Below, piece after piece: positions 1 through 64,000 of a stretch of 64,000 bases of DNA. How positions within the stretch are numbered: the stretch's first letter is position 1; each line of letters begins with the position of its first letter. The DNA lies in assembly GCF_030915465.1 (NCBI RefSeq), contig NZ_CP133267.1, positions 1,587,001 to 1,651,000 of the forward strand, written 5' to 3'. The notes beneath the pieces are model-generated. The model saw nothing but the letters and a program-made list of their open reading frames with translations, made no database searches and was not told the origin of the DNA. This DNA is from Neobacillus sp. PS3-34. Its GTDB lineage: Bacteria > Bacillota > Bacilli > Bacillales > Cytobacillaceae. The position numbers and the translations under genes were made by a program.

Positions 1-1179
1 GCCTCATTCGGTCAAGCAGATGACCTGTTTCGGTGCGCAGCTGCCGACAATCTTGGGCTTGGAAAGAATAGAGTGGCGTGTCCATTTCAACGCCCATTTC
101 GCTCATCACTCGTGATGAGATCCAGAGCAATTCCAGCACGCGTTGCTGTGTTTGTACCAGATTGGCACCTTCGTTCTCGTAACGTTGAATTATATTCATA
201 ATATACATACGGACTTGTTCCCATTGTCCTAGCCGGATTTGATCGAAGAACTGCTTTTCCCGTTGTTTTGTCAGTTGCCCATCGGACACGGCGCCTAAAA
301 CAGGTACATCCACATAAAAACGGTATTTAACAGGAAGCGTCGTATCCATAGTAGCGATTAGTGATTCCTGATAAGATTGCCTGATTTGATCCAATGAACC
401 ACATATGTTCCCGATACCGACAAACCAGCCAGCTTCTAAGTCGGATTTTGCTATCGAGAGAATCTCCTTAGCAAGAAAAATGGCTTGGGAACGGAACGAT
501 TTATCCGGTTCCCGGAAAACGATTATCGGAAGCTGGCGGCAGTACAATGCGCCGACCCATCCGCTTCTCGTTTGCCTAATTTTCTCTTTTATCGCGGAAT
601 AGAATTTTTCCGAGCCTTCCGGCAGCATAACGATCATCACAAACTTCTCGTTTGTTGAGCGGATGTCCAACATCTCGACGAGCATGTCTAAGTGCACCTC
701 GTGTACATGATCGAACAGCAGCTGCGTAACGACGTCGGTTTCAACGAGTGTCAGCGCTTTTTGCAGTGAGTCTTGTTGAATTTTGCTTATCGCAACCAAC
801 TTCCGCTCATCTTCGCTCTCCTTAAGCACCTTCCCAACCGTCGCAACGATTTCGTTTGCTTTGCTCGGTTTAAGCAAATAATCCTTAACGCCAAGCTTTA
901 TCGCTTGGCGCGCGAAATCGAATGTATCAAAAGCCGTGATCATTACGAATTTGATGTCAGGATATTCTGCACTTATTCGTTCGACTGCTTCAAGACCGTT
1001 CATTCCCGGCATCTTGATATCCATTAAAATCAAATTTGGTTTGAATACTCCGGCCATCTGTACGGCGACTCTTCCGTTTTTTGCTTGTTCGATAACGAGC
1101 TCTGGATACGCCTCTGCAAAATCGCCTGCAGCCCGTCCCGCTCGATTTGTTCGTCATCCACAATCAGGAGCTTTATCAT
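1..1179 (-). CDS. yesN: YesN-type response regulator (frameshifted, runs off the left edge)
   Basis: The start codon at 1179 opens a receiver domain (MIKLLIVDDEQIERDGLQ, then MDIKMPGMNG with the phosphoacceptor Asp, and a KPSK segment with the conserved Lys). A long helical linker follows; the AraC-type DNA-binding domain expected in this family lies beyond base 1. Reading needs one extra base near 1118: after ...DGLQAILQ the frame must shift to give EAYPELVIEQ. The start overlaps the end of the kinase gene by 26 bases, so the two are translationally coupled. By context it is the output regulator of the sugar sensor and probably activates the importer genes upstream; that target is inferred. 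The frameshift is probably a sequencing deletion. Confidence 0.85.
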
Positions 1180-2620
1180 GCTTCTCGGTTCTCCTTATTT
1201 TCGGTATTTTCAACACAACCTTCGTGCCGTGCCCCTTACCGCTTTCGATATCTATCACATCTTCATAACCATAGAAAAGACGAAGCCGCTTGACGACGTT
1301 ACTGAATCCAATCCCAGTCGAATGTCCTTCCGTTTGGATGTTATGCTCCTCCAGAATTTGCTGGATTTTATGTTCCGGTATCCCCAGTCCATCGTCTTCA
1401 ATCTCAATTGTCACCCTGTCAGCTCCATCTATAATGCGGAACCAAATGACTCCGCCTTCCTCCTTGGGTTCGATCCCATGAATCACAGCATTTTCGACAA
1501 TCGGCTGCAAGGTTAGACTCGGGAGCTCCACATGCATGCAGGACTCGTCGATTTCCATATGGAATTGGAGGCGTTCGGTAAACCTCGCCATTTGGATATC
1601 CATATATTGCTGCAAAACGATAATTTCTTCATAGAGAGTAACAGACCTGTCTATTCGCTTTAAGTTGTACCGCAATAACCCTGCTACGCTCACGAGCAAT
1701 TCGCTTGTTTCTTCAGATCCTTCCAAATAAGCCTTCTTGGAAAGTGTATTGAGCGTATTAAACAAAAAATGTGGATTGATTTGGCTTTGCAGGCTGCGAA
1801 GCTGACTTTCCTGCAGAAGGAGTTTGTTCTGCTGGAGTTCACGCTCGAGTTGTGCCTTCTCCTGAATTTCCGAAATAAGATTATTAATGTTGATACGCAT
1901 ACGATCGAATGTCTTGGCGAGAAAGGAGATTTCGTCATTAGACTTCACCTCAATCTGCAAATCGAACCTGCCTCTCGACAACTCGTTGGCCGCCTGAGTC
2001 AGCTTAAGTACCGGTCTCGTAATACTTAACGAGAACCAATACGTGATCACCAACAGAAGGAATGTAATCAGCAGCATCAGCCAGATGCCCAGCTTTTTTA
2101 TTTCTACGGATTGCTCGATTATACCGCGATAGAAGCGGTCATACGTCTTCAGCTCTGTGTCGAGCAAGGTGAGCGTCATCTCGGAAATATATTTTGAGAT
2201 GCGCGTTGCTTCCGAGAACTCTTTCGCGGAAGCCTCTGTTTCTTTCTCCGACTGGAACATGATGGACCGGTCAGTTGTTTCAATCAAACTATCAATCAGG
2301 TTGATATAGTTGGTCAATGCGAAATCATTCTCTGCGTTCCTTAGAACGAAAACATCGTATTTAGCGTTTCGAATTTTCTCCTTGCTCAGGGCAAACTGCT
2401 CAAGGTTAGCTGGAGACGGTTTAATCAAGTAGTTGTTCAGATCCATTATCATCTGCTGGCTCGCGGTCGTCACTTCGTTCAAGCGTATATACCGCTGGAG
2501 AATATCATTATATTGATTTTGTGTTTTCTGGTTGTAGTATGTAAGCGTTATCCAAATAGCCGCCATGATGAACAGAACGATCGTGGCGAGCATCCATATT
2601 TTCCTTTGAATTCTGTTCAT
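1154..2620 (-). CDS. yesM: YesM/LytS-type sensor histidine kinase
   Basis: This 488-residue membrane kinase has an N-terminal transmembrane helix (WMLATIVLFIMAAIWITL), an extracytoplasmic helical region of about 140 residues, a second membrane helix (LGIWLMLLITFLLLVITYW), a HAMP segment, a His_kinase domain with the phosphorylated His in QINPHFLFNTLN, and an HATPase domain (N box LQPIVENAVIHGI, G boxes DDGLGI and STGIGFSN). The start at 2620 is preferred over the upstream in-frame ATG because it overlaps the stop of the sugar-binding gene by four bases (ATGA). In this family the kinase often pairs with a membrane-tethered sugar-binding protein, which is its immediate upstream neighbour here. 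Ligand identity cannot be read from sequence. Confidence 0.92.
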   Translation of the reverse strand: MNRIQRKIWMLATIVLFIMAAIWITLTYYNQKTQNQYNDILQRYIRLNEVTTASQQMIMDLNNYLIKPSPANLEQFALSKEKIRNAKYDVFVLRNAENDFALTNYINLIDSLIETTDRSIMFQSEKETEASAKEFSEATRISKYISEMTLTLLDTELKTYDRFYRGIIEQSVEIKKLGIWLMLLITFLLLVITYWFSLSITRPVLKLTQAANELSRGRFDLQIEVKSNDEISFLAKTFDRMRININNLISEIQEKAQLERELQQNKLLLQESQLRSLQSQINPHFLFNTLNTLSKKAYLEGSEETSELLVSVAGLLRYNLKRIDRSVTLYEEIIVLQQYMDIQMARFTERLQFHMEIDESCMHVELPSLTLQPIVENAVIHGIEPKEEGGVIWFRIIDGADRVTIEIEDDGLGIPEHKIQQILEEHNIQTEGHSTGIGFSNVVKRLRLFYGYEDVIDIESGKGHGTKVVLKIPKIRRTEKHDKAPDCG

Positions 2621-3593
2621 CGCAAGTCCGACGCTTTCAATATCCGAATATCGGTGAGATAACCGTTCATATCGAGAGGAACCGACTTCCCTCTCAGCCA
2701 TTTCATGATTAGACTTACACTGATTTTCCCCATCATCTCAGGGGATTGTTCAATCATCGCGTCGAGTTTTCCTTGCATAAGTAGCGACAAAGATTCGGGA
2801 CCATCGTCGAATGAATAGATGTGATAAGGCTCGACCTGAGAGCGCCTGCCAATTTCTTGAATCATTGCCCCCGCGCTATTTGCATTAACGGCTATAAAGG
2901 CATCAACATTAGGCCACTGGTTCAACAAATCCTGTGTAATCGCGATTACCTGCTCCCTTGAATCAGCCGTTTCCGCATATATCATACGGACGTTGGGGTA
3001 TTCCTTCAAAACGTCTTGAATACCTTTCAGCCGCTGCTTCTGAAAATACTCCTGGTGACTGTCGCACATGAGGATGACTTTTCCAGCGGCGCCATGTCGG
3101 ACAACAGCTGCCTAGCAATCATCTCTCCCGCCAAATACTGATTAGAACCGACGTATGTTCTTCTAAGACTTTCCTCCATCGGCACGTCATTAGCCACGGT
3201 GATAATGGGGATGCCGTAGAAAGCGGCTTTCGTTTTCGTCAAGTTATTGAACTCGTCCGTATCAAGGCCCTGTACGATAATGCCGTCCACTTTCGAATGA
3301 ATAGCGATTTCCATCTTTTTTAAAAATTCCTCTTGGTTGTGTCCGTAACTCCCCCATACCTCAAGGCTCGCTCCCTCCTTCTTCGCTTGCTTAAGCGCGC
3401 CTAAGCCGACATTATCCCAGAATGGCGTCTCCAGCTCTTGAGTAATCAGAACAAGGCGATATTTCGCCTGCTTTTGGTCTGACGTCCGAGGCAATTGCCA
3501 ATCGGAGCGAAACACTTTTTTTGCGGATATGGCCGTAAAATAACAAAGGATGACGCATAAGGAGCAGAGTACGATTATGCCTGTTTTTCTCAA
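2617..3593 (-). CDS. Membrane-anchored periplasmic-binding (RbsB-like) sugar sensor, frameshifted
   Basis: An N-terminal hydrophobic anchor (TGIIVLCSLCVILCYFTAI) without a lipobox precedes a type I periplasmic-binding fold: YRLVLITQELETPFWDNV at the start of lobe 1, VDGIIVQGLDTDEF, IPIITVANDVP, then NVDAFIAVNANSAG and IYSFDDGPESL in lobe 2. A single base is missing near 3090 (the frame should continue into VILMCDSHQEYF). It is translationally coupled to the kinase (four-base overlap) and lies 232 bases downstream of the importer genes. The arrangement matches the XylFII-LytS type sensors known in clostridia, where a tethered xylose-binding protein docks on the kinase. Sensing of xylose or another aldose is inferred from that parallel. 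Confidence 0.82.
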
Positions 3594-3745
3594 GAGAAGT
3601 GTCTCCTTTTCCCAATAATATACTATTCTAATAATATCATTTATTTACAAAAATTGTTCAATACTTTCGGCTGGTCTCACTCATTGTGCCCCGGCTGAGC
3701 AGATATTGTAGTATGCAACCGACTCTATAATCTCTTCCGAAAACA

Positions 3746-3775
3746 AACAGAGGAACTACATTGAGTCCCTCTGTT
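3746..3775 (-). terminator. Rho-independent terminator after the importer operon
   Basis: A 12-base stem with one mismatch (AACAGAGGAACT / AGTCCCTCTGTT) and a 6-base loop sits 50 bases below the permease stop. The minus-strand tail is only moderately U-rich, so partial read-through into the sensor genes is possible. Confidence 0.65.
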
Positions 3776-3824
3776 GTTTAACCTTTGCAATGATCCAGTT
3801 CTGAACTCTAAGAGAATAGTAAAA

Positions 3825-5000
3825 CTAACTTCCTTTTTTTCGAGTCATAACGTCAAAGATAACCGCTCCAGCCAATACGCCACCCCGAATCATGTACTGG
3901 TAGGAGATTCCGACTCCAAGGAGGTTCATCCCGCTGGATAGGGAAGCCATAACGATCGCTCCGATAATCGCTCCCGTCACTTTACCGACACCGCCTGCAG
4001 AGGATACACCCCCGACATAAGCGGCTGCAATGGCATCAAGCTCGAACAATGTTCCTGCAGTTGTTGTAGCCGATTGCAAACGCGAGGTGAACAGGATCCC
4101 TGAAAGGGCCGCAAGCATTCCCATTGAACCGAATACAATGTACGTAATTTTTTTAACGTTGATTCCGCTAAGATGCGCGGCTTCCGGATTACTGCCCACA
4201 GCATAAATATGTCTGCCAAGCACTGTTTTCGTTGTGAGGAAGTGATAGACGACAACAACCACCAACATAATCACTACCGTCCATGAAAAACCGTTATAGC
4301 CAGCTAAAATCCAGGTAATATACGCAATGATTGCTGAAACGAACAGCAATTTCAGTGTGAAAATCCCTTTGGAAACAACTTCAAATTTGTACTTGAGCTT
4401 GTTTCTGCGCGTGGATATTTCGCTGTAAATGTATAATAAAATACCCAGTACACCCACAATTAAAGAGAGCAAGTGCAAACCGTTTACTTGGATAATAGAA
4501 GGAATAAATCCGTTACCGATCGCATTAAAGTGATCGTCCTTGATAATAATCGTTCCGGTTTTTTCGGTCACCTGCAGCAGCGCTCCCCTAAAGATGAGCA
4601 TCCCCGCAAGAGAAGCGACAAAAGAAGGAATTCCGATTTGCGCGACTAGCACACCATTAAAAAGACCGATAACAATTCCGAGAACAAGAATAATAGGAAT
4701 GGTCAAATAAATTGGTAATCCTACTTGGGTGAGAAGAATCGCCGTGATCGCGCCAAGAAATCCGGCTGCAAACCCGACGGATAAGTCGATGTGCCGAATG
4801 ACGATAACAAGCGTCATGCCGACTGCCAATACAGCAATATAACCAGTAGCATCCAGTAGGTTGCTTATATTGCGGGAAGACATGAAAAGTCCGTCGGTCA
4901 TAATGGAGAAAGTGAGCATAATTACAAAGAGGGCAATGTACATGCCATAGTCACGAATATTTACTTTGACTAACGACTTCAATTCATTGAAAAAGTTCAT
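3825..5000 (-). CDS. gguB: Sugar ABC transporter permease (GguB/XylH type)
   Basis: This 391-residue polytopic protein has about ten hydrophobic segments, beginning with YGMYIALFVIMLTFSIM and including GYIAVLAVGMTLVIVIRHIDLSVGF, the conserved early segment of BPD_transp_2 (ribose/xylose) permeases. The late motif GRHIYAVGSNPEAAHLSGI is the EAA-like loop that contacts the ATPase. It lies 12 bases after the ATPase gene in the order binding protein, ATPase, permease. Length and sequence fit the multiple-monosaccharide (ChvE-GguAB / XylFGH) group. The likely substrate is an aldose such as xylose, arabinose, galactose or glucose; specificity is not decidable here. Confidence 0.92.
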   Translation of the reverse strand: MNFFNELKSLVKVNIRDYGMYIALFVIMLTFSIMTDGLFMSSRNISNLLDATGYIAVLAVGMTLVIVIRHIDLSVGFAAGFLGAITAILLTQVGLPIYLTIPIILVLGIVIGLFNGVLVAQIGIPSFVASLAGMLIFRGALLQVTEKTGTIIIKDDHFNAIGNGFIPSIIQVNGLHLLSLIVGVLGILLYIYSEISTRRNKLKYKFEVVSKGIFTLKLLFVSAIIAYITWILAGYNGFSWTVVIMLVVVVVYHFLTTKTVLGRHIYAVGSNPEAAHLSGINVKKITYIVFGSMGMLAALSGILFTSRLQSATTTAGTLFELDAIAAAYVGGVSSAGGVGKVTGAIIGAIVMASLSSGMNLLGVGISYQYMIRGGVLAGAVIFDVMTRKKGS

Positions 5001-5012
5001 AGGTTTAACCTC

Positions 5013-6536
5013 CTATTGCGTAGCAAGTTGCATAATTTTTTCTTGATCAGCCTCGTCTATTGACAACTCACCTTTGATTTCGCCTTCGGCCATGACATAG
5101 ACACGATCGCTCATCCCCAGCACTTCACCAAGTTCTGATGAAATCATGATAATGCTCAAGCCTTCGCTAATTAGCTTGTTCATGATCGTATATATTTCAA
5201 ATTTAGCTCCCACGTCGATACCGCGTGTTGGTTCATCCAAAATCAGCAGCTTTGGACCAACGAACAGCCACTTGCCCAAAGACACTTTCTGTTGGTTGCC
5301 GCCACTTAATTTGCCGACGATTTGTTCCAAAGATGGTGCTTTAATGTACAAAGAATTTTTATATTCATTCGCGATTTTGACTTCTTCGTTCTCGTTGATA
5401 ATTCCATTCGTAGAGATGCCCTGCAGGTTCGCCGCGGAAACATTGCTTTTAATATCTTGAATCAAAAACAGCCCATCGCCCTTCCTATCTTCCGTTACAT
5501 ATGCGATACCCGACTTTATAGCGTCGCTTGTATGTCTGAACGTCCGAGGTAAGCCATCCAAAACTAAATTCCCCTGCAATTTATAAGACTTTGGATTACC
5601 GAAGATGCTTAGTGCCAGTTCAGTTCGTCCCGATCCCATCAAGCCAGCTATCCCGACGATTTCTCCCTTTTTGACGTGAAGATTGACATCTTTTACGATT
5701 TGTCGGCCTAACTGGAGATCGTATGCAGACCAATTATTTAATTCAAGAACTTTGTCACCGTGCGTTTTGTTCACTCTCTTCGGATATATATCATCAATCT
5801 CGCGACCAACCATGTTCTTAATAATGGTGCTTTCACAAATTTCACCCTTGGAGGCATCGAGCGTACAAATGGTTCGTCCATCTCGAAGCACCGTCGCTTT
5901 GTCAGCAATGGCAATGACTTCTTTCAGCTTGTGTGAAATCATGATGCAGGTGATACCCTGATCTTTTAGTTCGCACAACAGCTTCAACAAGTTTTCGCTA
6001 TCATCCTCGTTAAGCGCCGCCGTCGGCTCATCCAGAATGAGCAGTTTAACGTCTTTGCTTAATGCTTTGGCAATTTCGACCAGCTGCTGTTTCCCTACAC
6101 CTAAATCTTTAACCAGCATTTCAGGATTCACATTCAATTTCACCTTTTGCAGCATTTTCTTGGCCTGAACAATTGTTTGGTTCCAGTCAACGAAGGCACC
6201 GCGTTTCACTTCATTGCCCGCGAATATATTTTCATAGACCGTAAGATCCGGAAACAATGCTAGTTCTTGGTATATAATGGCGATGCCCGTCTTCACGCTG
6301 TCGTTAATTCTGTTGAACTGCTGCACATTCCCCTCGAACACGATATCTCCCTCGTACGTGCCGTATGGATAAACGCCACTGAGCACTTTCATCAGCGTGG
6401 ACTTCCCTGCTCCGTTCTCACCGATTAAGCAGTGAATCTCGCCTTTTTTCACTTTGAAATTGACATTGGTGAGCGCTTTGACTCCTGTAAACTCCTTGGA
6501 AATTTGATTCATCTCCAAAATATATTCGCTCATCAT
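5013..6536 (-). CDS. gguA: Sugar ABC transporter ATPase, tandem domains (GguA/XylG type)
   Basis: Two fused ABC ATPase domains of about 250 residues each. The first has Walker A GENGAGKST, Walker B LLILDEPTAAL and a degenerate signature (LGVGKQQLVEIAKAL). The second has a divergent P-loop region (GLMGSGRTEL), a good signature (LSGGNQQKVSLGKWL) and LLILDEPTRGID. This asymmetry is normal for carbohydrate (CUT2) importers. The start is placed at the ATG after AAAGGGTGGGG; the upstream in-frame ATG overlaps that ribosome binding site. Cytoplasmic partner of the adjacent permease and binding protein. Confidence 0.94.
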   Translation of the reverse strand: MMSEYILEMNQISKEFTGVKALTNVNFKVKKGEIHCLIGENGAGKSTLMKVLSGVYPYGTYEGDIVFEGNVQQFNRINDSVKTGIAIIYQELALFPDLTVYENIFAGNEVKRGAFVDWNQTIVQAKKMLQKVKLNVNPEMLVKDLGVGKQQLVEIAKALSKDVKLLILDEPTAALNEDDSENLLKLLCELKDQGITCIMISHKLKEVIAIADKATVLRDGRTICTLDASKGEICESTIIKNMVGREIDDIYPKRVNKTHGDKVLELNNWSAYDLQLGRQIVKDVNLHVKKGEIVGIAGLMGSGRTELALSIFGNPKSYKLQGNLVLDGLPRTFRHTSDAIKSGIAYVTEDRKGDGLFLIQDIKSNVSAANLQGISTNGIINENEEVKIANEYKNSLYIKAPSLEQIVGKLSGGNQQKVSLGKWLFVGPKLLILDEPTRGIDVGAKFEIYTIMNKLISEGLSIIMISSELGEVLGMSDRVYVMAEGEIKGELSIDEADQEKIMQLATQ

Positions 6537-6626
6537 TCCCCACCCTTTACTAAACATCTGTTACAATTGCGAAATAGTGATAGACGTATCTATCACTATT
6601 TCGCACCAACCTATGCTTATTTCATT

Positions 6627-7736
6627 TTACAGTCCAGTGAAGTCGCTCGCTTTGTAGTAATCTGAATCAATGAGTTCTTTCTGAACATTTTCTTTGTTAA
6701 CAGTGATAACGTCCGTTTGTTTTGCTTTCACATCGATTTTGCCGTTATTGTAAGAACCAGTCGTTTCAGGCTTTTTGCCGTCTAGGATTGTAACGGCCAT
6801 ACCCATAGCATCTTTAACAAGCGTACGAACATCCTTGAATACGGTCATCGATTGCTTGCTGTCGATGATGTATTGAATAGATGCTTTCTCAGCATCTTGA
6901 CCTGTTACAACAAAGCTCTTAATCGCGCTGTCAGAAGCGAATACGTCTGCGATCGAACGAGCAGTGCCGTCATTCGGCGCGAGGACTGCTACATCACCTT
7001 TCATATCGGCCGCTACAGCTGTCAAATGCGTTTGAGCTTTGTTTTTCGCTTCGTTTGCATCCCAGTTTGTTGTGACTTGACCGATAATCTTACTAAGTTG
7101 GTCGCGGGAAAGGTCGGCTGTATCTTTCAGTGCAACGGCTTCGCTTGAGTTAGCGATTTTGAATGTGCCGTCAGCTATCTTAGGCTGAAGCACTTTCCAT
7201 GCGCCTTGGAAGAACAAGAACGCATTGTTGTCGGAAGCAGCGCCAGCGTATAGATACAATGGCTCGCCGGTACCTTTTGCATTATCGACAAGGTATTGTG
7301 CTTGTGCTGCACCAACAGCAAGACTATCGAATGTTACGTAGTAATCAACCGCGTCTGTATTTGTAATAAGACGGTCATAGGAAATAACTGTAATACCTTC
7401 TTTTTTGGCCGCTTCTACAGCAGATGCGGCTGCATCGCCATCTTGAGGACAAATAATAAGAACTTTAATACCTTTATTAATCAACGTTTCAACGTTTTCT
7501 TTTTCCTTAGCTGAAGAACCTTGGCTGAATAAAATTTCGGTTGTATATTTCGTACCTTTTAGCGCGTCTTTAAATCTTTGTTCGTCCTGAACCCACCTTG
7601 GCTCATCTTTGGTAGGCAATACGATACCGACGCTAACTTTGCTGCTACCGCTGGTACTACTGTTACAACCTGCGAAGATAATCGAGAACATCATAACAAC
7701 TAGCATAAGAGAAACTATTTTCAATTTTTTCTTCAT
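6627..7736 (-). CDS. chvE: Sugar-binding lipoprotein (ChvE/XylF type)
   Basis: A 369-residue lipoprotein: lipobox IIFAGC near residue 23, then a Ser-rich linker and a two-lobe sugar-binding fold (VSVGIVLPTKDEPRWVQDE, VLIICPQDGDAAASAV, TVISYDRLI, VAVLAPNDGTARSIADV, SFVVTGQDAEKAS). The sequence matches the multiple-monosaccharide ChvE group rather than ribose-binding RbsB. Ribosome binding site AAAGGGGG precedes the ATG. First gene of the importer operon; the promoter carries a cre site, so expression should fall when preferred sugars are present. Confidence 0.93.
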   Translation of the reverse strand: MKKKLKIVSLMLVVMMFSIIFAGCNSSTSGSSKVSVGIVLPTKDEPRWVQDEQRFKDALKGTKYTTEILFSQGSSAKEKENVETLINKGIKVLIICPQDGDAAASAVEAAKKEGITVISYDRLITNTDAVDYYVTFDSLAVGAAQAQYLVDNAKGTGEPLYLYAGAASDNNAFLFFQGAWKVLQPKIADGTFKIANSSEAVALKDTADLSRDQLSKIIGQVTTNWDANEAKNKAQTHLTAVAADMKGDVAVLAPNDGTARSIADVFASDSAIKSFVVTGQDAEKASIQYIIDSKQSMTVFKDVRTLVKDAMGMAVTILDGKKPETTGSYNNGKIDVKAKQTDVITVNKENVQKELIDSDYYKASDFTGL

Positions 7737-7777
7737 TTTTATCCCCCTTTGTTTTTTGTTTCATATCCTACAAATCA

Positions 7778-7814
7778 ATTATACTTTTAAAAAAGGCTAC
7801 TGAAAGCGCTATCA
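7778..7814 (-). promoter_or_regulatory. Promoter with perfect cre (CcpA) operator upstream of chvE
   Basis: On the minus strand TATAAT (7778-7783) is preceded by a weak -35 (TTTCAG, about 7800-7805). The -35 is overlapped by TGATAGCGCTTTCA (7801-7814; plus strand TGAAAGCGCTATCA), which fits the cre consensus TGWAANCGNTNWCA at every position. CcpA bound there would block RNA polymerase. Repression by glucose is inferred from the site. Confidence 0.8.
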
Positions 7815-7890
7815 CTAGCACTCTTTTATCATCTTCTATACTTTTTTATTCTTGTTTGAAATTAGCCAACACCCAACACCGTTATATCAA

Positions 7891-7923
7891 AAAAAATCTC
7901 CCTGATAAGCAGGGAGATTTTTT
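7891..7923 (-). terminator. Terminator after rlmCD
   Basis: A 14-base perfect stem (AAAAAATCTCCCTG / CAGGGAGATTTTTT) with a 5-base loop lies 13 bases below the rlmCD stop; the A-rich left arm gives the U tail on the minus strand. Confidence 0.9.
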
Positions 7924-7935
7924 GAACACATATAT

Positions 7936-9318
7936 TCATTTTTTTAACACTAGTCGTGAACAAGCCTCCACGTGGCTAGTCTGAGGAAACATATCCACTG
8001 GCTGAATGTATTCGACCGTATAGCTCTTGCTCAATGTTTGGATGTCCTTTGCAAGGGTGGACGGGTTACAGGATACATAGACCAGGGTTTTTGGCTTTAC
8101 CTGCAGAATGGTTTGTAAAAGTTGATTATCCAAGCCTGTCCTTGGCGGATCAACAACGATAACATCTGGCTGCCAACCTTTTTTGACCCATTTAGGGAGT
8201 ACTTCTTCCGCTTTTCCCGGAACATATTTTGTATGGGTGATTCCGTGGCGCTTAGCATTTTTCTTGGCATCATCAATCGATTCCGGAATAATATCCATTC
8301 CACGGATTTCCGCTGCCTCTCCGGCGAGCCATAATCCTATGGTTCCTACACCGCAATATGCGTCGACTACTTTTTCAACGCCTGTTAAAGCGGCTGCCTT
8401 TTTCACTTCATTATATAGGTTTACCGTTTGAATTGGATTCAATTGAAAAAACGTTCTGGCGGACAATTCGAATTGCAGATCACCCAAGGTTTCCTGGATA
8501 AATTCTTTTCCCGATAACAGTTCGGTTTGTTCTCCAAAAATTAGCGATGTTTTTTCGCCGTTAATATTTTGGACAATCGATTTAAGATTTGGCAGGCGTT
8601 TTTGGATTTCTTCAATCAATATATCGTGTTTCGGGATTTCTTTTTGAGTGGTGATAAGGACAACCTGAAGCTCGTTCGTCTGCACTCCTACCCTCGCAAC
8701 AATCGTTCGGACAATTCCCTTCTGCGTTTTTTCATTATATATAGGAATTTTCAAGTCCTCGAGGATCCGTTTCACAACACTCGTTGCTTCATTCGTTTGT
8801 GAATGCTGGACTGCACAATGCTCAATATTGATTAATTGATGGGAGTTGAGGCCATATAAGCCAGCTAGGACCTTTCCGTCCCTTTGCCCGACCTGAAAGC
8901 TGCTTTTATTGCGATAGCTCCATGGATCTTCCATCCCGATTGTCTCGCGGATATCTAATGTGCTGACCGGAAGCTTCGTATGGCGTTCAAGGGATTGAAT
9001 GACGATATCACGTTTTTCCCTCAGCTGCCCCTGATAGCTTAAATGCTGCAGCTGGCACCCGCCGCATTGTTCATAAACTGGGCATGGCGGCTTGACCCGA
9101 TCCTTTGATTGAACACGGATTTTCTTTATTTTTGCTTCGGCAAATTTAGGATTTACCTTTGTTGCTTCGACAACAACCTCTTCTCCTGGCAGCGCGCCAG
9201 GTACGAAAACGACCTGTCTTTTAAAATAACCAACGCCCTCACCGTTGATGCCGAGCCTTTTAATGGTTAGAGGAAATGTTTGCTTTGGCTGTATCTTGAT
9301 GGTTTGCTCTTTATTCAT
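7936..9318 (-). CDS. rlmCD: 23S rRNA (uracil-5-)-methyltransferase RlmCD
   Basis: A 460-residue SAM-dependent RNA m5U methyltransferase of the RlmD/TrmA family. An N-terminal TRAM domain (about 10-70) is followed by the iron-sulfur cysteine cluster ([16 protein letters not shown]), the SAM-binding [25 protein letters not shown], and the catalytic Cys in [12 protein letters not shown]. The usual late Cys-ligand and general base region ([10 protein letters not shown]) is intact. The length equals B. subtilis RlmCD (YefA), which methylates two 23S uridines; the close YfjO paralogue cannot be excluded and is the gene next to yfjP in B. subtilis. It follows the glycosylase gene by 16 bases, so the two form an operon. 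Confidence 0.9.
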
Positions 9319-9334
9319 TTAAATTCACTCCAAA

Positions 9335-10213
9335 TTATTCGATGCTTCTCCATAAATATAGGGAAGCGTAGCTTAAATACGGATTCCAGCCTTCCACGTA
9401 GGACTCCATCTCTGCCAGAGTTGGCTTTGCCTCAAGCTGGTATAATTTTTTCAAAGCATTCTGCAGCCCAATATCGGCGGTCGGGAATAAATTAGGTCTG
9501 CCCAGTCCGAACATCATAAAGTTCTGGACGGTCCATAGGCAGATCCCTTTTAATTTTATCAGCTTGTTAAAAATAACCTCTTCGCTCTCGTTCTTTAAAG
9601 CGTCAATATCCAGTTCTCCATTCGCAACTGCTTGGGCGATTCCAATGACATACTCCGCTTTACGCCCGCTGAATTGAAGCTCCCGAAGCTGTTCAACCGT
9701 TAATGCCGCGACTGTTTCAGACTGTGGATAAAACCAGACACCGTCTATTTCATAACCAAACGTTTTTACAAACCGTTCGGTTAAGGTATGGGCAAAAGAT
9801 AAATTCAATTGCTGATGAATGATGCACTTTAACAGGCAGCCGAAAGGATCAAAATCGAGGACAATCGGTGTTCCAAGATGCTGCTGGAAAATTTCATTCA
9901 AATCAGTTTGCTGAAAATGGTCATATATATCTTTTAATGGTACATTCCATCGAAATATTTCCGCTGTTCTCTCAATGATGGATATTTTATGTGCATCGTC
10001 AGTGCCAGCAAGCTCAAAGCTTGGTTCTTCAACAGATCCAGTCGCCTTAATGATAATGACAAATGGTTTATCGTCAGCTAAAAGCGGCAGCTTCAAACTG
10101 CGTTCGGAGCGATCCAGTTGATTTAAGGGATCCATTGACAGCCTATCAAGCACACGGTCAAAATTATAAGGACCTTCAATTTGTATCGTTTCATGCCACA
10201 CGAAATAATCCAT
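9335..10213 (-). CDS. yfjP: DNA-3-methyladenine glycosylase (YfjP/AlkA family)
   Basis: A 292-residue HhH-GPD base excision enzyme. The helix-hairpin-helix segment KLIKLKGICLWTVQNFMMFGLGR is followed by FPTADIG, whose Asp is the catalytic residue of this superfamily. The N-terminal ~120 residues resemble the AlkA N domain. It removes alkylated purines in the cytoplasm. It sits between pdaA and rlmCD as in B. subtilis (yfjS-yfjP-yfjO region). Confidence 0.9.
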   Translation of the reverse strand: MDYFVWHETIQIEGPYNFDRVLDRLSMDPLNQLDRSERSLKLPLLADDKPFVIIIKATGSVEEPSFELAGTDDAHKISIIERTAEIFRWNVPLKDIYDHFQQTDLNEIFQQHLGTPIVLDFDPFGCLLKCIIHQQLNLSFAHTLTERFVKTFGYEIDGVWFYPQSETVAALTVEQLRELQFSGRKAEYVIGIAQAVANGELDIDALKNESEEVIFNKLIKLKGICLWTVQNFMMFGLGRPNLFPTADIGLQNALKKLYQLEAKPTLAEMESYVEGWNPYLSYASLYLWRSIE

Positions 10214-10277
10214 CCTTTAAGTAAGCATTTTCCGTATTATAGCATGTTTATACTGAGAATAACTAAAATTATAACGG

Positions 10278-10311
10278 GAAAAACCGAACTCCACAGGAAA
10301 TTCGGTTTTTC
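10278..10311 (-). terminator. Terminator after pdaA
   Basis: An 11-base perfect stem GAAAAACCGAA / TTCGGTTTTTC with a 12-base loop lies 12 bases below the pdaA stop. Confidence 0.88.
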
Positions 10312-10322
10312 AAGTTTCATCC

Positions 10323-11087
10323 TTATTTTTTGGGAAAATCATCAAGGCTTTTAAATTTATAGCCTCTCTTTTTTAAATCCTTAATTACTTTTTCAAGAGC
10401 ATCAGCATTATCCTTAGAAACGGAATGCAGGAGGATGATAGCTCCTGGATGGACCTGCCTCATAATATTGTCGTAAGAATATTGCCAGCCCTTCTGCTGA
10501 TTCACATTCCAATCTACAAATGCAAGCGACCACATGACATGGGTATACCCTTGTTCTTTTGCAATTTTTAACGTCCTCTCACTTAGAACTCCTCGTGGTG
10601 GACGAATATAAAGCATTTCTTTTTTTCCTGTCAATTCTTCCGTTTTTGTACGAATCTTCTCCAATTCCTGTTTCATTCTTTCATCGCTTACGGCTGTCAG
10701 GTCTGGGTGGTGCCATGAATGATTGCCTAAAACATGTCCTTCTTTAGCCATCCGTTTCACCTGGTCAGAAGCAGAAAGTAAATAGTCGCCCGTCACAAAG
10801 AATGCTGCCGGTACTTTTTCCTTTTTCAGAACATCAAGAACCTTGTTTGTATAGCCATTTTCATAGCCATTATCGAAGGTCAAATATAGGATTTTTTTAT
10901 CAGGCGGCCCTTTATAAAAAGCTCCATATTTTTCAAGGAGCTGGTCAAGCTGCGCTCCTGCCTCTGCCGGCTGTTCATTTGCCGCCTTTTTAAAACCCCA
11001 ATGAATGGGCTGGTTCGTTACCTGGCCATAAGCAGCCGTCGGAATAACCAGCATAATGGCAATTGTCATGAAAAGCTTTTTCATCAA
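10323..11087 (-). CDS. pdaA: Peptidoglycan N-acetylmuramic acid deacetylase PdaA
   Basis: A 254-residue secreted polysaccharide deacetylase with a signal peptide (MMKKLFMTIAIMLVIPTAAYG) and a NodB fold: YLTFDNGYENGYT (catalytic Asp; the TFDNGYE variant is typical of PdaA rather than chitin deacetylases), HVLGNHSWHHPDLT (metal-binding His pair), RPPRGVLSE, and a late GAIILLHSVS. In B. subtilis PdaA makes the muramic delta-lactam of the spore cortex, which is needed for germination. Expected to be sporulation-expressed; the promoter was not resolved. Confidence 0.93.
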   Translation of the reverse strand: MMKKLFMTIAIMLVIPTAAYGQVTNQPIHWGFKKAANEQPAEAGAQLDQLLEKYGAFYKGPPDKKILYLTFDNGYENGYTNKVLDVLKKEKVPAAFFVTGDYLLSASDQVKRMAKEGHVLGNHSWHHPDLTAVSDERMKQELEKIRTKTEELTGKKEMLYIRPPRGVLSERTLKIAKEQGYTHVMWSLAFVDWNVNQQKGWQYSYDNIMRQVHPGAIILLHSVSKDNADALEKVIKDLKKRGYKFKSLDDFPKK

Positions 11088-11163
11088 TGATTTCCCCCGT
11101 TAGATGTTTTTATTAGTGTTTGATAAAAACGGCGGAAAAATAATTGGGATTAAAAGGGAAGTA

Positions 11164-12123
11164 TTAGTTTTGGAAGTAGATGCGATCTCTTGCAGCACCT
11201 TTAAATGGTAAGTGTAAGTGGGATAAAATATGAGTGGCAGATCGTTGAGATGAGATTTCGAGAAATTCGCGTAGCTCTTGATTCGTTATGGTTGGTTTAA
11301 TGAGTAAAAAGTAATCCTCTATCGCTAGCTTATAAAGATTATTTTCGACGCAGCCGCATATTTTGCAAATGCATTTGTTCCGTTTAATATCGAGTGCCGC
11401 AGAATTGCAATTTTGACAAAGAACACCTTTAATAATGTCTGATGGACTAATCTCAAATTTTTGAAGAATATTTTGTTCTAAAGGAGTATTCTTCGTTAGT
11501 AAAAGCCTTTTTAACTTCCCAAGGATTTTCGTATCGGATCGATCTTCATTATATTTCATTTCGAATTTTCGAATTTTATTTATCAATTGATCCGATTTAC
11601 ATACAATTTCAAAAGCTTTCTTATAACCCGAAGATGCATTAATAATCGTTGAGGGATTACTGATTATTACCAGATGTTCAATAGGTAATTCGTTGAATTT
11701 ATATATACTCAGCCAGTTTATCAGGTGGTCGTGCTGTCGTTCTGCCTGTGTAATAGGGTTAGAAAAGCACTCTGTTTTTTCATTACGTTTTCTGAAGAGT
11801 TGATCAAAATCCTTTTCTAAAAATAATTCTCCTGAATAATTTTTCACTTCTAGAATAAGTGAAAATTTTGTGGAAATCAGCAGAAAATCGATTTGAAAGG
11901 CTTGATCATGGTAAGTGAGTCTTAAATCGTGGAATATGATGTATGGTTTAAAGTGAGGGAGATTGAGGAAATATTTTAAACTTAGTTCTCCTTTATAACC
12001 TGATCTTCTTTTATATAATTTTTCTTCAACTATCCCTCTTTTTGGATGTTCTTTCGGCAACCTGCGTAATAATGCTTCCAGGATAAAAATAATACTTGGC
12101 GGCGCTATCTCTTTTGCAAACAA
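11164..12123 (-). CDS. NERD domain protein with C-terminal zinc ribbon
   Basis: A 319-residue protein. The nuclease-related domain spans about residues 35-150, with the conserved pattern GYKGELSLKYFL, HDLRL, QIDFLLIS and LILEVKNYSGEL (catalytic-type E, D and ExK). Near residue 235 a zinc-binding CQNCN...CICKICGC cluster is followed by a short helical tail. NERD proteins are predicted cytoplasmic DNA-processing enzymes of unknown biological role. The promoter side faces the 156-bp tandem array, an unusual upstream context. Confidence 0.88.
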   Translation of the reverse strand: MFAKEIAPPSIIFILEALLRRLPKEHPKRGIVEEKLYKRRSGYKGELSLKYFLNLPHFKPYIIFHDLRLTYHDQAFQIDFLLISTKFSLILEVKNYSGELFLEKDFDQLFRKRNEKTECFSNPITQAERQHDHLINWLSIYKFNELPIEHLVIISNPSTIINASSGYKKAFEIVCKSDQLINKIRKFEMKYNEDRSDTKILGKLKRLLLTKNTPLEQNILQKFEISPSDIIKGVLCQNCNSAALDIKRNKCICKICGCVENNLYKLAIEDYFLLIKPTITNQELREFLEISSQRSATHILSHLHLPFKGAARDRIYFQN

Positions 12124-12292
12124 TTAATCACTCCCTTTATTAAAAGAATACCTATTCTTTCTAGAAAGTGAAATGATCTTCCTGCTTGGAAATCAATATC
12201 GAAAAATTTTTTTCGAATTGTTTGACGTTCTACACATTTTGGACATTTTTCCTCAATACAAGGTCTCTTTACAAAGCTACTAAATATCTCTT

Positions 12293-13028
12293 TCTACACT
12301 AACCTTAGCCTTTTCTACACTTCTAAACGGATTATCTACACTAACCGGCTCCGTTTCTACACTTATTGGACCTTTATCTACACTAACATCTTCTATTTCT
12401 ACAAATTGATCGGTTTCTGCTTCTCAGCCGCTCTCCTGGTTGCCTCTTTCTACACTTAGCATCGCTCTATCTACACTTCTAAACGGATTATCTACACTAG
12501 CCAGATCCGTTTCTACACTTATTGGACCTTTATCTACACTAACATCTTCTTTTTCTACAATTTGTTCGCTTTCTGCGTCTCAGCCGCTCTCCTGGATGCT
12601 TCTTTCTACACTTACGTCCGTACTTTCTACACTTCTTTAAGGATTATCAACACCAACCGGCTCCGTTTCTACACTTATTGGCCCTTTATCTACACTAACG
12701 TCTTCTTTTTCTACAATTTGTTCGCTTTCTGCTTCTCAGCCGCTCTCCCGGATGCTTCTTTCTACACTTAGCATCGCTCTATCTACACTTCTAAACGGAT
12801 TATCTACACTAACCGGCTCCGTTTCTACATTGATTGGACCATTATCTACACTACATCTTCTTTTTCTACAATTTGTTCGGTTTCTGCTTCTCAGCCGCTC
12901 TCCTGGATGCTTCTTTCAACACTTAGCATCGCACTATCTACACTTATAAACGGATTATCTACACTAACCGGCTCCGTTTCTACACTTATTGGACCTTTAC
13001 CTACACTAACATCTTAGTTATCTACAAT
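12293..13028. repeat. Nested tandem array: 21-bp units within a 156-bp supercycle
   Basis: The octamer TCTACACT recurs every 21 bases, six times per cycle (for example 12293, 12314, 12335, 12356, 12377, 12398). A 51-base element without the octamer follows and the cycle restarts. Cycles begin at 12293, 12449, 12605, 12761 and 12916, giving a 156-base period; the fourth cycle has lost one base. The 13-base spacers differ within a cycle but are conserved between cycles (e.g. TCTAAACGGATTA, AACCGGCTCCGTT, TATTGGACCTTTA). The array fills the space between the fumarase stop and the NERD start. No ribosome binding site or continuous reading frame supports coding. Function unknown. Confidence 0.92.
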
Positions 13029-13091
13029 TCGCAGTTATGATCATTATTCCCAAAAAGAGGCATGGTCAAGCCCGTCCTCTCCACTTACAAC

Positions 13092-14636
13092 TTATTTAAA
13101 CACCGGTTCTTTAAATTGAGCCAGCTTTTCTAATGAATTTTTATCAACATCAGCATGAAGGCTGTTTCCGTGTGAGTCCATTGTTACGACCGCGGTAAAG
13201 CCTTCAACCCGAAGGTGCCACATAGCTTCAGGAATGCCAAATTGCATTAAGTCGACACCTTCAACAGACTTGATGCAGTCAGCATAATATTGGCCGCTCC
13301 ACCGATTGCGTTCAAGTAAACTCCACCATGTTCGTTCAATGCAGCCAAAGTCTTAGGACCCATGCCGCCTTTACCGATAACTGCGCGAATACCAAACCGT
13401 TTCATAATATCACCTTGATACGGCTCCTCCCGGATACTGGTTGTTGGCGGGCTGCTTTCACATGCCACGCACCTGCTTCATCCTTCAGCATAACCGGACC
13501 GCAATGGTAAATCACTTGGCCATTTAAATTAACCGGTGCATCATGGTCAGACAGATATTTATGGATCGCATCCCTGCCTGTATACATCATTCCATTGATT
13601 TGAACCACATCGCCGACCTTCAGCTCACGAATCTGCTCTTCAGTTATCGGAGCCTGAAGGGTAATTATGCCCTCATTGGCAGCTGCAGCAGCTGTTTCTT
13701 TTTCCGCTTCTGTCTGTGCGAAATCGATGTTTTCACCTTCCTGGTACATCCAATCCTGAATCTCACCAGTTTCCGGACTTACAGTGACTCCCAGTCTGCG
13801 GAATGCCCAGCAGTTATAGGCAACTGAAACGAAGAAGCTGGCTGGAATACGATTAATTACTCCTGCTTTACATCCTAACAATGTAGTTTCGCCGCCGAAG
13901 CCCATAGTTCCAATGCCAAGTTTATTTGCATTTTCCATTATATAGTCTTCCAGCTGGCGCAATTTTTCAATTGGATTTACATCATCAACGGAACGGAATA
14001 GCTGCTCCTTGGCAAGCTCGTATCCAGAGGTTCTGTCTCCTCCGATTCCTACACCAATGAATCCGGCACTGCAGCCCTGTCCTTGGCCTGATAAACGGAA
14101 TGAAGCACACATTTACGTATACCATCAAGGTCGCGTCCGGCACGTCCTAGACCATCCAATTCACAAGGAAGGCTGTACTGGATGTTTTTATTTTCACAGC
14201 CGCCACCCTTCAAAATAAGGCGCGCGTCGATATAATCGTTTTCCCACTGTTCAAATTTAATAACAGGCGTTCCATCACCAAGATTATCTCCACTATTGTC
14301 ACCTGTTAGAGAGTCAACCGAGTTTGGACGAAGCTTCCCGTCTTTAGTCGCTTGGGCAATCGCAGCTTTAATTGCTTTTTTCATCTGGATCTGGTTAGCC
14401 CCGACAGGTGTTTTAATTTTAAAAGTAGGAAGCCCGGTGTCCTGGCAAATTGGAGATACTTGATCATCAGCCATTTTAATATTATTGGTAATAGTGGCTA
14501 AGCTCATTGCCGCCCTTGTACCGGCATTCTCTTTCGCTTTTGCCGCCTGGATTGCACGGCGCACATCTTTTGGAAGTCTTGTCGATGTTTCTACGATCAG
14601 CTTGTACATGCTTTCCTGAAATTTTTCTAAATTCAT
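13092..14636 (-). CDS. fumA: Class I (iron-sulfur) fumarate hydratase, three frameshifts
   Basis: Fumarase/tartrate dehydratase family enzyme that interconverts fumarate and malate in the TCA cycle. The N half (residues 1-280) has SPICQDTGLPTFK and LKGGGCENKN, which supply cysteine ligands of the [4Fe-4S] cluster, plus GIGGDRTSGYELAK and GTMGFGGETTLLG. The C half has TGRDAIHKYL, KRFGIRAVIGKGGMG and a conserved end (MWHLRVEGFTAVVTMDSHG). It is broken by single-base shifts near 14096, 13441 and 13275, but all segments are collinear and conserved, so these look like sequencing deletions. The start follows an ACCCCT-type (AGGGGT) ribosome binding site. Total length about 514 residues. Confidence 0.88.
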
Positions 14637-14826
14637 TCTTATACCCCTCTCCCTTATCCCCTGAGATCAAGAAAAATCTATTATGAATTTTACAATTATT
14701 TTTAACGGTATTTATTATACTCCTATCATGAGGGGATTTAAAGACCGAGCTTGCAACCGATTACATCCTGAATTGTGATAATTCGACTTATTTCCGGGGA
14801 AATTTGACATAAACCATCATTTTATT

Positions 14827-14853
14827 AAAAAAAGAACCTGCAGCAGCAGGCTC
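14827..14853 (-). terminator. Terminator after the SE1561-family gene
   Basis: An 8-base stem with one mismatch (GAACCTGC / GCAGGCTC) has seven A on the plus strand, giving a U run on the minus strand. It overlaps the stop codon. Confidence 0.75.
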
Positions 14854-15038
14854 TATTTCTCGCGAGATTGAAACTCCTTGCACTTGGACTCAAGGTCATC
14901 AATCATATTAATTAAGCGGTCGATATCGTCAATATCCGTCTCTTCAGGATCAATTGCATCAAGAACCTCAAGAAACATTTTTAATCGCTGTTTTAAAAAG
15001 ATGACTTGTGAGTCTTTATCATTTATTGCATTACCCAT
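14853..15038 (-). CDS. SE1561 family small protein
   Basis: A 61-residue acidic helical protein beginning MGNAINDKDSQVIFLKQRL, with ETDIDDIDRLINMIDDLE in the middle. It resembles the conserved but uncharacterised SE1561 family of Bacilli. The start at 15038 is chosen over the upstream in-frame ATG because AAAGGAG lies eight bases before it. No function known. Confidence 0.82.
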   Translation of the reverse strand: MGNAINDKDSQVIFLKQRLKMFLEVLDAIDPEETDIDDIDRLINMIDDLESKCKEFQSREK

Positions 15039-15155
15039 GAGCTTTGCTCCTTTCGAAAGCTGCATCTTTTGTCGTTTCCATCCTACCTAAATTATGGCGA
15101 ATAGGCAATACTCTTATTATCATTATCTCTATAAAAGGGCGAAGGAAATCTCCCT

Positions 15156-16847
15156 TTAATCATCGAGCCCAATTGCAGTTCCTTCCCTGCTTGAATCCGC
15201 AGCGCCGTAAAGCTCCCTTGTATCCGGATCAATTTGGATAGCCTGGACGTTTCCAATCACATGGGAAGTGTCACCAAATTCATAACCCATAGATTCCAAT
15301 TCTCCCTTTGAAACCATATCAATTCCAGCCTCCCATGACAGTAGAGAGCCAGGTGTGGCAAAAATCCTTGGTTCCTCAATGGCTTCCTTCAGATCCATTT
15401 TAAAATCGATAATATTTACGATTGTCTGGAAAACCGAGGCGATAATTGTTGGACCTCCTGGTGAACCAAGAGTCAATACAGGCTTTTCATCCTTAAACAA
15501 AATGGTCGGGCTTTTACAGCTTACGGGACGTTTCCCCGCGCCGGGCTCATTCACGCCTCCCGGAATCGGGTCAAAGTCGGTCAATTCATTATTTAATAGT
15601 AAACCATATCCCGGCACCATAATTCCTGAACCAAATGGATGCTCAACCGTAGATGTACATGCAGCAATATTCCCCCATCGATCCACGACTGTGAAATGGG
15701 TTGTTTCGCTTTTTTCCATATCGTCAGGCTGTCGAACTACCTCTACAGGTTTCTTTTTTTCATATTTCCAGGGGTTACCGAAATCAATTCGACTGTTGCG
15801 ATTCTTAAAGTTGATTAAATTCCTTCTGTCAGCAATATATTCATCATGCAGAAGCCCCTTCACCGGTATGTCATTAAAACGAGGGTCTGCCAAATATGCA
15901 ATCTTGTCACTAAACGCCAAACGCATCGATTCTGTAAACAGATAATATTTTTCCCAAGACCTCGGCCCATACTTATCTAGCGAGAAATCTTCAAGCAGTT
16001 TTAAAATATAAAGAAGGCTTGTCCCTCCCGCACTTGGAGGGCTGGAGGATGCTATTTTGTACCCTCTGTATTCTCCCCACACAGGTTCGTCAACTGATAT
16101 TTCGTAGTTTTTTAGATCCTCAAGAGTCATAAAGCCGCCCTGGTCCTGAAGCGCTTTAACGATTGCCTCTGCTATTTCTCCTTCATAAAAAGCGGATATT
16201 CCTTCTTTTTGTATAATCCTAAACGTTTTTGCAAGATGCTCCTTTATAAGAATATCTCCTTCTTTAAAGGATTTTCCTTTTGGAAAGAATAAACGCCTTC
16301 CTTCATCACCGAGACGGTATTCAAAAAGGTTTAGAGCATCCATCAATACCCAATTCATCGAAATTCCTTTTTCGGCAACCAAAGCTGCCGGCTCGATCAA
16401 TTCTGCAAGGCTTTTTGACCCGTATTCATTAAGTGCAGCATCCATGGCTTTTAAAATACCTGGTATCGCTACAGCCGTTGCATGTGTAGACCTTTTTTTA
16501 AATGGGATAACTTCCTTTTTGTCATCCAGGAACATGTCGGCATGTGCCGCTTTTGGCGCTTCTGAATGCCCATCAAAGATCTTTGTCGTTTTCGATTCAT
16601 TATGGTAGACCATGAAGAAGCCGCTGCCGCCTATTCCCGTCATCATCGGTTCGACGACATTCAGTGCGAATTGAATGGCTACAGCTGCGTCTATGGCATT
16701 ACCGCCTTCCTTCAGGACCTGCTCGCCAATTTCTGAGGCGATTGGGTGCGCCGTCGCGACCATTCCCGTTTTCCCTCTTGCTGTTTCTCTTTCGATTGAG
16801 CATCTATTCGAACGCGTAATTTCAAATTTATGACCTTCGCTTAACAT
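15156..16847 (-). CDS. Gamma-glutamyltransferase (YwrD-like)
   Basis: A 563-residue Ntn-hydrolase. Segments: GMVATAHPIASEIGEQVLKEGGNAIDAAVA, EPMMTGIGGSGFFMV, the autocleavage site SETTHFTVVD (the Thr becomes the nucleophile of the small subunit), and the late motif LTLGSPGGPTII. It transfers or hydrolyses the gamma-glutamyl group of glutathione and related peptides. No signal peptide is visible, so like YwrD it is probably cytoplasmic, unlike secreted Ggt. GGAGG precedes the ATG. It appears monocistronic. Confidence 0.88.
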   Translation of the reverse strand: MLSEGHKFEITRSNRCSIERETARGKTGMVATAHPIASEIGEQVLKEGGNAIDAAVAIQFALNVVEPMMTGIGGSGFFMVYHNESKTTKIFDGHSEAPKAAHADMFLDDKKEVIPFKKRSTHATAVAIPGILKAMDAALNEYGSKSLAELIEPAALVAEKGISMNWVLMDALNLFEYRLGDEGRRLFFPKGKSFKEGDILIKEHLAKTFRIIQKEGISAFYEGEIAEAIVKALQDQGGFMTLEDLKNYEISVDEPVWGEYRGYKIASSSPPSAGGTSLLYILKLLEDFSLDKYGPRSWEKYYLFTESMRLAFSDKIAYLADPRFNDIPVKGLLHDEYIADRRNLINFKNRNSRIDFGNPWKYEKKKPVEVVRQPDDMEKSETTHFTVVDRWGNIAACTSTVEHPFGSGIMVPGYGLLLNNELTDFDPIPGGVNEPGAGKRPVSCKSPTILFKDEKPVLTLGSPGGPTIIASVFQTIVNIIDFKMDLKEAIEEPRIFATPGSLLSWEAGIDMVSKGELESMGYEFGDTSHVIGNVQAIQIDPDTRELYGAADSSREGTAIGLDD

Positions 16848-16951
16848 ATAATTACCTCCAGGATATCTCTATTAGTTATTTAGTTTAGAATACCCCTGCC
16901 ACATTCAGCTCAAACTGGTGCCTACTCCCATGGGAAATCAGGGGAATTCCT

Positions 16952-16983
16952 TAAAAAAAACTGGCCGCTTAAAGCAGCCAGTT
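16952..16983 (-). terminator. Terminator after the Ser-rich YtxH gene
   Basis: The stem AACTGGC-c-GC / GC-a-GCCAGTT has an A8 run on the plus strand (U run on the minus strand) and lies 16 bases below the stop. Confidence 0.85.
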
Positions 16984-16998
16984 CTTAACAAATACCGA

Positions 16999-17781
16999 TT
17001 ATTTTGTTTTGTCATGGTTGGTCGTTTCCTGACCACCGTAAGTATGTTTGCCCTTACCATTATTCTTTCCTAATCCGCCAGATTTGTCCTTGCTAGTATC
17101 TGTAGAAGACGTAGCATCTCCTGACGTAGCATTCATAGTTGAATTTGTTGTATTTCCTAATCCATATGAAGTGCTCTCAGAATTGGAAGACCCGGTTGAA
17201 GGTAAGCTTGAAGTTCCAGAACTCATACTTGTATCAAATGAGTTCAACCCAGAAGTTTCAGAGGTAACACCGCTGTCGCTGCCTAATTCTGATGATGAAA
17301 GGTTTGATGTGACGGAAGAGTCACTGCTAGATGAGGTTCCGCTTACAGAAGTGTTGGTTACAGCTTTCAATTCACTGCCCGCCTCCACGACTTTAGAGCC
17401 AATCTGCTGAATGTCACCTTTTACATCCTTAACTGTACTCATCGCATTATTCGCGATTTGCTTAACATCGCCGAGATTGCCGAAAAGATCAGTATTTAAA
17501 CGCTCATATAAATTTTGTGCGTCGCTGATTGCCTCTTTTAACACATTGGATGCTTCTTTAAATTGTGACATCATCTGTCCCTTTACTTCACTTGGATTTT
17601 CTTTTACATCGCTCAGCATTCTTTGAGAGTTGTTCTTTAACTCAATTGCGGTTTCCTTTACCGTATTTCTGGTAGAAGAATCTAGAAGCGAAATGATTCC
17701 GCCAATTACCCCACCAATTACTACACCCTTTAATAACTTGCTGTTTTTTTCGTTATCAGTCATTGTTTGGTTCATTTCCAT
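16999..17781 (-). CDS. YtxH-domain protein with Ser/Thr-rich tail
   Basis: A 260-residue protein. The N-terminal Gly-rich membrane segment (LLKGVVIGGVIGGIISLLD) and following amphipathic helices (about 30-130) fit YtxH stress proteins. Residues about 140-240 are low-complexity Ser/Thr/Gly (SSSDSSVTSNLSSSELGS), with a basic Gly/Lys end (GGLGKNNGKGKHTYGG). It is probably membrane-associated, with a disordered tail. The role of YtxH proteins is unclear; several are part of the general stress regulon in Bacillus. GGAGGAAA precedes the ATG. Confidence 0.8.
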   Translation of the reverse strand: MEMNQTMTDNEKNSKLLKGVVIGGVIGGIISLLDSSTRNTVKETAIELKNNSQRMLSDVKENPSEVKGQMMSQFKEASNVLKEAISDAQNLYERLNTDLFGNLGDVKQIANNAMSTVKDVKGDIQQIGSKVVEAGSELKAVTNTSVSGTSSSSDSSVTSNLSSSELGSDSGVTSETSGLNSFDTSMSSGTSSLPSTGSSNSESTSYGLGNTTNSTMNATSGDATSSTDTSKDKSGGLGKNNGKGKHTYGGQETTNHDKTK

Positions 17782-18021
17782 CTAAATTTCCTCCTCTATC
17801 TTAATTAAATTTATTATTTAGGCTTGCTTTTCTAATTCCCGAATCTACTTAGGAATAAACACTTGTTTTAATAGATAATTATATTGTTTTCTTATATGGA
17901 GAAATCGTAATAACCCAATTGCTGATTTTTATTATGTTCGAGATGGCAACAATGTTTAAGAAAAAAACAAAAAAAAGACCTCCGCGAGAAATAACGGATG
18001 CCTTTATCTATTTTCTATATT

Positions 18022-18826
18022 TTACCGTGGCTTTTCTGTTGCATTAAATCCAAACGATACATGGTCCTGAACTGGAATCCATGCGCCTATTCCCTGTGAT
18101 GTCACATTTTTTATGACAAGAAATTTTTTATATCCTTTTAGCATCAAATACACTTCACCGTATGTTACCTTGCCTTTTTCATTTACTGCTGGCGCATAGG
18201 CGAATAGGTAACCAAGCCTTTTGGGAGGAATGTTATATCTTTGGTCCTTCTTTGTTCCTGCCCCAATGACTGTTTCGAATGCAAGCGGAAGCTTAGTTTT
18301 TTCTGTTGCCTTTAACAGCATCATTTTTTTGACATCTTCTGCATTCGGAATTTTGGCTGTCAAACCGCCATTAATTACTTTCTGGGCCTTGTACGTAGTG
18401 AAATTGGTAAGGTGTCTGGCTGCCCCGGTTATCAAAGTAATTCGTGTTAATTTTTTGATACTCCCAATTTGTAGAAGTTTCGGTGGACTCATAGTTCAAC
18501 GGCCATTGCCCCAAATAAATGATGGCCCTGTAGCCAATGGCGAACGGCGTGCTGTTAATGGCGGTTTCATTTAACATTCTGATCAAGTCCGGGTTCTCGA
18601 TACCCACTTTCGATGATTCAATCAATTTCTTCGTCAATTCGCTTGGCTGCAATAAAGGTACATCCTGTGTCGGGTTCGGGTAAGTGTTTTCTTTTGTAAT
18701 ATTCATAACAGAGGGCGGAACAAGGTATTTTGACGGTTCCATTTTTGCAGTACCTGCAGCGCTGGCCGTTGTTATGAATGAAAACATAAATAGCATTGTG
18801 ATAAGTACGTATGTTATTTTTTTCAC
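18022..18826 (-). CDS. yfkD: YfkD-family secreted protein, frameshifted
   Basis: A secreted protein with a signal peptide (TYVLITMLFMFSFITTASAAG) and a YfkD-like body (YLVPPSVMNITKENTYPN, FAIGYRAIIYLGQWPLNYES, then INGGLTAKIPNAEDVKKM and YMLKGYKKFLVIKNVTSQGIGAWIP-type segments). The frame changes near 18427 in a G run (NYFDNRG, then AARHLTNFTTYKAQ), probably a sequencing error. Its function is unknown, but the yfkD-yfkE-yfkF neighbourhood of B. subtilis is preserved here. A GTG start with AAAGGAG upstream is used. Confidence 0.85.
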
Positions 18827-18971
18827 CTTATCGTTACTCCTTTCACCATTTGCAACCTAATTGGTCTGTTCATAGTTTTTTCGGAGTTTGCGGATATTAT
18901 CCATACGTAAAAATAATTTCATTTTTTATCTGCTGAAATAAAAAAGAAATAAAATTGTAAAAATCAGAACA

Positions 18972-19254
18972 TTTACATAATTCATTTTTTATTTTATAAT
19001 TACGTTACCCTAATAAAAAAGGAGGGCCGCAATCAAATCGCTATCAATATATTAAGGAGGTTGGGATTCCGTCTTTTATGAAGAGTCAACAGTTGTGTTT
19101 CATGCATCGTTACTAAACATGAAGGTGGGTGATCATTCTCGAAAAATATGCGATTGATTTTTATGCCTTTTCCGGAAGAACGATATTAACCGATTACTTA
19201 AGTATTGAAACAAAGACTCTGTGCTGATTATGGCACAGAGTCTTTGTTTTTTTA
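18972..19254 (+). ncRNA. Orphan transcription unit with two SD-like motifs and no convincing ORF
   Basis: A good SigA-type promoter (TTTACA 18972-18977, 17-base spacer, TATAAT 18995-19000) points into about 250 bases ending at the strong hairpin 19208-19249. The interval holds two exact AAGGAGG sequences (about 19019 and 19055), neither with an ATG at proper distance. It also has three overlapping tiny frames, the longest (about 32 codons from a GTG at 19129) ending inside the terminator. It could be a small RNA or a damaged small-protein gene. Transcription itself is inferred from the promoter and terminator. Confidence 0.4.
19208..19254. terminator. Strong bidirectional terminator below yfkE
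   Basis: A 17-base perfect stem (AAACAAAGACTCTGTGC and its complement) with an 8-base loop and a run of T on the plus strand. It overlaps the yfkE stop on the minus strand. Confidence 0.92.
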
Positions 19255-20309
19255 TAGAAGGAAAAAGCCAATTCCCATGATTATATATGCTGCTAATAAT
19301 GTTAAACCTTCAAACCAGTTTGTTTCTCCATCATTTGATATTACTACCATAAGAAGCACGGCAGATGCCATTGCGATCATTTCTGGAAGGCTGAAAACCA
19401 GTGCCATGGATGAAGGAAAAAGCAAGGAAACCAAAACCAGAACAGGCGCTACGAACATGGCTACCTGCAGAGTGGAACCAATTGCAATTTCAACGGCGAT
19501 ATCCATTTTATTTTTATATGCCATCAGTACAGCTGACGCATGTTCCGCGGCATTTCCCACTATAGCAACAATAATAACCCCGATGAAAAGCTCGGTCCAT
19601 CCGAAGGATTCAGCAACAGTCTCAAAGGTATGGACAAGGTTTTCTGAAATATATGCAACAACAACGGTTGCGATTGCAAGGACAGCAATCGCTTTTCCTC
19701 TTCCCCACTCTGGCTCTTCATCATGATGGCCAGCTGTTTCATTTTCATGCTGGTAAACGCCTCTATGTGTGACAAGCTTGAAAAACAATGCAGCTAGATA
19801 AAGGGCAATTAAAACAACTGAAACTCCGATACTTAAATTTAATGTTTCAGGCTTATCCATTTTTAATGAAAATACTTCAGGAATTACGAAAGCAACAATA
19901 ATGGCAAACATGAGCAGACCAGAGTTATGCCTCGCGTCGTAAACATTAAATTCCTGGCGTTTGAATTTTAATCCTCCTACAAAAAAAGATAAACCCGCCA
20001 CAAGCAGTAAATTTCCAAGTACAGAACCTGTAATGGAAGCAAGGACTACTCCAACCAGGCCTGCTTTTAATGCAAAAATTGAAATAATCAATTCTACAGC
20101 GTTACCAAAGGTTGCATTTAAAAGACCGCCGACCCTGGCCCTGTGATGATTGCGAGGCTCTCTGTCGCCCTTCCCATAAAGCTGGATAACGCAATGATGG
20201 TAAGGCAGTAAATGATAAACAGCATGATGCTCGGCCAATGCATAAGTGATCCGATGACCGAAAGTGGCACGCCGATAAAGGTAAGTATCATAAAAATCTT
20301 ATTTGTCAT
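19252..20309 (-). CDS. yfkE: Ca2+/H+ antiporter YfkE (CAX family), frameshifted
   Basis: A polytopic cation exchanger of about 350 residues. The two signature repeats are GGLLNATFGNAVELI (c-1) and AIVGNAAEHASAV (c-2), each with the acidic residue that binds Ca2+. A cytoplasmic acidic/His loop (HENETAGHHDEEPEWG) separates the halves. One base is missing near 20137, between ESLAIITGP and RVGGLLNATFGN. B. subtilis YfkE (ChaA) exports Ca2+ in exchange for protons and lies in the same place beside yfkD and yfkF. Confidence 0.92.
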
Positions 20310-20410
20310 CCGCTTTCCCTCTCATTTCTTTAAAAAATCTTATTTCTTATTTAACCTGTGGCAGTAATAGCAAACCCATAATTCAAATCCCTTTTTATTG
20401 TTTCCATTTG

Positions 20411-20794
20411 CTAGTCAATCATTTCAAACGTTTCTTCAACAATGATGCTTCCAATGACCGATTGAACCATTGAGCAATTTTTCTTTGTTAATATCATTGC
20501 TTTTTCTAATTTGCTTTCAACCAATTCCTTGCCTTTTATGGTAAAATGCAATTGAATTTTTTCAATTCGGTCCGCTTGGGCAGGATTCCTTTCCACTTTT
20601 GCTTTGATATGTATATCTTCAAAATCAATCCTCATTTTTTCCAATATTTTCCGTAAAACACCGCCGCTGCATACAGCAATCGAAGAAACCATCAGCTGAT
20701 AAGGGCGATACCCGAACTCTTCATTTCCCGAAACCTCCAGCCGCCCATAGGGAAATTCGGTAATGAAGCCGCCCTCTTTCATTGTAAATTCCAT
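20411..20794 (-). CDS. OsmC family peroxide-reductase-like protein
   Basis: A 127-residue OsmC-fold protein. The two conserved cysteines are in VSSIAVCSGGVLRKIL and LTKKNCSMVQSV, about 60 residues apart, as in thiol peroxidases of this family. They act as homodimers on organic hydroperoxides; the substrate here is unknown. The start at 20794 follows GAGGTGG; the ORF opens three codons earlier with GTG. It lies alone between yfkE and the MFS gene. Confidence 0.85.
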   Translation of the reverse strand: MEFTMKEGGFITEFPYGRLEVSGNEEFGYRPYQLMVSSIAVCSGGVLRKILEKMRIDFEDIHIKAKVERNPAQADRIEKIQLHFTIKGKELVESKLEKAMILTKKNCSMVQSVIGSIIVEETFEMID

Positions 20795-20937
20795 CTTCTC
20801 CACCTCATTAAAAAATTATATTCCTGTATAGGAGGTTACACTATTTTTCCATCGTTTCAAAACGATAACTATTTTGCTTGCAAAGATGTTTTTTTCCAGC
20901 TACCATCATCTAGTGAAATGAATTATTGGAGACGATT

Positions 20938-22123
20938 ATGGAAAATACACAACACTCTTCTATGCGCTTTTGGATACTGGTTGGAATCGTGGCAATTTCA
21001 GGTCTTTCCCAAGGGATGCTGCTGCCATTGATCGCGATTATTTTCGAACAGGATGGCATTTCATCCTCATTAAACGGCTTTCATGCCACAGGTTTATATA
21101 TAGGAATTCTGATTGCTTCGCCTTTTATGGAGACACCTCTCAGAAAATTTGGCTATAAACCGATTATTTTATTCGGAGGATTATGCGTGGCTCTTTCACT
21201 TGCGCTTTTTCCCCTTTGGAATTCCTTCTGGTTTTGGTTTATGCTAAGGCTCATTATTGGAATAGGTGACCATATGCTTCATTTTGGAGCGCAAACCTGG
21301 ATCACTTCCTTTTCATCTGAGGCACGCCGTGGCAGAAATATTTCCTTATATGGATTATTCTTTGGCCTTGGTTTTGCGGCTGGCCCTTATTGACTAAATT
21401 TGTAACTTACAATGTAACGCTGCCTTTTATTATTTCTTCCGGAATCAGCCTTGTTGCATGGTCATCTATATGGATGTTAAATAACGAATATCCTGAAAAG
21501 GACTTTCAGACGAGTTCTTTTTTTGGCACCTTTCAGCGTTTTAAACAGGTATTCAAAATTGCCTGGGTTTCCTTGCTGCCCCCATTCGGATATGGATTTT
21601 TGGAAGCATCCCTAAATGGCAATTTCCCTGTTTATGCGCTCCGCACTGGCCTGGACGTAAGCTCTGTAGCCATTATCCTGCCTGCATTTGCGATTGGAAG
21701 TATTGTTTTCCAGCTTCCGTTAGGCATTCTAAGTGACAGGCTTGGCCAAAAAATATATTAATGAGTATCATGTTGGCAGGGTTTTTCTGTTTTACCGCAG
21801 CTGGAATGCTCCAAAAATCTGTGATTGGTTTGCTCGTCTGCTTTTTTATTGCTGGCATGCTCGTTGGCTCGACATTTTCACTAGGAATCAGCTATATGGC
21901 AGATTTGCTTCCTAAGCAGTTGCTCCCAGCCGGCAATCTGATGTGCGGGATTTTCTTCAGCTTTGGGAGCATAAGTGGTCCTTTCATTGGTGGCATAGCG
22001 ATTCAGCTTCTTAAGGGTGGCAGCTTTTTCTATGTCATCAGCGTGATGCTTCTGATCATCTTTACATCGCTTATTACATTTAAAGAAAATGATGAAATGA
22101 GCGTTAATACAGAAACGGGATAA
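20938..22123 (+). CDS. yfkF: MFS transporter YfkF-like, two frameshifts
   Basis: A 12-helix major facilitator of about 395 residues: RFWILVGIVAISGLSQGMLLP (helix 1), PLRKFGYKPIILFGGLCVALS (loop 2-3 region), SFSSEARRGRNISLYGLFFGLGFAAGP, then the second half with IGSIVFQLPLGILSDRLGQK. Single T and A losses in homopolymers near 21389 and 21757 split it into three reading frames. GGAG lies eight bases before the ATG at 20938. The substrate is unknown; position beside yfkE matches B. subtilis yfkF. Confidence 0.85.
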
Positions 22124-22211
22124 TAACGGATCGATTTTCTTTTTTTTCCTATAATATATGGTAAACTTAAACAAAACTATTAAAAGAGCAATAATTTAAA
22201 ACATATGTGCT

Positions 22212-22247
22212 GCTGTCATCACCTGATGACAGCTTTCGTCTTTTTCT
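22212..22247 (+). terminator. Terminator after yfkF
   Basis: The perfect palindrome GCTGTCATCA / TGATGACAGC with two central bases forms a 9-base stem and 4-base loop. It is followed by TTTCGTCTTTTTC. Confidence 0.85.
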
Positions 22248-22300
22248 AGGGGTATTGATTCTGATTATTTTTCTCAATTGAACACTCAGGAGGTTTAGCG

Positions 22301-24211
22301 ATGAGTACTGAAGCAAAGGCATTGTCACAGCAACCAAGCGTAAGCTTTTTGGAAAAAATAAAGCCTCATTTTGAACTGATTGCCGCTGCAGTAAGCGGCT
22401 TGCTAATTGCCGCGGGCTGGCTGCTGGATAAAGGAGATTACCGTTCCGAATCTATTGTCGCGTATTTGTTTGCTTTTATCATCGGCGGATTTGCAAAAGC
22501 AAAAGAAGGCATCGAAGAGACAATCGAGAATAAAGAATTAAATGTTGAAATGCTCATGATTTTCGCAGCAGTGGGATCAGCTATTATTGGATATTGGACA
22601 GAAGGCGCCGTTTTGATTTTCATCTTTGCTGTAAGCGGAGCACTCGAAACGTATACAATGAACAAAAGTAATAAAGAAATTTCCTCGTTAATGGAGCTTG
22701 AACCGGATGAAGCCCTTCTCATCACCAACGGTCAGGAAAGATTGGTTGCTGTTGCGGATCTCCAAATTGGCGACCAGATTCTTGTTAAGCCAGGGGAACG
22801 GGTACCTTCTGACGGAAGGATACTAAAAGGAAAAACAAACATTGACGAGGCAGCAATCACAGGGGAATCCTTTCCCGTTTCAAAAAGTGACAGTGACGAG
22901 GTATTTGCGGGAACTGTCAACTTAACAGGATCCATTACGGTCGAAATTACAAAAAGAAGCACCGAAACACTTTTTCATAAAATAATTGAACTTGTTCAAA
23001 ACGCTCAAAGCGAAAAATCCCCATCCCAGCTATTTATTGAACGTTTTGAAGGCATGTATGTAAAAATCGTCCTTGCCATTGTTTTACTGATGATGTTTTT
23101 ACCACATTTCCTGCTGGGATGGAGCTGGCATGAGTCCTTTTACAGAGCGATGATTCTTCTTGTGGTTGCATCGCCTTGTGCCCTGGTGGCATCCATAATG
23201 CCGGCAACTTTATCCGCGATTTCAAATGGCGCCCGCCATGGCATCCTTTTTAAAGGCGGAGTACACCTTGAAAATTTAAGCAATCTAAAAGCAATTGCTT
23301 TTGATAAAACTGGCACGCTTACGAAGGGTAAGCCGGAAGTAAATGAAGTGATCGTAAGGGAAGATTTGGACCAGGAGGAAGTTTTGTGGAAAACAGCTTC
23401 CATTGAGAACCACTCCAATCATCCGCTTGCACAGGCAATTGTGAAATATGTAAAACCTTTTAGCTCCCGTGAACTTTTGCATCCCGAAAGTATTGAAGAC
23501 GTTTCAGGATGGGGTGTAATAGCCAATATTAACGGGCAGGAATGGAAAATTGGTAAGGCGGATTTTGTTGGAAAAGAAGCAGCTGAAACGTTTGCCGGAG
23601 AAGATGCGAAACAGCTGGCTAGCAACGGCAATTCATTGGTCTTCGTTGGAATAGATGGCGAACTGGCAGCTATGATTGCCCTTAAGGATATCGTCCGTGA
23701 AGAAACAAAGGCAGCAATCGATGATTTGAAAACAAAAGGCATATATACTGTTATGCTGACAGGTGACAGCGAAAAGACGGCAAATGCCATTGCGGCTGAA
23801 AGCCATGTGGATCGCTTCTTTGCAGAATGCCTGCCAGAAGAGAAAGTGAATCAGGTAAAAAAATTAAAGGATGAGTTTAAAACGGTGGCCATGGTCGGAG
23901 ATGGTATAAATGATGCTCCAGCACTTGCTACAGCAAATGTTGGCATCGCAATGGGAGAAGGAACGGATGTCGCCCTTGAAACAGCGGATGTTGTTTTAAT
24001 GAAAAATGATTTGCCAAGGATTGCCGAGGCCATTCATCTTTCCAAACGGATGAACAGAATCATTAAACAGAATATTGTTTTCTCGATTGCGGTAATTACG
24101 CTGTTAATTTGTTCAAACTTCATGCAAATTCTTGATCTGCCTTATGGCGTTATCGGACATGAGGGCAGCACCATTTTGGTCATCCTGAATAGTTTAAGGT
24201 TATTAAAATGA
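22301..24211 (+). CDS. zosA: Zinc-transporting P1B ATPase ZosA-like
   Basis: A 636-residue heavy-metal P-type ATPase without an N-terminal metal-binding domain. It has TGES (A domain), the membrane motif VVASPCALVASIMPATLSA (SPC instead of the usual CPC), the phosphorylation loop AIAFDKTGTLTKGKP, the HP motif in ENHSNHPLAQAI and the hinge MVGDGINDAPAL. Length, the SPC motif and the segment ISNGARHGILFKGGVHLE match B. subtilis ZosA, a Zn uptake ATPase induced by peroxide through PerR. No clear PerR box was found upstream. GGAGG precedes the ATG. Confidence 0.9.
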   Translation: MSTEAKALSQQPSVSFLEKIKPHFELIAAAVSGLLIAAGWLLDKGDYRSESIVAYLFAFIIGGFAKAKEGIEETIENKELNVEMLMIFAAVGSAIIGYWTEGAVLIFIFAVSGALETYTMNKSNKEISSLMELEPDEALLITNGQERLVAVADLQIGDQILVKPGERVPSDGRILKGKTNIDEAAITGESFPVSKSDSDEVFAGTVNLTGSITVEITKRSTETLFHKIIELVQNAQSEKSPSQLFIERFEGMYVKIVLAIVLLMMFLPHFLLGWSWHESFYRAMILLVVASPCALVASIMPATLSAISNGARHGILFKGGVHLENLSNLKAIAFDKTGTLTKGKPEVNEVIVREDLDQEEVLWKTASIENHSNHPLAQAIVKYVKPFSSRELLHPESIEDVSGWGVIANINGQEWKIGKADFVGKEAAETFAGEDAKQLASNGNSLVFVGIDGELAAMIALKDIVREETKAAIDDLKTKGIYTVMLTGDSEKTANAIAAESHVDRFFAECLPEEKVNQVKKLKDEFKTVAMVGDGINDAPALATANVGIAMGEGTDVALETADVVLMKNDLPRIAEAIHLSKRMNRIIKQNIVFSIAVITLLICSNFMQILDLPYGVIGHEGSTILVILNSLRLLK

Positions 24212-24250
24212 AGAAACGGCGGGAATCATTTCCCGGCCTTTCTTCATTTT
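24210..24250 (+). terminator. Terminator after zosA
   Basis: An imperfect stem around GAAACGGCGGGAA / TTCCCGGCCTTTC ends in TTCATTTT, immediately after the zosA stop. Confidence 0.7.
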
Positions 24251-24258
24251 ATAGGATT

Positions 24259-24363
24259 TTAGTGATAACCATTTGATCCATTCGCAGATCCGGATGTTTT
24301 ATGCTTTGGACGGCTTTTTCCTTTTTGCTTTGTTCCGCCATCCTTCTTTGTTTGCTTGGTCAT
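24259..24363 (-). CDS. 34-residue basic small protein
   Basis: Not recognised. The ORF begins MTKQTKKDGGTKQKGKSRP and ends GSANGSNGYH. It is rich in Lys, Gly, Ser and Asn and has no hydrophobic segment. GGAGGG lies seven bases before the ATG, which makes it a likely real gene. Composition resembles minor small acid-soluble spore proteins, but no family assignment is claimed. It lies between the zosA terminator and yihY on the opposite strand to zosA. Confidence 0.55.
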   Translation of the reverse strand: MTKQTKKDGGTKQKGKSRPKHKTSGSANGSNGYH

Positions 24364-24493
24364 CGCTATCCCTCCATTTATTGAAGTAAAGCTTCGTTTT
24401 CGGGGGATTGCTGAGAATTGAAAACTCCATTGCTATTCCCCTTTATTAGTGTAGGCAAAACTCGTCATTTCATGAAGGAAAGTTCAGGAGAAA

Positions 24494-25330
24494 CTAACAA
24501 TTTTCCTTATGCCGCTCGCTGTAAAAAGCGTTTATCTCTCCTCCGATGATAATAATGAAGGCTGATAAATAAAGCCAAACCATTAAAACAATAATTGCTC
24601 CAATACTGCCATAAGTATTGGCATAATTAGCGAAATGACCTACATAAAGCGAAAACGCAAAGGAAGCCACTATCCACCCTAAAGTGGCAAAAATCGCACC
24701 TGGAAATGCGCTTTTACAACGCATTTTCATATTGGGTGCAATCCAGTAAAGTACGGTGAAAACAAGGAATAAAATTAGGGCACTGACAAGCCACCTGAGC
24801 GCACCCCATACCGTTAAGAATTGCTTAGTTAATCCCAAATAAGAAAAGAGAAACATTCCGATTCCTTTTCCCAATACCGGCAGCAGCAGAGCCAGCAGAA
24901 AAACAAAGATCATTCCAAATGTCAGTAAAATAGACATTCCTCTTGCAACAATAAATGAGCGGGTTTCTTTAACATCGTATGATTTATTAAAAGCCCTGAC
25001 AATCGCATTAATTCCATTCGATGCTGACCAGATGGTACCGATGATTCCTACTGAAAGCAGCCCCCCGCTATGATGAGTCATCACGTCTTTAAGGTTTTTA
25101 TCAATAAGAGCGATCGCTTCTTTCGGTGCTACCCCTCTAATAATCCCCATTATATCCTGATGGGGAATAGGCAGGTATGGAAGCAGCGTGAAAAGGAAAA
25201 TAAGAAGCGGAAAAAGAGAAAGAAGGAAAAAATAGGCTAATTGTGCAGATAATCCGGGCAAATCGTCTTCTTGAATTCGATGCCATAGCTGTTTTAGTAA
25301 AGTAGGTTTAATTTTACCTATGATCTCCAT
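24494..25330 (-). CDS. yfkH: YihY/BrkB family membrane protein (YfkH)
   Basis: A 278-residue protein with six hydrophobic helices. Conserved BrkB segments are LPGLSAQLAYFFLLSLFPLLIFL, LLSVGIIGTIWSASNGINAIVRAFN and GSIGAIIVLMVWLYLSAFIIIIGGEINA, the last being the diagnostic C-terminal block. The family is of unknown function, wrongly once called ribonuclease BN. It follows a YtxH gene by 10 bases (one operon). GAGGTG precedes the ATG. Confidence 0.88.
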   Translation of the reverse strand: MEIIGKIKPTLLKQLWHRIQEDDLPGLSAQLAYFFLLSLFPLLIFLFTLLPYLPIPHQDIMGIIRGVAPKEAIALIDKNLKDVMTHHSGGLLSVGIIGTIWSASNGINAIVRAFNKSYDVKETRSFIVARGMSILLTFGMIFVFLLALLLPVLGKGIGMFLFSYLGLTKQFLTVWGALRWLVSALILFLVFTVLYWIAPNMKMRCKSAFPGAIFATLGWIVASFAFSLYVGHFANYANTYGSIGAIIVLMVWLYLSAFIIIIGGEINAFYSERHKENC

Positions 25331-25340
25331 ATTTCACACC

Positions 25341-25745
25341 TCAAATCTTTATGCTGTCCTCTTGTTCTATTTCAATTAATGAATCATTTTTTATAACCAA
25401 TTCGTTTTTATTGGCATCCATTGTTCCATTTTTAGTGAAGGCTTCTTTCGTTTCTTTTAGGATGTCTGTTACCTGTGGAGTTACACTCCTCAATTCTTCA
25501 ACTTTATCAGCAATATAGGTTAAATCCTCGGTTACATCTTCTACTGCCATTCTAAGTTTATTTGCAGTTGTTTTTACCTGGTCAGATATTTTTCCCGGGT
25601 TTTTCATTACATAAGAAATATTGCCTGTGGCCGTTTTGCAGCTTGCTGTGACAGCTTGGCGTGTTTCCTTATTTAATAAGCTTAACGTTCCTCCTGCAAT
25701 AGCCCCCCACGCAATTCCCTTCCAGAACTTATTCATTCCTGACAT
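25341..25745 (-). CDS. YtxH-domain small protein
   Basis: A 134-residue protein with an N-terminal Gly/Ala membrane segment (FWKGIAWGAIAGGTLSLLN) followed by helical repeats and an acidic end. It shares the architecture of the Ser-rich YtxH protein at 17 kb (both have xLLx-DSSTR / NKETR after the helix) but has no low-complexity tail. First gene of the yfkH operon. AAAGGAG precedes the ATG. Function unknown. Confidence 0.78.
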   Translation of the reverse strand: MSGMNKFWKGIAWGAIAGGTLSLLNKETRQAVTASCKTATGNISYVMKNPGKISDQVKTTANKLRMAVEDVTEDLTYIADKVEELRSVTPQVTDILKETKEAFTKNGTMDANKNELVIKNDSLIEIEQEDSIKI

Positions 25746-25911
25746 TTCAAATCTCTCCTTTATCTAGTACCCTCTGATATGATTGCAATCGTATGTTTCT
25801 AATCCTTCCCCCTTTGTTTGTTAGCCAAACCTTTCAAATATTGCAGTATTTTATTGACTTTTACACCGCTACATGGAAAGATGGGAGAAAACGGCCGAAA
25901 GGAAGTCAGTT

Positions 25912-26136
25912 ATGGATTTAACACAACAATCGATTGAAAATGTAGAATATATGATTGAAAAAATTAAAGAAAAATTAAAAGTATTAAACTTAGGTGCCAT
26001 TAAACCATCCCATTTTGATGAAGAAATGTATGAAGAACTAAAAGAAATTTATGAAATGGTGATGCGTAAGAACTCCTTTAGCCCAAGTGAGATGCAGGCT
26101 CTTGTAGAAGAACTTGGCAACCTTAGAAAACAATAA
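25912..26136 (+). CDS. yfkK: UPF0435 protein YfkK
   Basis: A 74-residue helical protein starting [18 protein letters not shown] and ending in [18 protein letters not shown]. Sequence and length match UPF0435 (B. subtilis YfkK), function unknown. The start is the internal ATG at 25912 because GGAAG precedes it; the upstream ATG lacks a ribosome binding site. Confidence 0.87.
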
Positions 26137-26163
26137 TAAATATTAATAACTATGTTTTCTGCC

Positions 26164-26199
26164 CCAAAACCCGCTGCCTTTTAATGCAGCGGGTTTTGG
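26164..26199. terminator. Bidirectional terminator between yfkK and map
   Basis: A 14-base perfect stem (CCAAAACCCGCTGC and its complement) with an 8-base loop lies between convergent genes. Confidence 0.92.
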
Positions 26200-26202
26200 C
26201 AT

Positions 26203-26950
26203 TTAATCCTGGTCGGTTAGAATAATCGGCCCATTCTTGGTGATGGCAATGGTATGCTCATATTGAGCAGAATATTTTCCGTCAATTGTCCTCGCCGTCC
26301 ATCCATTGTTATCCATCTTTGTCTGGTACATTCCGATATTCACCATCGGTTCAATGGTAAACACCATTCCCTCTTTCAGTCTTGCCCTTTCCCGGAAGAC
26401 CGTAATGGGGAACTTCAGGCTTTTCATGGATGACCGCACCAATGCCGTGGCCAATGAAATCGCGGACTACTGATAGCCCTTCACCCTCAACATAAGATTG
26501 AATAGCATGCCCGATATCTCCCACACGGTTTCCTTCAAGAGATGCTTTAATACCCCTATATAGAGCTTCCTTCGTTACTTTGAGCAAATGGCCAGTCTGT
26601 TTTGAAACGGCTCCAACTGGATATGTCCATGCCGAATCAGCCAATGCCCCGTTTAAATTAACTACCATATCAATAGTGACAATATCGCCTTCCTTCAAAG
26701 GCTCCTTCCGTGGAAAACCATGGCAAATCTCATCGTTTATGCTAGCACAAGTGGCATATTTATATCCTTTATAGCCCTTTTGCTCCGGTGTAGCTCCGTG
26801 CTTTTTAAGAAAACGGTCCACAAACTCCTCTATTTCCCATGTAGTAACTCCAGGCTTAATCATTCCTGCTATTTCACGATGGCAGGCTGCCAGAACTTCC
26901 CCAGATTTTTTCATTAATTCTATTTCCCGCTGTGATTTTAAGACAATCAT
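26203..26950 (-). CDS. map: Methionine aminopeptidase type I (YflG-like), frameshifted
   Basis: A 248-residue-class MetAP that removes initiator methionine. Conserved parts: IELMKKSGEVLAACHREI, TCASINDEICHGFP, GDIVTIDMVVNLNG (metal ligand Asp), FIGHGIGAVIHEKPEVPHYG (metal His and substrate His), then EGMVFTIEPMVN (metal Glu) and QYEHTIAITKNGP (metal Glu/His). One base is missing near 26390 in the GGGCAAG region. Position next to yfk genes suggests the second Bacillus MetAP, YflG, rather than the ribosomal-operon copy. Confidence 0.9.
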
Positions 26951-27056
26951 CCTTTTCCCGCCTCCTCGTAAATCCTATGTACTTATCTATATTGTATGGA
27001 ACACCTCTTTAATATTAGCCCTTGATCCGAATTTTTTCAAAGCCCTTATTTAGAAC

Positions 27057-27350
27057 AAAAGGCGCAAGCGCCCTCGGAACAAGCCAAAACCAGCTTGTTC
27101 CTGCGAACCTTATTCTCCTAGAAGCCTTCCTTAGTGGTCAGCCCCGACAGGCATAAGACGAATCACGCACTCATCCTCGGAAAAGCTATCGCTTTTCCTT
27201 CGTGCGATGCGGATGCTGCCGATGTTTTCCTTGTCCTGATTTCTGGAGTGATTTGGCTTATGACCCCGAGCTGCTCCAAGCATCACCTAAAGGTCATGCT
27301 TGGAGCAAGATATTCAATGGAGCTATTCAAAGGTGAAAACTGGCTGGGCG
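27057..27350 (+). repeat. Dispersed structured repeat, copy A
   Basis: A noncoding element of about 290 bases, nearly identical to the inverse of 39727-40022 apart from a 60-base insertion near 27074. It contains several stems: GGCGC-AA-GCGCC, GGAAAAGC-TATC-GCTTTTCC, and CTCCAAGCAT ... ATGCTTGGAG. The short plus-strand frame at 27134-27370 lacks a ribosome binding site and is not considered a gene. It fills most of the gap between map and yfkM. Confidence 0.85.
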
Positions 27351-27424
27351 CTGAAGCTAGATTAATATAACTTGGTAGAAGTTATCCACAACTTTAATGT
27401 TATAACTTCCTTAAAGACAAAAAA

Positions 27425-27447
27425 AATCCCTCCGTTTAGAAGGGATT
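27425..27447 (-). terminator. Terminator after yfkM
   Basis: The stem AATCCCT / AGGGATT has a run of A on the plus strand (U run in the transcript) and lies 13 bases below the stop. Confidence 0.8.
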
Positions 27448-27459
27448 CCGTTATCTTAA

Positions 27460-27975
27460 CTATTGCAGCAATTTCAATGATTCACGGTTAAATGCTGGGA
27501 TATCACCAGGATCTCTGCTGGTTACCAACTGATTGCCGCAAACGACTACTTCTTCATCAGAATACTTGGCACCTGCATTTTCAAGATCGACTTTAATCGA
27601 TTTATATCCCGTAACATGGCGGCCATCCAGAGTTTTCGCCGATATCAATAATTGAGGGCCGTGGCAAATTGCAAATACAAGTTTTTTTTCATCCATGAAG
27701 GATTTCGCAAATGTCACAAAACGGTCATCCGCCCTTAATATATCAGGAGAAAATCCCCCTGGCAGGAACAGAGCGTCAAATTCATTCGGCTCCACATCAT
27801 CAATACTTTTATCAATTTGTACTGTCACTTCACCCTGTTTGCCTTTTACGGTTTTTCCCGCCTCCTTTTCAATGGTAATTACTTGATGCCCGGCTTCCTC
27901 AAATGCTTTTGCAGGATCCGAGTATTCTGAATCCTCGAAATGTGATGTTATTAAACAAGCGATTTTTTTCCCCAT
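27460..27975 (-). CDS. yfkM: DJ-1/PfpI family stress protein YfkM
   Basis: A 171-residue PfpI/DJ-1 fold protein (general stress protein 18 in B. subtilis). Segments: MGKKIACLITSHFEDSEY, FDALFLPGGFSPDILR, and the nucleophile elbow LVFAICHGPQLLISA with the reactive Cys. Proposed deglycase or cysteine-hydrolase activity for the family is debated. AAAAAGGAG precedes the ATG, and an SigB-like promoter lies upstream. Confidence 0.9.
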   Translation of the reverse strand: MGKKIACLITSHFEDSEYSDPAKAFEEAGHQVITIEKEAGKTVKGKQGEVTVQIDKSIDDVEPNEFDALFLPGGFSPDILRADDRFVTFAKSFMDEKKLVFAICHGPQLLISAKTLDGRHVTGYKSIKVDLENAGAKYSDEEVVVCGNQLVTSRDPGDIPAFNRESLKLLQ

Positions 27976-28012
27976 GTTTTCTCAGCTCCTTTTTATTTTT
28001 CCCATTTTGTTT

Positions 28013-28037
28013 TTTCCCATTGTGGCCTAAAATAAAC
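28013..28037 (-). promoter_or_regulatory. Possible SigB promoter of yfkM
   Basis: On the minus strand GTTTAT, 13 bases, then GGGAAA resembles the SigB consensus GTTTAA-N13/15-GGGWAT (two mismatches). It lies about 40 bases before the yfkM start. B. subtilis yfkM is SigB-dependent, which supports the reading. Confidence 0.5.
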
Positions 28038-28136
28038 AGAATACAGCTTATTAAATTAATTCGTTCTTAATATGGAACTTTTTGTACTGATTTGATATGA
28101 TATCTATATACAGAAATATAAGGTGCGTGAGATACC

Positions 28137-28463
28137 ATGATTGGAGATAGAGTTAAAAAACTCCGCTTAGAAAAAAGAATGTCGATTTCAGAGCTTGCAG
28201 AGCAGGCTGGCGTCGCGAAATCTTATATAAGTTCTTTGGAAAGAAATCTTCAACGAAACCCGTCCATTCAATTTTTGGAAAAGATTTCTGCTGTACTGAA
28301 TGTTCCAGTTGACCATTTAATACATGAACAAACGAATGCGGACGAGCTAGATTCCGAATGGATGAAGCTAGTAAAGGAAGCAATGGGCTCTGGTGTTTCA
28401 AAAGACCAATTCCGTGAATTCCTTGAATTTAATAAGTGGCGTATCGATCAATCAAATAAATGA
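28137..28463 (+). CDS. sinR: SinR-like biofilm/motility repressor
   Basis: A 108-residue protein with a helix-turn-helix domain at residues 1-65 (GDRVKKLRLEKRMSISELAEQAGVAKSYISSLERN) and a C-terminal SinI-type dimerisation helix pair (LDSEWMKLVKEAMGSGVSKDQF). The order of domains and the length match SinR (111 residues in B. subtilis), which represses matrix genes until bound by SinI. A SinI-like ORF lies tail to tail with it, not upstream as in B. subtilis. Confidence 0.85.
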   Translation: MIGDRVKKLRLEKRMSISELAEQAGVAKSYISSLERNLQRNPSIQFLEKISAVLNVPVDHLIHEQTNADELDSEWMKLVKEAMGSGVSKDQFREFLEFNKWRIDQSNK

Positions 28464-28543
28464 GGCCTGCTATTTAAGCATGCCTCATTTTTATTTGATG
28501 AAATATTTATTATGTAAATATTTGAATAAGGGTTTTCTGTCTG

Positions 28544-28669
28544 TTAATTTTTATCTTGATTGAGAAATTCTCTTATCAATTCCATTTCGATGCCCATTCT
28601 TTTCGCTTCTAAAATTAGTGACATCCATTCTTCATCTAAACCTTCTACAGTCATTTCCGATACGACCAC
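28544..28669 (-). CDS. sinI: SinI-like 41-residue antirepressor
   Basis: A GTG start at 28669, preceded by AGGGGTGAG, opens a 41-codon frame whose core is LDEEWMSLILEAKRMGIEME followed by LIREFL. This is the SinI dimerisation motif and parallels the C-terminal region of the neighbouring SinR (LDSEWMKLVKEAMGSG). Apart from a short tail there is no other domain. It should heterodimerise with SinR and free its operators; this is inferred from the family. It is shorter than B. subtilis SinI (57 residues). Confidence 0.75.
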   Translation of the reverse strand: MVVSEMTVEGLDEEWMSLILEAKRMGIEMELIREFLNQDKN

Positions 28670-29072
28670 TTATCTCACCCCTAAAATACTTTTCGTATTC
28701 CAGGCAGCTCAGCCATCTTAACAGTATTTCCTGCCTTAGATCTGAAGCTTTGCGTCCCTATTTTTCAACAGGTTTGCCTTTTTCTGTGCCTGAATATAGT
28801 TGATTTCCTGAAACCTTACATCCTAAGAATTATTTGTATGTTCATTATATCTAGTCCATTTTCAGTAGGTTGTTGTTTTTTGTCATTGAAAACTAGTTAA
28901 TTAAGTACATTTTCTTCCAATATTCCTCAGTATTTAGGCACAAACTCCCCGTTATCAGGCAAATCAATCCATATTATCAACATATTGCCTTTGCTTTTGT
29001 AAATTAAGGGTGTTAATGGTCGAATTGTTTCTATGAATTTTCTGAATTTTAAAAAACTAATTAAAAAAACAA
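28670..29072. other. About 400 bases without a recognised gene
   Basis: The interval between the sinI start and the psuG terminator is AT-rich. No ORF with a ribosome binding site, repeat or clear structured RNA was seen; it presumably contains the sinI promoter. Confidence 0.5.
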
Positions 29073-29094
29073 AAACTCCCTTTGATGGGAGTTT
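29073..29094 (-). terminator. Terminator after psuG
   Basis: The stem AAACTCCC / GGGAGTTT with a 6-base loop and upstream A runs on the plus strand lies just below the psuG stop. Confidence 0.85.
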
Positions 29095-29098
29095 CAGT

Positions 29099-30010
29099 TC
29101 ATTTAGTTAAATGGACAGCAATTGCTGCTCCAACTCTTGCATTGTTTTTAACGAGTGAAATATTTGCCACAAGGCTTTTTCCTTCTGTTAATTCCTTTAC
29201 TCTTCCTAATAAAAACGGAGTAACCTTTTTACCCGTAATTTGTTTTTGTTTGGCTTCCTTTAATGCGGTCCCGATGATTTCATTTATAAAGGATTCTTCC
29301 ATTGCATCCTCCTCTGGAATGGGATTGGCAATGACAAGGCCTCCTTTAAGGCCGAGTTCCCATTTTACACGGATAAAATCTGCGGCTTCCTCAGCCGAAT
29401 CTAAACGGAAATTTACCCCATATGGGCTTGTCCGTGTATAAAATGCAGGCAACAGGTCGGTTTGGTAACCTACAACAGGAACACCATGGGTTTCTAAATA
29501 TTCCATTGTCAGGCCTATATCTAAAATAGATTTGGCACCAGCACAAACTACCGCGACATTTGTTTTGGCAAGCTCCTGCAAATCAGCAGATATATCCATC
29601 GTTGTTTCAGCTTCTCGGTGCACACCACCAATTCCCCCTGTAACAAATACTTCAATTCCTGCTAGTTGGGCACAAATCATAGTGGCAGCTACTGTTGTTG
29701 CACCATTCTTCTTTTTTGCCGCTAAATAAGGGATATCCCTTCTGCTGGCCTTCTCAATTTCCCTGCTTGTTGCGAGATATTCTAATTCTTCTTCTGATAA
29801 TCCTATTTTGATTTTTCCTTCTAAAATAGCAATCGTCGCTGGAACAGCACCATTTGTACGAATAATTTCTTCTACTTCCTTAGCCATCTGGACATTTTGC
29901 GGATATGGCATCCCATGGGAAATAATCGTAGATTCCAGGGCCACAATCGGTTTACCCGCCAGTTTTGCATCTTTAACTTCATCTGAATAAGTAATGTAGT
30001 TTTCAATCAA
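29099..30010 (-). CDS. psuG: Pseudouridine-5'-phosphate glycosidase PsuG
   Basis: A 303-residue enzyme that cleaves the C-C glycosidic bond of pseudouridine 5'-phosphate to uracil and ribose 5-phosphate. Conserved PsuG blocks: [55 protein letters not shown] and [13 protein letters not shown]. It overlaps the stop of the kinase gene by four bases, so the two act in sequence and are translationally coupled. Confidence 0.94.
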
Positions 30011-31115
30011 TGTTGAGTTACTCCCTTACTGAAGTATTTTCTAAATGTCTCCTGAAGTTCCTGTGAATTTAAAGCCGGATTAACTGTTTCATATGACTGC
30101 AGTGTAATAATTGAACAGGCGGTGCCAATTTTACAACAACTTTCGATATCAAGCCCTTTTAGAAAAGCATATAAAATCCCGGCAATAAGGGCATCCCCTG
30201 CGCCTGTAACATCCAGCACCGGTATAACCGGAGGAAGCAGCACCCCTGCCTCCCCACTTTTTGTAAAATAGATTAAGCCTTTATCACCCCTGGTAATAAC
30301 GACCCGTTCTACGCCCTTTTCTAATATTTTCTTGGCCACTTTGAAAAAGTCGCCCTCTGATTTGATTTTGGATCCCGATAGAGCCTCTGCTTCTGACTGG
30401 TTGGCAATCAGCCAAGCCACACCATTGAGAGATGCAGGTAGTTTCCTAATTTTCGGAGCGGATACAGGTGCAATGCAAAGAGGAGTACCTGTTTCATTGG
30501 CCGATTTATAATTTTTTCTAAAACATCTGCAGGAAAATTTGTGTCTATTACAATTAAATCTGTGCGAAAATCGGCTGCCCACTTACTTTGAAGCAAGTCA
30601 ATATCTACATCATCGTAAATTTCCATATCCGCCAGGGCGACAGCCATTTCCCCATCCAGATCAAGAATCGCTGTGTATGTGCCAGTCGATTTTCCATCGA
30701 CTACTCCTACTGAGTGAATATTGACAAATTCCTTCGTCTTGCCGATTAGCCATTGCCCTTCCGCGTCATTCCCAATAAAAGACAGAAGGGAAGGACTGCA
30801 GCCGAGCCTGCCAAGATTCTCTGCCACGTTACGCGCTACTCCCCCACAGGAGATACTGCTCCTAGCAGGGTTGGAGCTACCGTATATAAGTGTTTGGACA
30901 GCCTGAATTTTCCGGTCAACATTAGCTCCCCCTATACATAGGACCTGTGGAGTTTTGGGAAGACAAGCCTGTTTTGCAGACTGTGCCATTGACAAAAGGC
31001 AATCCTGAATTTCATTAAAGGTTAAACCTGTTATTTCTGAAATTTCAATCTCTGAAAGCTGTGGATTTTCTCTAAGGATGTCTGAAAGTAAAGCTTTATG
31101 CCTGCTCATATTCAT
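30007..31115 (-). CDS. psuK: Pseudouridine kinase PsuK (PfkB family) with N-terminal winged helix, frameshifted
   Basis: About 370 residues. An N-terminal helix-turn-helix ([22 protein letters not shown], residues 8-45) precedes a ribokinase fold: [45 protein letters not shown], then [14 protein letters not shown] and the anion-hole/base motif [16 protein letters not shown]. One A is missing near 30515 in an A run (VLEK then NYKSANETG). It phosphorylates pseudouridine for PsuG. The N-terminal domain suggests added DNA binding, as in some YeiC-like kinases; this is inference. Confidence 0.88.
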
Positions 31116-31150
31116 CTCTTACTTCATCTCCCGTCTCGCAAGCATCACTT

Positions 31151-31164
31151 GCGCAAACGCTTTC
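31151..31164 (-). promoter_or_regulatory. Weak cre-like site upstream of psuKG
   Basis: The core AAACGCTTTC (plus strand, 31155-31164) fits the centre of the CcpA consensus, but the outer bases diverge at three positions. It lies about 40 bases before the psuK start. Confidence 0.3.
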
Positions 31165-31238
31165 TCAAACACATACTATTTCTCTTAAAACACCCATAAA
31201 CCCTTTAATTTGAGAAAATTGTCGAATGAAAACAAAAA

Positions 31239-31267
31239 AAGCTAAATCCTAATAAAGGACTTAGCTT
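31239..31267 (-). terminator. Terminator after motB
   Basis: A 12-base stem with one mismatch (AAGCTAAATCCT / AGGACTTAGCTT) preceded by A7 on the plus strand. It overlaps the motB stop. Confidence 0.87.
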
Positions 31268-32032
31268 CCGCTGCGAGGCAGAATTAGAATTTCAACACGC
31301 CTGTTTTTGGCTCTCCCATTTGGATCATTGTTTGAAGCCAACGGCTGGAACTCGCCGAAGCCCTTTGCACTGAACCACCTTGGATCCAATTTGTCATTAT
31401 CCAGGATAATTTTCATGAAATTAACGGCCCGCATCACACTCAATTCCCAGTTTGATTCGTACCTTGAGTTCCGAATCGGAACATTATCGGTATTGCCGCT
31501 GATAATGATATTCCTTGGGGGATCCATGATTAATAAATCGGCTATTTCTGAAGCTGTCTTTATATCTTCGGCCTAATTTCCGCACTCCCCGAATTAAAGA
31601 GAACGTTATCTCTTATCGAAATTAGCAGGCCCTCATCAGTCAGTGAGGTTTGCAGCTTAGTTGTCATTTTCTTCTGCTGAATGTAACTATTCACTTTCTC
31701 CTGCAAAGCCTTCAATTCTTCCCGGTCCTTTTTTTGCAAGGCAGAATCACTTTCTTGCTTTTTAGAAGTCTTTGTTCCCCCTGCTTCTTGAGGTTAGGGA
31801 CATCCATCGATCCATCGCTTTCCGGGCTTTGGAAGTCGAGCAAACCTGTCCCTCCAGTAAACATTTCATTGAATGCTTTTGACATAAGCTGAAATTTCTG
31901 AGCATCTACAGAGCTCATCGCAAAAAGAACGATAAAAAGGGCTAATAGAAGCGTAAGTAAGTCGGCGTAAGGAATGAGCCATGATTCATCCATATGGTCC
32001 TCATGATGCTTTTTCTTCCTTCTTCTACTCAT
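31261..32032 (-). CDS. motB: Flagellar motor stator protein MotB, two frameshifts
   Basis: About 257 residues: a basic N terminus, a single membrane helix with the proton-binding Asp (WLIPYADLLTLLLALFIVLFAM), a linker, and an OmpA-like peptidoglycan-binding domain (IIISGNTDNVPIRNSRY, NWELSVMRAVNFMKI, GFGEFQPLASNNDPNGRAKNRRVEI). Frame breaks near 31780 (G run) and 31574 need one added base each. It overlaps motA by eight bases. Anchors the stator to the wall and conducts ions with MotA. Confidence 0.9.
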
Positions 32033-32819
32033 CTTTTTTCACAACGCTTTCTTCGAGGAATTTCCTCCGCTCCCCTGCAGGCAAATAGGATGCAAGCTTT
32101 TGTTCGATGACTCTCGGTGCTTCTCCTTCCAGGATAGATAATATCCCTTCCACCATCATTTCCTTCTGTTTCGCTTCCTGATGCGATTTTCGCTTAAGTT
32201 TATTGGCGAATGGATGCCATAAAACGTAACCTGTAAAGATCCCAAGCAGGGTGGCAACAAAAGCTGCAGAAATGGCATGGCCCAGTGCCTGTTGATCATC
32301 CATATGAGTTAATGCAGCGATTAAGCCCAATACTGCTCCAAGAACACCAAGAGTTGGAGCATAAGTACCTGCCTGTGTGAAGATGCCTGCCCCTGATAAA
32401 TGCCGTTCTTCCATTGCTTCAATTTCCTCAGAAAGCACGTCACGTATGTAATCGGCACTTTGTCCGTCCACAGCCAGAGATAATCCATTTCTTAGGAAAG
32501 GATCATCAATCTCACCTGTTTTTGCTTCGAGGGCCAGCAAACCTTCTTTACGGGCAAGCTGTGCCCATTCTGAAAACATTCTGATCAGGTCGGAGTGATT
32601 AAGCAATTTCTGTTCTTTGAAAATAACGCCAAATAATTTAGGAACGCGCTTAATTTCATTCGTTGGAAAAGCGATAACCACCGCAGAAATCGTACCTAAT
32701 ATAATAATCAAAAGCGCTGCAGGATTGGCCAACGCTATCGGACTTACGCCTTTATAAACCATCCCAACGCCTACTGCGATTATTGCAAGTATTATTCCTA
32801 TTAATGATGTTTTATCCAT
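32025..32819 (-). CDS. motA: Flagellar motor stator protein MotA
   Basis: A 264-residue protein with four membrane helices: TSLIGIILAIIAVGVGMVYKG, ANPAALLIIILGTISAVVIAF, TLGVLGAVLGLIAALTHM and AISAAFVATLLGIFTGYVLW. A cytoplasmic loop between helices 2 and 3 carries the rotor-interacting charged residues (FSEWAQLARKEGLLALEA). Close to B. subtilis MotA, hence probably proton-driven, rather than the sodium-type MotP. No flagellar structural genes are in the window. Confidence 0.94.
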   Translation of the reverse strand: MDKTSLIGIILAIIAVGVGMVYKGVSPIALANPAALLIIILGTISAVVIAFPTNEIKRVPKLFGVIFKEQKLLNHSDLIRMFSEWAQLARKEGLLALEAKTGEIDDPFLRNGLSLAVDGQSADYIRDVLSEEIEAMEERHLSGAGIFTQAGTYAPTLGVLGAVLGLIAALTHMDDQQALGHAISAAFVATLLGIFTGYVLWHPFANKLKRKSHQEAKQKEMMVEGILSILEGEAPRVIEQKLASYLPAGERRKFLEESVVKKDE

Positions 32820-32979
32820 TTTTACGTCACCTGTCTCATTCTGCCTTAAATATGCTGGGCTACTTTAATCTCTTTCTTTTTATTTCGACAGATTTCCTAA
32901 TTTTTTAAGGGTTTCTTTGAATTTAAATTACTTTGAAGATATTTTTGGAGAAAAATTGTTCCAAATCATTTAAGGGGTA

Positions 32980-33028
32980 AAAAAGGAAGAGCCGAAATAA
33001 TCATCGATTATTTCGGCTCTTCCTTTTT
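32980..33028 (-). terminator. Very strong terminator after the DUF1992 gene
   Basis: A 23-base perfect stem with a 3-base loop; left arm begins AAAAAGGAAGAGCCG, right arm ends CTTCCTTTTT. It overlaps the stop codon. Confidence 0.93.
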
Positions 33029-33405
33029 TATAAATCCATTTTCGTGTATATCTTTTGTTCGTAGTTTTTAAATATCGAGGAGTTTGTCTGGACGCCCTTT
33101 TTTGCCATCATTCCGTTAAAACGGTGTAGTTTTTGGTTTAATTTTCTTTGGAGACCTTGCTTTTCGTCAGGGTCCTCACATTTCCTTATTAAATCTTCTA
33201 TTGACATCATTTCTTTTCTTAGCTGGCTTTCTTCCTGGGCATATCCTGCATTTTTCAGCATTTTATATGCCATACGCAATTCTTCCGGTATTGCTGATAA
33301 GTCCTCCAACTTCATTGGTTTACCTAACCCGGGAAGTTCATTAAATTCACCATCTTCATATGCTCTTCTAATTCTATCCTCGGAAGCAATAAACGAAAAA
33401 TCCAT
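33028..33405 (-). CDS. DUF1992 (DnaJ-related) family protein
   Basis: A 125-residue protein with the DUF1992 signature at the N terminus (IRRAYEDGEFNELPGLGKPM) followed by charged helices (LRKEMMSIEDLIRKC). The family is related to DnaJ homologue subfamily C member 28 and has no established role. GGAGGAGGG precedes the ATG. Monocistronic with its own terminator. Confidence 0.85.
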   Translation of the reverse strand: MDFSFIASEDRIRRAYEDGEFNELPGLGKPMKLEDLSAIPEELRMAYKMLKNAGYAQEESQLRKEMMSIEDLIRKCEDPDEKQGLQRKLNQKLHRFNGMMAKKGVQTNSSIFKNYEQKIYTKMDL

Positions 33406-33548
33406 CCAAAATCCCTCCTCCAGTTTTTCAGGTAATCACTGTAGATTCTAGGCATAATCTATTATACCAGTTGGTTTCCAGCTTACAAATTTTGAGAATC
33501 CCCCCAAAAACAAAGCTGCCTCTTCCCGTTGGAAAAGTCCCATTGATT

Positions 33549-34160
33549 TTAAATTTTCCCTATCATTTTAGGGTCGCGTTTCATTCCTGGCTTTCCCGGC
33601 ATCCAATTTGCAGGCACTCCTTCACCGGTTTTCTTTGCATACTGCAGGCCTTCAAGCAATCTCACATGTTCTTCAAGATTTCTCCCTACCTCACGAGGAT
33701 AAATGAATTTCGCTTCTATTATCATGTCGGGATTAATAAAGAAGGAAGCCCTGTATGGAGCTCCTGAATGCTCATCCAATACTCGATATGCCCTGCTGAT
33801 TTCATGATTTCTGTCACTCAGAAGCGGATAAGTAACATTTTTTAACGATGGGGATGTTTCAAGAAAAACTTTATGTGAATAAACACTGTCTGTACTTATT
33901 GCAAGCACTTCGGTATTTAATGCCTTCAGCCTGTTATGAACAGCGGCGACCGCCGCCAGCTCTGTCGGTCAAACAAAAGTAAAATCACTTGGATAAAAGA
34001 ATAACAGTATCCATTTTCCTTTAAAATCTGCGAGGCTTATTTTTTTAACCTGACTATCTATGATTGCATCAGCTGTAAAAAGCGGTGCCTGATCATCGCG
34101 CGTAGCCATATAGAATGATGGGCCTCCCGCCAGACCACTTGCATATAAATCGCTTGACAT
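33549..34160 (-). CDS. Peroxiredoxin with in-frame TGA at the peroxidatic position (probable selenoprotein)
   Basis: A 203-codon AhpC/TSA-fold peroxiredoxin. The frame is continuous from the ATG at 34160 (GGAGGGGGG before it) to 33549 except for one TGA at 33969-33971, codon 64. This codon replaces the catalytic Cys in [14 protein letters not shown]; downstream the protein stays fully conserved ([58 protein letters not shown]). No other cysteine exists: the usual resolving Cys before PANW is Val. A GGUC-loop hairpin follows the TGA at the distance of a bacterial SECIS. Read as selenocysteine it would be a 1-Sec peroxiredoxin. A base-call error for TGT/TGC is the alternative; unlike other breaks here, the frame does not shift. 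Confidence 0.8.
33945..33955 (-). promoter_or_regulatory. SECIS-like hairpin apex downstream of the TGA codon
   Basis: In the minus-strand RNA, bases +13 to +26 after the UGA (33943-33956 approximately) form GCGGC-GGUC-GCCGC: five G-C pairs closed on a GGUC loop at +18 to +21, extended by two G-U pairs. E. coli fdhF also presents a GGUC apical loop, at +19 to +22 after its UGA, where SelB contacts the G and U. The fdhF bulged U is not obvious here. Confidence 0.6.
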
Positions 34161-34277
34161 TAAATCTCCCCCCTCCTGCTTTTTCAATATATAAATATGC
34201 AGGCTAATCTCAATTGAACCATCATATTTCAAATGGAAATGGGAATGCTACAGGAGAAGACGAAAGGAGGGCTACTG

Positions 34278-34439
34278 TTGGCACGTGGCGAACACTTTAA
34301 CCATAAAAAGAAGAATCATCCCGGTAACTTTCCGGAAAACAGCATAGCAGAAAAACATACGAAGGAACGGATTGAGGATGAGGAATTAATCGTTACCCAG
34401 GAAGCATTTAAAAATAGGGTAGAGGAAGAAGAGGCGTGA
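34278..34439 (+). CDS. 53-residue charged small protein
   Basis: Not recognised. A TTG start at 34278 lies seven bases after GGAGGG; the frame begins ARGEHFNHKKKNHPGNFPEN and ends FKNRVEEEEA. It is hydrophilic, basic at the start and acidic at the end. It is divergent from the peroxiredoxin gene, with the starts 118 bases apart. The size and spacing suggest a real small gene, possibly sporulation related, but no family is claimed. Confidence 0.55.
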   Translation: MARGEHFNHKKKNHPGNFPENSIAEKHTKERIEDEELIVTQEAFKNRVEEEEA

Positions 34440-34458
34440 AAATTCACGCCTCATTTTT
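34431..34458. terminator. Bidirectional terminator between the small ORF and hutH
   Basis: A 10-base perfect stem GAGGCGTGAA / TTCACGCCTC, followed by ATTTTT on the plus strand, lies between convergent genes. Confidence 0.88.
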
Positions 34459-35977
34459 ACTGGTCAATCTTTGTTAATGGACTAGTGTGAGCAGTCCAAT
34501 CCATCGTTTTCAACCAGTCAGAAGATGCCTGGATATCGTGGGAGAATATCCGGTCCTGGCTAATTGTTGGTACGATATTTCTTCCCTGCTCATAGAAGTA
34601 TTTTGTCTGAGAAGCTGCTTTTTCAATCCCCCTGTATTCAAGAGCCTGCATGGCACATATGAGCTCAATGGCAAGTACATTCCTCGTATTCTGGATGATT
34701 TGATATACATGTCTTGCCGCAATCGTTCCCATGCTGACATGGTCTTCCTGATTTGCGGATGAAGGGATAGAGTCGACACTCGCCGGATGGGCAAGCGTTT
34801 TGTTTTCTGAAACGAGAGCTGCTGCTGCATATTGCATAATCATCGCTCCAGACTGTAATCCCGGTTCCGGGCTAAGAAATGGAGGCAGATCGTTTAATTG
34901 CGGATTGACCAACCTTTCAACTCGCCTCTCGGAAATATTTGCGAGCTCTGCGACCGCTATTTTCATAAAATCCATCGCAAAAGCGATTGGCTGTCCATGG
35001 AAATTCCCGCCTGAAATAACCTGTTCTCCATTATCAAAAATAAGCGGATTATCGGTCGCTGCATTTATTTCAATCTCCAGCTTTTCTTTTACATAATCAA
35101 GAGCCTGCCAGGAAGCCCCGTGTACCTGGGGAATACACCTTAAAGAATAAGCATCCTGAACTCTTATTTCTCCCTGCCTGGTCGTTAACTTGCTATCGCT
35201 TAAATATCCACGTATTCGAGCAGCCGTCTCAATTTGCTGTCTGTATCCCCTTGCGATATGAATTTCTTCCGCAAAGGCATCAATAATTCCATTTAACCCT
35301 TCAATCGTCATCGAGGCAATCAGCTCGCTCTGTTTAGCGAGCTGCTCTGCCTCGAGATAAGCAATGACTCCCATCGCTGTCATTGCCTGCGTTCCATTTA
35401 TCAATGCCAGTCCTTCCTTTGCTTCCAGTATAATCGGGAAGATTCCCTCCTCCTGGAAAGCATCCTTTGTGTCCATTCTTTTTCCTTTATAAAATACTTC
35501 CCCTTCCCCAATCAGCACGAGGGCAAGATGGGAAAGCGGTGCCAGGTCACCGCTTGCTCCAAGAGAACCTTGCTGCGGAATGACCGGGATAATATTTTTA
35601 TTCGTGAGCTCCACCAGCCGCTCGATTATTACCGTCCGGACCCCTGAATACCCTTTTAAAAGTGCGTTTGCCCTTAGGAGGAGCATTGCCTTTGAAACAC
35701 ACTCCGGAAAGGGTTCTCCAACTCCGCAGGCATGGGAACGAATTAAATTCAGTTGAAGGTCTCTGACGTGCTCCGCATCAATCAGGACATCGCTGAATTT
35801 TCCAAAGCCAGTATTGATGCCGTAAACGACTTTTTTCTCGGCAACTATCCGCTCAACTGCCTCCCTGCTCCTTTGCACAGCTTCCATACTTTCAAGGGAA
35901 GCATGTATTTTTTTATTATGAAAAATTACCTCTTTTACCTGTTCAAGATTTAACGTTTGACCTGTTAGCACAACCAT
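34457..35977 (-). CDS. hutH: Histidine ammonia-lyase HutH
   Basis: A 506-residue lyase converting histidine to urocanate and ammonia. The MIO cofactor forms from Ala-Ser-Gly in [18 protein letters not shown]; other conserved parts are [36 protein letters not shown] and [13 protein letters not shown]. The start at 35977 follows AGAGGTGAG; the longer in-frame start lacks one. It stands alone, without hutU, hutI, hutG or hutP beside it. A promoter and a leader hairpin precede it. Confidence 0.94.
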
Positions 35978-36010
35978 ATTTCTCACCTCTAACGCATTAG
36001 TTAAATAAAG

Positions 36011-36059
36011 AAAGAGGCTGGGATTCAAATCATTCTCCGATTTGAATCCCAGCCTCTTT
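36011..36059 (-). terminator. Leader hairpin (possible attenuator) between promoter and hutH
   Basis: A 21-base perfect stem (36011-36031 with 36039-36059) with a 7-base loop is followed on the minus strand by CTTTATTT. It lies in the 5' leader, after the promoter and before hutH. That is the position of the HutP-controlled terminator in the B. subtilis hut operon. No clear HutP-type NAG triplet array was identified, so control is inferred. Confidence 0.6.
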
Positions 36060-36151
36060 TATAAAAAACACCCGTGATTGAACGTACATAGTCCATCATC
36101 CCTTTTTCACTCGAAACATTTTTCTAAATTTACAAATAATTATCTATCTTT

Positions 36152-36181
36152 ATTGTATGTATTTCCTAATCATTTTGTCAA
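36152..36181 (-). promoter_or_regulatory. SigA promoter for hutH
   Basis: The minus-strand TTGACA (36176-36181), 18-base spacer and TACAAT (36152-36157) make a near-consensus promoter, giving a leader of about 165 bases to hutH. Confidence 0.7.
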
Positions 36182-36271
36182 TGCGTTTTCCCATGGGGCG
36201 CTATTACAAAAAAACTGTGATTTCCGTTATACTGTAAAAAGGTTAAACTTGCCTCAATGAAAGGAGCATAT

Positions 36272-38361
36272 ATGAAATCTCTTGTACTTGCAGAAAAACC
36301 AAGCGTGGCTCGGGAATTGGCCGTGTGCTTGGATGCAAACAATCAAATAAAAGCTATATCGAAGGCGACCAATACATTGTGACATGGGCACTTGGCGATT
36401 TGATCGAATTAAAAATGCCCGAACACTACGATAATAAATACAAAACATGGAATCTTGAGGATTTACCGATCATCCCTCCAAAAATGGGCTTGAACGTCAT
36501 CAAGCAGACAAGCCATCAGTACCGGGCCATTGAAAATCTGGCAAAACGGAAAGATGTTAAAGAGTGCATCATCGCAACTGACGCAGGTCGTGAAGGTGAG
36601 CTTGTCGCAAGATGGATTCTGGAAAAAGTCCGCTGGAACAAGCCGATTAAAAGGCTTTGGATATCTTCACAAACAGACCTGGCCATTAAGGACGGGTTCA
36701 GGCAGCTTAAACCAGGAAAGCAATTTGATGACCTATACCACTCTGCCGTATGCCGTGCTGAAGCGGATTGGCTCATTGGCCTCAATATCACGAGGGCATT
36801 AACGACTAAATATAAGGATCCTCTTTCTGCTGGCCGCGTTCAAACTCCTTCACTTGCCATGGTGCTGGAACGAGAACAGCAAATCCAAAAGTTTGTTCCA
36901 AAGGAATACTGGACAATTAAAGCAGATATTGGCCCATTCACAGCAGAATGGGAGAAAAATAATGAAAAACGAATTTTTGAAAAAGAAACCGCGGAGAACA
37001 TTGAGAAGAAAATAAATGATGCTAAGGCTGTCATTGAAAAAATCGAGCGGAAGCGAAAAAATGAACCACAGCCACTGCCATATGACCTTACGGAATTGCA
37101 ACGGGATGCCAATAAACGATTTGGTTTTTCTGCCAAGAAAACCTCAAATGTGCTTCAGCGCCTGTATGAGCAATACAAACTCGTCACCTACCCAAGAACA
37201 GATTCCCGGTATTTGACTACCGATATGGAGGCCACCATGGTAGACCGCCTTCATGGAATGAGTTCCGGCTACAATGATGAAGTTCGCCCTTTGCTTGCAA
37301 ACAAGGGAAAAGTGATTGGAAAGCGTGTTTTTAATAACGAAAAGGTCACTGATCACCATGCCATTATTCCGACAGAAGAAAGACTGGTCCTTAGCAGCCT
37401 TGATAATGATGAAAGAAAGCTTTATGACCTGATTGCGAGAAGGTTTCTTGCACTCTTCTTTCCAGCCTATGAATACGAAACCATTCAGACCGTTTTTAAA
37501 GCAGAAGGAGAAACCTTGAAGGCGAATGAAACACTTGTAATTAATCCTGGCTTTAAGAAGGTTTTAGGCAAGGAAGATGCACCCCCTTTAAAGCAAGCTG
37601 TGCAACAGCTGACTCAAGGCCAGTCCTTTACTATTAAAAATACTTCACTTCAGCAAAAGTGGACCGAACCGCCTTTACGCTATTCGGAAGCCGACATTCT
37701 TGGACAGATGGAGAAATTCGGACTCGGCACACCGGCTACGCGTGCGGAAATTATTGAGCGCCTTGTAGAAACGGAAGTGGTTGAACGCCAAAACGGACGT
37801 TTTTATCCAACGAAAAAAGGCAAGCAGCTAATTGAGCTTGTAAACGATGAATTGAAATCACCTGAACTGACTGCAGAATGGGAAAAGGAACTGGAACTGA
37901 TTTCAAAGGGAAAGGCCGATCCTAAAGCCTTTTCTCAAAAAATCCGCCGCCAGACGGAACAGCTTGTTTCCGAGGTGAAAGCAAGCGACAAATCGTACAG
38001 GGCGCATAATTTGACTGGCTCCAAATGTCCTGAGTGCGACGCATTTTTAAAAGAAAGAAATACAAAAGAAGGAAAAATCCTTGTCTGTTCCAATCTGGAG
38101 TGTTCATATCGCAAGCGGAAGGATCCAAAGCTATCGAACCGCCGCTGTCCGCAATGCCACAAAAAGATGGAGCTTCATGAAGGCAAAGCTGGCGTCTACT
38201 TCCAATGCCGCCGCTGCAATGTTGTCGAAAAGGCAGAGGAAAAGAAAAAAGCCGTCAATAAGCGGGAAGAACGGAAGCTCGTTCAAAAATATACACAAAA
38301 AGAAGATTTCGGCACCAGCCTAGGTGACCTGCTGAAACAAGCTTTGAATAAGGAAGAATAA
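36272..38361 (+). CDS. topB: DNA topoisomerase III TopB, frameshifted near the start
   Basis: About 696 residues. TOPRIM start SLVLAEKPSVAREL, then GDQYIVTWALG and ECIIATDAGREGELVARWI (catalytic acids). The active-site Tyr is in LVTYPRTDSRYL, and the late motif is GLGTPATRAEIIERLV. The C terminus has a zinc-ribbon-like cysteine set (CPEC, CSNLEC, CPQC, CRRC). One base is missing near 36320 (ELA, then RVLGCK). AAAGGAG precedes the ATG at 36272. Relaxes and decatenates single-stranded DNA regions with a recombination helicase. Confidence 0.93.
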
Positions 38362-38380
38362 GTTTTAAACGAGGAATTTT

Positions 38381-39650
38381 ATGAGGATTAAAGATTGGGA
38401 TTCAAATCTTAAGGTTCGCCTGTTTGGCGAAGCGTTAATGAATATTACATTTTGGATGTTTTTCCCCTTTTTGACGATTTATTTTGCTGATGAGTTTGGA
38501 AAAAGTAAGTGGCCTGCTGCTTATTTTTTCACAGGTATTTTCGGTCTTTGCCAATCTGATGGGTGGCTATTGTGCTGACAGGTATGGGAGAAAACGGATG
38601 ATGGTTCTTTCGGCGATTGGGCAGGGGCTGGCGTTTATGTTGTTTGGCTTTGCCAATTCACCCTGGCTTCACTCTCCCTGGCTGAGTTTTGTGTGCTTCG
38701 CTGTTGCCGGAGTCTTCGGTGCCATCTATTGGCCGGCAAGCCAGGCGATGGTCGCTGATGTCGTGGAAGAAAAAGACCGAAGCTCGGTTTTTGCCATTTT
38801 TTATACTTCCATAAATATTGCCGTCGTCGCTGGACCGATTCTGGGTGCCATTTTTTATGTCAGGTATCCATTTCAGGTAATGCTCACAGCTGGTGCAGTA
38901 TGCCTACTCTTGGGGTTTATTCTCACTAAATGGACGCGCGAAACTGCTCCAGCAATAAAAGAAGATCTGAAGCACAACGGAAAGTGGTATTATTTTTTGC
39001 AAAACCAAATGAGAGACTACACCGTTATTGTTAAGGATAAAACCTTTCTTTTCTTTATCCTTGCTGGTGTGTTAGCTGCCCAGACGTTTATGCAGCTCGA
39101 TTTATTGATCCCTGTTTATATCAAGGATGTGATGAAGAGTCAAACACTCCTTTCCATTGGGAGCTGGTCATTCACAGTTAAAGGTGAGCAGGCATTTGGA
39201 CTTATCCTTTCTGAAAACGGGCTTTTAGTAGCATTGCTAACGGTTTTTGTCACTAAGTGGATGCTGAAGTTTAAAGAACGGGATGTGTTTGTGATTGCTT
39301 CAATCGTATATGCAGCCGCTATTTTATACTTTGGTCAAACACAGTGGATTTGGGGATTTATTTTAGCTATGGCTCTTTTCACGTTTGGAGAGCTGATGAC
39401 AGCAGGTCTGCAGCAAAGCTTTGTATCGATGCTTGCACCTGAACATATGAGGGGACAATATTTTGCCGCTGCCAGTCTTAGATATACAATCGGCAGGACG
39501 ATTGCCCCGCTATCCATCCCGATGACTATCTGGATGGGCTATAAGTGGACATTTATTGCCCTCTCCCTGCTTTCATTATTTAGTGCCGTGCTGTATTGGC
39601 TAATGTTTGTTATTTTTGAAAAACAGAAACAGGAAAAGGGGCTGGAATAG
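38381..39650 (+). CDS. MFS transporter (MdtH-like drug efflux family), frameshifted
   Basis: A 12-helix facilitator of about 420 residues. Helix 1 is ALMNITFWMFFPFLTIYFADEF; after the break near 38540 comes MGGYCADRYGRKRMMVLS (the MFS motif A loop between helices 2 and 3), then AGVFGAIYWPASQAMVADVV and the second half. One base is missing at the break. It follows topB by 19 bases and ends in its own terminator, so it may be co-transcribed with topB. Substrate unknown; multidrug export is suggested by family only. Confidence 0.83.
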
Positions 39651-39658
39651 CCCCTTTT
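39634..39658 (+). terminator. Terminator after the MFS gene
   Basis: A 10-base stem AAAAGGGGCT / AGCCCCTTTT with a 5-base loop spans the stop codon. Confidence 0.88.
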
Positions 39659-39726
39659 GTGTCGTCTAGAAATTATCAAGTTAAATGATGTAGAAACCTT
39701 CTACAAATTGTATTAATCTAGCTCCA

Positions 39727-40022
39727 CAAGGAAAGCTTCGGCAGCATATGCTTCACACGAAGAAAATGCGATAGCTTTTTCGAGGAGCACCCAGCCACTT
39801 TTCACCTTTGAATAACTCCATTGAATATCTTGATTCAAGCATGACCTTTAGGTGATGCTTGGAGCAGCTCGGGGTCATAAGCCAAATCACTCCAGAAATC
39901 AGGACAAGGAACGCTTCGGCAGCATCCGCATCGCACGAAGGAAAAGCGATAGCTTTTCCGAGGATGACTGCGTGATTCGTCTTATGCCTGTCGGGGCTAA
40001 CCAGGGCGCTTGCGCCTTTTGT
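39727..40022 (-). repeat. Dispersed structured repeat, copy B (inverted relative to copy A)
   Basis: The reverse complement matches 27057-27350 over nearly its whole length, including the palindromic GGAAAAGC-GATA-GCTTTTCC and the GGCGC-GCGCC end. It also carries an internal degenerate direct duplication of about 60 bases (39727-39785 and 39904-39963). No ORF. It lies between convergent genes. Confidence 0.85.
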
Positions 40023-40024
40023 TT

Positions 40025-40422
40025 TTATACTGCTTTATTATTTTCCGTATATTTAAAGGTCATAAGCACAAATAAAATAAAGCTGATGAGCAGAATGGAA
40101 CCACCAACAATAAAAAAGACCATGTCAAAAACCTTTGGCAGACCAAAAGGATGGACATTATACAGCCACATGCCGATTGTTAATCCAATTGACCCGATAA
40201 TCGACGACCAAACTTGAAAGAATGCAAGCTTTGAGCTTTGCGGTACCTGATATAGGCGGTAGTAGACAGAAAATGCAAATAAACTCAGCCAGCCAACCAC
40301 AAGAATATGCGCATGGATCGGCCTGAGGACATAATCCCCGGCCCCGCAATATGTGAACCCATAAATGCACCTATTAATGCGTAAATGGCAGCGGTTCTTA
40401 ATAATAAAATATGATATCTCAT
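40025..40422 (-). CDS. Small four-helix protein related to heme-copper oxidase subunit I (frameshifted)
   Basis: About 132 residues with four hydrophobic helices. It begins MRYHILLLRTAAIYALIGAF, and LRPIHAHILVVGWLSLFAFSVYYRL holds His residues in the pattern VHAHxxxLGW seen in cbb3-type (FixN-like) subunit I and in short stand-alone proteins of Bacilli. One base is missing near 40337 (AG, then AGDYVLRP). ACAGGGGG precedes the ATG. It lacks the other heme and copper ligands of a real oxidase, so a heme- or NO-related membrane role is only a guess. Confidence 0.65.
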
Positions 40423-40452
40423 TCCAATTCCCCCTGTTGTCCCTTTCAATCT

Positions 40453-40478
40453 GACACATGTGTCGATAATGATTATAA
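40453..40478 (-). promoter_or_regulatory. Fur/PerR-like box over the -10, next to a perfect 12-base palindrome
   Basis: CGATAATGATTATAA (40464-40478, plus strand) matches 12 of 14 positions of both the Fur and PerR 7-1-7 consensus. It covers a minus-strand TATAAT that has a 17-base spacer to TCGACG. Immediately beside it is GACACATGTGTC (40453-40464), a perfect palindrome just inside the transcript. Both sites would control the small oxidase-like gene starting at 40422. Confidence 0.4.
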
Positions 40479-40638
40479 CGAATATTCCTCTTATCGTCGA
40501 GTAATAAAGTCAGGTTATTTTTTATGGGTTTATAGAATAATATGATTGAGCAAAGCTTGTATGTTCATACCCCTTTTTGTTTCTTTTTCCCATTAAAAAA
40601 GTTAAAATGTATATGAAGATTCTGAAAAAGGAGATTAT

Positions 40639-41874
40639 ATGATGACTGAATTTCAAAGTAACTTAGAAAAATACGCTGAATTGGCTGTGAAAGTCGGCGT
40701 AAATATCCAGCAAGGCCAGACATTAGTAGTAAATACAACTCTAGATGCGGCCGAGTTTGTCCGCGTTGTGGTAAAGAAGGCATATGAGGCCGGAGCTGGG
40801 AATGTCGTAGTTAACTGGAATGACGATATTGTTTCAAAAACAAAATATGACCTTGCTCCAGACGAAGCATTTAATGAGTATCCAGTATGGCGTGCGAAGG
40901 AAACGGAAGATCTTGCGGAAAATGGGGCAGCCTTCATGTCAATTGTTTCTTCCAGCCCTGATTTGTTAAAAGGTGTTAATCCTGAAAGAATATCAAGCTT
41001 CCAAAAAGCAGCGGGCAAAGCTTTGTCAAAATATCGTAAATACATACAATCCGATAAGGTCAGCTGGACAGTAATTGCTGCTCCGTCTGCTGCTTGGGCT
41101 GCAAAAGTATTTCCTGAAGCTCCTGCAGAAGAACAGGTCGGAAAGCTGTGGGATGCCATCTTTAAAGCAACTCGTGTAGACAATGAGAATCCAGTTGATG
41201 CCTGGAAGAAGCACGATGAAACACTTCATGAAAAAGCCAATTATTTAAACGATAAGCGCTACCATAAACTTGTATATAAAGCGCCGGGTACCGACTTGTC
41301 TATCGAGCTTCCTGAAGGGCATATCTGGATTGGGGCTGGCAGCATTAATGAGAATGGCAAGGAATTCATGGCCAATATGCCTACTGAAGAAGTCTTTACT
41401 GTTCCTTTAAAAACTGGTGTCAACGGAGTTGTTTCAAGCACAAAGCCGCTGAGCTATGGTGGAAATATTATAGACCGTTTCTCATTAACCTTTGAAAACG
41501 GCCGAATTGTCGATGTTAAGGCAGAAGAAGGCGAAGATATCCTGAAACGCCTTGTAGACACCGATGAAGGTTCGCATTATCTTGGTGAAGTGGCACTAGT
41601 TCCTTTCAACTCACCTATTTCACAATCAAACACCCTTTTCTTTAATACATTGTTTGATGAGAATGCATCAAACCATCTTGCGATTGGAAGTGCCTATGCA
41701 TTCTGTATCGAAGGCGGCAAGAAAATGTCCTCAGAAGAGCTTGAGAAAAACGGGTTGAATGAAAGTATCACCCATGTTGATTTTATGATTGGTTCAGCAG
41801 AAATGAATATCGAAGGCGTCACAGCAGACGGAAAAACTGAAGCCATCTTCCGCAATGGAAATTGGGCGTTTTAA
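40639..41874 (+). CDS. ampS: Aminopeptidase AmpS (M29 thermophilic family)
   Basis: A 411-residue metallo-aminopeptidase of family M29. Conserved segments include LSIELPEGHIWIGAGSIN, MANMPTEEVFTVPLKTGVNG (metal-ligand Glu), NHLAIGSAYAFCIEGG and THVDFMIGSAEMNIEGVT (metal-ligand His and Asp). AAAAAGGAG precedes the ATG. Cytoplasmic peptide turnover. Length matches B. subtilis AmpS. Confidence 0.94.
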   Translation: MMTEFQSNLEKYAELAVKVGVNIQQGQTLVVNTTLDAAEFVRVVVKKAYEAGAGNVVVNWNDDIVSKTKYDLAPDEAFNEYPVWRAKETEDLAENGAAFMSIVSSSPDLLKGVNPERISSFQKAAGKALSKYRKYIQSDKVSWTVIAAPSAAWAAKVFPEAPAEEQVGKLWDAIFKATRVDNENPVDAWKKHDETLHEKANYLNDKRYHKLVYKAPGTDLSIELPEGHIWIGAGSINENGKEFMANMPTEEVFTVPLKTGVNGVVSSTKPLSYGGNIIDRFSLTFENGRIVDVKAEEGEDILKRLVDTDEGSHYLGEVALVPFNSPISQSNTLFFNTLFDENASNHLAIGSAYAFCIEGGKKMSSEELEKNGLNESITHVDFMIGSAEMNIEGVTADGKTEAIFRNGNWAF

Positions 41875-41884
41875 TTAAGAAAAA

Positions 41885-41928
41885 AACTAATCAAACGTTT
41901 GTTTAAAAACTAATCAAACGTTTGATTA
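41885..41928. promoter_or_regulatory. Two tandem operator-like palindromes
   Basis: TAATCAAACGTTTGATTA (41911-41928) is an 18-base perfect palindrome; TAATCAAACGTTTGTTTA (41888-41905) is the same with one change. They sit 23 bases apart inside a direct repeat of AACTAATCAAACGTTTG. The form is typical of a TetR-family operator, yet the location, just after ampS and before a terminator between convergent genes, has no obvious promoter. Confidence 0.5.
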
Positions 41929-41934
41929 AGAACA

Positions 41935-41967
41935 AAAAAGCAGGAAATCAGCGATTTCCTGCTTTTT
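41935..41967. terminator. Bidirectional terminator between ampS and the repeat-protein gene
   Basis: A 15-base perfect stem AAAAAGCAGGAAATC / GATTTCCTGCTTTTT with a 3-base loop. Confidence 0.92.
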
Positions 41968-43266
41968 CTATGGTCCAAAAATAACTGATCCGTCTGGTTC
42001 TTTTAGTATTTTTTCACGAGCCGCCTCTAGCTCCTTCATAGGATCGTCTCCGCTCTTTTGTCCAAACAGATCAAGAAGTCCTCCTTGCACATTTAGCAAA
42101 CCGTCCTCCCACTTTTGTAAAAAACTGGCTGTTTTATCGTTATTACATAGTTGGTTCAATGGCTGTTTATTTTTTAATGCTTCATCGATTATCACGAGGG
42201 CGGTTTCTTTTGTAATCTGCCCGTTTCCTTCATCAATTTTTCCGCAAGCTATCTCCAGTGGCTGTGCAGCTGTTTGTTTTACCGGTTCAACCACAGGCTG
42301 AACAGCACCCTTGACAGGACTCAACACCTTGCCAACTGTATTACCTGCCGTTTTCGTTATCGGCTCGAGCGGCTTTGCCACTTTTCTAATCGTCTCATCG
42401 ACAGGCTTTAAAACTGGTTTTAGAGGTTTTGTAATCTTGCCGACAGTTTCGTTAAGCGGTTTTGTCATTTTCCCTACCGTGTCCTTGAGGGGTTCAGTAA
42501 TCGGTTCAAGCGTTTGAGTAACTTTTCCTACTGTATCCTTAACCGGCTGTGTTATTTCCTCAACTGGTTTTGCCACGTCTGTCAGCTTCTCTCCAGCCTG
42601 CGTTAATTCATCCCCAATCGGTTTATTAACAAGGCCTGATTGATCGCTAGCCTGATCACAGGTTAACGGCAAATGCCCGCTCGTAATCCTATCAATCTCT
42701 TTTTCTGCCTGCCTGATCGGCAGCAGTCCCATTTCTTTCAAGACCTTTATCGTCCCAGGCTTATCTGGCCCTGCACTGCCTGATATTATGTTTAAAGCTA
42801 GGTGGTCAATATTGCTGTCCTCCGCATTCATATAGTGCACTACCATCACTACCTTTTCCATCTCCGCTTCCGGAATAAGGGTGCCGGCATTTAAACAAGC
42901 TCCCTGAAAGGTAATCGCAGATGTATCAACCGTCATGCCTTTGACCTCAACTGGCCCACTCGCCTTTAGTGTTACACTTACAGTGCCATTAGGAGTTTGA
43001 AGCCTCTTCGTTAATTTCATTCCATAAATAGTAGCAGATTTGTACTGAATACGCAGCATCGGTTCTCCGCTGGAAGCTGATGTCTCCTGCATGATAAGAG
43101 AAGCATTCATGCCAGTACCGGCAACCCTGTCTGCTTCAATGATAAAACCGTCTGCGTTTTTATCGGATGTTTCTGCAGACACACCAAGTGAAAAAGTAGT
43201 CAGGAGGACCAGCTGCAAACATACACCAAACATAAATATCCTGTTTGTGAAGAGATTCAACCCCAT
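41968..43266 (-). CDS. Secreted protein with Pro/Lys-Thr repeat region
   Basis: Function unknown. A 432-residue protein with a signal peptide (FGVCLQLVLLTTFSLGVSAE). Residues about 35-130 form a beta-rich domain (ADRVAGTGMNASLIMQETSA, SGPVEVKGMTVD) that echoes the DUF6230 protein of the same operon. Residues about 220-330 are a run of ten or so degenerate repeats of the type KPL-x-x-T-VGK-V (e.g. EPLKDTVGKMTKPLNETVGK), probably a wall-spanning stalk. A C-terminal helical domain contains a Cys pair region. Last gene of a three-gene operon with DUF6230 and DUF6114. Ribosome binding site AAGGGGG. Confidence 0.8.
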   Translation of the reverse strand: MGLNLFTNRIFMFGVCLQLVLLTTFSLGVSAETSDKNADGFIIEADRVAGTGMNASLIMQETSASSGEPMLRIQYKSATIYGMKLTKRLQTPNGTVSVTLKASGPVEVKGMTVDTSAITFQGACLNAGTLIPEAEMEKVVMVVHYMNAEDSNIDHLALNIISGSAGPDKPGTIKVLKEMGLLPIRQAEKEIDRITSGHLPLTCDQASDQSGLVNKPIGDELTQAGEKLTDVAKPVEEITQPVKDTVGKVTQTLEPITEPLKDTVGKMTKPLNETVGKITKPLKPVLKPVDETIRKVAKPLEPITKTAGNTVGKVLSPVKGAVQPVVEPVKQTAAQPLEIACGKIDEGNGQITKETALVIIDEALKNKQPLNQLCNNDKTASFLQKWEDGLLNVQGGLLDLFGQKSGDDPMKELEAAREKILKEPDGSVIFGP

Positions 43267-43281
43267 ATATCTACCCCCTTT

Positions 43282-43662
43282 TTAACCTGTATGGACAGTT
43301 TTATCAACCATCCTGGGCGACGCCTTCTCCTTGACAGACTCCACAGCTGGAACGATCCGCCAGGCAATTAAAAGTGATCCGCCAATAATTCCAAAGATTG
43401 TCCCAAATAAAAAGCCGCCAAGTGCTCCAATAACAGATAATATGGACAGGAAAATGGTGAAAATCCCGAGCATTTTTGCAGAGCCTGGAAAAAACAGAGC
43501 CATTATCCCTATTAATGTTATCAAGCCGCCAAAAAGGAGGCCGATAACAGCAATTGAACCTGGTAAAAATGTACTTAAATAGAGGTTAAGGGGAACCCAT
43601 AAAATCATCAGGCCACTAATTATGGTGATGGCCGCACCCCAGATGGCAGGCTTTTTCTCCAT
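43282..43662 (-). CDS. DUF6114 membrane protein
   Basis: A 126-residue protein of four close-packed hydrophobic helices (PAIWGAAITIISGLMILWVPL, IAVIGLLFGGLITLIGIMALF, GIFTIFLSILSVIGALGGFLF, IIGGSLLIAWRI) with a short charged tail, fitting DUF6114. A start a few codons upstream, in the frame after AAGGGGTGG, would need one extra A in an A run, so the exact start is uncertain. It lies between the DUF6230 gene and the repeat-protein gene, 15 bases from the latter. Confidence 0.82.
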   Translation of the reverse strand: MEKKPAIWGAAITIISGLMILWVPLNLYLSTFLPGSIAVIGLLFGGLITLIGIMALFFPGSAKMLGIFTIFLSILSVIGALGGFLFGTIFGIIGGSLLIAWRIVPAVESVKEKASPRMVDKTVHTG

Positions 43663-43696
43663 TTTTTCTTTTCCATGTATACCACCCCTTTTTTCC

Positions 43697-44269
43697 CTAC
43701 TTCTTTATTCTTTCAACAGTAAGCCTCATGCCGTTCATACTAATTGTTTTTTGGAAAAGATAGTGCGTTTTCAGACTCGCATTTTCCAAAATAATATTCG
43801 AGGATGTTTGCTGGAACTGCTTTGTCCAGTCATCGCTTTTCTTTTCCTGTACGGTTAGGTTCTGGAATTTTGCATTGGCCTTTATCAGTCCCGCATCCTG
43901 CTGCAAACCTGAAATCTGTACGGGCTTTGAAGCCACAATTTTAACTCGAATCCACTGTCCTCCTACTTTAAAATCCTTATATAATTGCAAATTATCAATC
44001 GTAAGATTATCGATTAGGTTCGTGCCTTGAGGCGCCGATGTCTCACTGCTCGTTTCTCCCATCTTCGGATAAAATTTATATCCAGTCCCTTGCAATTTAT
44101 CAAACTTTACATAGAAGTCACCTACACCGGCAATCGGAACAGCATATGCCACACCAGATAAACCAAATGATACTAAAAGCAGACCTAGCAGCAGTACCCC
44201 GGTAGCCATAGATGTCCAGAAAACTTTTTTATTCGTAGAACCCTCAACTAGCTGAACCGTACTTTCCAT
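43697..44269 (-). CDS. DUF6230 secreted protein
   Basis: A 190-residue protein with a membrane signal or anchor (FWTSMATGVLLLGLLLVSFGLSGVAYA) and an extracytoplasmic beta-rich domain (GVGDFYVKFDKLQGTGYKFYPKMG, IVASKPVQISGLQQDAG). It matches DUF6230, which in actinobacteria and some Bacilli sits next to DUF6114 as here. First gene of the operon; AGGAGG precedes the ATG. Divergent from a LuxR-type regulator 201 bases away. Function unknown. Confidence 0.82.
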   Translation of the reverse strand: MESTVQLVEGSTNKKVFWTSMATGVLLLGLLLVSFGLSGVAYAVPIAGVGDFYVKFDKLQGTGYKFYPKMGETSSETSAPQGTNLIDNLTIDNLQLYKDFKVGGQWIRVKIVASKPVQISGLQQDAGLIKANAKFQNLTVQEKKSDDWTKQFQQTSSNIILENASLKTHYLFQKTISMNGMRLTVERIKK

Positions 44270-44470
44270 AAACGCCCTCCTATTTTTTAAATTTTAAGAA
44301 AATTCATCCTTCCTTTACCTTACCCCGCTTCTTTTGAAACTACTACTACGGAAAATATCGTGAATTTAGTTTGACCCCCGTTAAATGTCGGGTATTAAAC
44401 CATTGACACTCAAATCAAATTATAGGCAGACGAATTTTTTTTAAAAGTACCTGGTAATGGAGGCTTAACG

Positions 44471-45943
44471 ATGGAACGAAAAGTGGAAAATCTCGTATTG
44501 ACTGGGCTGGAGCTGTTAGGAGAATGTGAAAAGCCGTTTATTAAAGATTGGGAAACGATCTACTCCACATTGAAAAGACGCCATTATCCTTTTATAGAAG
44601 AGATGAACTACATGCTGCGCTTTAGCTTTCAGCTGCTTTCAAAGAAACGGCTGGAAAATGCCGATTCATTTATACTCTCCCTAATGGCAGAATGGAGGAT
44701 GCGCTTCTCAGAGGACTACGATGATTTTAATGCTGTCTTCCTCGTAACTTTAATTGAAAACCTCTTTCATAAATGCCTATCAGATAAATCTAATTCTGAT
44801 TTTTTACAGCACCAAGCTATCCAATCTTTTTTTTCAAAAATACTTGATCATTCCCTGCTGGAGCAGGAAACGGAAGATCGGACAGAAAAATGGGCAAGAA
44901 TGATTATCGCTTCGAATATTTTTCCAATGAAATGGCTGGCAGTGGTGAAAAAGGAAAATAGAGATGTAAAAATCGAGAAGGTGGTTTGTTCCGGAGAACA
45001 TCAAGCATCACAGCAATTGGTCGACATGTGTTCGAGTTTAAAAGCGGATGAGATAAACGTTCTCTCGCTTGCCGTAAGCAGATTGCTGAGTCGCTCTGAA
45101 GAAAATCATCAGGAGGTAATCCATATCCCCTGTTTGACTGATTCACTGTTGATTTGTACGGATGAATTAAGGGAGGATATTTCGGAGCAGCAAATCGAGT
45201 TTGTGAGAAAAATGTATCTTCGTCAGCAAAAGCTACACCATCTTGAATCAAAAATCGAATGGAAGGATGCAGCGCTTCTTTTCCTTCAACGGCTTATGGG
45301 GGCAAATACCGCAGAAACTGCCATACAGGCTATAAGCGACGGACTGGTTGACTATATGCCGTTTAAACGCTGCTCGCTCTACCTTTATGCCCCGGATGAC
45401 ACGAAAAGAAAGGGATGCTATGTTAATGAAGACGGAATGCACCTGCCGATATTAAAAAATCATCTGGAAACTTTAACACACGCCCAGCCACTGTATGTAT
45501 CAAATGCTGCCGAGATTCTTCCTGAAAAATATATACATGAGCACCGTTTGAAATCTTTAGTTATTGTTCCACTTTTTGTTCCTGCAAAAAATCAATTGAT
45601 AGGATTGGCTCTTTTAGACAAGGGAGAAGCCTCCGAGTTTGGCGTCAGCCATCAGACGCTTACAGCGTTGATCAAATTGGGCCATTATGCCGGTGAATTG
45701 CTTTATCCCTTCTGGAATGAGGCTCTGCAACAGTTCAGGAAACAAAAGAGCATCCTATCCGAGCGGGAAAAAGAGGTTCTGAAATTGATAGCTGAAGGCG
45801 CCTCAATAAATGAAGCTGCTGACCGCCTTCATTTAAGCAGCTACACCGTACGGGATTATGTATCCGCAATCATCCAAAAACTCGATGCCAAAAACCGAAC
45901 TGATGCAGCTGTTAAGGCGTTGAAAATGAAACTGATTTCCTAG
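44471..45943 (+). CDS. GAF-LuxR transcriptional regulator
   Basis: A 490-residue regulator: an N-terminal helical region of about 270 residues with no recognised domain, a GAF-like sensor (TAETAIQAISDGLVDYMPFKRCSLYLY, SLVIVPLFVPAKNQLIGLALL), and a C-terminal LuxR helix-turn-helix (ILSEREKEVLKLIAEGASINEAADRLHLSSYTVRDYVSAI). GGAGG precedes the ATG. Divergent from the DUF6230 operon, which it probably controls; ligand unknown. Confidence 0.85.
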   Translation: MERKVENLVLTGLELLGECEKPFIKDWETIYSTLKRRHYPFIEEMNYMLRFSFQLLSKKRLENADSFILSLMAEWRMRFSEDYDDFNAVFLVTLIENLFHKCLSDKSNSDFLQHQAIQSFFSKILDHSLLEQETEDRTEKWARMIIASNIFPMKWLAVVKKENRDVKIEKVVCSGEHQASQQLVDMCSSLKADEINVLSLAVSRLLSRSEENHQEVIHIPCLTDSLLICTDELREDISEQQIEFVRKMYLRQQKLHHLESKIEWKDAALLFLQRLMGANTAETAIQAISDGLVDYMPFKRCSLYLYAPDDTKRKGCYVNEDGMHLPILKNHLETLTHAQPLYVSNAAEILPEKYIHEHRLKSLVIVPLFVPAKNQLIGLALLDKGEASEFGVSHQTLTALIKLGHYAGELLYPFWNEALQQFRKQKSILSEREKEVLKLIAEGASINEAADRLHLSSYTVRDYVSAIIQKLDAKNRTDAAVKALKMKLIS

Positions 45944-45976
45944 ACATCTATGAATCAAGCAATCCGAAATGAACGT

Positions 45977-46014
45977 AAAAGAGCAGCCCTCAATATGAAG
46001 GCTGCTCTTTTTTT
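45977..46014. terminator. Bidirectional terminator between the LuxR gene and queF
   Basis: A 12-base stem (AAAAGAGCAGCC and its complement) with an 11-base loop and T8 on the plus strand. Confidence 0.9.
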
Positions 46015-46025
46015 GTAATATGTGC

Positions 46026-46523
46026 TTAGCGGTTATCAATTTTTTCAGGATATAAATCGTGGTTCATTAAACGGTATTCAGCCATTTGTTCGTATTTGGT
46101 GCCTGGCTTTCCATAGTTTGTATATGGATCAATGGAAATGCCGCCCCTTGGCGTGAATTTCCCCCAAACCTCAATATATCTTGGGTCCATAAGCTTGATT
46201 AAATCATTCATGATGATATTCATGCAGTCCTCATGGAAATCCCCATGATTCCTGAAGCTGAATAGATATAATTTAAGTGACTTGCTTTCCACCATTTTCT
46301 CACCTGGAATATAACTGATATAAATCGTAGCGAAATCAGGCTGCCCTGTTTTCGGGCACAGGCTCGTAAATTCAGGGAAATTAAGTTTTACAAAGTAATC
46401 ACGGTTTGCATGTTTATTATCGAATGCTTCTAACACCTCGGGAGTATAATTAAATAAGTATTTTGTTCCCTGGTTGCCTAGAAGTGTTACACCTTCCAAT
46501 TCATCGTCTGTTCTACCTGCCAT
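46026..46523 (-). CDS. queF: NADPH-dependent 7-cyano-7-deazaguanine reductase QueF
   Basis: A 165-residue unimodular QueF of the queuosine pathway, reducing preQ0 to preQ1. It has the substrate-binding Cys in [16 protein letters not shown], the QueF motif [20 protein letters not shown], and [25 protein letters not shown] precedes the ATG. The gene is controlled by a preQ1 riboswitch and terminator, so its own product represses it. Confidence 0.95.
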
Positions 46524-46561
46524 TTTGATTGCCTCCTTATAGTAAACTGTACAAAATTAAA

Positions 46562-46584
46562 AGCCATATCCTAAGGATATGGCT
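46562..46584 (-). terminator. Expression-platform terminator of the preQ1 riboswitch
   Basis: A 10-base perfect stem AGCCATATCC / GGATATGGCT followed on the minus strand by TTTTAATTTT. It lies between the aptamer and the queF start. Confidence 0.88.
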
Positions 46585-46597
46585 GAATTCTCCATTT

Positions 46598-46635
46598 CCA
46601 TAGTTTTTTATAGAGGGTATCTGCTATGAACCTCT
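46598..46635 (-). ncRNA. PreQ1-I riboswitch aptamer
   Basis: The minus strand reads AGAGGTTCATAGCAGATACC, then CTCTATAAAAAACTATGG. This preserves the P1 stem (AGAGG with CCCTCT), the C/U-A-G loop 1 core and the A-rich tail AUAAAAAACUA of class I preQ1 aptamers, the smallest natural riboswitches. Its position ahead of queF and a terminator fits known queuosine gene control. Key conserved positions match by eye. Confidence 0.88.
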
Positions 46636-46673
46636 TCGGTATACGCGGTACAGTGTTTTTTCTTGACATAGTT

Positions 46674-46702
46674 AATATAGAGAAAAAGAACATAAGTGTC
46701 AA
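46674..46702 (-). promoter_or_regulatory. SigA promoter of queF
   Basis: The minus-strand TTGACA (46697-46702), 17-base spacer and TATATT (46674-46679) put the start about 30 bases before the riboswitch. Confidence 0.8.
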
Positions 46703-46817
46703 CCGGTATTATTTTGTTATTTCCTTCTTTCGCAGGCACTTGCAAAAAGAGTTGTATCGGGGTTACAATTTCCTCCTAAGGATAAGCTGTGTTTATTCAG
46801 TCCAGGAGGATTTTATA

Positions 46818-47228
46818 ATGTTGAATGAATTTAAAAAATTCGCTATAAAGGGCAATGTTATTGACCTTGCCGTGGGCGTAATTATTGGCGCTGCTTTCGG
46901 AAAAATTGTTAATTCTATGGTCCAGGATATGCTGATGCCGCTGATTGGCCTATTAATGGGCGGAATCGATTTCACCGGTCTTTCGATAAAGGTTGGGAGT
47001 GAGGAATTAAAATACGGCCTATTTATTCAGACGGTTGTCGACTTCTTTATTATTTCATTCTCTGTTTTTATGTTTGTAAGAATCATTACTCATTTTAAAA
47101 GAAAAGAAGAAGTTAAAGAGAAAGCTGTAATTATAGATAAAAAAGAGGAATTATTGATGGAAATCAGGGATTTATTAAAAGAAAGAAAAGAAAATGAAAC
47201 TTCTAGTCCATCTTATCCGTATGAATAA
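46818..47228 (+). CDS. mscL: Large-conductance mechanosensitive channel MscL
   Basis: A 136-residue channel subunit: amphipathic N helix (MLNEFKKFAIKGNVIDLAVGV), TM1 with the gate Gly/Ala residues (GAAFGKIVNSMVQDMLMP), a periplasmic loop, TM2 (FFIISFSVFMFVRIITHF) and a charged cytoplasmic helix. The start at 46818 follows AGGAGG; the longer frame has no ribosome binding site. Opens under membrane tension in osmotic downshock. Confidence 0.95.
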   Translation: MLNEFKKFAIKGNVIDLAVGVIIGAAFGKIVNSMVQDMLMPLIGLLMGGIDFTGLSIKVGSEELKYGLFIQTVVDFFIISFSVFMFVRIITHFKRKEEVKEKAVIIDKKEELLMEIRDLLKERKENETSSPSYPYE

Positions 47229-47300
47229 ATAAAATAGCACAGTTTTCCGGCGGTTTTGCCCGCTGCTGAGCTCGATAACTTTAATGAGGTGAAGATTTAT

Positions 47301-47935
47301 ATGTATGCACAAACATCCAATCAATATATGCCTTCTGTAATGAGGACATTTGCCCTATCCCTTGCTGTTGCCCTGCTTGGAACAATGGCGGGAGTATTGG
47401 TTCCAGCAGGTTTATTTTTACCTCTGGCCATCCTTGAAACCGTATTGCTCCTTTTCGCGTTCTTTCTACGGCGCAGGAAGGCAATATCCTATACCTTTCT
47501 TTATGTTTTCACATTCTTATCCGGAGTAACTACCTTTCCAATTGTTACTCATTATATGGCAACTGCTGGAGCGAATACGGTTTTTCTCGCGCTTGCAACG
47601 ACAGTAACCGTTTTTTCCGGCTGGCTCTTTATGCTTCTAAAACAAAAAAAGATCTATCCTTTTTAGGCGGAATGCTGCTGGCAGCACTGCTTGCCCTGAT
47701 TGCGATCTCAATTTTCTCTATTTTCTGGCCTCTAAGCTCTACAGGTATGCTCGCGTACTCATTTATCGGGGTTTTAGTTTTCAGCGGGTATGTTCTATTC
47801 GATATCAATCGTATGAAGCGTTACGGTGTAAGGGCTGAAGATGTCCCTTTGATGGCATTGAGCCTATACCTCGATTTTCTTAACTTGTTTATCAGCCTTC
47901 TGCGCATTTTCGGAATAATTTCAAGCAGAGATTAA
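47301..47935 (+). CDS. yetJ: Bax inhibitor-1 family membrane protein (YetJ-like), frameshifted
   Basis: About 212 residues with seven hydrophobic helices, among them MRTFALSLAVALLGTMAGVLVP and YTFLYVFTFLSGVTTFPIVTHYM. The conserved C-terminal part is FSGYVLFDINRMKRYGV and LMALSLYLDFLNLFISLLRI, holding the Asp residues of the pH-gated calcium leak in YetJ. One base is missing near 47640. The start at 47301 follows GAGGTGA. Confidence 0.87.
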
Positions 47936-47950
47936 TAATGCAATATATGT

Positions 47951-47975
47951 GGGCAGCCATCCGGCTGCCCTTTTT
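47951..47975 (+). terminator. Terminator after the yetJ-like gene
   Basis: The stem GGGCAGCC / GGCTGCCC with a 4-base loop is followed by TTTTT. Confidence 0.9.
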
Positions 47976-48082
47976 GTGTAATGTGGTGATAAATAAAGAA
48001 GAGGGGTTTTTTATGCCAGAAAATTGGGTACATATAATAGTAAGATGATATAAACAACTTTAATCAAGGAGGATGATTCAAC

Positions 48083-48352
48083 ATGAAAAATTCTCGTACA
48101 GTCGGTTCATATGTGCTCGCAGGTGCAGGGATTGGGGCTCTTTTATGGGTTGCGTTCAAACCAAACAAAGAAAGCTTTCAAGGAATGCTTCAAACAGTAA
48201 AAAACAAGGTTATCCCTTCGAAAGCAACACAAGGGCTTCCGATTGAAAAAGCCGGTCTTTCAGACCCGATGGATATTGATGATAATAAAATGGTTAGTGA
48301 AGGCTCGATGTATGGTGTGCATTATTATAACAAGAATGAACAGGATGCCTAA
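48083..48352 (+). CDS. 89-residue membrane-anchored small protein
   Basis: Not assigned to a family. A Gly-rich single membrane helix (TVGSYVLAGAGIGALLWVAF) is followed by a basic stretch and an acidic soluble tail (DPMDIDDNKMVSEGSM). The layout resembles YtxH proteins. AAGGAGG precedes the ATG, and a terminator-like stem (48347-48377) follows, so it is probably monocistronic. Confidence 0.7.
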   Translation: MKNSRTVGSYVLAGAGIGALLWVAFKPNKESFQGMLQTVKNKVIPSKATQGLPIEKAGLSDPMDIDDNKMVSEGSMYGVHYYNKNEQDA

Positions 48353-48377
48353 GGGAGCACGTTTCCTTTAGGCTTTT
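48347..48377 (+). terminator. Terminator after the 89-residue protein gene
   Basis: The stem GCCTAAGG / CCTTTAGGC has one bulged base and is followed by TTTT. Confidence 0.65.
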
Positions 48378-48432
48378 ATCGTTTTCACTTTACATATACC
48401 TCTTGTATCCGGGATGATGGAGGCTTATCCAA

Positions 48433-49149
48433 ATGGATTATTTATTTATAGTTATTTATATTTTTATCGTTCTGGCCGTCATTGAACTCAATGTTATTTT
48501 TTTTACCCTTACAGGGCTCGAAAAGCATATTTCAAGATTCCAGGTTATTTCGATGCTTACCGGTACTGGTTTTACTACCGGAGAATCCGAATTGATCATT
48601 TCACATCCTGTCAGAAGAAAGTTAAGTGCATTTTTGATTCTTTTCGGTGCGTTTTCATTGGCCGTCATTATATCATCGATCAGTAATATATTGGCCAAAA
48701 ACTTTTTCACACTGGAAATTGCCTACGGTGCGGCTTTCCTTATTATCCTTTTAGCCGTATTAAAAATTCCTGGGCTGCAAAATAAACTTTCCAAAAAGTT
48801 TAAAGGAGAAATGAAAAAGAAGTATGAGCTCGAGGATTTGCCCATTCGCGATGTTTTTTTAACGAATGAAGACAACTATTTTGTAGAGGTTCCAATACAC
48901 GAATCCTCCCCTAGTATTGGTCTTACCTTAAGGGGAATAATTAATGAAGAAGATGACATTAATGTCCTGTTTATTAAGCGTGGCAGTGTTGTAATCCGTA
49001 CCGAAAGACTGGATACCGAACTCCAGGCTGGTGATAAGGTGCTGCTGTATGGAGACAAAAGCGTACTAAGGGATAAATTCAATGAAGAAATTACGGCCCA
49101 TGAAGAAAAAATAATAAAGGGTAAACAAGCCGAGGTAGATCATTTATAA
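48433..49149 (+). CDS. Membrane protein with C-terminal TrkA_C (RCK_C) domain
   Basis: A 238-residue protein. Three N-terminal hydrophobic helices include ISMLTGTGFTTGESELII, which resembles the pore-loop region of TrkH/KtrB potassium transporters (TGxGFTTG) but occurs only once. Residues about 150-225 form a TrkA_C domain (FVEVPIHESSPSIGLTLRGII, INVLFIKRGSVVIRTERLDTELQAGDKVLLYG). NCBI-style naming would be TrkA C-terminal domain protein. Ion-related regulation is probable; transport is unproven. GGAGG precedes the ATG. Confidence 0.8.
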   Translation: MDYLFIVIYIFIVLAVIELNVIFFTLTGLEKHISRFQVISMLTGTGFTTGESELIISHPVRRKLSAFLILFGAFSLAVIISSISNILAKNFFTLEIAYGAAFLIILLAVLKIPGLQNKLSKKFKGEMKKKYELEDLPIRDVFLTNEDNYFVEVPIHESSPSIGLTLRGIINEEDDINVLFIKRGSVVIRTERLDTELQAGDKVLLYGDKSVLRDKFNEEITAHEEKIIKGKQAEVDHL

Positions 49150-49156
49150 CCATGAC

Positions 49157-49184
49157 GTTCCCAGTCCAGCCGGGAACTTTTTTT
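49157..49184 (+). terminator. Terminator after the TrkA_C gene
   Basis: The stem GTTCCC / GGGAAC is followed by T7. Confidence 0.8.
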
Positions 49185-49323
49185 ATGTAATAAATATTTT
49201 TTGTTGAAAAATAAATTTTCATTTCGTAACCTTTGTTACTTCTGTAATAATTTGTGCTCCACTTAGAGGCTACTCAAGGGAAGTTTTGGTGAAAACAGAG
49301 GTCTCGAATTCAAATTAGTAGCT

Positions 49324-50363
49324 AATTCGGACAGGTTTGATTAAATTAAGGGCAGTCGAGTCTGAATCAGGGGTCTATTTGTACCGGTTTGATGGCAAAA
49401 AGGGCAGTCGAGTCCGAATCAGGGGTCTATTCGGACAGGTTTGATGGCAAAAAGGGCATTCTAGTCCGAATCAGACGTCTATTCGGACAGGTTTGATGGC
49501 AAAAAGGGCAGTCTAGTCCGAATCAGACGTCTATTCAGACAGGTTTGATCAAATTAAGGCCAGTCGGGTCCGAATCAGACGTCTATTCAGACAGGTTTAA
49601 TCAAATTAAGGGGATTCGAGTCCGAATCAGAGATCTATTCGGACAGGTTTAATCAAATTAAGGCCAGTCGAGTCCGAATCAGGGGTCTATTCGGACAGGT
49701 TTGATGGCAAAAAGGGCAGTCGAGTCCGAATCAGACGTCTATTCAGACAGGTTTGATCAAATTAAGGCCAGTCGAGTCCGAATCAGACGTCTATTCAGAC
49801 AGGTTTAATCAAATTAAGGGGATTCGAGTCCGAATCAGAGATCTATTCGGACAGGTTTAATCAAATTAAGGCCAGTCGAGTCCGAATCAGGGGTCTATTC
49901 GGACAGGTTTGATGGCAAAAAGGGCAGTCGAGTCCGAATCAGGGGTCTATTCGGACAGGTTTGATTAAATTAAGGGCATTCGAGTCCGAATCAGAGGTCT
50001 ATTCAGACAGGTTTGATCAAATTAAGGCCAGTCGAGTCCGAATCAGAGGTCTATTCGGACAGGTTTGATTAAATTAAGGGCAGTCGAGTCTGAATCAGGG
50101 GTCTATTCGGACAGGTTTGATGGCAAAAAGGGCAGTCGAGTCCGAATCAGGGGTCTATTCGGACAGGTTTGATTAAATTAAGGGCAGTCGAGTCCGAATC
50201 AGAGGTCTATTCGGACAGGTTTGATTAAATTAAGGGCAGTCGAGTCCGAATCAGAGGTCTATTCAGACAGGTTTAATCAAATTAAGGGGATTCGAGTCCG
50301 AATCAGAGATCTATTCGGGATGGTTTAATCAAATTAAGGCCAGTCGAGTCCGAATCAGAGAAT
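49324..50363. repeat. 52-bp minisatellite, about 20 copies
   Basis: The decamer TCCGAATCAG (twice TCTGAATCAG) starts at 49361 and then exactly every 52 bases, 20 times, to 50349, with no insertion or deletion. Each unit has an interrupted inverted repeat, GTCCGAAT ... ATTCGGAC with a 9-base spacer, and one of two alternative linkers: T(T/C)AAATTA or GGCAAAAA types. The left end decays at 49260-49324 and the right end stops sharply at 50363. It lies between convergent genes, the TrkA_C gene and liaR. Not coding: the period is not a multiple of three and stops occur in all frames. Confidence 0.95.
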
Positions 50364-50433
50364 TTCGGTACAAACTCTAAATATTAGAATTTGTGCAGAA
50401 AAAAGCATTCTTTGCGAAAACAGCCAAAATAAA

Positions 50434-50461
50434 AGAGCTAATGTAATTATCATTAAGCTCT
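50434..50461 (-). terminator. Terminator of the lia operon
   Basis: On the minus strand a 10-11 base stem around AGAGCTTAATG / CATTAGCTCT is followed by TTTATTTT, 55 bases below liaR. Confidence 0.75.
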
Positions 50462-50515
50462 CTACAATAGTTTTTAGTTTTAATTAGCTCCGCTACTTGC
50501 TTTTTTTCACATATG

Positions 50516-51148
50516 CTACTCAACCATTGAGTGTTTGAATGCATAAATAACCGCCTGGGTCCTGTCCTGTACCTGCAGTTTGCTGAGAATATTGCTGACA
50601 TGGGTTTTAACTGTTTTTAACGCTATAAATAAAACGTCAGCAATTTCCTGGTTTGTCTTGCCTTCTGCCATCAGCAGCAGGATTTCAAGCTCCCGCCCTG
50701 TCAGCTCTTCGTGGGGCAGATGCTGGTTCTTCTGGCGCATTTTCAGCATCATTTTACCAGTTACCTCCGGTTCAAGCACAGATTGCCCATGGTAGGTTGA
50801 GCGTACCGCCTCGGCAATTTCACTTGCTTTGGAGGTTTTTAGCATATAGCTGGTCGCACCTGCCTCAAGTGCCGGATAGACTTTTTCATCATCAAGAAAG
50901 CTCGTTACAATGATGACCTTCGCCTCAGGCCACTGCTCTACAATCTGCTTTGTCGCTTCGATGCCATCCATTTCCTTCATCACCAGATCCATTAAAATGA
51001 TATCCGGACGAAGTTCAAGAGCTAATTCCACTCCCATCTTTCCATTATCTGCTTCCCCGACTACTTCAATATCAGGCTGTGCCGATAAATAAGCGGAAAC
51101 ACCGATTCGCACCATTTCATGGTCATCCACAAATACTACTCTAATCAT
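50516..51148 (-). CDS. liaR: Response regulator LiaR
   Basis: A 210-residue NarL/LuxR-type regulator: receiver ([17 protein letters not shown], phosphoacceptor in [13 protein letters not shown], Lys in SYMLKTSK) and HTH ([41 protein letters not shown]). It overlaps liaS by eight bases. LiaR answers cell-wall antibiotic stress sensed by LiaFS and activates liaI-liaH in Bacillus; the first gene of this operon is its expected target. Confidence 0.93.
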
Positions 51149-52183
51149 TCGCACCATCCCCATTTACCATTGACGGAACCTTCACTTCAAGGCGCGTGCC
51201 CTTATTTTTTACGCTGACAACCTTTAATGTTCCGCCTACTTCTACTGCCCGTTCATGCATATTCTGCATCCCGTATGAGCCTGCTTTTTCTTCCTCTTGA
51301 AAACCTATCCCGTCATCGACGATTCTCATAATGATAAGGTCTTCACGTTTAATTAATAGGACCTCAAGACTGGTTGCCTTCGAGTGCCTGAGCGTGTTGG
51401 AAACTGACTCTTGAAGAATGCGAAAAAGATGGTCTTCCACCCCTTTATCGAGCGGGAACGGTTCCACCTTCCAATGAATATCCATTGTTACCTTCTGAGA
51501 TAATTCGATTAACAGCTCTTCAATTCCTTCCTGAAGCGTTTTCCCTTTTAAAGCGACAGGCCTGAGGTGAAGAAGCAATGCTCTCATTTCAAGCTGGGAT
51601 TGATGAATCATTTCTTCAACCATTTTTAGCTGCTTTGCTTCTCGGTCGGTTCTTTCAGTTTGGACTTCATTAATTGCTGACATCATCATTGAAGCAGCAA
51701 AAAGCTGCTGGCTGACAGAGTCATGGAGCTCCCTTGCCAGTCGGTTGCGCTCACGGGATACAATCTCCTGAATACGGCTTTCGACATCCTCGACCTTTTC
51801 TGTGGCAAGGCGCTGGGAAAGCATGACCTGTTCGGCTATTTGTTTTCCGATTTTCTCAATTCTAAGCGTTATGGGTTGAAAATCTGTATTCACCGGCATT
51901 TCTTTTAACTCGGCGTGCCTGCCTCTTCTAGCTGGAAAAGAGACTGATCCAGTAAATGAAGCTGTTTCTTCCAATATAAACCTGAGACTGCACCAAAAAG
52001 GATGCCAATCGAAACACTGATAACAGGGATGAAAATGACAAACGGGATATCCATAAGATGCCGGTTCCATAAATCAGACCATCTCTCTAATGGAAACACT
52101 ATTATATAGGCGGCCGAGAAAACAAGGGCAAGCAAAAACGCAAAACTTGCAGCCCAAACGATTTGACGCTGCAAAATACTCAT
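51141..52183 (-). CDS. liaS: Sensor histidine kinase LiaS, frameshifted
   Basis: About 347 residues. Two membrane helices ([19 protein letters not shown] and [20 protein letters not shown]), a HAMP-like linker, HisKA_3 with the phosphorylated His in [22 protein letters not shown], and HATPase ([34 protein letters not shown]). One base is missing near 51920 (QLEEAG, then RHAELKEMP). Start overlaps the liaF stop by four bases. Confidence 0.92.
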
Positions 52184-52914
52184 ATACGGCTCACCTCTAA
52201 ACTGCCAACAGCAAGTGAGGTAAAGATTTTAATTTTTTGTACAGCTTGTTCATAACCAGGAGTTTGCACATGAAGAACCTGATTAACCATTCTGCTATCC
52301 TGTATTCCAAAAATAGTCGTTGAGCCTGCTATTACAGAATGATGAATGCTTAATTCTATTTCATATGGTACGAGCACCCGGATATTGCCTATAAAATTAC
52401 GGATAAAAACAACTGTTTCTCCCTTAGGAAGCACCGTATAGCTGAAATCAATCACAGTATCGCCAATACCAGCTTGAATATTAATATCATTCCACTCAAA
52501 AGAGTGTTCTGGTGTCTTTTGTTTGCCAAACAGGATATTTTCAAAAAGCGGTTTGGTTCTAATGATCGCTTCATTTGTTTTCTCATGATTGGGTTCTTGG
52601 ATGATAGGATCTATTTTTTTAGGATTCTTCTTCGACTGTCCAAACTGAATAACAAAATGTATAAGAATGGCTACTAATAAGAATCTAAAGGTCACTAGTT
52701 TAAAAATACTGGAGCAGGCAAGGATGATTCCTCCCCAAAAAAGGAATTTTCCCTTTTTTTTCGAAGCCCTTTTCCGCCCAATATAAATCATTAAACCTGA
52801 AAAAAACAGGGAAAAGATAAGCCCTTTGTTATAAAAGGTTACATCGAGAATTAATATAATGCTGCCAATTAATACAACCCAACTGGGGTAATCATCTTTA
52901 AGTCTACTAAACAT
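52180..52914 (-). CDS. liaF: LiaF, negative regulator of the Lia system
   Basis: A 244-residue membrane protein: hydrophobic helices in the first 100 residues (WVVLIGSIILILDVTFY, LFFSGLMIYIG, FLFWGGIILACSSIFKLV, FLLVAILIHFVIQFG) and a C-terminal cell-wall-active domain (AGIGDTVIDFSYTVLPKGETVVFI, GNIRVLVPYEIELSIHHSVIAG). The start follows GGGGGGAGG; the upstream ATG overlaps that site. LiaF keeps LiaS inactive without envelope stress. No liaG is present. Confidence 0.92.
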   Translation of the reverse strand: MFSRLKDDYPSWVVLIGSIILILDVTFYNKGLIFSLFFSGLMIYIGRKRASKKKGKFLFWGGIILACSSIFKLVTFRFLLVAILIHFVIQFGQSKKNPKKIDPIIQEPNHEKTNEAIIRTKPLFENILFGKQKTPEHSFEWNDINIQAGIGDTVIDFSYTVLPKGETVVFIRNFIGNIRVLVPYEIELSIHHSVIAGSTTIFGIQDSRMVNQVLHVQTPGYEQAVQKIKIFTSLAVGSLEVSRI

Positions 52915-53001
52915 CCGCTTTCCTCCCCCCATTGGCCGATTTTCTAAAAAGACGTGTGAACCACGCCTTTTTAGAATACCATGTTTTTCCTATAAAATGG
53001 A

Positions 53002-53637
53002 CTAGCTTTCTTCAACTTTCATTTCTTTTTCAAGCTGGGCGATACGAGCATCGATGGTATTGCGATAATAGGAGCTATTGACCTGATGTTCTAGCCTGTC
53101 AATAAAGCTTTCTGCTTCCTGGAAGCCAGAAAATGCTTTTTTTGAGAACGTATTTTCTTCAAGAACTTTGTTAATACGATTATGGGCACGTGTGATATTT
53201 TCTCGACCCATTAGTTCCATCCGGCGGATATTCATATCCTTTAGCTTATGCTTCATTTCCCCGTATTTCCTTTCCAATTCCTCCAGCTGCTGCTTTGCCT
53301 GTTGAAGTACATGGCTAAGACGCTGGGCACGTTCCGCATATTGGCTATGTTCTTGGGATGCAAAATCATACAGGGTTGTTTCTCCAGCTTTGGAGGCAAT
53401 GTCCGCCTGGTGTTTCCGCTTTTCAGCAAGCTCAACGGCATGGTCATACTCACGTGTGAACTCCTCTTTTAATGCATTTTGGCGTTCCAACAACTTTCGT
53501 ACCTTTTCCGTTTCCTGCTCACACTGGCGCAGATATTGGTTCAGCATCATGATAGGGTTTTGCTTTTCCTTTTGATCCAGTGCTTCATGTAAATCGGCGT
53601 AAACAGCATTTTTAATTTTTGTTAATAAGTTTGACAT
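53002..53637 (-). CDS. liaH: Phage-shock protein A homologue LiaH
   Basis: A 211-residue PspA/IM30 protein, almost entirely coiled coil (LLTKIKNAVYADLHEALDQKE at the start, long heptad region from residue 30 to 170). It forms large oligomers that protect the membrane when LiaR is active. AAAGGAG precedes the ATG. It lies 40 bases after liaI and 88 before liaF. Confidence 0.93.
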   Translation of the reverse strand: MSNLLTKIKNAVYADLHEALDQKEKQNPIMMLNQYLRQCEQETEKVRKLLERQNALKEEFTREYDHAVELAEKRKHQADIASKAGETTLYDFASQEHSQYAERAQRLSHVLQQAKQQLEELERKYGEMKHKLKDMNIRRMELMGRENITRAHNRINKVLEENTFSKKAFSGFQEAESFIDRLEHQVNSSYYRNTIDARIAQLEKEMKVEES

Positions 53638-53677
53638 GGGTATCTCTCCTTTAGAAATAATAGTTTTTGGTTAGTAA

Positions 53678-54023
53678 TTAATAATGTTTCAGGTCGTTCC
53701 ATTGCTTTTCAAAATTCATAAAGGGATCATTTTCTTCTTTAACGCTTTCTGTCTTGTTATTCCATTTTTTATAAACTAGATAGAGAACATATGCCGCAAT
53801 AGCTCCAATGATAGCTGGAGCATTGTGAAGGGGAGGCCATCAGGACGATAAATCCAAGGATTCCTAAACCGACTTTCCCCCTCTTCGTTTCTGCCTTTAA
53901 AAATTGCTTCAGGATGAAGTACAGAATCACCAGGCTGACAGCCAAGCCTACCATGGGGCCGATTGTTGATATTAACACTAACGCTGCGATCCCTCCTGCG
54001 ATAAGTAAACCAAATTTTTTCAT
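53678..54023 (-). CDS. liaI: LiaI-like membrane anchor for LiaH, frameshifted
   Basis: About 114 residues: a short hydrophobic protein (MKKFGLLIAGGIAALVLISTI, VGLAVSLVILYFILKQFL, and APAIIGAIAAYVLYLVYKKW) with a charged C-terminal tail (DPFMNFEKQWNDLKHY). The frame shifts near 53833 and continues to the stop at 53678. AAGGAGG precedes the ATG at 54023. LiaI recruits LiaH to the membrane. First gene of the lia operon. Confidence 0.82.
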
Positions 54024-54121
54024 TTTGTTTCCTCCTTCCTTTCTTGATTTCATCTTACCTTTATTCCAAATATCTCATAACGAACTCCAGCCAGATTTTT
54101 AAATAAGACCTGAGACGTAGA

Positions 54122-54150
54122 AAGGGTCAGCCCTAAAGGACTGACCCTCT
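54122..54150 (-). terminator. Terminator after the LysM-CAP gene
   Basis: The stem GGGTCAG(CC) / (GG)CTGACCC lies just below the stop; A3 on the plus side of the stem gives a short U tail. Confidence 0.75.
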
Positions 54151-54156
54151 TCCATC

Positions 54157-54780
54157 TTATTTAGAAATAAACATTTGTGACCAATAATACCGTTGCGCCC
54201 CACCCTTTGAATATCCAACCCCAATGCGTGTGTAATTGCGGCTCAGGATGTTTGCCCTATGTCCTGGGCTGTTCATCCATGCCTGTACAACCATTTGAGG
54301 GGTTGCCTGTCCTGCAGCGATGTTTTCTCCAGCGGATCTGTAGGCAATCCCAAAGTTTTTCATCATCGTAAAAGGATCGCCGTATGTTGGGCTAGTGTGA
54401 GAGAAATAGTTTTTGTCTCTCATATCATTTGCCTTATAGCGTGCAACCCTGGACAATTCCCAGTCAGCCGTAAGTGCTGGCAGTCCATTTTTTGTCCGTT
54501 CTTGATTGGTCAGCTGGATGACCTGTTGTTCAATGCTTTTAGTTGCATCATAGCTGGGAATGTTCACTTTCTCTCCGGGATAGATCAAGTTTGGATTCTT
54601 AACTTGCGGGTTGGCTTGAATGATTTCCGAAATGCCAACCTGGAAGCGGACAGCAATTTTCCAAAGAGAATCCCCAGGCTGTACAGTATACAACTGCTGC
54701 GCGAATGATACGCCAGGCAAGCAAAACAATGAGAGTAAAAATAAGAAACTAAACAAACTGAACAAATATGATTTTTTCAT
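54157..54780 (-). CDS. Secreted LysM and CAP-domain protein
   Basis: A 207-residue secreted protein with a signal peptide (YLFSLFSFLFLLSLFCLPGVSFA), one LysM domain (LYTVQPGDSLWKIAVRFQVG ... NPNLIYPGEKVNIPS, residues 30-76) and a CAP/SCP domain (VIQLTNQERTKNGLPALTADWELSRVARYKANDM, HTSPTYGDPFTMM, AGENIAAG, AWMNSPGHRANILSRNYTRIGVG). The CAP His-Glu residues are present. It resembles B. subtilis YkwD and SafA-linked spore proteins. CAP activity in bacteria is unclear. GGAGGAGG precedes the ATG. Confidence 0.9.
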   Translation of the reverse strand: MKKSYLFSLFSFLFLLSLFCLPGVSFAQQLYTVQPGDSLWKIAVRFQVGISEIIQANPQVKNPNLIYPGEKVNIPSYDATKSIEQQVIQLTNQERTKNGLPALTADWELSRVARYKANDMRDKNYFSHTSPTYGDPFTMMKNFGIAYRSAGENIAAGQATPQMVVQAWMNSPGHRANILSRNYTRIGVGYSKGGAQRYYWSQMFISK

Positions 54781-54986
54781 TTTTCCTCCTCCTCCGAATA
54801 TATATTTTTGATTTTCAGTCTAAAATATACAGGTTTCTGAATTATTTTTAAGAAAATAAAATTTACTTGCATTGTATTCAAGAAATATTCCAATTGAGGG
54901 TTAAGGAGTTTCCTTGGCGGGAAACTGAAAGGGAGGAAAAAATAAAATGGATTACGGATAACAAATGAGATTTTTGGAGGATTAAA

Positions 54987-55367
54987 ATGGAGCATGTTTC
55001 TTGGATGACCTACATTATGCTGATTTTAGCCAGCTATCGACTGACACATTTAATCGTTTTTGATAAAATTACCGAATTTATCAGAAGACCTTTTGTCAAA
55101 AAAGTGAAAGTGGAAACTGAAAATGGAACAAAGTCAAAAGAGGTACCTACCTCCATGTTTGGCTACCTTCTGAAATGCTATTGGTGCGCGGGAATCTGGA
55201 GTGCAATTTTTCTTGGTGGCGCCTATCTGCTGTTTCCCAAAATGGCATTCATTCTTATATTGATCTTATCCATTGCTGGCGGACAATCTATTATCGAAAC
55301 CTTTGTCGGGGTGAATATCAAGAAAGTAGAATATTATGCAAACAACACTAAAAACGAAAAAAAATAG
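54987..55367 (+). CDS. DUF1360 membrane protein
   Basis: A 126-residue protein: two or three hydrophobic helices (WMTYIMLILASYRLTHLIVFDKI, IWSAIFLGGAYLLFPKMAFILIL) and the DUF1360 motif FGYLLKCYWCAGIWSA with the conserved CxxC. B. subtilis members (YjcA, YngL) are sporulation-linked membrane proteins of unknown role. GGAGG precedes the ATG. Confidence 0.87.
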   Translation: MEHVSWMTYIMLILASYRLTHLIVFDKITEFIRRPFVKKVKVETENGTKSKEVPTSMFGYLLKCYWCAGIWSAIFLGGAYLLFPKMAFILILILSIAGGQSIIETFVGVNIKKVEYYANNTKNEKK

Positions 55368-55377
55368 CACATCCCTA

Positions 55378-55416
55378 AAAATAAGAAAGCACGCTCATGG
55401 CGTGCTTTCTTATTTT
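55378..55416. terminator. Bidirectional terminator between DUF1360 and the HEPN-CBS gene
   Basis: A 17-base perfect stem (AAATAAGAAAGCACGC and complement) with a short TCATG loop between convergent genes. Confidence 0.92.
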
Positions 55417-55427
55417 AGAGGAAAAAG

Positions 55428-56171
55428 TTAATTGTTCTCGGTCTTAATCAAATCCCAAGGGCTAATCAAGCCGATCGGCATTTCCTTTTCCGAGCCGTTT
55501 TCGGTAATAATGACTGCTTCCAGCTTGTCTCCCTTTTGAACACGTTCTTCAAATAAATCCTCCAACTCAAATATGTTCATCTTTTTAGAAACAAATTTGA
55601 CCGTGTTTGTGTTCTCACATGGCCTTATATCCTTCAATTTTTGTCCGCTTAAGTCGATAGTATTTCCTTTTAGTCGGGAGGTAAAATAACTTCTCATTCC
55701 ACCTTCTGTCAGCAAAAATGAAAATTGTCCATTATTATAAATAGGAAATTGAGTAAAAGAGTATTTCTGCATATCCTGTAAAACATCCTTAACTTCTTCA
55801 TCCGCTTCATATGTTTTTACCTTTGCAGAAGCAATCGAAGTGATGGAAGGCGGCGTGGACAAAAACACTGCAATTCTTTCAATTTGCTCGACGACCTCTG
55901 TATGGGGCTCTGCAATATAAAAATTCGCCTTGCTCCTTTCATGCACCAAAGCATTTCTGAGGCGTGCGTAGCTTTTTAAATCATCAAAATAATGCCGGAT
56001 CGAAGAGTGCTGATTCCTAGCCCTATGCAGAAGCTCCAAAAAATGGTCATTTTCAGCAAATTTGACAAGGTTTTTTAGTTTTTCATGAATTTGATTAAAA
56101 GCAACCTCAAACCTTTCTGACTTTTCTCTTTGGCGGTCGATATTTTTAGTCACGGGAATTTCCTGTACCAT
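55428..56171 (-). CDS. HEPN-like and CBS-domain protein
   Basis: A 247-residue protein. The N-terminal ~105 residues are helical and include LRNALVHERS at 71-80, an Rx4H motif characteristic of HEPN domains. Residues about 110-245 are a CBS pair (VKTYEADEEVKDVLQDMQKYSFTQFPIY, FELEDLFEERVQKGDKLEAVIITENG, MPIGLISPWDLIK). CBS pairs bind adenine nucleotides, so a nucleotide-responsive RNase or RNA-binding role is possible but unproven. The start at 56171 follows GAGGAGG. It lies 16 bases after the kinase gene. Confidence 0.7.
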   Translation of the reverse strand: MVQEIPVTKNIDRQREKSERFEVAFNQIHEKLKNLVKFAENDHFLELLHRARNQHSSIRHYFDDLKSYARLRNALVHERSKANFYIAEPHTEVVEQIERIAVFLSTPPSITSIASAKVKTYEADEEVKDVLQDMQKYSFTQFPIYNNGQFSFLLTEGGMRSYFTSRLKGNTIDLSGQKLKDIRPCENTNTVKFVSKKMNIFELEDLFEERVQKGDKLEAVIITENGSEKEMPIGLISPWDLIKTENN

Positions 56172-56187
56172 TCTTCTTTTTCCTCCT

Positions 56188-57096
56188 CTATGAGAGGGCA
56201 AGGGCCAAACTTTCCTGGGCACCTGCCACCAATTCATCATTTTTTTTATCAGCACCATAAAGCAATAAAAGCAATGAAGTATAAATGCCTTTAAATTGAG
56301 CCAGCTGCTGGGTTTCTTCATCAATCTGTCCATATACGTCAAAGAACTGATCCCTGCTATCTGATGGCAGGAAGCTGTAGACTATGGATAGATCAACAGC
56401 TGGATGGCCAATATGAGTATCTCCCCAGTCGATGACACCAGAGATTAACCCTTCAGCATCGATGACAACATTCCTAAAATGTAAATCTCCATGGACAAGC
56501 ATCTTAATCGGACTCACTTTGATGTCCTCTAATGAGTTTGCATACTCCATTATGGCATTCTGCTGTTCAGGCAGCAGATTTCCCTGGATAGCTTTTTCGA
56601 TATTTTCCTCCAGCCGGCATTTTCTTTTTTCTATGCTCAACCGGTAATATTCGTCAAAAGGTACTCCCAAACGATGGGCCTGATCAACTGGAAAGCTATG
56701 AAGGCTTTTTAAAAATTCAGCCAGTGCGCCTGCAGATTGCTTCCTATGTTCTATGGTTAAGACCCCTGGTGTGATTCCTTTTACAGACTTATACCCTGTA
56801 AATGTCCATGGATAGTTCGTTGTTGGCATCCCTAGAAAAACAGGCTCCGGAATCGGCATCTTTAACATCCGAACAAGCTGTGGCAAAAGCTTTCTCTCAG
56901 TTTCCAGTAGTTCTACTGCCACTTTTCTTCGCGGGAATCGGAAAACATATTGTTTATTTACCATAAAAACAGTGTTATCGAAACCTTCTCCTAAAATATT
57001 AATATTTAAAGGTGCAAGCTGAGGAAATTGCATTGAAATGATTCCTTCCGCTTCTTCTGGGGTTAAGCTGCGCTCGGCAGACCAAATTTCCGTCAT
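56188..57096 (-). CDS. Aminoglycoside/macrolide phosphotransferase family kinase
   Basis: A 302-residue APH-fold kinase: nucleotide loop NINILGEGFDNTVFMV, Lys-bearing strand FRFPRRKVAVELLE, catalytic loop MLVHGDLHFRNVVID, and metal-binding VIDWGDTHIGHPAVDLSIV. The sequence groups with mph-like and choline-kinase-like enzymes of soil Bacilli; the small-molecule substrate is unknown, and resistance should not be assumed. GGGAG precedes the ATG at 57096. Confidence 0.87.
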   Translation of the reverse strand: MTEIWSAERSLTPEEAEGIISMQFPQLAPLNINILGEGFDNTVFMVNKQYVFRFPRRKVAVELLETERKLLPQLVRMLKMPIPEPVFLGMPTTNYPWTFTGYKSVKGITPGVLTIEHRKQSAGALAEFLKSLHSFPVDQAHRLGVPFDEYYRLSIEKRKCRLEENIEKAIQGNLLPEQQNAIMEYANSLEDIKVSPIKMLVHGDLHFRNVVIDAEGLISGVIDWGDTHIGHPAVDLSIVYSFLPSDSRDQFFDVYGQIDEETQQLAQFKGIYTSLLLLLYGADKKNDELVAGAQESLALALS

Positions 57097-57260
57097 ATTA
57101 ACTCTCCCATTCAGTACAGGTTTATTTTTCCCTATTATAAAGCTTGCCAAAACTCCTTTACAAATATAGGCAATTGAATTTCAATCATTACTTATGATTC
57201 ATTTTTCCAAGGATGGGAATATTAACAAACATCGACCTACAAACTTGAGGAGGAACATTT

Positions 57261-58796
57261 ATGAGCACATCTGAACACAACTCACATTTTCCAAGGACCT
57301 ATTGGCGTGAAATTGAATTGCCTGCCTATGAAAAATTGGCTGAAGATATCACTGTTGATGTGGCCATCGTTGGTGCGGGCATAACCGGCATTACTGCTGC
57401 GTATCTGCTCTCGAAAGAGGGGATTAAGGTTGCCCTGTTAGAAGCTGGGAGTGTTTTAAACGGAACGACAGGACATACCACTGCCAAAATAACCGCCCAG
57501 CATGGCTTATTTTACGATGAACTCATTAGTCACTTAGGTGAAGAAAAGGCAAGGTTGTATTATCAATCCCATATTGAAGCGCTTGATTTTATCAAAAACA
57601 CTTCAAATGATAAAGGAATAGACTGTGATTTCAGCCCTGAGGATGCTTGTATTTACTCTACAACGGACGAATACGCAAAGAAAATTGAAAAGGAATGGGA
57701 GGCCTACCAAAAGCTTGGCATTGATGGATACCTGTCTGAAAGTATCCCTTTTCCCATTGAAATAAAAAATGCTCTATTTATGAAAAACCAGGGTCAATAC
57801 CATCCTCTTAAATTCCTGACAGGTCTCCTGAAGGAAGCTGTCCGTTCTGGCTGTGCTGTCTATGAAAACACCACAGCAATGGAAATGGAGGACATTGAAG
57901 ACGAACACCCAAAGGTAGTAACCCGGGATGGCAATAGAGTTACCGCCAGCAAGGTACTCATTTCCTCTCATTTCCCTTTCTATGATGGGATGGGCTTTTA
58001 TTTTGCGAGGATGTATGCAGAAAGATCCTATGCAATCGGCATTAAAACTGAAAGTGAGTATCCTGGAGGAATGTACATAAGCGTGGACGAGCCTTCCCGT
58101 TCGATCCGCTACACTCCCTATGGAGAAAGCGGTGAAAAACTGCTGATCATTGGAGGTGAAAAACATAAAACCGGGCAGGGAATTGATACGATTTCCCACT
58201 ATGATGCCCTACAAAAGTTTGCCGGAGAAACATTTGGAACAGAGGTTATTTCTTACCGATGGTCCGCCCAGGATTTAATCACACTTGATAAAATGCCCTA
58301 TATTGGCCCTATAACAGAGAAGAAGGAAAATATCCTGGTTGCAACAGGCTATAAAAAATGGGGAATGACCAGCGGCATTCTCGCAGCACATCTTCTCAGC
58401 GATTATGTTTTACACCGTGAGAACTTATATAAAGAACTTTATTCCCCTTCCCGGTTCAATGCGGATCCGAGCTTAAAGAATTTGCTTACTGCAAACGCCG
58501 ATGTCGCAGGGCATCTGCTAAAAGGCAAGCTTGAATTTGTTCCAAAGGATCCAGGCGATCTTCATAATGGAGAAGGATCCGTGGTTATGTATAATGGAAA
58601 AAGAGCTGGAGGCTACCGGGACGAGAACGGGCAACTCTATCTTGTCGACACGACATGTACACATTTGGGCTGTGAATGCGAATGGAATCACGCCGAAAAA
58701 ACGTGGGACTGCCCATGCCATGGCTCCCGTTTTTCATATGCAGGAGATGTGGTTGAAGGTCCGGCACTCGATCCTTTAAAGAAAGTAGAAGAATAG
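57261..58796 (+). CDS. yhfW: FAD-dependent oxidoreductase with C-terminal Rieske domain (YhfW)
   Basis: A 511-residue DAO-type flavoprotein: FAD-binding VDVAIVGAGITGITAAYLLSK, GTTGHTTAKITAQHG, and NILVATGYKKWGMTSG. The C terminus holds a Rieske [2Fe-2S] domain (CTHLGCECEW ... WDCPCHGSRFSYAGDVVEGPA) with the Cys-His and Cys-His ligand pairs. Length and order match B. subtilis YhfW, whose physiological substrate is not known. AGGAGG precedes the ATG. Confidence 0.92.
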   Translation: MSTSEHNSHFPRTYWREIELPAYEKLAEDITVDVAIVGAGITGITAAYLLSKEGIKVALLEAGSVLNGTTGHTTAKITAQHGLFYDELISHLGEEKARLYYQSHIEALDFIKNTSNDKGIDCDFSPEDACIYSTTDEYAKKIEKEWEAYQKLGIDGYLSESIPFPIEIKNALFMKNQGQYHPLKFLTGLLKEAVRSGCAVYENTTAMEMEDIEDEHPKVVTRDGNRVTASKVLISSHFPFYDGMGFYFARMYAERSYAIGIKTESEYPGGMYISVDEPSRSIRYTPYGESGEKLLIIGGEKHKTGQGIDTISHYDALQKFAGETFGTEVISYRWSAQDLITLDKMPYIGPITEKKENILVATGYKKWGMTSGILAAHLLSDYVLHRENLYKELYSPSRFNADPSLKNLLTANADVAGHLLKGKLEFVPKDPGDLHNGEGSVVMYNGKRAGGYRDENGQLYLVDTTCTHLGCECEWNHAEKTWDCPCHGSRFSYAGDVVEGPALDPLKKVEE

Positions 58797-58808
58797 GACT
58801 ATCAAAAT

Positions 58809-58835
58809 AAACCCCTCCTGGGCAGGAGGGGTTTT
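58809..58835 (+). terminator. Terminator after yhfW
   Basis: A 12-base perfect inverted repeat AAACCCCTCCTG / CAGGAGGGGTTT followed by TTGG. Confidence 0.85.
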
Positions 58836-58860
58836 GGCTTAATCTACAAAAAAATCCTGT

Positions 58861-58992
58861 TTATTTATCCTTCGGCCGATTTCTTTTTAAATCTTCGCCA
58901 GTTGAAAATTCGACCAGCTCAGAGCTTGTTTTTCCGACCTTACTATTATTGTTTCTCTGTGCATTTTTGTTGCCCAGCTTTGTTTTACCCAC
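58861..58992 (-). CDS. 43-residue Lys/Asn-rich small protein
   Basis: Not recognised. A GTG start at 58992, seven bases after GGAG, opens a frame starting GKTKLGNKNAQRNNNSKVGK and ending DLKRNRPKDK. Basic, hydrophilic, no membrane segment; composition recalls minor small acid-soluble spore proteins. It overlaps nothing and sits between yhfW and the amidase. Confidence 0.55.
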   Translation of the reverse strand: MGKTKLGNKNAQRNNNSKVGKTSSELVEFSTGEDLKRNRPKDK

Positions 58993-59047
58993 ACATACCA
59001 GCTCCTTTTTACTGTTTCAAAAGTAGTATGTTTTAAAAGTCGTTTGC

Positions 59048-60517
59048 TTATTCCAACACAATCATTGGTGGACGACGCTTTTGGGTCATTTGCTCAAAGG
59101 AATAAGAAATTTCGATTAATGCTGGTTCACTATATGCAGTTCCCGCAAACGTAATCCCTGTAGGTTCTCCGGCAGATGTATATCCGGCAGGTACAGCAAT
59201 TGTAGGATATCCCGCCTTTGCGCTGATATGGGAGCCTTCATCGCTAGGGAACAAGATGGCATCCAGGCCATACTCATGGAGGGCAAAATCTATTCCTTGT
59301 TCTCCTGCATGATAGCTGTCGAATTCCAATGCTTCTACATACGCAGCCTCAGTCAGCCTGCCACTGGTTTCTTCAGATTCCAGCAATACCGCCTGTCCAT
59401 ATTTCAGCATTTCATCTTCGTTCTTCTCATTGAATTCAATCACCTGCGCTAAGGTTCGGACAGGAATAGAAGGATGCAGGGTGCTTAAATAAGCATTTAC
59501 ATCCGCCTTAAATTCGTGTGTCAAAACATCATATTTCCACTCTGCCTTGCTTGAAAGGATTTCAATGTTATCGATAACTTCCGCGCCTGATGACTTTAAG
59601 GCCGTTACTGCCTCTTCAAAAATTTGCTGCTTTTCTTCGCTCAAAAGTTGGATAAATCCTTTCCGTGCGATTCCGATCCTTTTTCCTTTTAAACCATCCT
59701 TAATTAAATGGTCAATAAAATCGATTTCAGAATGAGGACTTGACCATGTAATGCAATCTTCCATGTCCTTGCCTTTTAATGCGTTCAGAAGGACAGCAGC
59801 ATCCTCCACGGTCCTTGCCATTGGCCCCGCTGTATCCTGACTGTGAGCGATTGGAATAATGCCCCGTCTGCTGATTAATCCAACCGTTGGCTTAATACCG
59901 ACGAGTGAATTTTGGCAGGAAGGATTCAAAATAGAGCCCGAAGTTTCTGTGCCAACCGCAGCGGCTGCTAAGTTTGCTGCAATTGCCGCGCCTGAGCCTG
60001 AACTGGATCCGCCGACATCAAATTCTCCGCCCATAAGGATTGATGACCTGACCGCCCCGGGAACTATAGCCGCTTGGCATATTTTCTGCCATAAAATTTG
60101 CCCATTCGGTCATATTGGTTTTGCCAAGGATAACCGCGCCTGCTTTTCTTAATTGTTCGGCAACAAACGAATCACGTTGCGCAATAGAATCCTTAAGAGC
60201 TAATGAGCCTGCACTGGTATGCATTTTATCATTCGTATCAATATTGTCTTTTATTAAAATTGGAATCCCATGAAGAAGGCTTCGTGGCAGAACTTTTTCC
60301 GCTCCGCATCAAGTGAGGCTGCAATATGCAGCGCATCAGGATTAATTTCAAGCACAGAATTGATCCTGTTATGGTCGTAAGCAGAAATGCGATGCATGTA
60401 CATCATGACAAGTTCTTTTGAGGAAATCTCACCGTTTTCCATTTTCCTCTGCATTTCTGCTATCGTTGCTTCCTCAAGCCATTCATCGTACATTTTTTTT
60501 AATTTCTTATTTTCCAT
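59048..60517 (-). CDS. Amidase (amidase signature family), two frameshifts
   Basis: About 490 residues. The N-terminal part (MYDEWLEEATIAEMQRKM) leads to LALKDSIA-type and AGAVILGKTNMTEWANFM segments. The Gly/Ser motif VGGSSSGSGAAIAANLAAAAVGTETSGSI supplies the catalytic Ser pair; the catalytic Lys falls in the LKDSI region. Breaks near 60295 and 60030 each need one base. Related to GatA but lacking gatB/C partners, so probably a stand-alone amide hydrolase of unknown substrate. GGAGGGGGG precedes the ATG. Confidence 0.87.
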
Positions 60518-60614
60518 CTTAGCTATTCCCCCCTCCCTTAAATGATTCGATGTTAAATGAAAATCACCTGTATTTTAATAAATAAAAGCCATGCTGATTA
60601 GCATGGCCACAGAG

Positions 60615-61771
60615 CTATTTCTTGTTTATTCTTGCAGGATTACGATTTTCCTCTGCCACTATTTGGCCTTTATAAAATACCCTTTTGCTGACTGGCACAT
60701 TTATTTTTCGGCAGTATTGCTTTAATTCACGCTCTTCCCTGTCAGTGACAAGTGAAATGACCGTTCCATCTGCCCCCATCCTGCCAGTCCGACCTGAACG
60801 GTGGATGTATTGGTTTATATCCTTTGGCATGTCGATATGAACGACATGAGTAACACCTTGAATATCGAGGCCTCTCGCTGCAACATCGGTCGCTATTAGC
60901 ATCTTCAGCTTGCCTTCCCGGAAATTTTTCAGTGCTGCCTGCCGTTCCATTTTTTTCAACTCGCCGTGCAGGAGGCCTACAGACAATTCCTTGAAATTCA
61001 ATTTGGCAGCTACAACTGAAATTTCGGTTATATCATTAATAAAAGCCAGTACCTTGATATCCTCAAGACGTGCTATTTTCTCAAGCAGTTTCATTTTGTC
61101 ACGCGGTTCGCATGAAAAAAAGATATGTTCTACCTTACCCGAAGGGATTTCTTCTTCTTTATTGATTCTGATTACTTCGGCATCCCTGGTCATTTCATGT
61201 GCCAACTGTTCGGTTTCATTTTTAAGCGTTGCTGAAAACATCATCACCTGGCGGCTTGCCATTGTACTTTTAACAATGTTCCGGATTGTGCCGATGTGCT
61301 CAGGCACGAGAAGCTGGTCTCCTTCATCAAGTACAAGTGTTTTCACTTCATGCATTTTCAGCTTTTTCTGTTTGATCAATTCATACATCCGTCCAGGCGT
61401 ACCAAAAACAACTTGAGGCCTTTTTTCAGTTTTTCAAGCTGTCGCTTCAAGTTTGCGCCTCCTATAAATGAGGCACCACGAATCCCACTTCCTTCTGACC
61501 ACTTTTGGAATTCCTGGTATACCTGCATCACAAGCTCCTGAGAGGATGCGAGCACAACCGCCTGTACCCCCTGATTTGTCTCGTCAACTATTTGAAGGAG
61601 TGGAAGCAGATAAGCAAGAGTTTTTCCCGTTCCTGTCGGAGATTCAGCGATAAGGTCACTGCCTTTTAAGGCAATAGGAACTGCTGTATTTTGAATCGAC
61701 GTTGGAGTGCCGAAGCCTGACTTTTCCCAAGCTTCCTTTAAAAAAGGTTTCAATTCCTGAATATTTAACAT
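60615..61771 (-). CDS. yfmL: DEAD-box RNA helicase YfmL-like, frameshifted
   Basis: About 385 residues. Motifs: Q motif TPTSIQNTAVPIAL, Walker A AESPTGTGKTLAYLLP, motif II VLDEGD (Gly instead of Ala), SAT in MMFSATL, and motif VI YIHRSGRTGRMG. One base is missing near 61415, between KLKKG and FGTPGRMYELI. B. subtilis YfmL has the same compact layout and assists 50S ribosome assembly and cold growth. GGAGAC precedes the ATG. Confidence 0.9.
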
Positions 61772-62182
61772 ATATGTCTCCTTATATAAACATCTTCTTT
61801 TTTATATTATTGGTTTTCATTCTATCTCTAATCCGTACTCAATAAAACGGTACTTTACTGATACTAACTTACATGGATAAAGGTGTCTATAGTTCCGCTG
61901 CCGCAATTGCTGGATTTAGAAGGATTTCAATTAATTTTGGAGAGGGCTGATATTTAATCAATAAGGGTCCAGCTGATCTTTTAAAGTGAGGTTATACATC
62001 GGGTAGACATGTTCCACCTTTTGGAGTGAACTTCTAAGTCACAAAATCCGGAAGAAATTTTGACAAAAATAAAAACTTGAATTTTGAACTTATTGTGAAC
62101 AATTACCCGCGTCCGTCTTACCCTGCTGCTATTAATGATAATATAAATAACAGACATTAGTACTATATCGGAGTTGAGAATA
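61772..62182. other. About 410 bases without a recognised gene
   Basis: The region between the divergent yfmL and mini-CopC starts has no ORF with a ribosome binding site and no repeat. A TTGACA at 62060-62065 with 17 bases to TTTGAA is a poor promoter candidate. Confidence 0.4.
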
Positions 62183-62464
62183 ATGTTTAAAATGGTGTTA
62201 ATAGCAGCATTGCTATTTTTTTCCTCCTTGGGGACTCATGCATTTGCCCACTCTCATTTGGAATACTCTTCTCCGAAAAACGGGGAAGCCACTACGCATC
62301 TCCTTGCCGATGAAAAAGCTCCACAGGCAGAACTGCCAAAAAAACTGGAAAATGAACAGCCATCGTTAAAATCATATTTAGTCCCAAGCTCTATCGGATT
62401 ATTGATGTTCATCGCTTTTGGAAGCTACTGGTTATTTTTCAGGAAGAAACATGTAAACGGCTAA
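62183..62464 (+). CDS. Mini-CopC-like secreted membrane protein
   Basis: A 93-residue protein with a signal peptide (MVLIAALLFFSSLGTHAFA). The mature start HSHLEYSSPKNGEA matches the first strand of CopC copper-binding domains (AHxHLxxSxPxxG). The rest of the CopC fold is missing; a 35-residue Lys/Glu/Pro linker leads to a C-terminal membrane helix (SIGLLMFIAFGSYWLFF). Either a degenerate CopC-YcnJ remnant or a distinct mini protein. GGAG lies ten bases before the ATG. Confidence 0.65.
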   Translation: MFKMVLIAALLFFSSLGTHAFAHSHLEYSSPKNGEATTHLLADEKAPQAELPKKLENEQPSLKSYLVPSSIGLLMFIAFGSYWLFFRKKHVNG

Positions 62465-62520
62465 TTTCAAGCGAACTCATGAGAATGCATCCTTGTATGG
62501 TTTTTCCATAGCTTGTTAAC

Positions 62521-62556
62521 AAAAGCAGCTGTGTCCTTCAATAGGACACAGCTTTA
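62521..62556. terminator. Bidirectional terminator between mini-CopC and kynB
   Basis: An 11-base perfect stem AGCTGTGTCCT / AGGACACAGCT with a 5-base loop, flanked by A4 and TTTATT. Confidence 0.88.
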
Positions 62557-62575
62557 TTAGCTTATCAAATTAAAT

Positions 62576-63202
62576 TCATTGGCTATCGACCGTGCGCAGC
62601 ACAGCCCTGACCGGACTTCCATCAGCTTCCCCTAACGGAAGCGGGAGTGCAATCAATTCATAAACTCCAGGCTGAACGCCATCCAAATTAACTGCTTCAA
62701 GGATATGAATCCCATTCTCACTTAAGCTGTGATGGCGGCAGCTCCTTGCTGTCAAGCGGATCTACAGAAGGTACATCGACACCGATGAGCCTGACTCCCT
62801 TTTTTGCCAAGTGCGGCGGAAATCCTCCTTCAAAAAAGTAATTTTCTCAGGGAATTTTGCTGTATCCTGCCAGGAAGCAGTACGTATTAATATTCGTTCA
62901 ACCCCGTCTATTAATAAACCTTTCACATCAGCTGCCCCAATGCACTCCTTTCCGCTTAAATCTATTATCTGGGCTTTACCTATGTAAAGATTTAGATCAA
63001 GTTCATAAATCCTTTTTCCATCGCTGTCAAAATGAAACGGTGCGTCAACATGTGTTCCAGTATGAATACTCATCGTAAGCCTGCCGACATTTACAGACCC
63101 ACTGTCCTCTTTCGACCAGGAAACTTCAAAATTGAAAGGTGTATCTCCCGGCCATGTCGGAGTTCCTTTTTCCAGCTTTCTTGAGATATCAATGATTTTC
63201 AT
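62576..63202 (-). CDS. kynB: Cyclase family protein, kynurenine formamidase KynB-like, two frameshifts
   Basis: About 209 residues. KynB motifs: IIDISRKLEKGTPTWPGDTPF, the metal site HTGTHVDAPFHFD, ILIRTASW, then LIGVDVPSVDPLDS, HHSLSENGIHILEAVNLD and LPLPLGEADGSPVRAVL. Single-base breaks near 62822 and 62736. Hydrolyses N-formylkynurenine in tryptophan breakdown; kynA and kynU are not in the window. AAGGAG precedes the ATG. Confidence 0.88.
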
Positions 63203-63315
63203 GTCCGTTCTCCTTCTGCAACCCTAGTGTATTTATTTAATGAAAATTTAGTCTATTTTAAAAATATAATTCCCACTGTCCCTTTGTCAATTAAGGTATA
63301 GATATAAAAAACAAA

Positions 63316-63341
63316 AAACAGCAGATTGTTGTCTGCTGTTT
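63316..63341 (-). terminator. Terminator after the DUF3298 gene
   Basis: A 10-base stem AAACAGCAGA / TCTGCTGTTT preceded by A-rich sequence on the plus strand, just below the stop. Confidence 0.85.
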
Positions 63342-63342
63342 C

Positions 63343-64000
63343 TTAATGGAATGATTCCCAGAACACCCCATTCCGGTCAATAATATCTGACAGCTCTTCA
63401 AATCGAATCTGGAAGGTAGGGAACCCAGCTACATAAGGGGCAATTTCATATGGCTTGAAATATATACTCAACATGCCTTCTGAAATGAAAAAAGGCTGGT
63501 CTGCCGGATCCCTTTGTAGGTACCGGGAAAAACATACGAATATCTCTCATCACTTTTTATCTGTTCTCCTATAATGTCGCTTATGGCCTTAACATAATGG
63601 CTACCTGGTTTAAACAAATCCTTTAATTGAAAAAACTCTCCTGTTACAAGATCGATATGGGAATATTTTTTCACCGGCATTCCGTGAGCAGCACCAAATG
63701 GATAGTCATATCCGTTAATTTCAATGACTGCCAGCTGTTTTTCATAAAATGCCACTTCATAATCGCCTGTATAATGAGAGTCCAGCTGTTCCTGAGGAGA
63801 AACCTCCTTCACACCAGCGAGCTCCTTTAATGTTTGATTTACTCTTGCCCGGGTCCTTTCGTTTTCAATCCCTTCAATTTGCGGGTAGTATACAAGGTAA
63901 TCCTTGTTTGGTTTATACTTTTTCTCTCTTACAGAAAACCTGCCGTTTAAAGGAATAATTTCATTTTGCCTCCATACAAGCTGGCCTTTTTATCAAAATA
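63343..64000 (-). CDS. DUF4163/DUF3298 (RsiV-like) protein, C-terminal part, frameshifted
   Basis: Incomplete at the right edge; about 218 codons visible. DUF4163-like part YYPQIEGI, VNQTLKELAG and SHYTGDYEVAFYEKQLAVIEINGYDYPFGAAHGMPV, followed by DUF3298 (HIDLVTGEFFQLKDLFKPGSHY, ISEGMLSIYFKPYEIAPYVAGFPTFQI). One base is missing near 63507. This domain pair occurs in extracytoplasmic lysozyme-binding anti-sigma factor RsiV and in stand-alone secreted proteins; which applies cannot be told without the N terminus. Confidence 0.8.

Follow-up and report, generated by a model that had tools for sequence, protein, structure and literature searches.

A predicted selenocysteine peroxiredoxin without cysteine in Neobacillus sp. 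PS3-34, and the TGA-bearing family to which it belongs

How should a peroxiredoxin gene be read when the codon for its peroxidatic cysteine is TGA? The question is posed by a locus in Neobacillus sp. PS3-34, within a 64,000-nucleotide stretch of contig NZ_CP133267.1 (positions 1,587,001 to 1,651,000; hereafter the window). On the minus strand, a gene extends from an ATG at 34160 to a TAA that ends at 33549 (33549..34160), with TGA at codon 64 (33969..33971) as its sole internal stop; read through, it specifies 203 residues. A first-pass annotation made from the sequence alone had described the 203-codon frame and its single TGA, with exact coordinates but without stating the strand, and had proposed that UGA is read as selenocysteine (Sec) in a peroxiredoxin of the PrxU type. 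It had also suggested aligning homologues at the site, searching for a SECIS element, and looking for the Sec genes in the full genome. The sequence AGGAGG upstream of the start (34172..34177, minus strand) is a likely ribosome-binding site, and a weak sigma-70-like promoter match (34186..34213, minus strand; 10/12) is no better than chance, two such matches being found in the region against 2.2 expected in shuffles. Elsewhere on the minus strand of the window, a c-di-GMP-I riboswitch (28700-28788) and a PreQ1 riboswitch (46594-46640) exceed their gathering scores, and a phosphotransferase with an APH Pfam domain (56188-57150) falls below the curated cut-off of all 24 NCBIfam families listed.

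The read-through protein matches the Pfam domain AhpC-TSA (PF00578) with an E value of 3.4e-37, and matches the Redoxin and 1-cysPrx_C domains as well. The best PDB chain aligns to residues 17-196 (E 5.2e-46) and the top structure matches span the TGA codon, in agreement with the earlier observation that the protein is conserved on both sides of it. Codon 64 aligns with the peroxidatic Cys of homologues of solved structure and of other peroxiredoxins, which confirms that the TGA stands at this invariant residue, and the AhpC/Prx1-group motif PxxxTxx(C/U) is present as P57, T61, and U64. The translation contains no cysteine at all, and codons 182-183 (33612..33617, minus strand) encode V182 and P183, with Val at the usual resolving-Cys position ahead of PANW; both features had been correctly recorded. 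A separate peroxiredoxin homologue, 42% identical and free of internal stops, is encoded at 1030437-1030952 of the same genome (G000), which was assembled as one contig of 4.9 Mb.

Alignment of homologues showed the site to be occupied by either TGA or a Cys codon. In 110 loci obtained by protein search (30 from one search and 80 from a second, several being the same gene in two collections), codon 64 is TGA in 90, TGC in 13, and TGT in seven. A further 15 loci brought the set to 125, and removal of the 20 Cys loci and of duplicates left 96 distinct TGA sequences. Ninety-three of these are at least 47% identical to the window protein and are treated here as its family; all 93 have TGA at the peroxidatic position. 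Identity across the TGA loci runs from 47 to 100%, except for L108, L109, and L112 at 42-43%, and the 20 Cys loci all lie below 47%. When the window's genome and 150 relatives were searched, 63 of the 151 genomes held a TGA family member among the matches listed, the nearest relative among them being 81% identical to the window protein and the remaining listed matches at most 45% identical. Three genomes (G014, G071, and G078) hold two TGA peroxiredoxins of the family apiece. A peroxiredoxin not counted with the 63 (L167; G032 contig 16, 682465-683022, minus strand) is 40% identical and carries TGA in the same motif, FTFVUATE; its sequence suggests a more remote Sec-peroxiredoxin.

Cys forms of the clade are scarce. 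With a Cys homologue as the query, a class-level search of 398 genomes gave matches in 15 at E values up to 1e-40, and a search within the family to which genome G119 belongs matched 2 of 43 at the same limit; every match was a TGA form, and neither search returned a Cys form of the clade. One Cys homologue of the clade was found in the protein database (P0016, from Alteribacter keqinensis, 53% identical). It is nested within the TGA clade on a tree of 48 selected rows, the window gene not being among them, with poor support for its exact placement.

A SECIS-type hairpin, identified by fold and covariation, lies just past the TGA codon (33942..33957, minus strand). It has a 6-bp stem and a GGUC apical loop (33948-33951), the spacer from UGA to loop is 17 nt, and the minimum free energy (MFE) of the 31-nt stretch is -10.8 kcal/mol. 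According to the text available from PMC13188914, the bacterial SECIS consensus comprises a loop of 3-9 nt, a stem of 4-16 bp, a G among the first two loop nucleotides, a UGA-loop spacing of 16-37 nt, an MFE of at most -7.5, and mostly an N1-N2 base pair flanking G(G/U). The window hairpin lies within every limit of that model. Since folding stability gave no signal beyond shuffles in any of three stretches (z 0.10, -1.21, and -0.67), covariation was used as the evidence for a SECIS. N1 and N2 occupy the wobble positions of codons 70 (Ala) and 71 (Val) and are therefore free to vary without change to the protein. In the 96 TGA sequences, a set that includes the window gene, the N1-N2 pair is standard in 94 (G-C 76, A-U 9, C-G 9); the two non-standard rows (C and A) are L108 and L112, which are of the PrxU type. 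Tree-based inference places five changes on each side and five at both together; whether the 1806 third-base pairs are ordered by joint change or by the share of sequences that pair, N1-N2 comes out on top. The adjacent stem pair, formed by codons 69/72, is of standard type in 92 of the 96 sequences and takes second place by share paired but only place 441 by joint change. Counts of third-base changes are lowest at codons 70 and 71, with five, and rise outward to 10 and 11 at 69 and 72 and to 16 and 13 at 68 and 73; they lie between 14 and 36 at the remaining codons (60-63, 65-67, and 74-89). The search for a SECIS that had been suggested thus yielded a hairpin downstream of the TGA, inside the published limits and with a covarying N1-N2 pair.

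The genes required for Sec use were likewise all located in the window's genome, albeit with the selB frame split. The selA match reaches 541.9 bits, where the cut-off is 267.9, and the tRNA-Sec scores 63.3 bits against a gathering score of 47 and is called by ARAGORN as tRNA-SeC with anticodon tca; a selB match is also above its cut-off. selD adjoins selA and has an in-frame TGA of its own, in SSKAGUGCKIGP, and a SelW-like frame with CMQU sits between the two. At locus L018, the SelW-like frame (2160-2399, plus strand) and selD (1477-2022, minus strand) likely represent two further selenoproteins of this genome, to judge from their in-frame codons. An Fdh-alpha search of the genome, with rough pattern inspection at six Fdh-alpha loci, revealed no clear extra Sec site. 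Across relatives, selA is above cut-off in all 63 genomes with a TGA peroxiredoxin versus 46 of 88 others (Fisher test 5.6e-13, uncorrected for kinship), and tRNA-Sec in 61 of the 63 versus 48 of 88 others; G002 and G122, the two of the 63 in which no tRNA-Sec reached the cut-off, are draft genomes. In total, selA is above cut-off in 109 of the 151 genomes searched. Selenoproteins had been held to be uncommon in Bacillaceae; the frequency of selA among these relatives, together with that of the TGA peroxiredoxin, shows that this does not hold for genomes near this organism.

The split in selB is the weak point of this machinery. In the window's assembly, selB (locus L010; G000 contig 1, about 350400-352310) is interrupted by a frame slip, with 479 residues in one frame and a further 149 in another, whereas it is one open frame in all 16 of the genomes with a match among 20 others searched. 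If the slip is genuine, the isolate may fail to make the Sec-peroxiredoxin, and the gene could be heading toward a pseudogene in a strain that has lost Sec insertion. We consider this improbable, as the gene is otherwise intact, retains the conserved hairpin, and has a listed relative as close as 81%. Moreover, several Fdh-alpha matches in the same assembly appear in pieces, and four window genes are each seen as two neighboring frames (2617-3593, 13402-14636, 30007-31115, and 31261-32032; a sugar-binding protein, fumarate hydratase, a pseudouridine-kinase-like protein, and MotB, respectively), which suggests indels in the assembly. Because other genes of the assembly are also split, the selB slip is likely an assembly indel too. 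The same frequency of frame slips might invite the view that the TGA itself is a Cys codon altered by sequencing or assembly error. This is barely conceivable: the codon is TGA in all 92 remaining family sequences as well, in many genomes and from two collections, and the Cys-homologue queries recovered TGA forms only (15/15 and 2/2). Because relatives carry TGA at the same codon, both chance and sequencing error are excluded as its source.

Two further readings accept the TGA and differ in what the ribosome makes of it. As a true stop, it would leave only a 63-residue peptide or a downstream fragment from an internal start, and support for this could be seen in an in-frame GTG at 33908 and in two deposited relatives (P0013 and P0034) that are downstream fragments of 136 residues. 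Neither piece would hold the peroxidatic residue, however, yet the family keeps the frame on both sides, and third-base constraint peaks just past the TGA; termination is accordingly very improbable. Decoding as Trp or another amino acid, through an altered code or read-through, could draw on the Trp that stands at the site in 13 of 18 database proteins examined, but these residues look like the product of gene calls with TGA set to Trp. Given that TGA terminates 4 of 30 large window ORFs inspected, that the site is that of the catalytic Cys, that the Sec machinery is present, and that the SECIS pair covaries, such decoding deserves next to no credence. By contrast, the conserved codon, the covariation in the hairpin, and the presence of the genes for Sec use all support the original proposal that UGA is read as Sec, and we are highly confident that the gene encodes a peroxiredoxin of the AhpC/Prx1 fold in which recoding of UGA64 places Sec at the peroxidatic site.

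In the mechanism envisaged for this Sec-peroxiredoxin, SelB bound to the hairpin just past codon 64 would bring Sec-tRNA(Sec) to the UGA, and the ribosome would then yield the 203-residue protein with Sec at its peroxidatic site. We infer that the product acts as a peroxidase. The general scheme for selenium peroxidases passes from selenol to selenenic acid with subsequent reduction by thiol, as outlined in the text available from PMC8533274. The selenol of the window protein would correspondingly attack a hydroperoxide to give a selenenic acid, to be reduced by a thiol, and since the protein is without Cys that thiol must come from outside, perhaps from a thioredoxin-like protein, AhpF, or bacillithiol. 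In the neighborhood of the gene at 51 loci, no ORF cluster clear of the gene itself occurs in more than nine, and for this reason no partner is proposed from gene context.

The PrxU type reportedly goes back to work by Sohling in 2001 on Eubacterium acidaminophilum. The corresponding NCBIfam model (NF040737) is the closest to the window protein, whose score of 174.9 bits nevertheless falls short of the 270-bit cut-off; the protein would work like PrxU while standing outside this equivalog. Eight rows were scored with the model: the clostridial L108 and L112, which have TGA at the same codon as the window gene, pass at 305 and 298.6; the values are between 139.8 and 176.3 for L071, L091, L104, L107, and P0016, and 120.1 for L109, a partial row. 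L108 and L112 are separated from the clade of the window gene by a well-supported branch (99/95). Hence the first-pass assignment stands as regards a Sec-peroxiredoxin but not as regards PrxU by the NCBIfam definition. The domains of AhpC, the typical 2-Cys peroxiredoxin (TIGR03137), are shared, but the window protein scores 156.3 bits, below the cut-off of 272, and is without either the peroxidatic or the resolving Cys of that group; a resolving-site Cys, the mark of typical 2-Cys enzymes, occurs in none of the 93 family members. Sixty-three of the 93 have a Cys at N-terminal position 18, where the window protein has Met, and from its distribution in the alignment this residue is a possible alternative resolving thiol.

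Sec-containing peroxiredoxin (Prx, TxxU) is a listed bacterial selenoprotein family (PMC13188914; PMC9312934; PMC5029168), for which the text available from one of these sources gives 91 proteins in 78 organisms (PMC5029168). The window gene shares with known Prx the peroxiredoxin fold, a predicted peroxidatic Sec in TxxU, a SECIS of bacterial type, and the Sec machinery genes. The available portions of the three sources name no member from Bacillaceae, and the Pro of the published motif PxxxTxxU is present in the window protein yet in only 47 of the 93 family members. Elsewhere, PrxU has been reported in Sulfobacillus thermotolerans, and three selenoproteins were counted for Bacillales in 2006, according to the accessible parts of the respective papers (PMC7409299; PMC1794560). 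The label 'selenoproteins related genes' has been given to peroxiredoxins from Bacillus cereus and B. altitudinis (PMC11076775); these are ordinary peroxiredoxins, UGA is not mentioned in the text available from that paper, and it was rejected as a report of the present family. In literature on selenoproteins and peroxiredoxins in Bacillus, Bacillales, and Bacillaceae and on PrxU, with subscription journals mostly outside its coverage, no title or abstract opening described the Bacillaceae clade. What is new seems to be not the kind of protein, which is known, but the size of the clade and its near-total dependence on Sec, missed by the annotations examined. Tentatively, and with somewhat more doubt than conviction, the sequences may be grouped as an unnamed and almost wholly selenium-dependent peroxiredoxin subfamily, distinct from PrxU and spread over Bacillales, Sporomusa, and Desulfosporosinus-type clostridia, that never relies on the usual resolving Cys; the Cys at position 18 could substitute for it in the members that have one, and in members free of Cys, like the window protein, catalysis would cycle through the single selenium alone, with bacillithiol or another external thiol as the reductant.

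The treatment of these genes in protein databases can be gauged from 18 sequences examined from the best 120 of 1118 matches. Besides the 13 entries with Trp, presumably gene calls in which TGA was translated as such, two have Cys at the site (P0016 and the more generic P0120), one has Asp, and two are downstream fragments. The fragments, P0013 and P0034, start four codons past the Sec codon. The entry with Asp at the peroxidatic position (P0093) is a metagenome protein that is possibly inactive or a calling artefact.

Collectively, these observations bear on annotation as well as on selenium biology. An annotation error is indicated, relatives such as the two fragments having been deposited without their active site, and genes for Sec use are evidently frequent among the relatives of this Bacillaceae genome. 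The hairpin is a clear natural case of SECIS covariation carried in synonymous codons. A protein with Sec and entirely free of Cys would, in turn, be a simple system for asking how a lone selenol recycles.
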